IMG/VR virus record: IMGVR_UViG_3300025133_003349
Coordinates: 1-31,470 of that record
Reading direction: 5' to 3' (one strand)
From: a virus
DNA length: 31,470 nucleotides
Made by a program: the position numbers and the translations under genes. Below, piece by piece: positions 1 through 31,470 of this stretch. The notes under the pieces were generated by a model that was given only the letters and a program-made list of their open reading frames with translations, did not search any database and had not been told where the DNA came from. Position 1 is the first letter of the stretch; each line of letters starts with the position of its first letter.

Positions 1-371
1 TCCTAGAAGAAAACTTTGATGAAGATGAACTAGACGAAGATGAACTAGAGATAGATAGACTGTCGATAGATTTATTAAGTGTAGATTTCTTAATAGATTT
101 ATTAGCTTTCATAGAAGGTGAAGAAAGGGTTTCTAAGATTGGAGATGTAACTATAGAAGGTATAACTGCTGGATATGACGCTAAAGCACAAACCTATTCT
201 TTTGTGGATGGAGAGATGCTTACTTTCTTTAGAAGTGTAGAAAATACAATAGACTTACAAATAGAAAAAAGGAGTGCTTACAACATACAGATATTATCTG
301 CTGGTAAATTTATAGATATAACAGTGAACGGAGGAGGAGATGGTACGATTATTATTAATCAGTCTGATTAG
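1..371 (+). CDS. Acidic hypothetical protein, 5' end outside window
   Basis: An open frame runs from the window edge (first full codon at base 3) to a TAG at 369-371, giving the last 122 residues. The first visible part is very acidic (tandem DEDEL-type units), followed by a hydrophobic stretch (roughly residues 20-40) and a beta-rich C-terminal half ending in DGTIIINQSD. I do not recognise a family. Its last 32 bases overlap the start of the curlin-repeat gene, and a GGAGGAGG ribosome binding site for that gene lies inside it, so the two are probably translationally coupled. It could be a tail-associated or secreted protein, but that is a guess. Confidence 0.7.
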   Translation, partial: LEENFDEDELDEDELEIDRLSIDLLSVDFLIDLLAFIEGEERVSKIGDVTIEGITAGYDAKAQTYSFVDGEMLTFFRSVENTIDLQIEKRSAYNIQILSAGKFIDITVNGGGDGTIIINQSD

Positions 372-1122
372 TTTTCCTTTGTTTGCTGGAAATAATACAA
401 CTACTATTCAGCAGAAAGGCGATGACTCCATCATTAACATTAAGCAAGTAGGGTATACAAATAATGCCACAGTCTATTGTGGTTTAAGTAACGGAGTTTA
501 CCAAACACACACCTGTACTAGGGCAACAATCAATTTAAATACCACTGGTTCTGGAAATACGACTAAAGCATATTCTCAATGGTCTAATCACTCAGATAAC
601 ACTTTCAACATAACTCAAGATGGTGATAACAATTATGGGTATCTTGACCTAGACAAAGACGACAATACAGGCACTGTTACGCAGACAGGCGACAGCAATC
701 ATGGCGAGATATTAATGGCAGGAGATGACACAAACTATTCAATAACTCAAACTGGAAATAATAAGTATGCAAAAATTCTTGCATTTGGAGATGATGCCAC
801 TACAACCATTACACAATCAGGAACAGGACAACATAACGCTTACGTCTATAACTACAACTACGCTGATGGTAATACCACAACGATTACACAATCAGGCTCA
901 GGAGACCATGATGCAGATATATTTTGGTATTCAGACGCAGATGATGGAACAGCGTCTATAAATCAATCAGGCTCAGGAGACCATACCGCCAGACTTAATT
1001 TCTATAAAGACGATTACAACGTGGCAGTAACTCAAAGCGGAGCAACAGATAAAAGTTTTACAGCGACCTACAACTGCGTAACCAATTGCACAAAGACTTT
1101 AACTATTACTCAGTATGATTAA
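340..1122 (+). CDS. Secreted curlin-repeat (CsgA/CsgB-like) protein
   Basis: A 260-residue protein. Residues 1-16 form a signal peptide (Arg, Leu/Ile core, FPLFA before GNN). The rest is built from amyloid curlin-type repeats whose strands read (I/V)(T/N/K/Q)QxG. Copies are seen near residues 23, 34, 91, 113, 135, 157, 182, 207 and 230, with a terminal ITQYD at 256. Central spacing is 22-26 residues, as expected for one strand-turn-strand rung of a beta-solenoid. Loops are rich in Asp, Asn, Gly and Tyr. Curlins are secreted and polymerise into extracellular amyloid fibres. No CsgG/E/F-like secretion gene is visible in the window. Start chosen for the strong GGAGGAGG site. The stop overlaps the cyclase start by 8 bases. 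The family call is firm; fibre formation is inferred. Confidence 0.85.
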   Translation: MVRLLLISLISFPLFAGNNTTTIQQKGDDSIINIKQVGYTNNATVYCGLSNGVYQTHTCTRATINLNTTGSGNTTKAYSQWSNHSDNTFNITQDGDNNYGYLDLDKDDNTGTVTQTGDSNHGEILMAGDDTNYSITQTGNNKYAKILAFGDDATTTITQSGTGQHNAYVYNYNYADGNTTTITQSGSGDHDADIFWYSDADDGTASINQSGSGDHTARLNFYKDDYNVAVTQSGATDKSFTATYNCVTNCTKTLTITQYD

Positions 1123-2887
1123 GCGGTTTTTACCTCTAGCTATATTATTAATATTAGGATTGCCAATAATTTATGAGTTTAAACCTTATGAAATACTTAA
1201 ACTTAAAACCTTTGATGCTTTAATACCAGAGCAAGAGCCTTCAGGTTATTTTACTGTACTAAACATAACAGAAGATGATATAACTAGAGAAGGTGGCTAT
1301 CCACTGAGTAGACAAAGGCTCGCTGAAATACAGATAGAAATTTTAAATAGTGGAGCGATAGGTGTCGGTTGGGTAGTCGCCTTTCCTCAACCAGATAGAT
1401 TTGGCGGAGATGCAGAATTCTCTGAAGCCTTATCTTACGCACCAAGTATCTTGGCAATGTTTGAAAATGATAATGGAAATTATCCGCCCACTACTGGAAC
1501 AGTCATTATGGGTGATGACAAAGGTGGTATAGATGCAAAGGGCGTTATTCAGAATATACACATACTCAGACAAAGCGCCAATCAAGGTATAGCCGTAGCA
1601 AGGGTTGAAGTAGATTCTTTAATAAGACGATTGCCCTTATTGCTAAGAACTCCTGATGGTTGGGTTCCTGCTTATGGTACTGAGGTTCTGAAGATATTAA
1701 CTGGTGCTGATACCTACGTTATAAAGACCAATGAAATAGGTATAGAAGAAATAAGAGTTAAAGGTTTACCGCCTGTTAAAACAGATGTACTTGGTCGTAA
1801 GTGGATAAGTTGGGTTGATACACCGCAAACAGACTTAAAGGAAATGAATGTAGAAGGTAAGTTTGTGTTCGTTGGTTTCACGGCAAAAGGGATAATGCCA
1901 CAACTAAGCGTACCTAATGGTCAACTCTTAGAGCCACATAAGATTCAAGCTGCATTAGCTGAGTCTATTCTTATTGAAAACAGTCCTTACGTTCCTGACT
2001 ACGCATTAGCAGTAGAAGCAGGTATATTTGCCCTCTCAGTACTCTTTACGTGGCTTCTGCTGCACGTTTTTGGTATAACCCTTGGCATTACTCTATTTAT
2101 AACTTTGATGCTTACAACGGCTTATTTTAGCTTCTATACAATTCAACAAGGATTGTTAATAGACGTAACATGGACATTAATATCACAGTTCATTACAGGT
2201 TCAGTAGCTTTCTACTTAAGGTTTAGAGAACAGTTTAAATTAAGACAGCAGATTAAAAAACAATTTGAACACTACCTAGACCCTGCACAAGTTAAGAGAT
2301 TACAAAGCAATCCAGAGCTTTTAAAGTTAGGTGGTGAAAAGAGGTACTGTACCTTTTTGTTTACAGATGTCAGAGGTTTCACAGCCATGTCAGAAAACTT
2401 AGAGCCTGAAGATGTCGCTCTAATAATGAATAAAGCTTTAACTGTTCAACAGAAAGCCGTTCAGGTTCATGGCGGAATGGTAGACAAATACATTGGGGAC
2501 GCAATGATGGCTATATTTAATGCTCCTTTAGATTTAGATAACCATGAACAGAAAGCAGTAGACTGTGCATTAAGTATGCAAGAAGGTATGTTATTTCTTA
2601 ATGATGATTTAGAAAAGGAAGGACTTCCTCCTATAGAAATTGGTATAGGTATCCATAGTGGAAAAGCTGTAGTTGGAAACATGGGAAGTGAATCTAGATT
2701 TGATTATACGGCTATAGGAGATGCCGTAAATACAGCAGCAAGAACTGAGTCTGCTTGTAAAGAAGCAGGACATAACCTCTTGATTACTAAAGATACTATT
2801 TCTAAATGTTCAAATACTTTTGAAGTACTCAAGCCTATACCTGTGAAAGGTAAATCTGTTCCTTTAAATATCAATACAATACTTTAA
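1115..2887 (+). CDS. CHASE2-domain receptor class III adenylate/guanylate cyclase
   Basis: A 590-residue membrane protein. It has an N-terminal membrane anchor (residues 5-20), an extracytoplasmic CHASE2 sensor (about 25-290), three membrane helices (about 296-318, 320-342, 349-369), a short linker and a cytosolic class III cyclase domain (about 410-590). All expected catalytic positions are present: metal-binding D418 (FTDVRGFT) and D462 (GDAMMAIF), K458 for the purine, and transition-state N539 and R543 (AVNTAAR). The second purine-selecting residue is T532, the class IIIb pattern, which usually means adenylate cyclase. It would convert ATP to cAMP in response to an outside signal. It lies 8 bases into the curlin gene end, so co-expression is likely. 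I know of no characterised phage homologue. Domain calls are strong; the cAMP product is inferred. Confidence 0.9.
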   Translation: MIKRFLPLAILLILGLPIIYEFKPYEILKLKTFDALIPEQEPSGYFTVLNITEDDITREGGYPLSRQRLAEIQIEILNSGAIGVGWVVAFPQPDRFGGDAEFSEALSYAPSILAMFENDNGNYPPTTGTVIMGDDKGGIDAKGVIQNIHILRQSANQGIAVARVEVDSLIRRLPLLLRTPDGWVPAYGTEVLKILTGADTYVIKTNEIGIEEIRVKGLPPVKTDVLGRKWISWVDTPQTDLKEMNVEGKFVFVGFTAKGIMPQLSVPNGQLLEPHKIQAALAESILIENSPYVPDYALAVEAGIFALSVLFTWLLLHVFGITLGITLFITLMLTTAYFSFYTIQQGLLIDVTWTLISQFITGSVAFYLRFREQFKLRQQIKKQFEHYLDPAQVKRLQSNPELLKLGGEKRYCTFLFTDVRGFTAMSENLEPEDVALIMNKALTVQQKAVQVHGGMVDKYIGDAMMAIFNAPLDLDNHEQKAVDCALSMQEGMLFLNDDLEKEGLPPIEIGIGIHSGKAVVGNMGSESRFDYTAIGDAVNTAARTESACKEAGHNLLITKDTISKCSNTFEVLKPIPVKGKSVPLNINTIL

Positions 2888-3096
2888 AAGGTAGCGTCCA
2901 ACTGAACTTCTATCTTTTTATGTAGAGGTTCTAAAGCTAGTTTAGCTTCTTGTATTGCTTTAAGTATAACAAGTCTATCATCTTTTTGAAATCTATGTAT
3001 TTCTTCTTCAGGGAAGCTAGATATTTCTGTAACTAATTTGTTATCAGAATCAATAACTAACTTCCAACTAATAAGGTTAGCTTCCGATGCCTTCAT
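2884..3096 (-). CDS. Small hypothetical protein downstream of nrdB
   Basis: 70 residues, mostly alpha-helical and charged (KLVTEISSFPEEE, then a Lys/Glu helix). No family recognised. Its start lies inside the last codons of nrdB (20-base overlap), so translation is probably coupled. It is the last gene of the leftward operon. Its stop overlaps the stop of the convergent cyclase gene by 4 bases, leaving no room for a terminator. Confidence 0.65.
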   Translation of the reverse strand: MKASEANLISWKLVIDSDNKLVTEISSFPEEEIHRFQKDDRLVILKAIQEAKLALEPLHKKIEVQLDATF

Positions 3097-4066
3097 TATT
3101 TATCTCCATAAAGTTTACAACATCTTGTTTCCCACGAAGTCCTGCTTTCATGTAAGAAGTTGCTCGACCTTCAAAAAAGTTTTGATGTTCAACACCCATA
3201 ACTTCATCAATCCAACCTAAAGGATTCTCTCGTTGGTCGTAGTTTGTTTTTAATCCTAGCTGAAGTAATCTTCTATCAGCTATATATCTGTTGTATGCAT
3301 ACATGTCTTTCTTTGTAAGACCTTGTAAGTCTCCCATTTCGAATACTAAATCAAGAAACTTATCTTCAAGCGTAACCATTTCTCTACAGATTTCATAAAG
3401 TTCTTTCTTAAAATTATCTGTCCAGATATCAAGATTCTCTTGTATAAATTCTCTAAACAACTGTGTCATAGCCTCAACGTGTAATGATTCATCGCGTATA
3501 GAGTACGTAACTATCTGCCCCATACCTTTCATTTTACCAAAGCGAGGGAAGTTTAGCAAGATAGCAAAACTACTAAAGAGTTGTAAGCCTTCTGTAAATG
3601 CCGAGTAAACTGCTAAAGTTTTAGCAATAGTTTTTTTATCTTTTTTACGCGGCTTAAAGGTTGATATATAATCATGTTTAGCTGCCATTTCTTCGTACTC
3701 TGAGAAAGCTTTGTATTCTATTTCAGGCATACCTACTGTATCAAGTAGTACACTATATGCATCTTGGTGTATACCCTCCATATTTACAAAAGAACCCATC
3801 ATCATTCTAGCTTCAGGCTTTCTAAACATAGGCATATACTTATCTATATACCCCGAAGCTACGTCTACATCTGATTGAGTAAACAGTCTAAATATTTGAG
3901 TTAATAGGTTTTTTTCTTCAGGTGAAATTTCTTGCCAGTCTTTTACGTCTGTATGTAGGGGCACAGAGTCAGTCACCCAATGCATTTGATTTTGTAATTT
4001 AAAGTAATCGTACATCCACGGGTACTCAAAAGGTTTGTAGTAATCTCTATTGCTTAGTAAGCTCAT
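3077..4066 (-). CDS. nrdB: Class I ribonucleotide reductase, beta (R2) subunit
   Basis: A 329-residue R2 subunit that generates and holds the tyrosyl radical used by the alpha subunit to make deoxyribonucleotides. The di-iron ligands are recognisable by spacing: D66, E97 and H100 (EGIH), E159 (FTEG), E193 and H196 (RDESLH). The radical tyrosine is Y104, seven residues after E97 as in E. coli. Length and residues are typical of an active phage R2. It overlaps the HNH gene by 4 bases and lies downstream of nrdA in the same leftward operon, separated from it by an HNH endonuclease and a 56-residue ORF. Confidence 0.97.
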   Translation of the reverse strand: MSLLSNRDYYKPFEYPWMYDYFKLQNQMHWVTDSVPLHTDVKDWQEISPEEKNLLTQIFRLFTQSDVDVASGYIDKYMPMFRKPEARMMMGSFVNMEGIHQDAYSVLLDTVGMPEIEYKAFSEYEEMAAKHDYISTFKPRKKDKKTIAKTLAVYSAFTEGLQLFSSFAILLNFPRFGKMKGMGQIVTYSIRDESLHVEAMTQLFREFIQENLDIWTDNFKKELYEICREMVTLEDKFLDLVFEMGDLQGLTKKDMYAYNRYIADRRLLQLGLKTNYDQRENPLGWIDEVMGVEHQNFFEGRATSYMKAGLRGKQDVVNFMEINNEGIGS

Positions 4067-4650
4067 GTGTTCTCCTGTAAATAGTTAATTGCTTTTGTTA
4101 ATTTTTGTATATCATCTTTAAAATGTCCTAGACCTAGGTTACACATACCACATAAAATACCTCTAATTTTATTAGTTGTGTGACAATGGTCTACATGAAT
4201 ATGTTTTGTATCCAAAATAGTAAAAGAAGTTAAACAAATTTTACATTTATCATTTTGTTCGTCTAACATATTCTTATAGTCTTCAGATGATAATCCATAT
4301 TTTTTCTCTCTCCAATAAGCAGCTTTCTGTTCTTTATTTTTTTCATTATATTCTTTTCTTTGAGCAGCTATCTGTTCTTTATTTTTTTCATAATATTCTT
4401 TTTGTTGAGCAGCTATCTGTTCTTTATTTTTTTCATTATATTCTTTTTGTTGAGCAGCTATCTGTTCTTTATTTTTTTCTCTGTATTCTTTAATAGCTTC
4501 TTTATTTTTTTCTCTGTATTCTTTTTGTTGAGCAAGACGTTTTTCTCTATTATCTTCTTGATATGTTTTTACTCTATCACATATAGCTTCTTTATTTTTT
4601 ATATAATATTCTTTATCATAAGCAGCTTTCTGTTCTTTAGTTTGAGACAT
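4063..4650 (-). CDS. HNH endonuclease of the endonuclease VII type, inserted between nrdA and nrdB
   Basis: A longer frame opens at 4683, but the ATG at 4650 follows a perfect GGAGG at 6-base spacing, so I use that start (195 residues). The N-terminal two thirds is a Lys/Glu/Gln coiled coil of near-identical 15-residue units (core YNEKNKEQIAAQQKE). The C-terminal 75 residues form a recombination endonuclease VII/HNH domain: zinc cysteines C136/C139 and C167/C170, catalytic HVDHCH at about 152-157, and N171. Enzymes of this fold cut DNA. Free-standing HNH or GIY-YIG genes between nrdA and nrdB are a known homing-endonuclease niche (mobE of T4-like phages), so a homing role is likely but not proven. 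The low-complexity coil may be a DNA-tracking spacer. Confidence 0.85.
   Translation of the reverse strand: MSQTKEQKAAYDKEYYIKNKEAICDRVKTYQEDNREKRLAQQKEYREKNKEAIKEYREKNKEQIAAQQKEYNEKNKEQIAAQQKEYYEKNKEQIAAQRKEYNEKNKEQKAAYWREKKYGLSSEDYKNMLDEQNDKCKICLTSFTILDTKHIHVDHCHTTNKIRGILCGMCNLGLGHFKDDIQKLTKAINYLQENT
4319..4498. repeat. Tandem 45-bp repeats inside the HNH gene
   Basis: Four copies of a 45-base unit start at 4319, 4364, 4409 and 4454, each beginning GCAGCT on the plus strand. The middle copies are almost identical. They encode the 15-residue coiled-coil repeats. Such repeats expand and contract by slippage, so the coil length may vary between relatives. Confidence 0.9.
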
Positions 4651-4807
4651 TATATTCCTCCACTTGTTTAGCATACTTTTCAAGTAGCCATTTGTTATAA
4701 GTTTTAATATATTCTTCTTCAGTTAATTTTACTGCACCAAAGGCTGAGTTCTCGTCACAATGGTCTAGCCACATACGAGTGCAAAAACTTTTAAAATTAT
4801 TTGACAT
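4637..4807 (-). CDS. Small hypothetical protein between nrdA and the HNH gene
   Basis: A 56-residue frame starts (MSNNFKSFCTRMW...) 2 bases after the nrdA stop, preceded by GAGGGA formed by the last nrdA codons. It ends (EEYNVSN) overlapping the HNH start by 14 bases. It is predicted helical, with no recognised domain. The tight packing on both sides supports a real gene. It may belong to the ancestral nrdA-nrdB intergenic segment rather than to the HNH insertion. Confidence 0.65.
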   Translation of the reverse strand: MSNNFKSFCTRMWLDHCDENSAFGAVKLTEEEYIKTYNKWLLEKYAKQVEEYNVSN

Positions 4808-4809
4808 CT

Positions 4810-6702
4810 TTATCCCTCACAAGCTATACAATCTACCTCGTCTAATTTAATACGCGGTATCTTAATATTAACATTCTCTGCAGTTCTAGCAGCATCTGAC
4901 CTAAAGTAATATAAAGACTTTAGTTTGTGCATAGCATACCAATGTACATCGTTGACATACTGCATATAATCGTCATGTATTTCTTGACTGTCTGTAGTCT
5001 TAGGTAATGTAAAAAATAAATTAACACTTTGACTTTGGCAAATATACTGTTGTCTCATATGAGCGTGTTCAACTATCCAGATTTGATTTAACTCATCTGC
5101 TGTTTTAAATATTTCTTTTTCTTTATCTGTAAAGATATCCATGTCTTGTATAGAACCTTTCTTAGCAGTTATCTCTTTCCAAATTTTTACTTTACTTCCT
5201 TTCTTCTTAGAAATAATCTTATCTAAGTATTTATTTTTAACTTGGTACGAACCTGAGAGAGTTTTGTGTGTAAAAATGTTCGCACGATTTGGTTCAATAC
5301 TAGGGGAAGTGCCACCGCATATAATACTACTACTGGCATTAGGAGCAATAGCCAAAAGGTGAGCGTTACGCATACCTGAACCACTAATATCAGGAGCTTC
5401 ACCACGATTCTCCGCAAGAACTTTACTCGCAGCCACGGACTTAGTTTTAATATGGTTAAAAGCTTTGTTGTTAAATCCTGTAGCAAAGATTCCCTCAAAT
5501 GGAATGTTATTTTTTTGAAGATAGGCATGGAAGCCCATTGCCCCCAAACCAAGTGACCTTTCTCTATAAGCAGAGAAGCTAGATTTTGTGAAGCCTTCCT
5601 TACCTTCTCGTATATAACTTTTAAACCTTTTAAAATTTGCATTGTAATCTCCTAATTCTGTTGTATCAATTGCGTTGTCTATGAAATGTTGAATAACATT
5701 ATCCAACATAGTAATTAAATCTGATATAAAGTTTTCATCTTTGGACCATTTATCAAAATGTTCTAGGTTTACTGAAGACAAACAACAGACTGCAGTTCTT
5801 TCTTCATTGGTTGGTAAGGTTATTTCAGAACATAAATTACTTTGCTTAATATCTAAACCTAAATCTTTCTGACCTTTTGGTAAAGCATCATTACAAGTAT
5901 CTATATTAACCATGTAAGGCTCACCTGTCTCTGCTCTAGCGTGTATTATCTGCCACCATAAATCCCTAGCATTAACAGTCTTAACTGCTTCACCTGTCTT
6001 AGGGTCTATGAGTCTCCAGTCTGCATCTTCTTGTACGGCTTGTAAAAACTCATTGGTTATATTAACTCCGTTGTGAATGTTAAGGCACTTCCTATTTATA
6101 TCTCCACCTGATTCTTTTCTTATGTTTATGAACTCTTCTATTTCAGGGTGGTCAATATTCATGTAAGAAGCATAGCTTCCTCGTCTTGTAACTCCCTGAT
6201 TAAATGCTAACATCTGAGAGTCAACTACTTTCATGAATGGAATTGAACCAGTAGAACGACTATTGTTAGCAGTAGCAATGCCGTTACTTCTAACATCTCC
6301 CCAATATCCACCAATACCTCCACCTGAACTAGCGAGCCATATGTTTTCATCATAATGAGAAGATAACCCGTCACGGCTATCAGGTACGTAATTGAGAAAG
6401 CAGCTAATAGGTAGACCCCGATTAGTTCCCCCATTGCTAAGAATAGGAGTGCTAAACATGAACCATAGAGAGGAACTGTACGTATAAAGTCTTTGAGCCA
6501 ACTCAAAATCCGTAACTCCTTTAAAGGTTGCTCCGAATATTGATGCTCTTGCGAATGCTTCTTGTGCATATGTTTCTCCTGATGCTTCGTAAAGATACCT
6601 ATCCTTTAAAGTATCTAAACTGAATTTATTTAATTTGTTTTCGTTGTTATAATCTATTTTAATACCTAAGTATTCCTTTTGACCTACCTTGTCTTCGACC
6701 AT
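4810..6702 (-). CDS. nrdA: Class I ribonucleotide reductase, alpha (R1) subunit
   Basis: A 630-residue catalytic subunit reducing ribonucleoside diphosphates. Visible active-site elements are redox Cys C101 (PISCFLNY), the NLCSEI motif with N289, thiyl C291 and E293, the second redox Cys near C306/C307 (AVCCLSSVN), the radical-transfer tyrosine pair Y598/Y599, and a C-terminal swinging-arm pair C625/C628 (CIAC). The N-terminus begins directly in the catalytic barrel. The roughly 90-residue ATP-cone that gives dATP shut-off in E. coli NrdA is absent, so the enzyme is probably insensitive to overall activity inhibition. The start overlaps the upstream stop (TAATG), with GGAGAA just before it. 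It pairs with nrdB at 3077-4066. Confidence 0.97.
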   Translation of the reverse strand: MVEDKVGQKEYLGIKIDYNNENKLNKFSLDTLKDRYLYEASGETYAQEAFARASIFGATFKGVTDFELAQRLYTYSSSLWFMFSTPILSNGGTNRGLPISCFLNYVPDSRDGLSSHYDENIWLASSGGGIGGYWGDVRSNGIATANNSRSTGSIPFMKVVDSQMLAFNQGVTRRGSYASYMNIDHPEIEEFINIRKESGGDINRKCLNIHNGVNITNEFLQAVQEDADWRLIDPKTGEAVKTVNARDLWWQIIHARAETGEPYMVNIDTCNDALPKGQKDLGLDIKQSNLCSEITLPTNEERTAVCCLSSVNLEHFDKWSKDENFISDLITMLDNVIQHFIDNAIDTTELGDYNANFKRFKSYIREGKEGFTKSSFSAYRERSLGLGAMGFHAYLQKNNIPFEGIFATGFNNKAFNHIKTKSVAASKVLAENRGEAPDISGSGMRNAHLLAIAPNASSSIICGGTSPSIEPNRANIFTHKTLSGSYQVKNKYLDKIISKKKGSKVKIWKEITAKKGSIQDMDIFTDKEKEIFKTADELNQIWIVEHAHMRQQYICQSQSVNLFFTLPKTTDSQEIHDDYMQYVNDVHWYAMHKLKSLYYFRSDAARTAENVNIKIPRIKLDEVDCIACEG

Positions 6703-6968
6703 TAGCCGTTCTCCTTCTCATTTAAATATAATGCAATCAATGCATAGTGTATAATCTTAAGTAGGTCTGCGTCAGACTTACCATTCTTCTTCCCATATCT
6801 CATGGCATACTTCATTATATTTCCTATACAAAAACCTTCTCCATGTCCTGCATCTATAATCATATCAGTTGCTTGATATTTAGAATGAGCGTAGTGTTGT
6901 GTATAGGTATCATCTATATACTGTTCAACTCCTCTAAGGTTTATTTTTTCATCAAATTTATATTCCAT
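6702..6968 (-). CDS. DUF3310-like (SaV-like) phage protein
   Basis: 88 residues. The central pattern QATDMI-(5)-GEGFCIGNIMKYAMRYGKKNG-type, then D-LLKIIHYAL, matches the small DUF3310 family common in phages near nucleotide-metabolism genes; its function is unsettled. A longer frame starts at 7043 but would overlap the resolvase gene by 74 bases. The ATG at 6968 lies 1 base after the resolvase stop and fits the operon better. It is joined to nrdA by a TAATG overlap, suggesting coupled expression. Confidence 0.7.
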   Translation of the reverse strand: MEYKFDEKINLRGVEQYIDDTYTQHYAHSKYQATDMIIDAGHGEGFCIGNIMKYAMRYGKKNGKSDADLLKIIHYALIALYLNEKENG

Positions 6969-6969
6969 A

Positions 6970-7404
6970 TTATTCTGTCCATTCTTTAGGTAGTGTGTGT
7001 TCAGAGTACCACCTAAATTTATTTTTTTCTGCCCACTCTGCATGGCTTCTTTTACTTCCGTCTTTTCTTCTCTTAGCTTGTGGCATAGGAGAACTAGGAC
7101 TAGAAAACAAAAAGACTAACTCTTGTTTAGGCTTAAGAGACTTACGTATCCAAACGTACTTATTGTATTCGTTGTAATCCCAAAACCTACCTTTAGCTTC
7201 TAATAGGTATTCTATACCATTAATAGTTTTTGTAAAGTCAGGCTCATACTTATGCTCTATAACATAAGGAATCTTATCAGAATGATGTGACCACTTTGAT
7301 AAAACATCTTGGTGCAATATATACTCCCACCCTGAATCATATCCTTTAGGAAGATTCTTTTCAGTAGGTCTAATTTTTCGTGGCTTTCGATAACCTCTTT
7401 TCAT
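6970..7404 (-). CDS. T7 endonuclease I-like Holliday junction resolvase
   Basis: 144 residues, the size of T7 gp3 (149). It contains the family pattern SGWE, then HKYEPDF, then YLLEAKGRFW. By alignment to T7 endonuclease I, the catalytic residues are E27, D56, E69 and K71. The family resolves branched DNA, debranches replication concatemers before packaging and degrades host DNA. The basic N-terminus (KRGYRKPRKIR) suits DNA binding. It overlaps the upstream gene by 35 bases. It stands close to other T7-like replication genes, which supports the call. Confidence 0.92.
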   Translation of the reverse strand: MKRGYRKPRKIRPTEKNLPKGYDSGWEYILHQDVLSKWSHHSDKIPYVIEHKYEPDFTKTINGIEYLLEAKGRFWDYNEYNKYVWIRKSLKPKQELVFLFSSPSSPMPQAKRRKDGSKRSHAEWAEKNKFRWYSEHTLPKEWTE

Positions 7405-7621
7405 AAAATTCCTTTTTTAATTTTTGATTAAACCACTTCTGAGAAAATGAAGATAGCATTATTCTTTGATTAGCATATACATGCTTTTGGTCAGGCATGT
7501 AGTCTTCAAAGTTTTGTAAGTTTATTTTAGACGCTTCATGTTCAGGTAATAAAGACTGAAGCCATTCAACTGTTAAGCCTTTAGCTTTTCTTCGTAATTT
7601 CTTAGCTTGTCTACCATTCAT
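7370..7621 (-). CDS. Small basic hypothetical protein
   Basis: 83 residues starting MNGRQAKKLRRKAKG, strongly basic at both ends. No family recognised by me. It sits between two nucleases in the replication operon, with a 35-base overlap on one side and a 4-base ATGA-type overlap on the other. A nucleic-acid-binding accessory role is plausible but unsupported. Confidence 0.7.
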   Translation of the reverse strand: MNGRQAKKLRRKAKGLTVEWLQSLLPEHEASKINLQNFEDYMPDQKHVYANQRIMLSSFSQKWFNQKLKKEFYEKRLSKATKN

Positions 7622-8532
7622 ATTATTTCCTTTACGTTTGGTAGCTTCTCTACCTTAGTTAAATATACATTACCTTTTGCATATGCGAATGTTCGTAACC
7701 CTTTACCTTCATTAACATCTGAATAGCATGTAAATTTATGAGGGCAATAGTTGCATCCCATTGGTAATTTCATGTTACCAGAAACACCCTCCGCTATAAT
7801 ATTATAGCATCTGTCAGGAGGGTTGTCAAGAGCAATAGCCTTTTTAACCTCTTTTATTTTGTGAACAATGTTTGGCTTCTCTAAATCGTCAGGAATAAAG
7901 GTAGTTAATTCTCCTGTTTCTTTATTCATAACTAAGAAACCACCATTAGAAGTCTGCTCTGCTTCTTCATACCCTGCTAACTGTGAAAGATATCCGAAGT
8001 TATCGTTTTGGGCAAGCGTACCCTCTTTAAATTTCTTAAACGCAAACCCTGATGCAGTCTTAACATCAATAACTTCTCCGTCTATAATAGAATCCATATG
8101 TCCTTTGATGCCTTTAACTGATACTTCTTTTTGTTCTCCTGATACAACGTGCCCTGAAAGACGAACAAAGAATAAAAGTAAAACTTCAAGTAAATGTCCA
8201 TACAAAAACTTAATGAATGTAGGGGCATCTATCTTCTCTTGATGTTCCTCTGATAAGTTTAAATCATACCATAGTCTACGTAGAGGTCTACCAATATTAG
8301 ACATTCTTAAACCGCTTTTAGGTCTAGGTTGTGGGGTTGCCCACCCTCTTAAAGCATCAGACATTTCCTGACCAAACTTTTCATAGTCTTCGTCTGATAT
8401 TTTAATAGCTTTATCTTCCGATAAAACTCCTATAGTTTTATAGATATCTTCTACAAGAGTATCTAGTTTAGGCAACTTCTTTTTTGTCTGTTTCTTTTTC
8501 ATCTTTAATTTCTTTAAAAGCTTTGATAACAT
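7618..8532 (-). CDS. PD-(D/E)XK exonuclease, Cas4/RecB-like
   Basis: 304 residues from the first ATG; a second ATG at 8502 is equally possible, and neither has a clear ribosome site. The RecB-type nuclease core is visible: H113 and E116 (GHLLE), D147 (GHMD), D156-x-K158 (VIDVKTAS) and Q184 (YLSQLAGY). C260, C263 and C269 (CNYC-x5-C) near the C-terminus resemble the iron-sulfur cysteines of Cas4/AddB nucleases, with a fourth ligand not obvious (C242 is a candidate). Such phage enzymes process DNA ends for recombination and replication. The Lys-rich N-terminus may be disordered. A consensus promoter lies inside the gene at 7801-7829. Confidence 0.82.
   Translation of the reverse strand: MLSKLLKKLKMKKKQTKKKLPKLDTLVEDIYKTIGVLSEDKAIKISDEDYEKFGQEMSDALRGWATPQPRPKSGLRMSNIGRPLRRLWYDLNLSEEHQEKIDAPTFIKFLYGHLLEVLLLFFVRLSGHVVSGEQKEVSVKGIKGHMDSIIDGEVIDVKTASGFAFKKFKEGTLAQNDNFGYLSQLAGYEEAEQTSNGGFLVMNKETGELTTFIPDDLEKPNIVHKIKEVKKAIALDNPPDRCYNIIAEGVSGNMKLPMGCNYCPHKFTCYSDVNEGKGLRTFAYAKGNVYLTKVEKLPNVKEII
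7793..7829 (-). promoter_or_regulatory. Perfect consensus promoter and 16-bp palindrome inside the Cas4-like gene
   Basis: On the minus strand, TTGACA (7824-7829) and TATAAT (7801-7806) are exactly 17 bases apart. The -10 lies in a perfect 16-bp palindrome GCTATAATATTATAGC (7793-7808). It would drive the resolvase, DUF3310-like and nrdA/nrdB genes separately from the replication genes upstream. Confidence 0.7.
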
Positions 8533-8908
8533 CTGACGAGAATAGTTTTTGTAAGTTCACTAAGAACATACGACTCGCATTGTTATCTCCACCCGATACA
8601 GTTTTAAAAGTATCTAGTTTATCGACTATCTTTCTGAGAGTATCTGTATGGAAAACAAGAGTGCAGTACTCGTCTTTACCTATACACAGGTTATGAAACC
8701 AGTAATCAGACTCAGTTGCTCTAATGCCTGAAGGTTTACCCCAAGACTCGTACTCAATGCAAATGTTACCTGACTTCTGCCAAATATCTCTTTCTGATTT
8801 GACTTCTATCTTTTTATTAGTGAGCATGTCTGCTATCTTTTCTTCTCTAACAGTACCATACTGTAAATCTAAATCAAATTTCTTTCTATCTTTTTTAGTG
8901 GGTTTCAT
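8468..8908 (-). CDS. Putative PD-(D/E)XK nuclease-like protein
   Basis: 146 residues from the ATG at 8908, chosen over 8944 because AAGGAG precedes it at 6-base spacing. It has an early acidic helix (REEKIADML), then IEVKSE with E35-x-K37, then ICIEYESWGKPSGI and DYWFH. This layout fits small PD-(D/E)XK restriction-like nucleases (Hjc/VRR style), with E23, E35 and K37 as candidate active-site residues. The rest is helical with a charged tail. It lies between the polymerase and the Cas4-like gene in the replication operon. The exact substrate is unknown, and it could be a nuclease-fold protein without activity. Confidence 0.65.
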   Translation of the reverse strand: MKPTKKDRKKFDLDLQYGTVREEKIADMLTNKKIEVKSERDIWQKSGNICIEYESWGKPSGIRATESDYWFHNLCIGKDEYCTLVFHTDTLRKIVDKLDTFKTVSGGDNNASRMFLVNLQKLFSSDVIKAFKEIKDEKETDKKEVA

Positions 8909-8930
8909 TATTTTCTCCTTTGTTATTAAA

Positions 8931-9119
8931 TTACCATTCACCACAACCGCCTACATCATCACACATGGGGTAATTTCTACACCCTAAATGTTCTATTTCC
9001 CATTCCAGTTCTTTCTTTTGTTTTTTAGTAAGAGGTTTATTTGCATAATATTTCTCAGCCTCACTACCAGTCACTTGCATTTCATATAGTTCTTTATTTG
9101 TATACTTAATGAGTTTCAT
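8931..9119 (-). CDS. Small Cys-rich-tail protein
   Basis: 62 residues. A helical Lys/Glu N-terminal part is followed by a C-terminal cysteine cluster (CRNYPMC, then GGCGEW; C47, C53, C59), suggesting a metal site. The start overlaps the polymerase 3' end by 14 bases, with AGGAGA upstream. No family recognised. Confidence 0.65.
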   Translation of the reverse strand: MKLIKYTNKELYEMQVTGSEAEKYYANKPLTKKQKKELEWEIEHLGCRNYPMCDDVGGCGEW

Positions 9120-10845
9120 ACCAACTGTCTCCTATATTAAATTCGCCCGTTAATGGACACCTTAAATCATATTCTTTAGATGCTTGTTCTATACATCTAA
9201 CTGCTAATGCACCTACCCCATTTGCATGAGATTCAGGTACTTCTATCTGCCATTCGTCATGAATGTTAGCAACTATTTTAGCAGGGATAGTTTGTAATTC
9301 TAACATATCCGATAAAATAATTAAAGCTTTTTTCATAACTATCGCACCTGCTCCTTGTAACAAAGTATTCAAGGAAGCGTGTCTGTGTCTAATAAATATC
9401 TTGCGTCCGTCTAATCCTTTTAAGTATCCTCTTGAAGATGCTCTTTCAACTCTATCTCTAAGAGTTTTAAATGCAGGGTTATTATTGATAAAAGATTCTC
9501 TAAGTTGTTTACCTTGCTTTCTACTTCCTTGCACGATTGAACCAAGCTTTGAGTCTCCCGCCCCGTAAATAAGTGCGTAGATGAATGTCTTACTCTGATT
9601 TCTTGATTCAAGTCCTGCAGACCTTTGGTTAGTTGTGTGAATATCTCCGTTGATAATTTCATTTATATACTCCTCGTCAGCCATATAGTGTGCTAACAAT
9701 CTTAATTCTAAACCACTAGCATCTATACCTACTAGCTTGTTCCCTTTATCTACTACCCAACAGGCTCTACATTCTTTACCATAAGGACTACTTACGCTAG
9801 GAACTTGAGCCATGTTAGGGTTTCTGTGTGCCATTCTACCTGTGATTGCACCTGTAGATAATACTGAACCATGTACTCTATCATCATCTGCTACTGAATC
9901 TAACCATGAACTAATTTGTGCAATTCTTTTTTGATATAATAAAAAGTCTGCTATTAGTTTAGCTTCTTTAATGTGAGTAATATTTTTTAATGTACCTTCA
10001 TCAACAATAGGTTGACCTGTAGGTGTAAACTTTTTAGGCTTCCAACCAAAACTAATTAAGTATTCTCCAATCTGTTTACGAGAACCTAAGTTAAATTCTA
10101 CTAACTCTTTTCTCATAAAAGGTTTCATGTTTTTTGAGGTTTGTATTTCTTCAAACTCATACTCTGTTAAACCTGATTTAGAAAGTGTTCCGTCTTGTTT
10201 TAATTTAGGAATTACTTCTTTTATGTCAACCCATTTAGGCTTGAAAGTTCTATGTACTTCATCTTGTACTTTCTTTATCTTACAGTTTAGTTCTGCTAAT
10301 AAATTTGTTGCGTACTCAATATTAATTTTAAAGCCATGCTTTCTTTGCTCTTCTAAAATATAGGTTACTTGGTGTTCTAAGTCTATGCTTTCTTTAGAGA
10401 ATCCTGCAGCTTCTTTCTTTAGATATTCAAATAAAAGTTTATTCAAAATCACATCTTTTAAACAATACTTTAAAGTATCTTTAGTATAAATATGGAAGTC
10501 TTCAGGAGGTAGGTCTTTTGCCATACCTAATTTAGAACCCCAAACTTTTAATGAATGTCCTTTCTCTCTGATAGGGTTTAAAAGCCGAGACAGAACTAAA
10601 GTATCTATGACTTTATCTTTATTCCACAGGTCAATATCATGTAGTTTTTTAATTACTGGGATGTCAAAGCCTATAATATTATGTCCAATAAGTTTGTCTG
10701 CTTCTGCTAAGAAGTCAAGACCTTTTAAAATATTATCATCTATAATGTCAAAGGTATATTGTTTATTGTTTTCATCTATTGCTACAATACAATGTATCTC
10801 TGTGGCATTTAAATCGTCTGTTTCTATATCAAATACTAACTCCAT
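9106..10845 (-). CDS. Family A DNA polymerase with 3'-5' exonuclease
   Basis: A 579-residue replicative polymerase of the T7/PolA family. The N-terminal proofreading domain has D6 and E8 (DIETD), D61 (GHNIIGFD) and D131 (YCLKD). The polymerase domain has motif A around D375 (GIDASGLELR), motif B R415/K419/Y423 (RNQSKTFIYALIYG) and motif C H529-D530-E531. There is no 5'-3' exonuclease domain. Y423 aligns with E. coli F762 and T7 Y526; a tyrosine here has been linked to fast, virulent phage lifestyles. It would work with the primase-helicase and ssDNA-binding protein encoded upstream. It is shorter than T7 gp5 (704), consistent with a reduced thumb/thioredoxin-binding region, which I did not locate. 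Confidence 0.96.
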   Translation of the reverse strand: MELVFDIETDDLNATEIHCIVAIDENNKQYTFDIIDDNILKGLDFLAEADKLIGHNIIGFDIPVIKKLHDIDLWNKDKVIDTLVLSRLLNPIREKGHSLKVWGSKLGMAKDLPPEDFHIYTKDTLKYCLKDVILNKLLFEYLKKEAAGFSKESIDLEHQVTYILEEQRKHGFKINIEYATNLLAELNCKIKKVQDEVHRTFKPKWVDIKEVIPKLKQDGTLSKSGLTEYEFEEIQTSKNMKPFMRKELVEFNLGSRKQIGEYLISFGWKPKKFTPTGQPIVDEGTLKNITHIKEAKLIADFLLYQKRIAQISSWLDSVADDDRVHGSVLSTGAITGRMAHRNPNMAQVPSVSSPYGKECRACWVVDKGNKLVGIDASGLELRLLAHYMADEEYINEIINGDIHTTNQRSAGLESRNQSKTFIYALIYGAGDSKLGSIVQGSRKQGKQLRESFINNNPAFKTLRDRVERASSRGYLKGLDGRKIFIRHRHASLNTLLQGAGAIVMKKALIILSDMLELQTIPAKIVANIHDEWQIEVPESHANGVGALAVRCIEQASKEYDLRCPLTGEFNIGDSWYETH

Positions 10846-10854
10846 AAGTCCTCC

Positions 10855-12528
10855 CTAAAAAGGTAGTGTATCATCTGCACTAAAACTATTCAACATTTCT
10901 GTATCTTCGTACTCAGATAATCTACCTGTATTTTTATCATAAACTAATGCAGTTGCTAACCCTACATCTCCTGTGTAACGTGACTTAAGTACACGCAATC
11001 TTGTAGTCCTAGATTCTAATTCATCATCAGCTTGTTGATTCCTTTCTAAGGCTATCACGCAATCCGATAGTTGAGCAATCGCATTAGAACCTCTTAGATG
11101 TGATAAGCTTACGTTCACTCCATTCTCATGCCCTTTATCACCTTGCACTCTACGTAAGTGAGAGACAAGTATAATACCTGCACCCGTTTCTTCAACTAAA
11201 CTTCTAAGCCTAGTCATAATAGAATCAATTGCTCTACGTTCGTCACCCTCTGTAGTGGCAGAGACTAACATATGTAAATGGTCAACTATAACCCAACGAC
11301 AATCACACCCTACAATAAGATAACGAAGCTTAGAAAATATATCTTCAATATCATTTGTACCAAAATGAGCATGAATAAATACTTTGTCGTGGTCAAAAGT
11401 TTTATTAAACATTTTAACTAAGTCTTGCTCTTTATATTTATCTCTTATGTCGTCAATGTAAAGCCTGTCATTAGCTTCAATAGATAAGATGCCGTCTACT
11501 GTACGTCTCCAATCTTCTTCTAAGGCTATGACTCCTACGTTATCCTCTGTTTGATGTATAAGCCAATGCTCTAACTCCCTAGTGACAGAAGACTTACCCA
11601 AGCCTGTACCTCCGGTTAAAGTTAACAATTCCGACTGACGTAAGCCTATCAATTTTTTATTAAGACCATGCCAAGGATAAGGTACACTACTTCTTTTCTC
11701 TCTATTGAGAAAGTCTTCTTGCTTCTCAGAGACTCGAATGATACCACTAGGTGTAAAGACTTTAGCATCCCACCAAGCTTGAGTAAATTCTTTATGTAAA
11801 TTTTTACGAAGCATATCGTTAGCATCTTTACATCCATTAGGAATAGAAAGTATTTTAGCCTTACGTGGTTTAATAATACTTGCTACTTTCTGCGATGCTT
11901 CTATACCATGCTTGTCATTGTCAAAACAAATGACTACATTATCAAAACTTTCTACGTATTCAATGTTATCTTTAATGTCTCTGACTGCACCCTGTACTCC
12001 ATTTCTAATAGAAACTACTGCCCATTTACTACCAAGTAATTCATAAGCTGCCATAGCATCACATTCGCCCTCAACTATAGTTAAATATTTACCACCCTCT
12101 TTAAAGAGTTGCTGACCAAAGAGACCTGTGCCTGCTGTCGTTCCTTCAAACTTAAAATTTTTATCTTTAACATATCTTATCTTAGTACCTGTTTGTTCAT
12201 TATTTATATGGTAAGGATATCTGTGTTGAGCCAAGACTCCTTGAGAGTCATACACAACCTTCACTCCATACTTCATGGCAGTCTCTTTTAGTATACTTCT
12301 ATCTGTAAGAGGTGCGTATGTACCACTATGTACTGTTTCTGTTGGAGGTGTTGGTGGTTTAGTATAATTATTATTCATAGGTACAATGTTCTTTGGTTTA
12401 GGCGTAAACTTTCCGCAACTAAAACACTTAGTTGACCTGTCTTCATTGATGCAAAGAGCATCACTACTGTTACAATCAGGACAGGGTTGATGTGTTTTAT
12501 AAAAAGGACTAAATTTATTATCTATCAT
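10855..12528 (-). CDS. T7 gp4-like primase-helicase
   Basis: 557 residues from the ATG at 12528, which has GGAAG four bases upstream; a GTG at 12555 lies within the terminator hairpin and is less likely. Domains in order: zinc finger (C16, C19, C35, C38); TOPRIM primase (E153 in VEGE, D203 and D205 in CFDND); RecA-like DnaB-family helicase with Walker A at 306-313 (GGTGLGKS) and Walker B D416 (VIVDHLH), followed by SHLRG and ALERNQ motifs. The last residues are acidic and end in Phe (SADDTLPF), like the T7 gp4 tail that contacts polymerase. It unwinds DNA and primes lagging-strand synthesis. Confidence 0.96.
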   Translation of the reverse strand: MIDNKFSPFYKTHQPCPDCNSSDALCINEDRSTKCFSCGKFTPKPKNIVPMNNNYTKPPTPPTETVHSGTYAPLTDRSILKETAMKYGVKVVYDSQGVLAQHRYPYHINNEQTGTKIRYVKDKNFKFEGTTAGTGLFGQQLFKEGGKYLTIVEGECDAMAAYELLGSKWAVVSIRNGVQGAVRDIKDNIEYVESFDNVVICFDNDKHGIEASQKVASIIKPRKAKILSIPNGCKDANDMLRKNLHKEFTQAWWDAKVFTPSGIIRVSEKQEDFLNREKRSSVPYPWHGLNKKLIGLRQSELLTLTGGTGLGKSSVTRELEHWLIHQTEDNVGVIALEEDWRRTVDGILSIEANDRLYIDDIRDKYKEQDLVKMFNKTFDHDKVFIHAHFGTNDIEDIFSKLRYLIVGCDCRWVIVDHLHMLVSATTEGDERRAIDSIMTRLRSLVEETGAGIILVSHLRRVQGDKGHENGVNVSLSHLRGSNAIAQLSDCVIALERNQQADDELESRTTRLRVLKSRYTGDVGLATALVYDKNTGRLSEYEDTEMLNSFSADDTLPF

Positions 12529-12539
12529 ATATCTTCCAT

Positions 12540-12576
12540 AAAAAAGGCTAGACACTATACACAGTAATGCCTAGCC
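12540..12576 (-). terminator. Rho-independent terminator between ssDNA-binding operon and primase-helicase
   Basis: On the minus strand, GGCTAG pairs with CTAGCC, extended by CATTA pairing with TAGTG (one G-T wobble and one mismatch). Six T residues follow immediately. It sits after the 91-residue gene and before the primase-helicase, so it could reduce read-through into the replication genes. Confidence 0.8.
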
Positions 12577-12591
12577 AAATTTTAAAACAAC

Positions 12592-12867
12592 TTAACTTTC
12601 TTCTGTGCTTTCGTCAAGTTCAGTTTCTTCCAAAGGGAGAGAACCTTCATCATTATATAATGCTACGATTCTGTTTGAAAAGAAATTAATACCTGCTTGT
12701 AATTCTTCTAAGTCAAGCGTGACATTAGCTTTCTTTTGATTCAGTCGTTGAAGTCTTCCGAAGATTTGCTGACCTTCTTCAGGTAAATCTTCTACGAAAA
12801 CTTGTACGTCATCTATAGTAATGAAAGGTTTATCTAGTTCTTCTAGTGTAACTTCTTCGTTTGCCAT
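12592..12867 (-). CDS. Small acidic phage protein
   Basis: 91 residues, acidic, with a helical centre (EEGQQIFGRLQRLNQKKANV, then LEELQAGINFFSNRIVAL) and an acidic tail rich in Glu/Ser. It resembles small helical phage proteins of the DUF6447 type, but I hold that lightly. The start overlaps the stop of the ssDNA-binding gene (TAATG), with GGGGAGGAG just upstream, so it is coupled to it and may act with it. A terminator follows. Confidence 0.75.
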   Translation of the reverse strand: MANEEVTLEELDKPFITIDDVQVFVEDLPEEGQQIFGRLQRLNQKKANVTLDLEELQAGINFFSNRIVALYNDEGSLPLEETELDESTEES

Positions 12868-13316
12868 TAGAACTCCTCCCCGTCACCAAACGGATTTAAT
12901 TCATCTCCGTCTTGTGACTTCATAGGTACTAAGTCTAGCACTTGCATAGCTTGGAAGTCTAAGCTAACACCTGATTTGCCTGCGTAATCCCAGTCAAACT
13001 CATTGTATTGAACTTTTACTGCCGAACCATTACCTACTGTAACATCCATAGGCTCTTTGTTGAGATTATAGAGTTTAGGTGCAGGTCTCTTGCCGTTCTT
13101 AGCATTAACTTTTCTTTTAATGGTCACAGCTTTACCTACATATTGAGGTTCACCGCTTTCATCTTTTAATGAAAAGTCTTTAACCTTAACTCCTCTTGAG
13201 CTAAAGTCTTGAGCGTCTTCATCACTAATTACTAGGTCTACTGTGTAGACTGGTTCAAAAGTTTCATTAGGTACTGTGACGCTCGCCCAGTACGCTTTTC
13301 CTATTGCTACTGCCAT
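12867..13316 (-). CDS. T7 gp2.5-like single-stranded DNA-binding protein
   Basis: 149 residues. A beta-rich OB-fold-like body (GKAYWASVTVPNE, YVGKAVTIKRKV, VKVQYNEFDWDY) ends in an acidic tail terminating in Phe (DGDELNPFGDGEEF). That is the signature of phage gp2.5-type proteins, which use the tail to contact polymerase and helicase. It is smaller than T7 gp2.5 (232). AAGGAG precedes the start, and a perfect sigma70 promoter lies 40-70 bases upstream, suggesting high expression. Confidence 0.85.
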   Translation of the reverse strand: MAVAIGKAYWASVTVPNETFEPVYTVDLVISDEDAQDFSSRGVKVKDFSLKDESGEPQYVGKAVTIKRKVNAKNGKRPAPKLYNLNKEPMDVTVGNGSAVKVQYNEFDWDYAGKSGVSLDFQAMQVLDLVPMKSQDGDELNPFGDGEEF

Positions 13317-13351
13317 ATTTTTACTCCTTATATAATAGTAGTGGTTAATGT

Positions 13352-13387
13352 GGAGTTATTATACTCCATTTTTCTAGAAAGTGTCAA
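13352..13387 (-). promoter_or_regulatory. Consensus sigma70 promoter of the ssDNA-binding operon, with palindromic -10
   Basis: On the minus strand, TTGACA (13382-13387) and TATAAT (13358-13363) match the consensus exactly with an 18-base spacer. The -10 sits inside an inverted repeat GGAGT-N6-ACTCC (13352-13367) that could be an operator. Transcription would begin about 35 bases before the ssDNA-binding gene. The -35 lies in the last codons of the preceding gene. Confidence 0.85.
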
Positions 13388-13574
13388 GCACTTTTTCTAA
13401 AAACTTTATAATTCCTGATTGTTCTGAGTGTGCTACATGTACAATAAACTTTTTATTGTCTTCGTCATACTCATTCATGTAAGCATCTCCATTTTCATAC
13501 ATGGTTTTACCATTGTCTAAACAAAAGTTATCCCATTGATTAAACTGTAGTTGTGTTAGTATAAATCTTTTCAT
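13374..13574 (-). CDS. Small hypothetical protein
   Basis: 66 residues (MKRFILTQLQFNQW...), acidic in the middle, possibly a small alpha/beta fold. No family recognised. AGGAAA precedes the start. It is the last gene before the strong promoter of the ssDNA-binding operon and directly follows the TonB-like gene with a 1-base gap. Confidence 0.65.
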   Translation of the reverse strand: MKRFILTQLQFNQWDNFCLDNGKTMYENGDAYMNEYDEDNKKFIVHVAHSEQSGIIKFLEKVLDTF

Positions 13575-13575
13575 A

Positions 13576-14265
13576 TTAATTTCCTAGTATTTTGATAGGC
13601 ACATAACAATCTGTTATATCACCATTTAGTTTAAAAGAATTTAAGTAGCTATCCATACCTCTCTTTAACTTATTAGGTATGTTTGGAGTGTATCTTGTAT
13701 TAACAACAATAGAGTTCTCTACGTCATACGTAACTTTAAAAGAATAATTTCTCCTTAAAGAGATATCTTTTATGTAAGGAAGAAGAGACATGTTTGGGGT
13801 AGGGCAAGAAGCAGTAGGTGTTATCTTAACGACAGGCATTTCGACAGGCAATTCTACTACCTCTTGCTCTTTAGCTTCAGAAGGGGTAGGTAAAGGTGTT
13901 GCAATCTTATCCTGATTACCTTTATCCTCAATCTCTTCAACTAATTCTTCTTCTTCTCTAGCAATCCTTTGTGGTTGAGTATCAAAAAACATTTGATAAA
14001 ACGAATCAGCCGAGTCTTGTGTCTCCTGTAATTGTCGCTTAACTTCGTCTAACTCCACCGAATTATCTTCTATTTTCATTTCAAGATATTCAAAGTCTGT
14101 TAAATTTCTTTGAACATATTGTGATATTTTTAATAAATCATTATTTAATTTATTTATTTTTTTAAATTGTTCATCTTGATATTGTAGTTCTTCTACTAAT
14201 GTTGTAATAAAAAATCCAAAAAACAATACATAAGCTCCTATATAAATATAATCTTTACGTTTCAT
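13576..14265 (-). CDS. Membrane-anchored coiled-coil protein with TonB-like C-terminal domain
   Basis: 229 residues. One membrane helix (about 8-24, short positive N-terminus inside), a coiled coil (about 28-85), an acidic stretch (about 98-115), a Pro/Glu/Val-rich linker (about 122-158) and a C-terminal domain (about 164-229). The last domain reads SLRRNYSFKVTYDVENSIVV...YLNSFKL, the strand-strand-helix pattern of TonB C-terminal domains. The overall plan (inner-membrane anchor, periplasmic spacer, Pro-rich stretch, TonB fold) also matches TonB. Two cysteines (C154, C220) could form a disulfide. AAGGAG lies 6 bases before the start. A phage TonB-like protein could alter host outer-membrane transport or exclude competing phages, or it could be a spanin-like protein; function is inferred. 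Confidence 0.6.
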   Translation of the reverse strand: MKRKDYIYIGAYVLFFGFFITTLVEELQYQDEQFKKINKLNNDLLKISQYVQRNLTDFEYLEMKIEDNSVELDEVKRQLQETQDSADSFYQMFFDTQPQRIAREEEELVEEIEDKGNQDKIATPLPTPSEAKEQEVVELPVEMPVVKITPTASCPTPNMSLLPYIKDISLRRNYSFKVTYDVENSIVVNTRYTPNIPNKLKRGMDSYLNSFKLNGDITDCYVPIKILGN

Positions 14266-14434
14266 ACTTTCTCCTTTTAATTCGTTTGAGTTTTCCTCTC
14301 CAATTACTTTTCCAGACCTCTATTGTATCATCTGCAAAGTAAATTGTCAACACTCCATTGTCTGCATAGAGAGAAGTAATCCTATTTTTTTCCTGCTCTT
14401 CTGCATGGATTTTATGTGCGTCATACTCTGTCAT
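14255..14434 (-). CDS. Small hypothetical protein (59 aa)
   Basis: A 59-residue frame (MTEYDAHKIHAEEQEK...) ending in a very basic tail (KRIKRRKYET). Its ATG overlaps the upstream stop (ATGA), and its last 11 bases overlap the TonB-like gene start. A beta-hairpin-like middle (GVLTIYFADDTIEVW) suggests a folded protein. Too short to assign; the coupling on both sides is the main support. Confidence 0.65.
   Translation of the reverse strand: MTEYDAHKIHAEEQEKNRITSLYADNGVLTIYFADDTIEVWKSNWRGKLKRIKRRKYET
14322..14350 (-). promoter_or_regulatory. Probable sigma70 promoter of the TonB-like gene
   Basis: On the minus strand, TTGACA (14345-14350) and TACAAT (14322-14327) are separated by 17 bases, 11 of 12 consensus matches. 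It lies within the 59-residue gene and would start a transcript about 50 bases before the TonB-like gene. Confidence 0.55.
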
Positions 14435-14790
14435 CTTTCTTCTTCCAAGATAATTGTGTAGTCAAAGGGCTCACAGTTATCTAATAGTTCATGTAGTCTT
14501 TCTAAGATTTCTTTATCAGAAGGGTAGCCTTGAAAGTCTAATTCAAAATTAACTTTATACAAAGGCTCTATACCTCTCCACTCTGTCATTCTATGGAAGT
14601 AGAACTTTCTGTAGTTATCTTTATCTTCTTCATCTACATTTACATGACCACCAATTCCTTCAAAGTCTCCAAAGAATTTATCAGGCTCTAACTCTCTCCA
14701 ACCTTCATAGCTACCATACTTAAACTTAACAGTCTTATTAGTTTGAATAGCTTTAATAACATCTAGTGTTGCTTGTGATATGTTAATCAT
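14431..14790 (-). CDS. Hypothetical protein, faintly WYL-like
   Basis: 119 residues. An opening helix (ATLDVIKAIQTNK) followed by TVKFKYGS, then GWRELEPDKFFGDFEGI, loosely resembles the beta-barrel start of WYL ligand-sensing domains, but the conserved W-Y-L core is not seen. The tail is an acidic helix (EILERLHELLDNCEPF). ATGA overlaps join it to both neighbours in a run of small early genes. Treat as unknown. Confidence 0.7.
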   Translation of the reverse strand: MINISQATLDVIKAIQTNKTVKFKYGSYEGWRELEPDKFFGDFEGIGGHVNVDEEDKDNYRKFYFHRMTEWRGIEPLYKVNFELDFQGYPSDKEILERLHELLDNCEPFDYTIILEEER

Positions 14791-15020
14791 TTTTTATCCT
14801 TTTCATACTTCCAAGTCTCTCTATTAAATCTAAGACCTAACAATTCTCTTAGTCTCCATTCTAAGTTTATTAAATTTTGCAGGTCACTTACATATAATTC
14901 TCCGCATTCATTTAACATTTGTGTTGCCGAATCTAACTCTCTTAGATATTTTGAGTATTGGTCTAACTCTTTTGAAGTTAATTCAATAACTGTTTTAGTT
15001 TTTAAATGTTTTACTTTCAT
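14787..15020 (-). CDS. Small helical hypothetical protein
   Basis: 77 residues, predicted nearly all alpha-helical (ELTSKELDQYSKYLREL, DLQNLINLEWRLRELL). No family recognised. Translation is coupled to both neighbours by 4-base overlaps. Confidence 0.7.
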   Translation of the reverse strand: MKVKHLKTKTVIELTSKELDQYSKYLRELDSATQMLNECGELYVSDLQNLINLEWRLRELLGLRFNRETWKYEKDKK

Positions 15021-15166
15021 TTTCCTTGACCTCTATATTTTTTATATGTCGATTTTTTTCTTTTGGGCATCGTGGCAAAGCCGACATTTCCTCTACCAAT
15101 ATGCGTTTTCTTTCCTCGTGAACCTGTTATAGGTTGATGCTCTACTTGTGTTCTTGCTTTTCTCAT
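15017..15166 (-). CDS. Small highly basic protein (49 aa)
   Basis: 49 residues with many Lys/Arg/Gly (TGSRGKKTHIGRGNVGF, then PKRKKSTYKKYRGQGK). ATGA overlaps join it to the genes on both sides, and CDS packing leaves no other explanation for the segment. The composition suggests an RNA- or DNA-binding peptide. I have the impression that similar peptides occur in other marine phages but cannot confirm it. Confidence 0.7.
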   Translation of the reverse strand: MRKARTQVEHQPITGSRGKKTHIGRGNVGFATMPKRKKSTYKKYRGQGK

Positions 15167-15429
15167 GTGTGTAGCAACCTCTCTTTCTCAGTAAGAGCCA
15201 TAAACTCTAAGTCTTGTGATGATACTGCATCTCTGCAATGATTAGATAAAAACTTTATAATTAAAAAGTTTATATACAAATCATCTTTTGAAAACCCGTC
15301 ATCATAATACTCGTCTACTATAAAATCAACACAGTCTTTTTCTAAGTCAGGTCGTGTATCTAACTGCCACATCTCACCTACTGTATCACTTACATATTCT
15401 AATATTTGTTCTCTGAATTTATTACTCAT
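15163..15429 (-). CDS. Small acidic hypothetical protein
   Basis: 88 residues, acidic and helical (KFREQILEYVSDTVGEMW, VDFIVDEYYDDGFSKDDL). No family recognised. GGAGAA lies ahead of the start, which overlaps the upstream stop as TAATG. Part of the small-gene early cluster. Confidence 0.7.
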   Translation of the reverse strand: MSNKFREQILEYVSDTVGEMWQLDTRPDLEKDCVDFIVDEYYDDGFSKDDLYINFLIIKFLSNHCRDAVSSQDLEFMALTEKERLLHT

Positions 15430-15587
15430 TAGCTTTTCTCCTCAAATACTAATTTAGTATCGTTGCCAAGTTCACTAGAATAATAAAATTCTAGTTCTTT
15501 TAAACCGTTATTGGTTCTGTTGTAAAAAGTTACCTTTTTATCTTTATCACTTCTATTTAACCTTTCTACTATTTCCTGTATTGTCAT
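15429..15587 (-). CDS. Small hypothetical protein (52 aa)
   Basis: 52 residues (MTIQEIVERLNRSDKDKKVTFYNR...), a short helix followed by likely strands. GGAGAAAGG precedes the start, and TAATG overlaps join it to the genes on both sides. No function can be assigned. Confidence 0.7.
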   Translation of the reverse strand: MTIQEIVERLNRSDKDKKVTFYNRTNNGLKELEFYYSSELGNDTKLVFEEKS

Positions 15588-15841
15588 TAGCCTTTCTCCT
15601 TTAAGTCATCAAGAGCATCTTTCAGTTCATCAATCTGTTGTTGTAATGAATCTAAATCATCTTGAATATCGTAATGTAAATCATTAACTTTCTCACTAAG
15701 CTCCATAGCATGGTCATGGTCATACTTTTGTTGCTGTTGAACATCAAACAAATCATTTTTAATATCAGTAATCACATCTGAATCTTCTACAAGTTCTTGT
15801 ATTGCTTTAATGATTAATTTTATTTCTTTATTTATTTTCAT
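15587..15841 (-). CDS. Small coiled-coil protein
   Basis: 84 residues, almost entirely a heptad-rich acidic coiled coil (KVNDLHYDIQDDLDSLQQQI, DELKDALDDLKEKG). It probably forms an oligomer or binds a partner helix. It overlaps the upstream gene by 4 bases. Unknown function. Confidence 0.72.
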   Translation of the reverse strand: MKINKEIKLIIKAIQELVEDSDVITDIKNDLFDVQQQQKYDHDHAMELSEKVNDLHYDIQDDLDSLQQQIDELKDALDDLKEKG

Positions 15842-16563
15842 ATTACTCTCGCTTCTATTAAGTTATCAATTACAAAGCCAGAATAATCTGTTCTAGCTTT
15901 AGCCTTTGCTTTTAGTCCAACAACTACGTTGTCTTCATCTAAAAATCTCATATCGTGTTCGTCTCCGTCTATAACCTTTAAGCCTTTATAGGCTAAAGGT
16001 ATTTCTTTTCTAAAAACAACTGCTTTATTGTAAGGAACTTGATGAAATAACCCTGCATATTTTTTTGTTGCTTCTGAATAACTCCATGTCAAGTGGTAGT
16101 TTTCTATTCCTTCAACCTTTCTAGTAGGTATTTTAGTGTAATCATAGAACAACACATCAGGGAAATACTCAAAGATATTTTTATCTTTAACCTTGATAGT
16201 CTCCCATTGTATATCTGACGTTCCATTTAATCTTAGAGCAGGTAGCTTTCCTAAATCTTTACACTCTTTTTCAAATTTAAAAATGTCTTTAAATAATTCA
16301 GTCATGAAAGCTCCTTTATCATTTAAAAACATTAAGGTCTTTCTGATTCTAGCTTTCTGAACACTATTATAGAATCCATTTCCTGAAAGATTTAAACAAG
16401 GTTCATGGCACTTAGCAACTGTAGCATAAGGGCATACAGTATTCTTGCCGTCTGCTAAATTATGTGGAGCTAGATAAAGAATTCTACTAAAGTATTTGTC
16501 TTGTATCTTATTGCTCTTATCTACTTTGACACTACCGCTTGATAGTAATTTATATGTTGGCAT
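15838..16563 (-). CDS. Conserved-type phage protein with Cys cluster
   Basis: 241 residues. A compact cysteine cluster near the N-terminus (C44, C52, C56; CPYATVAKCHEPC) precedes a basic helix (KARIRKTLMFL), then LPALRLNGTSDIQWE, DVLFYDYTK, LTWSYSE, KAVVFRKEIP and a closing VIDGDEHDMRF. The order of a Cys site followed by beta/alpha elements with RLNGTSD recalls radical-SAM-like folds seen in other phage proteins, but the canonical CxxxCxxC is absent. It is the largest gene of the early unknown cluster. A metal- or cluster-binding enzyme is a reasonable guess and no more. Confidence 0.72.
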   Translation of the reverse strand: MPTYKLLSSGSVKVDKSNKIQDKYFSRILYLAPHNLADGKNTVCPYATVAKCHEPCLNLSGNGFYNSVQKARIRKTLMFLNDKGAFMTELFKDIFKFEKECKDLGKLPALRLNGTSDIQWETIKVKDKNIFEYFPDVLFYDYTKIPTRKVEGIENYHLTWSYSEATKKYAGLFHQVPYNKAVVFRKEIPLAYKGLKVIDGDEHDMRFLDEDNVVVGLKAKAKARTDYSGFVIDNLIEARVI

Positions 16564-16756
16564 AATTTTTCCTTAAACTCTGAATTTGATATTTAGTAGG
16601 CTCATAAGTTTGTCTGTATGGTGTAACAGAAACTAACTTAAAACCTTTTTTATGAATCTCAAATATATCTTCTTTGTGAGAATAGTTCTCTAAGTATCTG
16701 TATTTGTTATCTTTTAAATATCTCTTAGCACTCTCTAGTGTATTGAATATTTTCAT
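16550..16756 (-). CDS. Small hypothetical early protein
   Basis: 68 residues (MKIFNTLESAKRYLKDNKYR...), basic and aromatic-rich. No family recognised. It is the first gene after a strong promoter at 16785-16814. The 3' end overlaps the Cys-cluster gene by 14 bases, so that promoter probably drives both. Confidence 0.68.
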   Translation of the reverse strand: MKIFNTLESAKRYLKDNKYRYLENYSHKEDIFEIHKKGFKLVSVTPYRQTYEPTKYQIQSLRKNYANI

Positions 16757-16777
16757 ATTAATTCCATTCGTTTCTTG

Positions 16778-16814
16778 TTGGGGTATTATACGCTCAACCC
16801 CAAAGTGAGGTCAA
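16778..16814 (-). promoter_or_regulatory. Strong early sigma70 promoter, module copy 1
   Basis: On the minus strand, TTGACC (16809-16814) and TATAAT (16785-16790) are 18 bases apart. TTGGGG (16778-16783) and CCCCAA (16798-16803) form an inverted repeat bracketing the -10, a possible operator. Flanking sequence is shared with the promoter at 17357-17385. Confidence 0.8.
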
Positions 16815-16833
16815 GCGTAAATAACAAGTAAGA

Positions 16834-17286
16834 CTATATAACTCTTTTTAAGAATCTTCTAAAGAGAGAACTGTCGTAACCTCTATTAAGTTTTAAAGCC
16901 TTGAAAGAACTTTCAATATCTCTATTAAAATTAGGATTAGTTTTGTAAGTATTAGGTACTCTTAAGATAGTCATTGTAGGATTTGTTTCTCCTGCTTTAA
17001 TTTTCTCATTAAACCTAACTTCGTCTTCAATAAAACCTGTCCTAAGATTTTTAGGTAAGATTTCATTAAGACTAACTTTACCATAGCTATGTACTCTGAA
17101 AGATGTTCCGTCTTTTGTTTCGTATCTTTCTTTATACTTTCTAACTTTAATCATAGAGATTCCTTCATCATTACCTCTATTCCATAATTGCTGTAGCTCT
17201 ATTGGAGCTTGAGTTATAGGTAAAGTAGTATTAGAACCTCGTCTACTGTATTCTAGCACAGTAGAAGCTAATTGTTTATTGGTCAT
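16834..17286 (-). CDS. Basic hypothetical early protein
   Basis: 150 residues, strongly basic (SMIKVRKYKERYETKDG, LFRRFLKRVI). No family recognised. It is a single-gene unit with its own promoter (17357-17385), a leader carrying a hairpin, and a weak GGAA ribosome site. Early position and basic charge fit a host-takeover or nucleic-acid-binding role, but this is conjecture. Confidence 0.7.
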   Translation of the reverse strand: MTNKQLASTVLEYSRRGSNTTLPITQAPIELQQLWNRGNDEGISMIKVRKYKERYETKDGTSFRVHSYGKVSLNEILPKNLRTGFIEDEVRFNEKIKAGETNPTMTILRVPNTYKTNPNFNRDIESSFKALKLNRGYDSSLFRRFLKRVI

Positions 17287-17304
17287 ATCTTATATTCCAA
17301 TTGT

Positions 17305-17331
17305 TGAGTTTAAATAAAAGTGGTAAACTCA
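17305..17331 (-). promoter_or_regulatory. Leader hairpin upstream of the basic early gene
   Basis: An 8-bp perfect inverted repeat TGAGTTTA / TAAACTCA with an 11-base loop lies in the predicted 5' leader, between the promoter and the start codon. It could modulate transcript stability or translation. Confidence 0.45.
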
Positions 17332-17356
17332 TTCCACTATTCGTTTCTTGTTGAGT

Positions 17357-17385
17357 ATTCTACACTTGACCATTTGCACAGTCAA
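17357..17385 (-). promoter_or_regulatory. Strong early sigma70 promoter, module copy 2
   Basis: On the minus strand, TTGACT (17380-17385) and TAGAAT (17357-17362) are 17 bases apart. A 22-base block at the -35 (17381-17402) and a 15-base block in the leader (17339-17353) repeat those of copy 1 (16810-16831 and 16766-16780). CTTGAC / GTCAAG (17365-17370 and 17381-17386) also form an inverted repeat. Confidence 0.75.
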
Positions 17386-17406
17386 GCGTAAGTAACAAGT
17401 AATACT

Positions 17407-17760
17407 TTATCTCCAAGTTAAATGTTTTCTATTAAGTAAAACATCTAATGGATTGCTGTCAAAACCATAATCAGTCCACCAACCTTTAGGCTTAATATTA
17501 TTATTAAGTTTTAAAGTATTGCTTAGTGCTGATTCTCTCCATTCTCTGAAGGCTAAAGTTTTATATTTATCTAAAGCTATTCTTGCTCTATGATTATTGG
17601 AGCGTAGCATAACCCATTTACGACCAATCTTAATAGTATAAAGTCTATAACCATATTTACCACACATAAAAGTTTTAAAATGGTCTGACATTTGTGGATT
17701 TAATAATCTTTCTTGTCTTTCTAAGCTAATAGGGTTTAATAAGTTTTCAATGGGTTTCAT
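17407..17760 (-). CDS. Basic hypothetical early protein
   Basis: 117 residues, basic (YRLYTIKIGRKWVMLRSNNH, then a Trp-rich GWWTDYGF). No family recognised. Its start overlaps the gene upstream by 14 bases, so both probably derive from the promoter at 18053-18081. Confidence 0.68.
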   Translation of the reverse strand: MKPIENLLNPISLERQERLLNPQMSDHFKTFMCGKYGYRLYTIKIGRKWVMLRSNNHRARIALDKYKTLAFREWRESALSNTLKLNNNIKPKGWWTDYGFDSNPLDVLLNRKHLTWR

Positions 17761-17998
17761 GTGTTGCCTCTCTAACTTTTCTTAAAATTTGACATAAAGC
17801 TTTACGTTTTAATCCATAAGTTGTTTCATCTTCTGACACATAAAAATCTGCATCATTACATAAAATTCTATGAGCATTATCATCACTCTCCACTTTATCT
17901 CTATTAACATCTGTATAAATATTAAAATTATACAACCCTTTGCTAGTGTTGAACACTTGAACAACAACATCATTATTAAAATATAATGTTTTTAACAT
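17747..17998 (-). CDS. First leftward early gene, hypothetical
   Basis: 83 residues from the ATG at 17998, which follows a perfect GGAGG at 6 bases; upstream extension to a TTG at 18034 is less likely. It looks like a small alpha/beta protein (KTLYFNNDVVVQVFNTSKGL). No family recognised. As the first gene after the early promoter it should be among the earliest expressed. Confidence 0.72.
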   Translation of the reverse strand: MLKTLYFNNDVVVQVFNTSKGLYNFNIYTDVNRDKVESDDNAHRILCNDADFYVSEDETTYGLKRKALCQILRKVREATHETH

Positions 17999-18052
17999 AA
18001 TAAACCTCCGTAGGTTTGTTTTAACTCCGCACAATTGCGTTGTTTGTTGAGC

Positions 18053-18081
18053 ATTTTAGCGACTGAAGTTTTTGGTGTCAA
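18053..18081 (-). promoter_or_regulatory. Leftward early sigma70 promoter
   Basis: On the minus strand, TTGACA (18076-18081) and TAAAAT (18053-18058) are 17 bases apart. The downstream leader shares a TCAACAA core with the promoters at 16785 and 17357. It should start transcription near 18046, ahead of the GGAGG at about 18004-18008. Confidence 0.8.
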
Positions 18082-18459
18082 GCGAAATCGCACGCGCGTG
18101 ATTATATTTATAATAAGTTTTCTCTTGCTATCAATCCTTGCAATCTTTAAAAATAATTGTTATAATGCCTTGCAATCCTTAATTTTAAAGTAAGAAAATG
18201 TTTATAAGTAATGGTGTGTTGGTGTAGTAACACAGTAACTTGGTGTGTTAGAAGAGTAACACACTAAAACAACGACAGAAAAAAAATAATTGTTGACAGA
18301 TTAAAATTTTTCTGAATGAGAAAAAATCTTTTTGTAGACAGACTGAAAAAATTATGCTTGCGATAAAAAAATATTTCTAGGTGTTTGTAGTTGTTGGGTG
18401 TATTTTATGGCTCAAGCGTTGAAAATGGTTTCAGCGTAATAACTTAAAAAGGATATAAA
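18082..18459. other. Divergent early control region without genes
   Basis: About 380 bases with no convincing gene. It contains a 10-bp GC palindrome CACGCGCGTG (18091-18100) in otherwise AT-rich DNA. Two copies of CCTTGCAATCYTTAA lie at 18136-18150 and 18168-18182. Two imperfect 29-bp tandem repeats begin GGTGTGTT at 18213 and 18242; the second contains a perfect 8-bp inverted repeat (18243-18264). An A/T-rich stretch follows (about 18273-18370). The layout fits an early transcription switch and possibly a replication origin. Very short frames here (under 20 codons) look random. Confidence 0.6.
18138..18166 (+). promoter_or_regulatory. Rightward early promoter
   Basis: TTGCAA (18138-18143) and TATAAT (18161-18166) are 17 bases apart. 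The direct repeats CCTTGCAATCTTTAA and CCTTGCAATCCTTAA overlap the -35 and lie just after the -10, like operators. It would serve the small genes from 18460. Confidence 0.6.
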
Positions 18460-18801
18460 ATGGTTAATAAAACTAAAAAAACTTTTCAAGAATGGGTGGC
18501 TTCTAGCAAGGAACAATTAGAAGCTTTACAACAACAATCAAAAGGGGAGCAAAACGAAAAGATTGCTTGGGGAGAGGTTAAAAGCCTTACTACGCATCTA
18601 TGCAGTAAGGAAATAAAAAATAGACCTAAAGAAGCCGTTTACAATCGCGTATCAGCTTTTCTTTACAATGAAGTAAACAAAGGAAAAGGCTTTACTAAAT
18701 TGCAGGTACTCAAAATAAAATCTTCCGAGACCTTCCCAAAAACTTTTGAAAAGAAATTTTTACAAAGTTTCAAGCAATGGGAAAGTGAAAACTTAGTATG
18801 A
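18460..18801 (+). CDS. Hypothetical rightward early protein
   Basis: 113 residues, basic and helical (KTFQEWVASSKEQLEALQQQ at the start). No family recognised. AAGGAT lies ahead of the start. It overlaps the next gene by 4 bases (ATGA). Position next to the control region suggests early expression; a DNA-binding regulator is possible but no helix-turn-helix is evident. Confidence 0.7.
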   Translation: MVNKTKKTFQEWVASSKEQLEALQQQSKGEQNEKIAWGEVKSLTTHLCSKEIKNRPKEAVYNRVSAFLYNEVNKGKGFTKLQVLKIKSSETFPKTFEKKFLQSFKQWESENLV

Positions 18802-19019
18802 GTATTTCACTTAAACATCTAGCTACTTCTATTCAAGAGGATTTAAGGCTGCAACGCCTAAGCGGGAAAGAAACTTTTATTCGCTTAATGTTTGAAGAGA
18901 ACTGCAAGGAAAGACTTGCAAATAATCTAGAGCCTTATTCTTGCATAGAGGAGTATATGAATAGAAATGAAAATTTTGTAATTCACCTTTACAGAAGAAA
19001 AGGCGGAATATTTAGTTAA
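18798..19019 (+). CDS. Small hypothetical protein
   Basis: 73 residues, helical and basic (HLATSIQEDLRLQRLSGKET, FVIHLYRRKGG). Coupled to the preceding gene by an ATGA overlap; a weak terminator follows. No family recognised. Confidence 0.68.
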   Translation: MSISLKHLATSIQEDLRLQRLSGKETFIRLMFEENCKERLANNLEPYSCIEEYMNRNENFVIHLYRRKGGIFS

Positions 19020-19029
19020 AAAACTATAG

Positions 19030-19061
19030 AGGGGTGAGTCTAATAAATTTGCCCCTTTTTT
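19030..19061 (+). terminator. Possible Rho-independent terminator
   Basis: AGGGG (19030-19034) pairs with CCCCT (19052-19056) across a 17-base loop and is followed by T residues to 19061. The short stem and long loop make it weak. It runs to 4 bases before the next start codon, so it may also control that gene. Confidence 0.5.
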
Positions 19062-19064
19062 ATT

Positions 19065-19346
19065 ATGAAAAAAGATAAAAACAATGTGATTAATTTAAGC
19101 AATCAAAAACTAAAAAAAAGTATTAAAAGCTTAAAATATATTAAAAGTAAAACTGTTGGCGTTGAATTAACTATTGATGCTCTTAGTAATGAACTCTCTC
19201 ACATGATAGACGGGGTTATGATTATTGAAGAGGTAATTTCTAAAGAAGGTCTAATTGAATTTGATATAACAGAAATTAGTAAAGTTATAGATTTATTGGA
19301 TGATGCTGAATATCTTTTAAGAGCACAGATTCTAAAAAAAGAATAA
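19065..19346 (+). CDS. Small helical hypothetical protein
   Basis: 93 residues. A Lys-rich helical N-terminus (LSNQKLKKSIKSLKYIKS) precedes an acidic helical part (IDLLDDAEYLLRAQI). No ribosome binding site is visible: the bases before the ATG are the T-tract of a putative terminator. Two tandem terminators follow. The family is unknown. Confidence 0.62.
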   Translation: MKKDKNNVINLSNQKLKKSIKSLKYIKSKTVGVELTIDALSNELSHMIDGVMIIEEVISKEGLIEFDITEISKVIDLLDDAEYLLRAQILKKE

Positions 19347-19361
19347 AGTTTAAAAATAAAA

Positions 19362-19390
19362 ATCTAAGAACCCCAACTTAGATATTTTTT
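19362..19390 (+). terminator. Terminator, first of a tandem pair
   Basis: ATCTAAG pairs with CTTAGAT across an 8-base loop and is followed by ATTTTTT. It directly abuts a second terminator. Confidence 0.75.
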
Positions 19391-19418
19391 AAGGGTAGTT
19401 AAAAGCTACCCTTTTTTT
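19391..19418 (+). terminator. Terminator, second of a tandem pair
   Basis: AAGGGTAG pairs with CTACCCTT across a 7-base loop and runs into seven T residues. A strong intrinsic terminator insulating the upstream early genes. Confidence 0.88.
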
Positions 19419-19480
19419 ACTTGTAGATAATTTAAAAATGTTATTTAATAGATTTACTTTTTAAATATAGGAGATAAAAA

Positions 19481-19669
19481 ATGGAAGATATAAGAGTTAA
19501 GTTACCTAATACAAACGAGTTCAAGACAGCGTTTAATAACTTTTGGATAGCTAACCCACATTTAAAGAATGAGCCAATTATGTACATGTGCTCATCTAAA
19601 GGTTATGACTATTTCAAGCACTCAACAACTAGAGAGAATTACAAAGCTATAGAAAAAGTTAATTCTTAA
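19481..19669 (+). CDS. Small hypothetical protein
   Basis: 62 residues (MEDIRVKLPNTNEFKTAFNN...), with aromatic and Cys residues in the middle (IMYMCSSKGYDYF). AGGAGA lies ahead of the start at good spacing. It is flanked on both sides by strong terminators and no promoter is obvious, so it may depend on read-through. Unknown family. Confidence 0.68.
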   Translation: MEDIRVKLPNTNEFKTAFNNFWIANPHLKNEPIMYMCSSKGYDYFKHSTTRENYKAIEKVNS

Positions 19670-19687
19670 CAAATAAAACTAATTAAG

Positions 19688-19715
19688 AAGGGTACTTTAA
19701 TCAGTACCCTTTTTT
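19688..19715 (+). terminator. Strong Rho-independent terminator
   Basis: AAGGGTACT pairs perfectly with AGTACCCTT across a 6-base loop, followed by T residues. It ends the small-gene block and separates it from the gene-free region before the terminase. Confidence 0.9.
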
Positions 19716-20292
19716 ATGTCTGGAAGGTTTTTGTAGGTCTCTGGTAACTAGAAAGCCCATAAATGCGATTTAAGCCCTCTAAAGTCTCTTACCCCTTACT
19801 AGACCATTAGAAATCTGTAAAAGTCTCTCTAAGGGATTGTTAAGGCTATAGAAACGTACTTAACTCTTAGATGTTAAACCCCTATATCAGACGTTGATTA
19901 TTTTCATTTATTCTAGGTAAACTTCATAAACTCTATAAATCTATCTAGGTTTTGGTCTGTTTCTTTGTAAATCTTTAAAGTTTTTAGAAACTTTTGAAGC
20001 TTTTAAAGTCTGTATAAATTTTAATCACTTATTAAGTTTAATTTGTAGATTTATAGAGTCTTTAAAGTACTGTATAAATGTATAGTATTTACAAAGTCTT
20101 TAAAATGTGATAGGGGCGCAGGACACCCTACCCACCCTACCCCTATATATGCACAATCTCATACATTTCTAAGAGTTTTGAATGTTAAGTAGGGTTGGTC
20201 GGGGGTATGTGGAACTTCTAAGTCTAGGAAGTCTTTAGATAACTATATAGGGGCTTTACTGGTGTTACTATGACCGGGCATAGTTAACTATT
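19716..20292. other. Gene-free, repeat-bearing region upstream of terminase: candidate packaging site / noncoding RNA locus
   Basis: No frame above about 20 codons looks coding on either strand. AAAGTCT occurs at 19781, 19820, 20005 and 20093, with near copies at 20056, 20220 and 20229. CTSTATAAAT occurs at 19931, 20010 and 20070; the last two lie in a longer shared block TTTAAAGT(A)CTGTATAAAT. A GC-rich patch with CCCTACCC twice lies at 20111-20143. CCCCTATATA (20141-20150) is complementary to TATATAGGGG (near 20244-20253). Its place just before the small terminase fits a cos or pac site. A consensus leftward promoter at its right edge would also transcribe it as a noncoding RNA. Confidence 0.55.
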
Positions 20293-20321
20293 ATTATACA
20301 GTTAAAACCTGTTTTTGTCAA
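20293..20321 (-). promoter_or_regulatory. Perfect consensus leftward sigma70 promoter
   Basis: On the minus strand, TTGACA (20316-20321) and TATAAT (20293-20298) are exactly 17 bases apart. It points into the gene-free region, where it has no coding gene to serve, and lies back to back with the terminase promoter. Confidence 0.85.
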
Positions 20322-20349
20322 GTAATATTTAATTTATTTTCATATAAGC

Positions 20350-20378
20350 TTGACAGAATCCAAAATAGCCTATATAAT
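20350..20378 (+). promoter_or_regulatory. Perfect consensus rightward promoter of the packaging/structural operon
   Basis: TTGACA (20350-20355) and TATAAT (20373-20378) are exactly 17 bases apart. The predicted transcript start is near 20385, only about 3 bases before the small-terminase ATG, so the message would be essentially leaderless. Confidence 0.9.
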
Positions 20379-20387
20379 AGATAGCAT

Positions 20388-20810
20388 ATGAACTTACCCA
20401 GTAATTCAAAGAGGAGTCTAACAGTAAAACAACAAGACTTCCTCAATAACTTAATCGAAACAAAAGGAAATTTAAAGCTTTCAGCCGAACTTGCAGGCTA
20501 TGCAGGAAATCACTACCAAGTAATAAATAGTCTTAGACAAGAAATAGTGGATTTAGCCGAGACAGTCCTCGCAAGGGAAGCACCTAAAGCAGCCTTTAAG
20601 CTCGTAGAAGTTATGGAGAGCGAGACAGCAGTACCGCAAGCTAATACAAAGCTTCAGGCTGCTCAGACAATCCTAGATAGGGTTGGGGTTTCTAAAACAG
20701 AACGATTAGATATTAATCAAAATGTTAATGGAGGTATATTCATACTGCCCGAAAAGCAATTAATAGATATTAAAGAAGAAGACTACGAAGATGTTAGTCC
20801 ATCACAGTAG
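20388..20810 (+). CDS. terS: Terminase small subunit
   Basis: 140 residues with the familiar small-terminase pattern: LTVKQQDFLNNLIETKGN, then AAELAGYA-type helix-turn-helix, a central helical oligomerisation part (EIVDLAETVLAREAPKAAFKL), AAQTILDRVGVSKTERL and an acidic tail. Small terminases recognise the packaging site and recruit the large subunit, and the repeat-bearing region just upstream is its likely target. No ribosome site is present, in line with a near-leaderless transcript. It is the first gene of the rightward operon. Confidence 0.87.
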   Translation: MNLPSNSKRSLTVKQQDFLNNLIETKGNLKLSAELAGYAGNHYQVINSLRQEIVDLAETVLAREAPKAAFKLVEVMESETAVPQANTKLQAAQTILDRVGVSKTERLDINQNVNGGIFILPEKQLIDIKEEDYEDVSPSQ

Positions 20811-20817
20811 ACCAACA

Positions 20818-21030
20818 ATGAAGATATTTCTAACTGAATACCATCTAGATGATAAAGTCTATGCAGGAGTAAACATCTTTGCTTTAGATGATTATGAAGC
20901 AGAACTTATTGCTAAAGAGCAAGGAGTAACTATTGTAGGTGAAATCACAGGAATAGCATTCAAACCAGAGTTTGAAGACTACTTAAAAGAAGTAGATAAA
21001 ATATATATAGAAGAGAAGATATTGCATTAA
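20818..21030 (+). CDS. Small hypothetical protein
   Basis: 70 residues from the ATG at 20818; a longer frame from 20791 overlaps the small terminase and begins with a less protein-like stretch. Acidic alpha/beta pattern (KIFLTEYHLDDKVYAGVNIF, DDYEAELIAKEQGVTIVGEI). No family recognised. TAATG overlap with the next gene. Confidence 0.68.
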   Translation: MKIFLTEYHLDDKVYAGVNIFALDDYEAELIAKEQGVTIVGEITGIAFKPEFEDYLKEVDKIYIEEKILH

Positions 21031-21206
21031 TGACTAAGAAAGCAACACAGATAGGAACAGACGAAAAGCCTTATACATTTAAATCACCCATATATAAGAA
21101 TACACACGGAAGTAAAGGAGCAAATCCAAGACCCGGCTTCTATTCTAAGCAGTATAAAGATAATTGGGAAAAGATTTTTGGTGCTAAGGATAAAGAAAAT
21201 AAATAG
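21030..21206 (+). CDS. Small basic protein (58 aa)
   Basis: 58 residues, rich in Lys, Tyr, Gly and Pro (YTFKSPIYKNTHGSKGANPR, PGFYSKQYKDNWEKIF). Start overlaps the upstream stop (TAATG). Looks largely disordered. Unknown function in the packaging region. Confidence 0.68.
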   Translation: MTKKATQIGTDEKPYTFKSPIYKNTHGSKGANPRPGFYSKQYKDNWEKIFGAKDKENK

Positions 21207-21214
21207 GAGATAAA

Positions 21215-21337
21215 ATGGATATATTAATAATATTAGTTGTTATAGTAGTTGTTGGTGCATTAGTACTTAAAAAGTCTAAGCCTGATACATATAACAGCCT
21301 TAAAGATAAAGTACTTAGTTTAATTAAGACTAAGTAA
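21215..21337 (+). CDS. Single-pass small membrane protein (40 aa)
   Basis: 40 residues: a membrane helix (ILIILVVIVVVGALVL) followed by a basic tail (KKSKPDTYNSLKDKVL). AGGAG precedes the ATG at 5-base spacing. Small membrane proteins next to terminase genes are holins or spanins in T7-like phages, so a lysis role is possible, but size and sequence do not prove it. Confidence 0.68.
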   Translation: MDILIILVVIVVVGALVLKKSKPDTYNSLKDKVLSLIKTK

Positions 21338-21342
21338 TGACC

Positions 21343-21378
21343 CTAGAACAAATACTAGTATTGTTTGTTATGTTCTAG
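21343..21378. repeat. Nested palindrome ahead of the large terminase
   Basis: CTAGAACA (21343-21350) and TGTTCTAG (21371-21378) form a perfect 8-bp inverted repeat enclosing a perfect 12-bp palindrome AATACTAGTATT (21351-21362). It lies 38 bases before the large-terminase ATG, which has only a weak ribosome site. Confidence 0.65.
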
Positions 21379-21415
21379 TTATTGTTTTGAGTTTTTATCA
21401 TAGAAAAAGTAAACA

Positions 21416-23209
21416 ATGAATGGTTATATAAAAAAGAAAGGAAAAACTATTCCTTTTGGTTATGAACTCTCAGAAATAAAAGGTTATCTCAAACCAATAC
21501 CTGCACAACAAGAAAGTCTAGCAAAGTTTATTAAGCTTATACAAGAAGAAAGTTTAACTCTCAGAGAAGCAGCTAGACAACTCTCAGAAGAGACAGGACG
21601 TTCTATTAGTCACGTAGGTATATCAAAGATAGTTAAAAAACTAGAGCCCACTCCACCCCCAAGCAAATATAGATATTCTGCTGAACAAAAGCGGAAGATG
21701 GCTTTAGCTAAAAAAGAAAGAGAAATAAAGAAAGCTAAAGAAAAAATCTTAGCTAAAGAAAGAAAGGTTAAGAAAGAAAAAGAAGTAATTAAAAAAGCAA
21801 CGGAGTCTACTACTAGTAATATTGTAATAGAAGAAGACCTAGAGTCCGTTGCTCCGTCAGTACAAGAAGTTATTAGAGACTCTAAAATTATCTTTCATCC
21901 TAATGATGGACCACAAACAGAGTTCTTAGCTGCAGATGAAAAGGATGTTTTATATGGTGGTGCTGCCGGTGGTGGAAAAAGCTATGCTATGATAGTTGAC
22001 CCTCTACGCTATGCTCATAGGTCAGCACATAGAGCCTTAATACTTAGAAGGTCTATGCCAGAATTAAGAGAGATGATTGATAAATCCAGAGAGCTTTATC
22101 CTCAAGCATTTCCGGGTGCTAAGTTTAGAGAGGTTGAAAAGCTTTGGAACTTTCCTTCGGGTGCAAAAGTAGAATTTGGATTCCTTGAAAGAGATGCAGA
22201 CGTATACAGATATCAAGGACAAGCATATAGTTGGATAGGTTTTGATGAGATAACACATTTACCTACAGAGTTCTCTTGGAACTATCTAGCCTCTCGTTTA
22301 AGAACAACAGACCCAGAAATTAAAACTTATCTTAGGTGTACTGCTAACCCCGGAGGTGTAGGGTCGCACTGGGTTAAAAATAGATACATAGAACCACAAA
22401 AGCATAATAAAAGCTTTGAAGGTAAAGATGGTTTAACTAGAAAGTTTATACCTGCTAAGTTAGCAGATAATCCATATTTAGCTAGAGACGGCATCTATGA
22501 ACAGATGTTAAAATCTCTTCCTCCGATACAGCGAAGACAGTTACTAGAAGGCAATTGGGATGTAGCAGAAGGAGCTGCATTCGTAGAATTTGACCCTACT
22601 GCTCATGTTATTCCTCCTTTTGAGCTTCCTATTCATTGGGAAAGGCTTAAAGGCATTGACTATGGGTACGCTTCAGAAAGCTGTTGTTTATGGGGAATAT
22701 TAGATTTAAATGATAATACTTTAATTATTTATCGCGAATTGTATCGAAAAGGCTTGACAGGTCACGAATTAGGTGCTATAATAACCGATATGGAGATAGA
22801 AGACCCTTTCTCCGTAAATGGTGTATTAGATACTGCAGCATGGGCTAACACAGGAACGACTGGACCAACTGTAGGAGAAGAGCTTTTAAAAGCAGGACAT
22901 AAACTAAGAAGAGCAGATAAGAATCGTATTCAAGGTAAAATCCAAATACACGAATATTTGAAAGTAAGAGAAAACGGAAGACCTAAGTTGCAGATATTTA
23001 ATACGTGTCCTAACTTAATAAGAGAGTTACAGAGTATTCCGTTATCAAAAACAAATCCAGAAGATGTAGATACACATGCTTCGGACCACGCGTATGACGC
23101 GTTAAGATATATGATAATGAGTAGACCTCGTATGGAAAACCCATTAGAAAGAATGAGAGGTTTTAAAAGAGAAATGTATAAACCTGCTGATTCTGAATTT
23201 GGATATTAA
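21416..23209 (+). CDS. terL: Terminase large subunit with N-terminal recombinase-like helix-turn-helix
   Basis: 597 residues. It packages DNA into proheads and cuts concatemers. The ATPase has Walker A at 181-188 (GGAAGGGKS begins at 181) and Walker B at D277-E278 (WIGFDE). The nuclease acidic residues are D415 (GIDYGYA), D472 (VLDTAA) and D557/D561 (SDHAYD). Before this core, residues 1-80 (GKTIPFGYEL, LKPIPAQQESLAKFI, LTLREAARQL, SISHVGISKIVKKL) resemble the DNA-binding linker of large serine recombinases, joined by a Lys/Glu coil (84-125). This extension may bind DNA near the packaging site. Weak ribosome site (AGAAAAAG). Confidence 0.95.
   Translation: MNGYIKKKGKTIPFGYELSEIKGYLKPIPAQQESLAKFIKLIQEESLTLREAARQLSEETGRSISHVGISKIVKKLEPTPPPSKYRYSAEQKRKMALAKKEREIKKAKEKILAKERKVKKEKEVIKKATESTTSNIVIEEDLESVAPSVQEVIRDSKIIFHPNDGPQTEFLAADEKDVLYGGAAGGGKSYAMIVDPLRYAHRSAHRALILRRSMPELREMIDKSRELYPQAFPGAKFREVEKLWNFPSGAKVEFGFLERDADVYRYQGQAYSWIGFDEITHLPTEFSWNYLASRLRTTDPEIKTYLRCTANPGGVGSHWVKNRYIEPQKHNKSFEGKDGLTRKFIPAKLADNPYLARDGIYEQMLKSLPPIQRRQLLEGNWDVAEGAAFVEFDPTAHVIPPFELPIHWERLKGIDYGYASESCCLWGILDLNDNTLIIYRELYRKGLTGHELGAIITDMEIEDPFSVNGVLDTAAWANTGTTGPTVGEELLKAGHKLRRADKNRIQGKIQIHEYLKVRENGRPKLQIFNTCPNLIRELQSIPLSKTNPEDVDTHASDHAYDALRYMIMSRPRMENPLERMRGFKREMYKPADSEFGY
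22754..22782 (+). promoter_or_regulatory. Perfect consensus promoter inside terL
   Basis: TTGACA (22754-22759) and TATAAT (22777-22782) are exactly 17 bases apart, within the coding sequence of the terminase nuclease domain. It could boost expression of portal, scaffold and capsid genes downstream. Confidence 0.65.
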
Positions 23210-23214
23210 GCTTT

Positions 23215-25380
23215 ATGGCAGAAAACAAAAATACATTTTTAAGTGCTGATAATATCTACGAAGAAGTAGAAGGGGAATCAGGTAAAACTTTAAATTTAGA
23301 AATAGACCAGAAACAAAACCTTGTAGGAATCATTCATGGTCGTTATGCTCAAGCAGAAGATGCTAGACAAACTGATGAAACACGTTGGTTAAAAGCATAC
23401 GAAAACTATAGGGGTCTTTACAAAAATTCAGTTAAGTTTAGAGACAGCGAGAAGTCTCGTATTTTTGTAAAGATTACTAAAACAAAAGTCTTAGCTGCTT
23501 TTGGTCAATTGGTTGATGTTATATTTGGAACAGGTAAATTTCCAATAGGCATAGCAGAAACAAAACTTCCTGAAGGCGAAAAAGAAAATGCTTATCTAGA
23601 TACACAGAACCCTACACCTAGTATTGAAATAACAGATGAGAATAGAGGGAATATAGTTGACCCTTTTGATGTTGGCTATGAAGGAGACGGAAAAGTTTTA
23701 GAAGCAGGTTCTACTTATGCTAAAGTAGAAAGCCTAGAAGAAAAAGCAGAGGATATGCTTACATCAGGATTATCAGTGATACCTGAAATTCCTGAAATAA
23801 GTCCTGCACAAAAAGCTGCAAGAAGGATGGAGAAACTTATCCATGACCAAATAGAAGAATCAAACGGGTCTGCAGAAATAAGAAATGCTTTATTAGAATC
23901 TGCATTACTAGGAACAGGAATTGTTAAAGGACCATTTAACTTTAATAAGAAATTACATAAGTGGTCTTCAGAAGGAGAAGAAAGAAACTATAATCCTTTA
24001 GAAGTAAGAGTACCGCGTATAGAGTTTGTCAGTTGTTGGGATTTTTATCCTGACCCTGCTGCAACAAATATAGAAGAATGCGAGTACATAGTTCATAGAC
24101 ATAAGATGAACAAAAGTCAATTAAGGCAATTACGTAATATGCCTTACTTTGATGAAGAAGCAATACGTAGTTGTTTGCAAATGGGAGCAAACTATGTTGA
24201 AAAAGATTTTGAAGGTCAACTTAAAGACGATGCAAGAAGTGATGATGGTTACGTAAGTAACTTTGAAGTTCTTGAATACTGGGGCATAATGGATGCAGAG
24301 TATGCAAGAGAAGTTGGAATTGAACTCTCTGATGATATAGATGATTTAGATGAAGTTCAAATAAATGCATGGGTATGCGGAGATAAATTGCTAAGAGCAG
24401 TTGTTAACCCTTTTACTCCTTATCGTATACCTTACAATGCATTCCCTTACGAAAGAAATCCTTATAATTTCTTTGGTATAGGTGTTGCTGAGAACATGGA
24501 TGATTCTCAACAGATAATGAATGGACACGCTAGAATGGCTATTGATAACTTAGCACTAGCAGGTTCTCTTGTTTTTGATGTGGATGAGTCTGCTTTAGTA
24601 GGTGGACAATCAATGGATGTGTACCCCGGAAAAGTATTTAGAAGACAGGCAGGAATGCCCGGACAGTCAATATATGGTTTGAAGTTTCCTAATACTGCTC
24701 CAGAAAACATGATGATGTTTGACAAGTTTAGACAACTTGCAGACGAACAAACAGGCATACCTAGTTATTCTCATGGACAAACAGGTGTACAAAGTATGAC
24801 TAGAACTGCTTCAGGCATGTCTATGTTGTTAGGTGCATCTAGTCTGAACATTAAAACAGTTATAAAGAATCTTGATGATTTTTTATTAAAGCCTTTAGGA
24901 GAATCATACTTCCAATGGAATATGCAGTTCTTTGAAGGTGGTCTTGATGTTAAAGGTGATTTAGAAGTTAGAGCAACTGGAACAAATAGCTTGATGCAAA
25001 AAGAAGTTAGAAGCCAAAGGCTTACTATGTTCTTACAAACTGCACAAAGTCCTGCTATTGCTCCTTTTGTTAAGATTTCTAAACTCGTAAGTGAACTAGC
25101 CTACAGCTTAGATTTAGACCCTGATGAAATACTCAATGACCCTGAAGAAGCTGCAATAATGGCTCAAATTATAGGAATGCAAAATGCTCAACAAACAACA
25201 GGCGAAGAACCTAGCCCTACTGGTCAACAATCCGGAGACATGGAATCCGCTACAGGAACACCTCAACCACCTCAAGACCTTGGAAGTACAGGCACTGGTG
25301 GGGGCAACATCGGAACAGGAGATGTTCCGCAGTCAGGGGAGACTACGTTTAGTGGTACACCTAGAGCAGTTGAGGGATGA
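23215..25380 (+). CDS. Portal protein
   Basis: 721 residues, the size of P22-type portals. It follows terL and precedes scaffold and capsid, the standard portal position. The sequence has the usual mixed helical body (RWLKAYENYRGLYK, KITKTKVLAAFGQLVDVIFG, then YGIGVAENM-like GIGVAENMDDSQQIMNGHAR, and a stem-like TGIPSYSHGQTG region) and a Gln/Gly/Pro-rich disordered tail (about 655-721). The portal forms the dodecameric ring through which DNA enters and to which the tail attaches. A 5-base gap separates it from terL. Confidence 0.9.
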   Translation: MAENKNTFLSADNIYEEVEGESGKTLNLEIDQKQNLVGIIHGRYAQAEDARQTDETRWLKAYENYRGLYKNSVKFRDSEKSRIFVKITKTKVLAAFGQLVDVIFGTGKFPIGIAETKLPEGEKENAYLDTQNPTPSIEITDENRGNIVDPFDVGYEGDGKVLEAGSTYAKVESLEEKAEDMLTSGLSVIPEIPEISPAQKAARRMEKLIHDQIEESNGSAEIRNALLESALLGTGIVKGPFNFNKKLHKWSSEGEERNYNPLEVRVPRIEFVSCWDFYPDPAATNIEECEYIVHRHKMNKSQLRQLRNMPYFDEEAIRSCLQMGANYVEKDFEGQLKDDARSDDGYVSNFEVLEYWGIMDAEYAREVGIELSDDIDDLDEVQINAWVCGDKLLRAVVNPFTPYRIPYNAFPYERNPYNFFGIGVAENMDDSQQIMNGHARMAIDNLALAGSLVFDVDESALVGGQSMDVYPGKVFRRQAGMPGQSIYGLKFPNTAPENMMMFDKFRQLADEQTGIPSYSHGQTGVQSMTRTASGMSMLLGASSLNIKTVIKNLDDFLLKPLGESYFQWNMQFFEGGLDVKGDLEVRATGTNSLMQKEVRSQRLTMFLQTAQSPAIAPFVKISKLVSELAYSLDLDPDEILNDPEEAAIMAQIIGMQNAQQTTGEEPSPTGQQSGDMESATGTPQPPQDLGSTGTGGGNIGTGDVPQSGETTFSGTPRAVEG

Positions 25381-25414
25381 AGTAGTAGAAGCAATAAATA
25401 GACAGGAAGAATAA
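25324..25414 (+). CDS. Candidate small ORF overlapping the portal 3' end
   Basis: A frame offset from the portal continues past the portal stop to 25414, ending TAATG with the next gene. Its last part (LEQLRDEVVEAINRQEE) reads like a genuine amphipathic helix, unlike random frames. A start at about 25324 (MFRSQGRL...) would give 29-30 residues; the frame stays open back to 25184. It could be a small protein or a frameshifted extension of the portal. Low certainty. Confidence 0.35.
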
Positions 25415-26064
25415 TGACAAAAGGTGAAACAAGGAATAAAAAAGAAGAAGGCGGAGACATAGATGCTCAAATGGAAACTTTAATGCCTACACATACTATG
25501 CCTGATGGTACTGAAATGCCGGGAGCAACACACGAAGAATACGAACAAACCATGTCAACAGATGAAGACATGGAAGATGGATACCTAGACTTTATATTAG
25601 ATGAAGCTCTAGAAGATGAAGAAGAAACATATTTAATGGAACAATTAGAAAGCAACGATAGACTATCTCTTATATTTGATAAAGTCGTAGACGTTGCAAC
25701 AGAATTCGCAGGGTCTGGACCAGTTGAAGGTCCGGGTTCTGGAGTATCCGATTCGATACCTGCAAGGTTATCGGATGGGGAGTTTGTCATAACTGCAAAA
25801 GCAACTGAAGAAATCGGAGTGGACAATTTAGAAGCTATGATGAAAGAAGCAGAAGCTCAAGCAGACGAAAGACAACAAATAGCGGAAGGCGGTATGATTG
25901 AAGAAGAAACTGTTGAAATGCCAGTACAAGCTGCACAACAACAAGATGTTCGAGTTTCAAGACCTACAGTATCTGCTCTTGCTGCAAAGCAAGAACATAA
26001 AGATATTGTAGGCGATGAGATTAAAAAAGGAATGTTATCTTCCAGACAATACGTTAGAAGCTAA
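25414..26064 (+). CDS. Acidic virion-associated protein with SDSIPARLSDGEFV motif
   Basis: 216 residues, acidic (DEDMEDGYLDFILDEALEDE), with Met-rich and Gln-rich parts. At residues 104-133 it has GPGSGVSDSIPARLSDGEFV followed by AKATEEIGVDNL, a motif common in proteins of short-tailed phage structural modules; its role is not settled. It lies between portal and scaffold and may be a scaffold partner or internal virion protein. Start overlaps the small candidate ORF stop (TAATG). Confidence 0.75.
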   Translation: MTKGETRNKKEEGGDIDAQMETLMPTHTMPDGTEMPGATHEEYEQTMSTDEDMEDGYLDFILDEALEDEEETYLMEQLESNDRLSLIFDKVVDVATEFAGSGPVEGPGSGVSDSIPARLSDGEFVITAKATEEIGVDNLEAMMKEAEAQADERQQIAEGGMIEEETVEMPVQAAQQQDVRVSRPTVSALAAKQEHKDIVGDEIKKGMLSSRQYVRS

Positions 26065-26069
26065 TAGCC

Positions 26070-26129
26070 GATAAAGCTACCCTAAGATATTAGGCACTTT
26101 ATCACAATAATAACCGAAAGGCTACCTTT
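26070..26129 (+). promoter_or_regulatory. Structured leader ahead of scaffold and capsid genes
   Basis: GATAAAG (26070-26076) pairs with CTTTATC (26097-26103) around an inner CCTAA-GATA-TTAGG hairpin (26081-26094). A second hairpin AAAGG-CTA-CCTTT follows at 26117-26129. The element GCTACC recurs at 26076, 26121 and 26157, and AAGCCCT occurs twice downstream. A processing or stability site for the late message is a fair guess; neither stem has a T-tract, so termination is unlikely. Confidence 0.55.
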
Positions 26130-26195
26130 ACAAACAAGCCCTCTAGTCGACATAGAGCTACCTTGTGAACGAAGCCCTGAGTAGGAGAAAAGAAA

Positions 26196-27056
26196 ATGAC
26201 TGAAAAAGTCTTACAAGAAGAAAAGGAAGCCAATCCTTATAATGCAAAAAAAGAATGGCACAATGTAGAAACTAAACCTTTCGTATCGGCAGATAGTTTA
26301 TTTTATACACCGGTAGATGAAGTAGTAACTGAACCTTCAAGTGTAAAAGAAATAGAAAAGGAAGTAAGTGAGGATAAACCTTACAAACGTCCTAACTATA
26401 AAAAACGATATGATGATTTAAAGAAACATTATGATAGCAAACTTAATGAATTTAAGTCCAGAGAACATGAGTTATTGGAAGAAGCTACTAAAAATAGAAC
26501 TGAATACAAAACTCCAAAGTCTGCTGAAGAACTTGAAGAATTTAAAAAAGAATATCCTGATGTATACGAAGTTGTAGAAACTGTAGCTCACTTACAAAGT
26601 GAATCTAAGGCAAAAGTTCTAGAAGAACGTCTTAGTCAACTCCAACAAAGAGAGCAAGAGATAGCACAACGAGATGCTTTAAAAAGGTTAGGAGAGAAGC
26701 ATCCTGATTTTGAAGATATTAAAAATAGTGATACCTTCCAAAATTGGACAAAAGAACAGCCTGAGTCTATACAACAATGGATAACAGGAAATACTGACGA
26801 TGCTGATTTAGCTTCACGTGCTCTAGATTTGTTTAAAAAAGATTTTGGAATATCTTCTTCTGAAAAGAAAAAGTCATCTTCTAAACCGACTAGACAATCT
26901 GCTGCAGATATGGTCTCCACTAAAACAACTAGTGTAGATACTAAGCAAGAGAAAGTTTGGTCAGAAAGGGAGATTGCTGCCATGAGCGTTGCAGAGTTTG
27001 ATAAATACGAAAGTGAAATCAGCGATGCTATGCAAGAAGGCAGAATCATTAAATAA
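26196..27056 (+). CDS. Capsid scaffolding protein
   Basis: 286 residues, acidic and mostly alpha-helical. Long coiled coil at about 65-155 (YDDLKKHYDSKLNEFKSR, LEERLSQLQQREQEIAQR), a Ser/Lys-rich hinge near 220-245 and a C-terminal helix-turn-helix (WSEREIAAMSVAEFDKYESE) typical of scaffold domains that bind the coat protein. Directly precedes the major capsid gene. Guides prohead assembly and then leaves or is degraded. AGGAGA precedes the start. Confidence 0.87.
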   Translation: MTEKVLQEEKEANPYNAKKEWHNVETKPFVSADSLFYTPVDEVVTEPSSVKEIEKEVSEDKPYKRPNYKKRYDDLKKHYDSKLNEFKSREHELLEEATKNRTEYKTPKSAEELEEFKKEYPDVYEVVETVAHLQSESKAKVLEERLSQLQQREQEIAQRDALKRLGEKHPDFEDIKNSDTFQNWTKEQPESIQQWITGNTDDADLASRALDLFKKDFGISSSEKKKSSSKPTRQSAADMVSTKTTSVDTKQEKVWSEREIAAMSVAEFDKYESEISDAMQEGRIIK

Positions 27057-27081
27057 ACTATAACTTAAAGGAGAAAGTATC

Positions 27082-28056
27082 ATGGCTCAATATTTTGAAC
27101 CCGGAACGGATACTGATGCTAACTTTGCTAACTCCGCAAGTGGACAGACTAATAGTTTCTTTTTACCTTCGGTTTACTCTAAAAAGGTTTTAAACTTTTT
27201 TAGAAAAGCCTCGGTAGTAGAAGCTATTACTAACACCGACTATGCCGGTGAGATATCCTCTTTCGGAGACTCAGTAAAGATTATCAAAGAACCAGTAATT
27301 TCTGTGTCTGATTACACAAGAAATTCTGATACTACAGAAACTAGACTAACAGACCAAGAAATTACTTTGGTTGTTGATAGTGCCAAAGCTTTCAAATTCA
27401 TCGTAGATGATATTGAAACTAATATGTCACATGTCAACTTCAAAGAAGTAGCTTCTAGCTCTGCTGCATATGCATTGAAAGATTCATATGACGCTGCAGT
27501 TATTGCTGTTATGTTTGCAGGATTATCTGCTTCATCACCAAACCACGTGTTAGGTGCTGATAGTGCAACTGATTTAGGAGCAGGAGTCTTTGATGGCTCT
27601 GGTGCTGCTGACATTGGTAGTGGTGGTTCTGAAACTGACCCTCTAGACCTTATGGCTAGAATGTCAAGACTATTAGACGAACAAAATGTACCTGAAGAAG
27701 GTAGATGGTTCGTTGCAAGTCCTGACTTCTACGAAGTTCTAGGACAAACCTCTTCTAAATTACTATCTGTCGACTATAATGGTGGACAAGGTTCTCTTAG
27801 AAATGGTTTAGTGGCTAGTGGAAAACTACGTGGTTTTGATATGTACAAGTCAAACAACATTGCTGCAACATCTAATGCTGCCGGTAAATGTTTAGCAGGA
27901 CATATCAGTTCTACTGCAACTGCTAACACAATTCTTTCAACAGAAGTGTTGAGAGACCCAACATCGTTTGGGGATATTGTTAGAGGTCTTCACGTCTATG
28001 GTGCGAAAGTACTTAGAGATGAAGCCTTAGTAGGTGCATTCTACGGTATCGATTAA
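27082..28056 (+). CDS. Major capsid protein
   Basis: 324 residues with HK97-fold character: N-arm (FANSASGQTNSFFLPSVYSK), E-loop region (GEISSFGDSVKIIKEPVISV), then the spine-helix part (FKEVASSSAAYALKDSYDAA) and A-domain with a Gly-rich insertion (about 155-185) and RWFVASPDFYEVL. It follows the scaffold and has AAAGGAGA at good spacing. It forms the icosahedral shell. A hairpin after its stop may cap the abundant transcript. Confidence 0.9.
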   Translation: MAQYFEPGTDTDANFANSASGQTNSFFLPSVYSKKVLNFFRKASVVEAITNTDYAGEISSFGDSVKIIKEPVISVSDYTRNSDTTETRLTDQEITLVVDSAKAFKFIVDDIETNMSHVNFKEVASSSAAYALKDSYDAAVIAVMFAGLSASSPNHVLGADSATDLGAGVFDGSGAADIGSGGSETDPLDLMARMSRLLDEQNVPEEGRWFVASPDFYEVLGQTSSKLLSVDYNGGQGSLRNGLVASGKLRGFDMYKSNNIAATSNAAGKCLAGHISSTATANTILSTEVLRDPTSFGDIVRGLHVYGAKVLRDEALVGAFYGID

Positions 28057-28065
28057 TACCAACTC

Positions 28066-28096
28066 GTAAGTGGGGAGGGTTTTCCTTCCCCCTTAC
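28066..28096 (+). terminator. Post-capsid hairpin, probable partial terminator
   Basis: GTAAG pairs with CTTAC and GGGG with CCCC, with part of the inner AGG/CCT also able to pair. The stem is very stable, but only short T runs follow (CACTTTAAAA). Its place directly after the capsid gene matches partial terminators or mRNA-stabilising hairpins in other phages. Confidence 0.6.
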
Positions 28097-28114
28097 ACTT
28101 TAAAAGGATATATT

Positions 28115-28222
28115 ATGTGGGATTACAACAAATGGTTACAGAACGATTTTAATACTAGAATAGTAGGTAAGTGGTTTAAAGAAGAACCAAAAAAGAAAAA
28201 AGAAACTAAAGAAGAAAAATAA
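28115..28222 (+). CDS. Very small basic protein (35 aa)
   Basis: 35 residues: an amphipathic front (MWDYNKWLQNDFNTRIVGKW) and a Lys/Glu tail. AAGGAT lies 6 bases before the ATG. It fills the gap between capsid and tail adaptor. Unknown function; similar small genes in this slot are common in phages. Confidence 0.6.
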   Translation: MWDYNKWLQNDFNTRIVGKWFKEEPKKKKETKEEK

Positions 28223-28224
28223 AT

Positions 28225-28992
28225 ATGGCAACTTCATTTCTAACATTAACAAATGATATTCTTAGAGAACTTAATGAAATTGAATTAACTTCTGCAACTT
28301 TCGCAAGTGCAAAAGGAATTCAAAAGTTTGTAAAAGAAAGTATAAATAAATCAATTAAGGATATAGCCAATGAAGAACCTCAACTTCCTTTCTTTTCAGT
28401 AGCAGCAAGTGGAGGTACAGACCCTTTTTATGGTAACGTAACTGTAGCTTCTGTTGCAGGAACTAGATGGTACATATTAAAAGCAGGAAGTTCTAGTATT
28501 ATTACAGATTATTCATCTGTGGATTGGGATGACTTTTATATAACAACAATAAGTGTTAGTGGTGAATCTGCTCCTTATGTTTCAAAAGGATTAAAATTTA
28601 TTACATTAGATGATTGGACTAGATATCTAAGAGATTCAGAAAATCAAGATGATGCAGATAGTCAAAACTATGGAGAACCACAATATGTTATCCGTAGTCC
28701 AGACCATCGTAAGTTTGGTTTAAGTCCTATACCTGATAAAGTTTATAATGTGCATTTTTATGCTTATAATGCACCAACAGTTTTATCAGCTTATGGAGAC
28801 GAAATAGTATTACCAGACCAGTACACTAATGTAATAACAGCCAGAACAAGATATTATGTATGGCAGTTTAAAGAAAGTCCACAACAAGCAGCTTTTGCTT
28901 TAGATGATTATAAAAAAGGTATGAAACAAATGAAGTCTAACTTAATTAATCCAAGCCCGTCTTATATGTCAGATGATAGAAGGTATTTTTAA
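28225..28992 (+). CDS. Head-tail adaptor / tail tubular A-like protein
   Basis: 255 residues. Opening helices (LTLTNDILRELNEIEL, KGIQKFVKESINKSIKDIA), a beta-rich middle and closing helices (VITARTRYYVWQF, AAFALDDYKKGMKQM) match the layout of T7 gp11/P22 gp4-type connector proteins. It follows the capsid gene and overlaps the nozzle gene by one base. It would bridge portal and tail. Confidence 0.75.
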   Translation: MATSFLTLTNDILRELNEIELTSATFASAKGIQKFVKESINKSIKDIANEEPQLPFFSVAASGGTDPFYGNVTVASVAGTRWYILKAGSSSIITDYSSVDWDDFYITTISVSGESAPYVSKGLKFITLDDWTRYLRDSENQDDADSQNYGEPQYVIRSPDHRKFGLSPIPDKVYNVHFYAYNAPTVLSAYGDEIVLPDQYTNVITARTRYYVWQFKESPQQAAFALDDYKKGMKQMKSNLINPSPSYMSDDRRYF

Positions 28993-30599
28993 TGCCTACA
29001 TCACAGCCTTATACAGTAGCAGTAAATGGAGGATTAGTAAGCTCATCTAATGTTATAGATTTACTTAAGACTCCCGGAGTTGCAAAAGATTTAAGAAATT
29101 TTGAAGTATCCATAGAAGGTGGATATAGACGTATTAATGGTTATCAAAAGTTTGGTACTACTAATGCAACGAGACCTACAGGTAGTGCTACAAATATATT
29201 AGGTACATTTACATATGCTGATGGTGTTATTGTTACAGCATCAACAGGAATATATTTTAGTAATGATGGAGCGACTTGGATAAATATTGGAAGAAGTTCA
29301 GTATCCGGAAGCGGTGATAACTATTCAACCTTTACAGGAAGAAGTACTCTAACTAGAACTGGACAAGGGCAATGTCAATTTACATTATTTGATGGACCTA
29401 CGTATGATTATGGTCAAGTTATTATTGCAGATGGAGCTAATAAACTTTATAGTTTTAGAATGGAAGGAACTGGTGATTTAGATTCTAGAACATTTTTTAC
29501 AGAAGAGATAACAGTTACAAGTACAAAATATGTTAAGTATGTTACAACTCATGATAAACATTTAATAGCTGCAGGAGTTGAAGATAATTTAAGTACATTA
29601 TACTATAGTGGAACACTAGACCCAACTGATTTTACAAGTACAGGTTCAGGTTCAATAGTATTAGAAGACCAGATAGAAGGAATAAGAGGTTTTCGTAATG
29701 AACTATTTATATTTTGTACTAATAGTATATTTAAACTTATAAATATTAATAGTTCAAGCACTGTTGCAATAGTACCAGTTACAAAGAACGTAGGTTGTTT
29801 AAGTGGTTATAGTATTCAAGAAATAGGTGGTGACTTAATATTCTTAGCACCAGATGGATTAAGAACAGTAGCCGGTACAGCAAGAATTGGTGACGTTGAA
29901 TTAGGAACTGTTAGTAAAGCTATACAACCTCTTGTTACTAATTTAACAGAAAATATTAATAGTTTTGTAATAAGTAGCGTTGTACTAAGAGATAAATCTC
30001 AATATAGATTATTTTATAGTAATACAGGCTTAGAACAAACACAACAAAAAGGAATAATAGGAACACTTAGACCAGAAGGATTTCAATGGTCTGAAACAAG
30101 AAGTTTAGAGGTTACTGCGATTGGTTCAGGATTTGATAGTAGTAATGTAGAACAATATTATCATGGAGATACTGAAGGATATATATATCAACATGATACA
30201 GGTAATAATTTTGATGGTACTAATATATTAGCACGATACGAAACACCAAACTATGATTATGGAGATTTAGGAACATTAAAAACTTTACATTATGTTAGAG
30301 TATCTGCAAGTGCGGAAGGCATTGTAGAACCTGATATACAAGTTAGATTTGATTATGGGAATACAGATATCCCACAACCACCAGATTTATTTGATATAGG
30401 AGTTATAAATCCTCCTTCAAAGTTTGGTGATGCATTGTTTAATACAAATGTATTTGGTGGTGGTGATAACCCTTTAATAAGAATTCCATTACAAGGTAGT
30501 GGAACAAGTAATAATTTTACCATTATAAGTAACGATACAAAGCCACCCTATACTATAAATGGTTTTTATGTAGATTATATACCTTCAGGCAGGAGATAA
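28992..30599 (+). CDS. Tail nozzle / DNA-stabilisation protein (P22 gp10 or T7 gp12 type)
   Basis: 535 residues, almost all beta. It opens with SQPYTVAVNGGLVSSSNVID and DLRNFEVSIEGGYRRINGYQ, a familiar start for these tail proteins, and continues in beta-propeller-like repeats of short strands (FIFCTNSIFKL, IGGDLIFLAPDGLRTV, FRLFY-type YRLFYSN). It closes or plugs the short tail. Overlaps the adaptor by one base (AATG) and precedes the fibre gene, as expected. Confidence 0.82.
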   Translation: MPTSQPYTVAVNGGLVSSSNVIDLLKTPGVAKDLRNFEVSIEGGYRRINGYQKFGTTNATRPTGSATNILGTFTYADGVIVTASTGIYFSNDGATWINIGRSSVSGSGDNYSTFTGRSTLTRTGQGQCQFTLFDGPTYDYGQVIIADGANKLYSFRMEGTGDLDSRTFFTEEITVTSTKYVKYVTTHDKHLIAAGVEDNLSTLYYSGTLDPTDFTSTGSGSIVLEDQIEGIRGFRNELFIFCTNSIFKLININSSSTVAIVPVTKNVGCLSGYSIQEIGGDLIFLAPDGLRTVAGTARIGDVELGTVSKAIQPLVTNLTENINSFVISSVVLRDKSQYRLFYSNTGLEQTQQKGIIGTLRPEGFQWSETRSLEVTAIGSGFDSSNVEQYYHGDTEGYIYQHDTGNNFDGTNILARYETPNYDYGDLGTLKTLHYVRVSASAEGIVEPDIQVRFDYGNTDIPQPPDLFDIGVINPPSKFGDALFNTNVFGGGDNPLIRIPLQGSGTSNNFTIISNDTKPPYTINGFYVDYIPSGRR

Positions 30600-30602
30600 T
30601 AA

Positions 30603-31470
30603 ATGGCACAAACATACACAAGACAAAGTTCATTCGCAGATGGAGATACTATCACAGCAGCTTTATTCAATAATGAATATAATCAATTAGTAAATGCATT
30701 TACATATAGCTCAAGTAGTGATAGTTCTACAGGGCACAGGCATGATGGAACAGCAGGTCAAGGTGGTAATATACATACTATAGGTGACTTAGACTTTTTA
30801 AATAAGATAGTTGCAGATAGTACAAATAATCGATGGGGCTTCTTTGTTGAAGTATCCTCTTCAGCAGTAGAACAAATTAGAATAGCAGATGGTGTAGTAT
30901 CACCAGTAACAGATAGTGATGTAGATTTAGGAACGAGTTCACTATACTTTAAGAATGCTTATATAGATGCAATAACAACTACAGGTAATGTATCTGTAGG
31001 TGGTAACTTAGATGTTACAGGAACAATAGACTTTAGTGATTCAGCAATAACTAATGTAGGAAGCATTCAATTAGACAGTATTGCAGGTGATGTAGATTCA
31101 AATACCTCAATAACTTTTAGTGGCTCAGATGTAATTACTGTAGCAGCAGGAGGAGATAACCAAGTTACATTTACAAATGGAGCTATCGTACCTTCTACAG
31201 ACAATGATATAGATTTAGGAACAAGTTCAGTAGAATTTAAAGATGCTTATTTTGATGGTACAGTTACAACTGATGCTCTTGTAGCAGATACAGCAGACAT
31301 TAATGGTGGTACAGTAGACGGAGCAACAATAGGTGCTAGTTCAGCAACTACTATTGTTGGTACAACTATACAAGGAACAACTATAACAGCTACTACAGCT
31401 TTCGTACCTGATGCATCTGATGGTGCTGCTTTAGGTACTAGTTCTCTAGAGTTCTCAGATTTATTCTTTG
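30603..31470 (+). CDS. Tail fibre protein, 3' end outside window
   Basis: The frame opens at 30603 after AGGAG at 7-base spacing and stays open to the end of the window (289 residues seen). The N-terminus (MAQTYTRQSSFADGDTITAA) resembles tail-attachment domains of short-tailed phage fibres. From about residue 95 it contains repeats with a DLGTSS core (VDLGTSSLYFKNAYID, IDLGTSSVEFKDAYFD, then ALGTSSLEFSDLFF). Ser/Thr/Asp-rich shaft repeats like these are typical of receptor-binding fibres. Confidence 0.85.
   Translation, partial: MAQTYTRQSSFADGDTITAALFNNEYNQLVNAFTYSSSSDSSTGHRHDGTAGQGGNIHTIGDLDFLNKIVADSTNNRWGFFVEVSSSAVEQIRIADGVVSPVTDSDVDLGTSSLYFKNAYIDAITTTGNVSVGGNLDVTGTIDFSDSAITNVGSIQLDSIAGDVDSNTSITFSGSDVITVAAGGDNQVTFTNGAIVPSTDNDIDLGTSSVEFKDAYFDGTVTTDALVADTADINGGTVDGATIGASSATTIVGTTIQGTTITATTAFVPDASDGAALGTSSLEFSDLFF

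Follow-up and report, generated by a model that had tools for sequence, protein, structure and literature searches.

Curlin-repeat and CHASE2 cyclase genes as the probable 3′ end of a curli secretion module on an HMO-2011-type pelagiphage backbone

Two overlapping genes of a viral contig, one encoding a curlin-repeat protein and the other a CHASE2 receptor adenylate cyclase, are almost certainly the 3′-terminal genes of a type VIII (curli) secretion module carried by a phage, as judged from their sequences and from the gene order of related loci. The contig, IMG/VR record IMGVR_UViG_3300025133_003349, is linear and comprises 31,470 bases; the whole record was analysed and is referred to here as the window. 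It represents a further lineage of a published phage module, and the pairing of the two genes is not new: the initial annotation, which knew of no described phage system combining them, was wrong on this point, given HTVC008M, Melnitz and the module of Wittmers 2022 (PMC9599517). New here are the added phage backbones, a curlin-like terminal strand on the FecR-domain protein, pre-csgF proteins that are free of a kinase domain, a linkage of the module to spanin genes, and bacterial FecR-CHASE2 pairs that are free of csg genes.

Results

Genes for a terminase, a portal protein and the major head and tail proteins show the window to be a tailed phage; DNA polymerase A, a primase-helicase and a ribonucleotide reductase are encoded as well. 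Its terminase shares 67% identity with those of the Pelagibacter phages HTVC115P, HTVC103P and HTVC104P and 40–50% with those of other HMO-2011-type phages, and the backbone is assigned by these comparisons to the HMO-2011-type pelagiphages. The module and its right-hand flank comprise the following features:

3..371, plus strand: FecR-domain protein, C-terminal third, the 5′ part lying off the contig (phrog_37870 positions 262–381 of 382, E = 1e-4)
340..1122, plus strand: curlin-repeat protein, the module's second curlin and hence named curlin 2 here (Pfam Curlin_rpt, E = 3e-13)
1115..2887, plus strand: CHASE2 receptor adenylate cyclase (Pfam CHASE2, E = 1e-18; Guanylate_cyc, E = 9e-20)
2884..3096, minus strand: 70-aa ORF of the phage backbone, which converges on the cyclase and marks the right boundary of the module
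3077..4066, minus strand: ribonucleotide reductase (RNR) small subunit, flanking backbone gene (Pfam Ribonuc_red_sm, E = 1e-72)

The curlin ORF encodes 260 amino acids and opens with a signal-peptide-like N-terminus (MVRLLLISLISFPLFAGNN). It contains nine copies of the motif [ILV]xQxG, against 0.18 expected from shuffled sequences (maximum of 4 in 2000 shuffles), and closes with a further strand, ITITQYD; the repeats number about ten. The protein matches the solved curlin-repeat chain 8c50 (E = 1.5e-7), and its AlphaFold2 model, which we grade as fair (pLDDT 78, pTM 0.82), predicts 20 short strands; a Foldseek search of this model against the PDB returned no significant fold match (best E = 4.5e-3). 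Cysteines 47, 59, 246 and 250 are conserved in an alignment of 12 relatives. Against the three closest of the relatives compared, divergence amounts to 0.36–0.54 at third codon positions and to 0.05–0.09 at first and second positions, and because the changes fall mostly at third positions, curlin 2 is under purifying selection. We read the ORF as a curlin-repeat protein with predicted export. Its stop and the start of the cyclase gene overlap by exactly 8 bases; the coordinates and the description given by the initial annotation (a curlin-repeat protein with signal peptide, followed by a CHASE2 cyclase with an 8-base overlap) thus proved correct.

The cyclase ORF is complete, with 590 amino acids (phrog_35576, E = 5e-118), and its CHASE2 domain scores 67.9 bits against a Pfam cut-off of 26.3. 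The predicted layout consists of an N-terminal transmembrane segment, a periplasmic CHASE2 domain, one or more hydrophobic segments and a cytoplasmic class III domain; hydropathy places hydrophobic segments at residues 1–23 and 314–332, further transmembrane helices behind CHASE2 lying under the threshold of this simple scan. The motifs DVRGFT (418), DKYIGDAMMA (457) and FDYTAIGDAVNTAAR (529) mark the catalytic region, in which all class III catalytic residues are in place (D418, D462, K458, D530, N539 and R543), so that the two metal aspartates, the substrate Lys/Asp and the transition-state Asn/Arg are all accounted for. K458 and D530 occupy positions that in class III enzymes generally favour ATP over GTP. 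The enzyme also matches the solved cyclases 6fht, 2w01 and 3r5g; its catalytic site is intact and synthesis of cAMP is predicted. Some copies in other phages look degenerate, that of locus L130 lacking the substrate lysine and that of Melnitz having a serine for the catalytic asparagine.

The partial ORF at the left end of the window terminates in a curlin-like strand, TIIINQSD. The complete FecR gene is available at positions 1215–2279 of the near-identical contig L002 (94% identity in the part that overlaps the window), and in the relative L009 the protein matches Pfam FecR with E = 3e-12. A curlin-like terminal strand is present in all 86 distinct phage FecR C-termini, against 4.4 expected from shuffles, a count that does not represent 86 independent events, the sequences being mutually related. 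Further examples of the strand are AITINQTN and TITIKQGSG, and it is kept even in FecR copies of 34–38% overall identity; no curlin-like strand was found at the termini of the adjacent cyclase, CsgG and CsgF. A signal-peptide-like stretch opens the phage FecR protein, and the loci read showed neither a sigma-factor gene nor a receptor gene beside it. Given the signal peptide, the terminal strand and the lack of a sigma-factor neighbour, export and association with the fibre are likelier for the phage protein than a role in regulating iron uptake. An AlphaFold2 model of FecR was unusable (pLDDT 34).

Position 2887 is the right end of the module, whose left part continues beyond the window from inside the FecR gene. 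Related viral loci, of which the cyclase retrieved 80 and the curlin 59 (some sharing one contig), show the full order: it starts with one or two small coiled-coil membrane proteins and continues with CsgF, CsgG, curlin 1, FecR, curlin 2 where present, and CHASE2 cyclase. Where a locus reaches more than 4.5 kb upstream of the cyclase, CsgF, CsgG and FecR all occur (54 of 54 loci); FecR is found wherever more than 1 kb is available there. FecR is the immediate upstream neighbour of the cyclase in 45 loci, and 69 have a gap of curlin size between the two, a ratio biased by the curlin-based fetch. As FecR occurs in every such locus and curlin 2 is absent from many modules, it is FecR that constantly accompanies the cyclase, with the second curlin as an optional member, a finding that rules out curlin and cyclase as a dedicated pair. 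The adjacency that the initial annotation had singled out for checking in related phages does recur, the gene order being seen in more than 100 related loci. Its view that a secreted curlin and a CHASE2 cyclase are neighbours in a phage thus stands, whereas a dedicated coupling of the two genes does not agree with the 45 loci in which FecR and cyclase occur without the second curlin.

CsgF and CsgG themselves lie outside the window. CsgG is present in L002, which is 95.5% identical to the window and has the order CsgG–curlin 1–FecR–curlin 2–cyclase–RNR, and both genes are present in G005, a 34-kb contig of the same lineage that is collinear with the window, its main structural and replication proteins being roughly 50–84% identical. 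G005 carries a full module in the order membrane protein–CsgF–CsgG–curlin–FecR–cyclase–70-aa ORF–RNR, the second curlin being absent. In L009, Pfam identifies CsgG (E = 3e-53), CsgF (E = 2e-14) and curlin 1 (E = 1e-6). On contig G032 the module sits on a backbone with an HK97-like head protein, a tape measure and tail fibre J, and the window's terminase was found in one of 39 carrier records tested, many of which are fragments. The module spans at least four phage backbones, and by gene content the HMO-2011-type and HK97-type siphovirus backbones are newly added carriers.

To the right of the module, the RNR small subunit has its top phage match in HTVC115P (72%), and RNR adjoins the cyclase in 8 loci; the 70-aa ORF occupies the equivalent place behind the cyclase in L002 (100%), L003, L011, L017 and L116. 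In HTVC115P, the closest cultured relative, late genes converge on the RNR gene, which is positioned as in the window, and beside it lie small hypothetical genes, then Hsp20, on the late strand, with curli genes absent. Late genes likewise converge on RNR in G005. From the RNR placement in HTVC115P, the module lies at the 3′ end of the late operon in the window's lineage; the placement at the end of the late operon that had been suggested initially is borne out by the gene layout of HTVC115P and G005. A promoter scan gave no excess over shuffles.

The initial annotation had also raised the question of whether positions 1–2887 are bacterial DNA chimerically joined to a phage contig. The contig does begin within the module, as such a misassembly could entail, but L002, a separate record, runs collinear with window positions 1–5000, junction included, at 95.5% identity, L003 shows the junction too (92%), L011, L017/G005, L108 and L116 have the stretch from cyclase to RNR at 72–87%, and base composition is nearly unchanged across the junction. 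Since the junction recurs in independent, collinear contigs, we consider a chimera practically excluded.

Among bacterial CHASE2 cyclases, those nearest to the phage enzyme come mostly from alphaproteobacteria and share about 30% identity with it. A FecR-domain gene lies immediately upstream of the bacterial cyclase in 18 of 71 loci with room for it, and csg genes are never nearby. These pairs (Bradyrhizobium, Thalassospira, Pelagibius and others) resemble the phage arrangement in having an exported FecR-domain protein directly upstream of the cyclase; they differ from it in the lack of csg genes, and their FecR proteins of 325–1768 aa show no terminal strand among the C-termini listed. Their existence rules out the FecR-cyclase pair as a phage invention. 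No bacterial operon combining csg genes, FecR and cyclase was found among five alphaproteobacterial csg operons and 80 cyclase neighbourhoods, which is a small sample, and FecR and cyclase were absent within the 20-kb stretches holding the five csg operons. The occurrence of bacterial FecR-cyclase pairs without csg genes, and of csg operons without FecR or cyclase, is consistent with a joining of two modules; the phage module may thus combine two separate bacterial ones, the data from this small sample being as expected.

Discussion

Based on the gene identities, their conserved order, the catalytic residues of the cyclase, the terminal strand that FecR has in common with curlin, and the bacterial pairing of FecR with CHASE2, we propose the following hypothetical sequence of events late in infection, in which (i) the CsgG/CsgF pore would be placed in the outer membrane; (ii) curlin-repeat subunits would be exported through it; (iii) the exported subunits would assemble as cell-surface amyloid; (iv) the FecR-domain protein, exported too, would join or dock on the amyloid via its curlin-like terminal strand; and (v) the inner-membrane CHASE2 cyclase would read the FecR/curlin status in the periplasm and convert it into cAMP. 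Up to the surface amyloid we consider this model moderately probable; counting against it are the absence of clumping in Melnitz-infected cells (Buchholz 2022, PMC9004378), the lack of a significant PDB match for the curlin model, the poor FecR model, the absence of curlin 2 from many modules, the degenerate look of some cyclase copies and the position of CsgF and CsgG outside the window. Periplasmic sensing by FecR and CHASE2 is a tentative proposal to which we give somewhat less than an even chance. Taken further, the module could be a composite machine in which curli export and a FecR-CHASE2 sensor were joined, FecR gained a curlin strand, and the cyclase, placed in a late lysis-linked cassette, reports the state of fibre or envelope and thereby links the time of release to amyloid deployment, an extension that we regard as unlikely. 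Were the model true, some of the commonest ocean phages would equip a host without curli (Wittmers 2022, PMC9599517), just ahead of lysis, with a cAMP sensor and an amyloid for secretion, and this would change views on the search for the next cell, the exclusion of rivals or the timing of release by phages. The terminal strand common to FecR and curlin offers a specific, testable link between sensor and fibre, and the presence of the module on at least four backbones suggests strong, repeated selection for it.

A different role is suggested by the genes around the module. Ahead of csgF, all 66 loci with room encode one or two small transmembrane coiled-coil proteins (85–127 aa, one transmembrane segment, phrog_18771, a protein that occurs twice in HTVC008M and in Melnitz). 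Pfam detects no kinase domain in them, and their resemblance to the holin phrog_4898 is marginal, with best E values of 1e-4 to 2e-4. In the module of Wittmers 2022, a ‘histidine kinase, sometimes two’ sits where these small proteins sit here, and the two most likely correspond. Of 112 loci, 61 have Rz/Rz1-like spanins no more than 1.5 kb behind the cyclase, and some loci have a lysozyme gene upstream of the module; holins, spanins and lysozymes are not mentioned in the main text of Wittmers 2022 (PMC9599517). Together with the pinholin/secretin role proposed for the CsgGF of Melnitz by Buchholz 2022 (PMC9004378), this would fit a lysis or envelope-permeability device, in which an outer-membrane CsgGF pore, holin-like proteins and spanins time or assist lysis, curlin and FecR act as a gate, and the cyclase reports the state of the envelope. 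However, a pore alone does not require two curlin genes under selection, the window's own lineage has RNR rather than spanins behind the cyclase, common late expression would by itself bring lysis genes beside the module, and the resemblance to holins is slight; we consider this explanation rather improbable.

The output of the proposed sensor, cAMP, is the weakest link of the proposed mechanism. No cNMP-binding domain was detected in 15 module-carrying phage records, and in two small-genome alphaproteobacterial families, taken as candidate hosts, cNMP-binding proteins were found in 0 of 52 and 4 of 99 genomes, a result that is suggestive only. With genomes of 0.7–1.6 Mb and, in G101 and G167, a rhodopsin, the sampled families resemble streamlined marine lineages. 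The literature on cAMP in SAR11 yielded nothing useful. Alternatively, the cyclase might act on its own as an auxiliary metabolic gene, reprogramming host metabolism through raised cAMP, with the adjacent curlin a mere operon convenience: its catalytic residues are complete, and it is kept with or without curlin 2. We find this quite improbable, as the cyclase follows CsgF, CsgG and FecR wherever enough upstream sequence is available (54 of 54 loci) and across at least four backbones, CHASE2 senses outside the cytoplasm, and few of the sampled small-genome alphaproteobacteria have a cAMP receptor. A still smaller probability attaches to the curlin protein being a virion component or a tail-fibre-like adhesin that coats the particles; the late position and an export-type beta-repeat protein would suit it, but the signal peptide and the constant linkage to CsgG/CsgF point to secretion from the cell, and we found no supporting evidence for the amyloid coat of the virion envisaged in the initial annotation.

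In comparison with known systems, canonical curli (csgBAC/csgDEFG) of Enterobacteriaceae and the csg operons of alphaproteobacteria have in common with the phage module the CsgG/CsgF pore and curlin-repeat subunits, whereas CsgD and CsgE are missing from the phage module (Wittmers 2022, PMC9599517). The enterobacterial cAMP-CRP-CsgD control of curli involves a cAMP receptor protein and CsgD; since cNMP-binding proteins are absent or rare in the records and genomes sampled and CsgD is absent according to Wittmers 2022, this route is no safe analogy, and the enterobacterial link between cAMP and curli invoked at the outset does not simply carry over. FecR regulators of iron-citrate uptake have a cytoplasmic N-terminus with a transmembrane segment and are neighboured by a sigma factor and a TonB receptor; with the signal-peptide-like start of the phage protein and neither neighbour seen in the loci read, the FecR domain is the only common feature.

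The closest likeness is to other phages. CsgF and CsgG have been described in pelagimyophages, for which ‘sibling capture’ was proposed (Zaragoza-Solas 2020, PMC7029224), and in Melnitz, for which a lysis-related pore was proposed (Buchholz 2022, PMC9004378). Wittmers 2022 (PMC9599517) reported, from pelagimyophages and HTVC023P-type podoviruses, a module with the order CsgF, CsgG, curlin, FecR, a second curlin where present, and adenylate cyclase, expressed in metatranscriptomes, transferred between the two phage families and lacking CsgD and CsgE. Gene set and order are as found here for the window together with its relatives, and the curlin repeats, the upstream FecR gene and the 3′ adenylate cyclase are all present in the window; in contrast to the published carriers, the window has an HMO-2011-type backbone, and a literature search found no joint mention of HMO-2011-type phages and curli. 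HTVC008M (KC465899) and Melnitz (MZ577098) carry an annotated curli operon in an order identical to that of the window's module, with annotations such as curlin-associated protein and adenylate/guanylyl cyclase. Both are T4-like large myophages whose curlin 2 and cyclase are 23–33% identical to those of the window, the cyclase reaching 32–33% over 89–96% of its length.

Variation within the curli module

Two related contigs, L082 and L083, are approximately 89% identical to the window over bases 1–2383 and encode a curlin protein 100% identical to its own, whereas their alignment to the window stops after base 2383, inside the cyclase domain. This pattern points to mosaic exchange within the curli module. 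Some of the phage cyclases also look degenerate from their residues: that of L130 lacks the substrate lysine, and that of the Methylophilales phage Melnitz carries S in place of the catalytic N. L131 and L132 depart from the usual gene order by an additional stretch between the FecR and cyclase genes, and a tandem pair of cyclase-like frames occurs in two loci. The loci recorded for unusual cyclases or arrangements are L130, L139, L131 and L132.

Curlin 2 (window 340–1122) has conserved cysteines at positions 47, 59, 246 and 250, and many copies of curlin 1 (e.g. L009:3516–4211) end in a QC..GC terminus. The conservation of these cysteines suggests disulfides in the phage curlin fibre subunits.

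Genomic surroundings of the module

In many related phages, the curli module lies within a lysis cassette (L009:1022–2009 and 7798–8542; L097 of the HK97-type carrier G032), with lysozyme and small membrane proteins 5' and Rz and Rz1-like spanins 3' of it.

One further gene separates the two ribonucleotide reductase genes of the window:

4063–4683, minus strand, repeat-rich gene with an endonuclease VII domain (repeat units: EKNKEQIAAQQKEY)

This gene looks like a mobile, homing-endonuclease-like insertion, since in the contig alignment L003 (92% identical to the window) runs from window base 4076 directly to 4648.

FecR–cyclase pairs in bacteria

The small-genome alphaproteobacterium of L301 (G362, 1.3 Mb) carries a rhodopsin; no cNMP-binding domain was found in this genome, and approximately 1.3 kb lies between its class III cyclase-like gene and its FecR-domain gene. 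In the alphaproteobacterial pairs (L157, L161, L166–L169, L171, L180, L181, L187, L188, L204 and L231), curli genes are absent and the gene for a FecR-domain exported protein lies immediately 5' of a CHASE2 adenylate cyclase gene.

Follow-up and report, generated by a model that had tools for sequence, protein, structure and literature searches.

A conserved promoter-led noncoding region in HMO-2011-type marine phages as a candidate transcription-primed origin

A strong leftward promoter, followed by a conserved G-rich core element and AT-rich noncoding DNA, was found next to the late promoter in the window, a viral contig of 31,470 bases that represents a fragment of a relative of the HMO-2011-type marine podoviruses. 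What is conserved in this region is the primary sequence, rather than a fold. The region is tentatively interpreted as a cis-acting DNA control region conserved within the group and, probably, as a transcription-primed origin, a reading that is given somewhat less than an even chance on the basis of the sequence comparisons described below.

Phage group and divergent promoters

The window was assigned by its terminase genes and gene order, which are homologous to those of HMO-2011-type phages. Its TerL is 67-68% identical to that of the Pelagibacter phages HTVC103P, HTVC104P and HTVC115P and 41-50% identical to those of HTVC033P, HMO-2011 and the RCA roseophages, and relatives of its TerS were retrieved almost exclusively from the HMO-2011-type group. 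Phages of this type are described as dominant and widespread in the ocean, and a DnaJ-like insertion in the polymerase is a strict marker of the group (PMC9038755). In the window, the 579-aa polymerase matched the DNA_pol_A and exonuclease models of Pfam and no DnaJ-type model, and the window is therefore called a relative of the HMO-2011 group, not a strict member. Neither a promoter nor a noncoding RNA is mentioned anywhere in the description of these phages (PMC9038755), and one published infection transcriptome study used other pelagiphage groups.

The leftward early genes of the window include a T7-like family A DNA polymerase (9106-10845, minus strand), a T7 gp4-like primase-helicase (10855-12555, minus strand), part of the replisome expected to use an origin, and a gp2.5-like single-strand DNA-binding protein (12867-13316, minus strand). 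A rightward block of terS, TerL, portal and capsid genes starts at 20.4 kb, terS (20388-20810, plus strand) being the first late gene, as recognized from its relatives and a weak Terminase_2 match. Elsewhere, Pfam models identified a curlin-repeat protein and, after it, a CHASE2-adenylate/guanylate cyclase protein (340-2887, plus strand). The N-terminal half of an Endonuclease VII-like protein (4063-4683, minus strand) contains a long array of KNKEQ-type repeats that are nearly identical to one another.

The leftward promoter, TTGACA-17-TATAAT, is located at 20321-20293 on the minus strand, with +1 expected near 20286; the 12-of-12 match claimed for it in the earlier note was confirmed. A second 12/12 promoter of the same composition (TTGACA-17-TATAAT; 20350-20378, plus strand) diverges from it and serves terS and the late genes. 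The -35 boxes of both promoters stand back to back with 28 bp between them. Five 12/12 sites were counted in the window versus a mean of 0.0 in 30 Markov simulations, and strong promoters are thus usual in this genome. Another 12/12 promoter (TTGACA-17-TATAAT, with TG preceding the -10 box) lies inside the TerL gene at 22754-22782 on the plus strand.

A search with TerS gave 80 relatives; all of those with sufficient upstream sequence had a leftward promoter matching 11-12 of 12 positions. Contigs were also fetched by the pattern of the core element and by an early gene, avoiding selection through TerS. The core pattern gave 26 matches in viral contigs, all of them loci of the HMO-2011-type group, and the layout was identical in the eight matches that had not been reached through TerS. 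Contigs obtained through the early gene, without TerS, likewise showed the promoter reading into the core. When all distinct cores with enough sequence were counted (n = 90), the leftward promoter had an exact TTGACA and matched at least 11 of 12 positions in 90/90 distinct related regions, with a 17-bp spacing in 89 of them and the core 70-270 bp away. The late promoter on the opposite strand was more variable, matching 9-12 of 12 positions among relatives. The leftward promoter facing a gene-free region is not due to chance, and transcription into that region, as proposed earlier, is strongly supported by its conservation.

Core element, noncoding DNA and RNA fold

The core element occupies approximately 90 bp at 20107-20197 on the minus strand and reads TTAACA...AAATGTATG...GCATATATA, followed by a G-tract and TCCTGC. 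Its consensus consists of GTTWACA, approximately 20 bases, AAATGTAT, approximately 8 bases, GCATATATA, 20-24 GC-rich bases and (T)CCTGC; a TATATA box is part of the core. The GC-rich tract is near-constant in length (20-24 bp) and free in sequence between its conserved flanks, and nearly all loci contain a single core match. Inside the core of the window lies GGGGTAGGGTGGGTAGGG (20126-20143, minus strand), a G-quadruplex (G4) motif on the RNA-like strand and the sole three-tetrad G4 of the window. The RNA-like strand of the tract is rich in G in 55/58 distinct sequences, and a two-tetrad G4 pattern is present in 49/58 distinct tracts; in HTVC103P and HTVC104P, the promoter is kept and the tract is C-rich. 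The core element, the G4 motif and the sequence conservation were all absent from the earlier note.

Among more distant relatives, CRP-1, -2, -3, -13, -212, -235, -345 and -738 as well as HMO-2011 each have a noncoding stretch of 489-1209 bp, in which a similar core was recognized by eye. The homology of the cores in these nine isolates rests on this reading by eye, because a core profile barely detects HMO-2011 (E = 4.5). None of the isolates has a consensus promoter reading into the core at 10/12 or better, the GC-rich tract mostly has C instead of G on the RNA-like strand, and terS is usually kilobases off (3-8 kb from the core). As judged by eye, relatives that lack the promoter still carry the core, which suggests that a DNA element is what has been conserved here. 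The distribution of the promoter argues for its being a feature of the pelagiphage-type branch.

No open reading frame (ORF) longer than 26 aa was found between 19716 and 20292 in the window, leaving approximately 580 bp gene-free. The statement that no gene follows for nearly 600 bases therefore holds, and the ORF scan of the window revealed no hidden coding gene of the kind named as a refutation. The longest ORFs in the noncoding regions of relatives measure 15-84 aa. In HTVC104P, a 42-aa gene annotated within the conserved noncoding region (HTVC104P_gp89, positions 581-709 of locus L096) is probably not real.

The core is followed by a 147-bp segment of 20% GC (19960-20107) that resembles a duplex-unwinding element and carries AAAGTCT and TTTAAA repeats. 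DNA after the core was more AT-rich than its own locus in 59/79 relatives. The AAAGTCT repeats to which attention had been drawn earlier do occur, with four copies over the two strands together versus 0.4 expected, but the excess is modest and taken alone a weak signal. Close relatives also share the sequence of a second stretch (19737-19986, minus strand), for which no consensus fold was obtained. The region is bordered by a two-way terminator hairpin at 19688-19715 (feature 19682-19717, inverted repeat I10). Its T-run lies on the plus strand, so that it works well as a terminator of the rightward gene at 19481-19669 and only weakly for a leftward RNA. The hairpin at which the leftward transcript was said to end thus exists, but its orientation is that of a rightward terminator.

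Palindromes resembling parS (TGTTTCACGTGAAACA, 0-2 mismatches) were observed in the noncoding region of one clade of relatives, 140-230 bp after the core (L076 2156-2171; L073 270; L074 3570; L077 416; L059 332; L069 1566). Seven such matches, six of them post-core, were found in 2.1 Mb versus approximately 0.6 expected by estimate, and no ParB gene was found near the sites in the six fragments searched. One to three copies of TTTGTGATCACAAA-like palindromes follow the core in L127-L129 and L133 (CRP-1, -13, -345 and -2), occupying the position of the AAGCTTTTAAAAGCTT or AGTCTTTAAAGACT repeats of other clades.

The RNA of the window folds better than its shuffles (MFE z-score -3.9). RNAalifold analysis by clade gave z-scores of -1.1 to -5.3, with folds differing between clades; for the window's own clade, in which the sequence is well conserved, values were 0.0 for the 3′ half and approximately -2 for the 5′ parts. 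A local G/C hairpin at the CCTGC of the core returned an empty consensus structure, and covariation in a long-range pairing between the core and upstream RNA in HTVC103P, 115P and 033P was only apparent, being lost against shuffles. The segments CCCCTATATA (20140-20149) and TATATAGGGG (20244-20253), earlier described as complementary, are indeed exact complements 94 nt apart, but their pairing is within the expectation from composition (p = 0.27 versus shuffles in the window; p < 0.05 in 1/39 relatives). In the homologous regions, for which covariance analysis had been suggested as a check, neither a consensus fold nor covariation was found. A structured noncoding RNA family would be marked by a conserved fold with compensatory changes, which was not observed, or by a known Rfam match, which was obtained neither for the window nor for 14 relatives. 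The proposal of a structured RNA with a role in packaging, in control of the host or as a decoy found no support, as there is no consensus fold, no significant long-range pairing and no Rfam family.

Origin reading and rival explanations

Strong promoter, G-rich tract, AT-rich noncoding DNA and a T7-like replisome together make up what would be the anatomy of a transcription-primed origin. Host RNA polymerase would produce the leftward RNA. This would remain hybridized over the G-rich/AT-rich stretch, forming an R-loop to which a G-quadruplex of the displaced strand might contribute. The 3′ end of this RNA would then prime leading-strand synthesis and the opened DNA would load the helicase; in lineages whose early genes share its strand, the RNA would run on as early message. 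Two features of R-loop origins were found, namely a promoter reading into the site, in all 90 pelagiphage-type regions unlike in the RCA/HMO-2011 isolates, and, past the promoter, an unwinding element rich in AT (19960-20107). Third-codon-position skew changes sign at the region in 3/4 RCA genomes, a weak signal, and raw skew did not single out the region from other blocks. Against an origin count that no initiator protein was identified, that the RCA phages and HMO-2011 lack a promoter into the core and mostly have C for G, and that the tract of HTVC103P and HTVC104P is C-rich. A more specific version, modelled on mitochondria, in which host RNA polymerase would transcribe the G-rich block into a hybrid G-quadruplex R-loop and the T7-like replisome would extend the RNA, is considered unlikely.

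The genes beyond the region differ between lineages. In approximately half of the distinct contigs, window included, the next genes are small and lie on the opposite strand, usually behind a two-way terminator; in the other half, early genes lie on the strand of the RNA, starting approximately 0.4-0.8 kb after the core. Because early genes face the promoter in these lineages, the RNA is there an early leader, and the earlier remark that the promoter has no gene to serve is weakened as a general statement, since early transcription with a long leader can start from it. The same layout, together with the terminator hairpins being mostly confined to lineages with convergent genes, favors an explanation in which early transcription starts mainly from this promoter and the core acts in cis as a signal within the untranslated leader, for example, a nut/put antitermination site; the convergent gene cassette and terminator of the window lineage would have been inserted later. 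However, the core-like stretch of CRP-3, -212, -235 and -738 lies between leftward blocks and would be transcribed against the next genes, no RNA fold is conserved, and the early genes of the window have an 11/12 promoter of their own at 18081, so that this explanation, too, is regarded as unlikely but deserving of weight. A discrete leftward RNA of approximately 600 nt that ends at the hairpin is plausible, but only where, as in the window, the region is followed by convergent genes and a two-way terminator. Its action in trans as a noncoding RNA of approximately 575-640 nt, the proposal of the earlier note, would fit the promoter conservation (90/90), the lack of a reading frame in the window, the z-score of the window RNA and the two-way terminator in many relatives. 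It is nevertheless held to be improbable, considering that consensus structure, covariation and an Rfam match were not found, that a separate RNA is not expected in half of the lineages and that the core persists where the promoter is absent.

Two further explanations are a packaging site and an operator. As a packaging site (cos/pac), cleaved or bound by terminase, the core would have the GC-rich tract as cohesive end and the repeats as putative TerS-binding sites. The core region adjoins terS in pelagiphages and heads the late gene block elsewhere, a free-sequence tract of 20-24 bp between conserved flanks would suit a cohesive end, and a cut at the core would place the early genes at the end entering the cell first. 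Long contigs, however, cross the core both ways, and their ends scatter without the pile-up at the core that a cos site would predict, which makes packaging less likely, although contig ends are weak evidence. Given also that terS is 3-8 kb away in the RCA and HMO-2011 genomes and that packaging does not require a strictly conserved promoter, this explanation is rated quite doubtful. An operator region switching both divergent promoters, in which a phage regulator would bind the core and the palindromes, could account for the close spacing of the -35 boxes (28 bp), the greater variability of the late promoter (9-12 of 12) relative to the leftward one and the palindromic repeats in several clades. 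The distance of 70-270 bp between the promoter and the beginning of the core is large for a simple operator, and the G-rich tract and long conserved stretch are left unexplained; an operator appears very improbable.

Comparison with known systems

Phage noncoding RNA genes include the phi29 pRNA and the large ornate RNAs GOLLD and ROOL; unlike these, the region has no conserved fold or Rfam match. The ColE1 primer RNA II is a noncoding transcript of approximately 550 nt, of which a G-rich stretch hybridizes to the template. The phage region resembles it in the predicted noncoding transcript of similar length with a G-rich stretch, whereas ColE1 is a plasmid with a strongly folded RNA, of which no counterpart was found in the phage region, and an antisense RNA I. 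The primary origin of T7 consists of the promoters phi1.1A/B and AT-rich DNA. Transcription beside AT-rich DNA and a related polymerase and primase-helicase are common to both, but T7 uses its own RNA polymerase and has no G-rich core. T7 polymerase together with its helicase can extend a transcript (PMC5997990).

The T4 origins oriF and oriG require a promoter together with an AT-rich element for unwinding, and the R-loop RNA is the primer (PMC3016281). The phage region has the same succession of promoter and AT-rich unwinding element, with a proposed noncoding function of the transcript; the T4 origins differ in their MotA middle promoters and in having no conserved G-tract core, and their function was shown, whereas here it is inferred. 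Initiation in human mitochondria depends on LSP transcripts that persist in R-loops at CSBII, a G-tract (PMC6317783). Here, the likeness comprises a promoter, a G-tract on the RNA-like strand approximately 100-200 nt downstream, a control region and a T7-like replisome. It is a likeness in layout; the RNA polymerase is a different one and the tract is C-rich in some phage relatives. The control region, its promoter conserved in 90/90 regions, provides a defined target for studying how replication is initiated in phages of the streamlined SAR11 bacteria, and, if the region is an origin, it would constitute a phage parallel to mitochondrial promoter/G-tract priming, with a related replisome.
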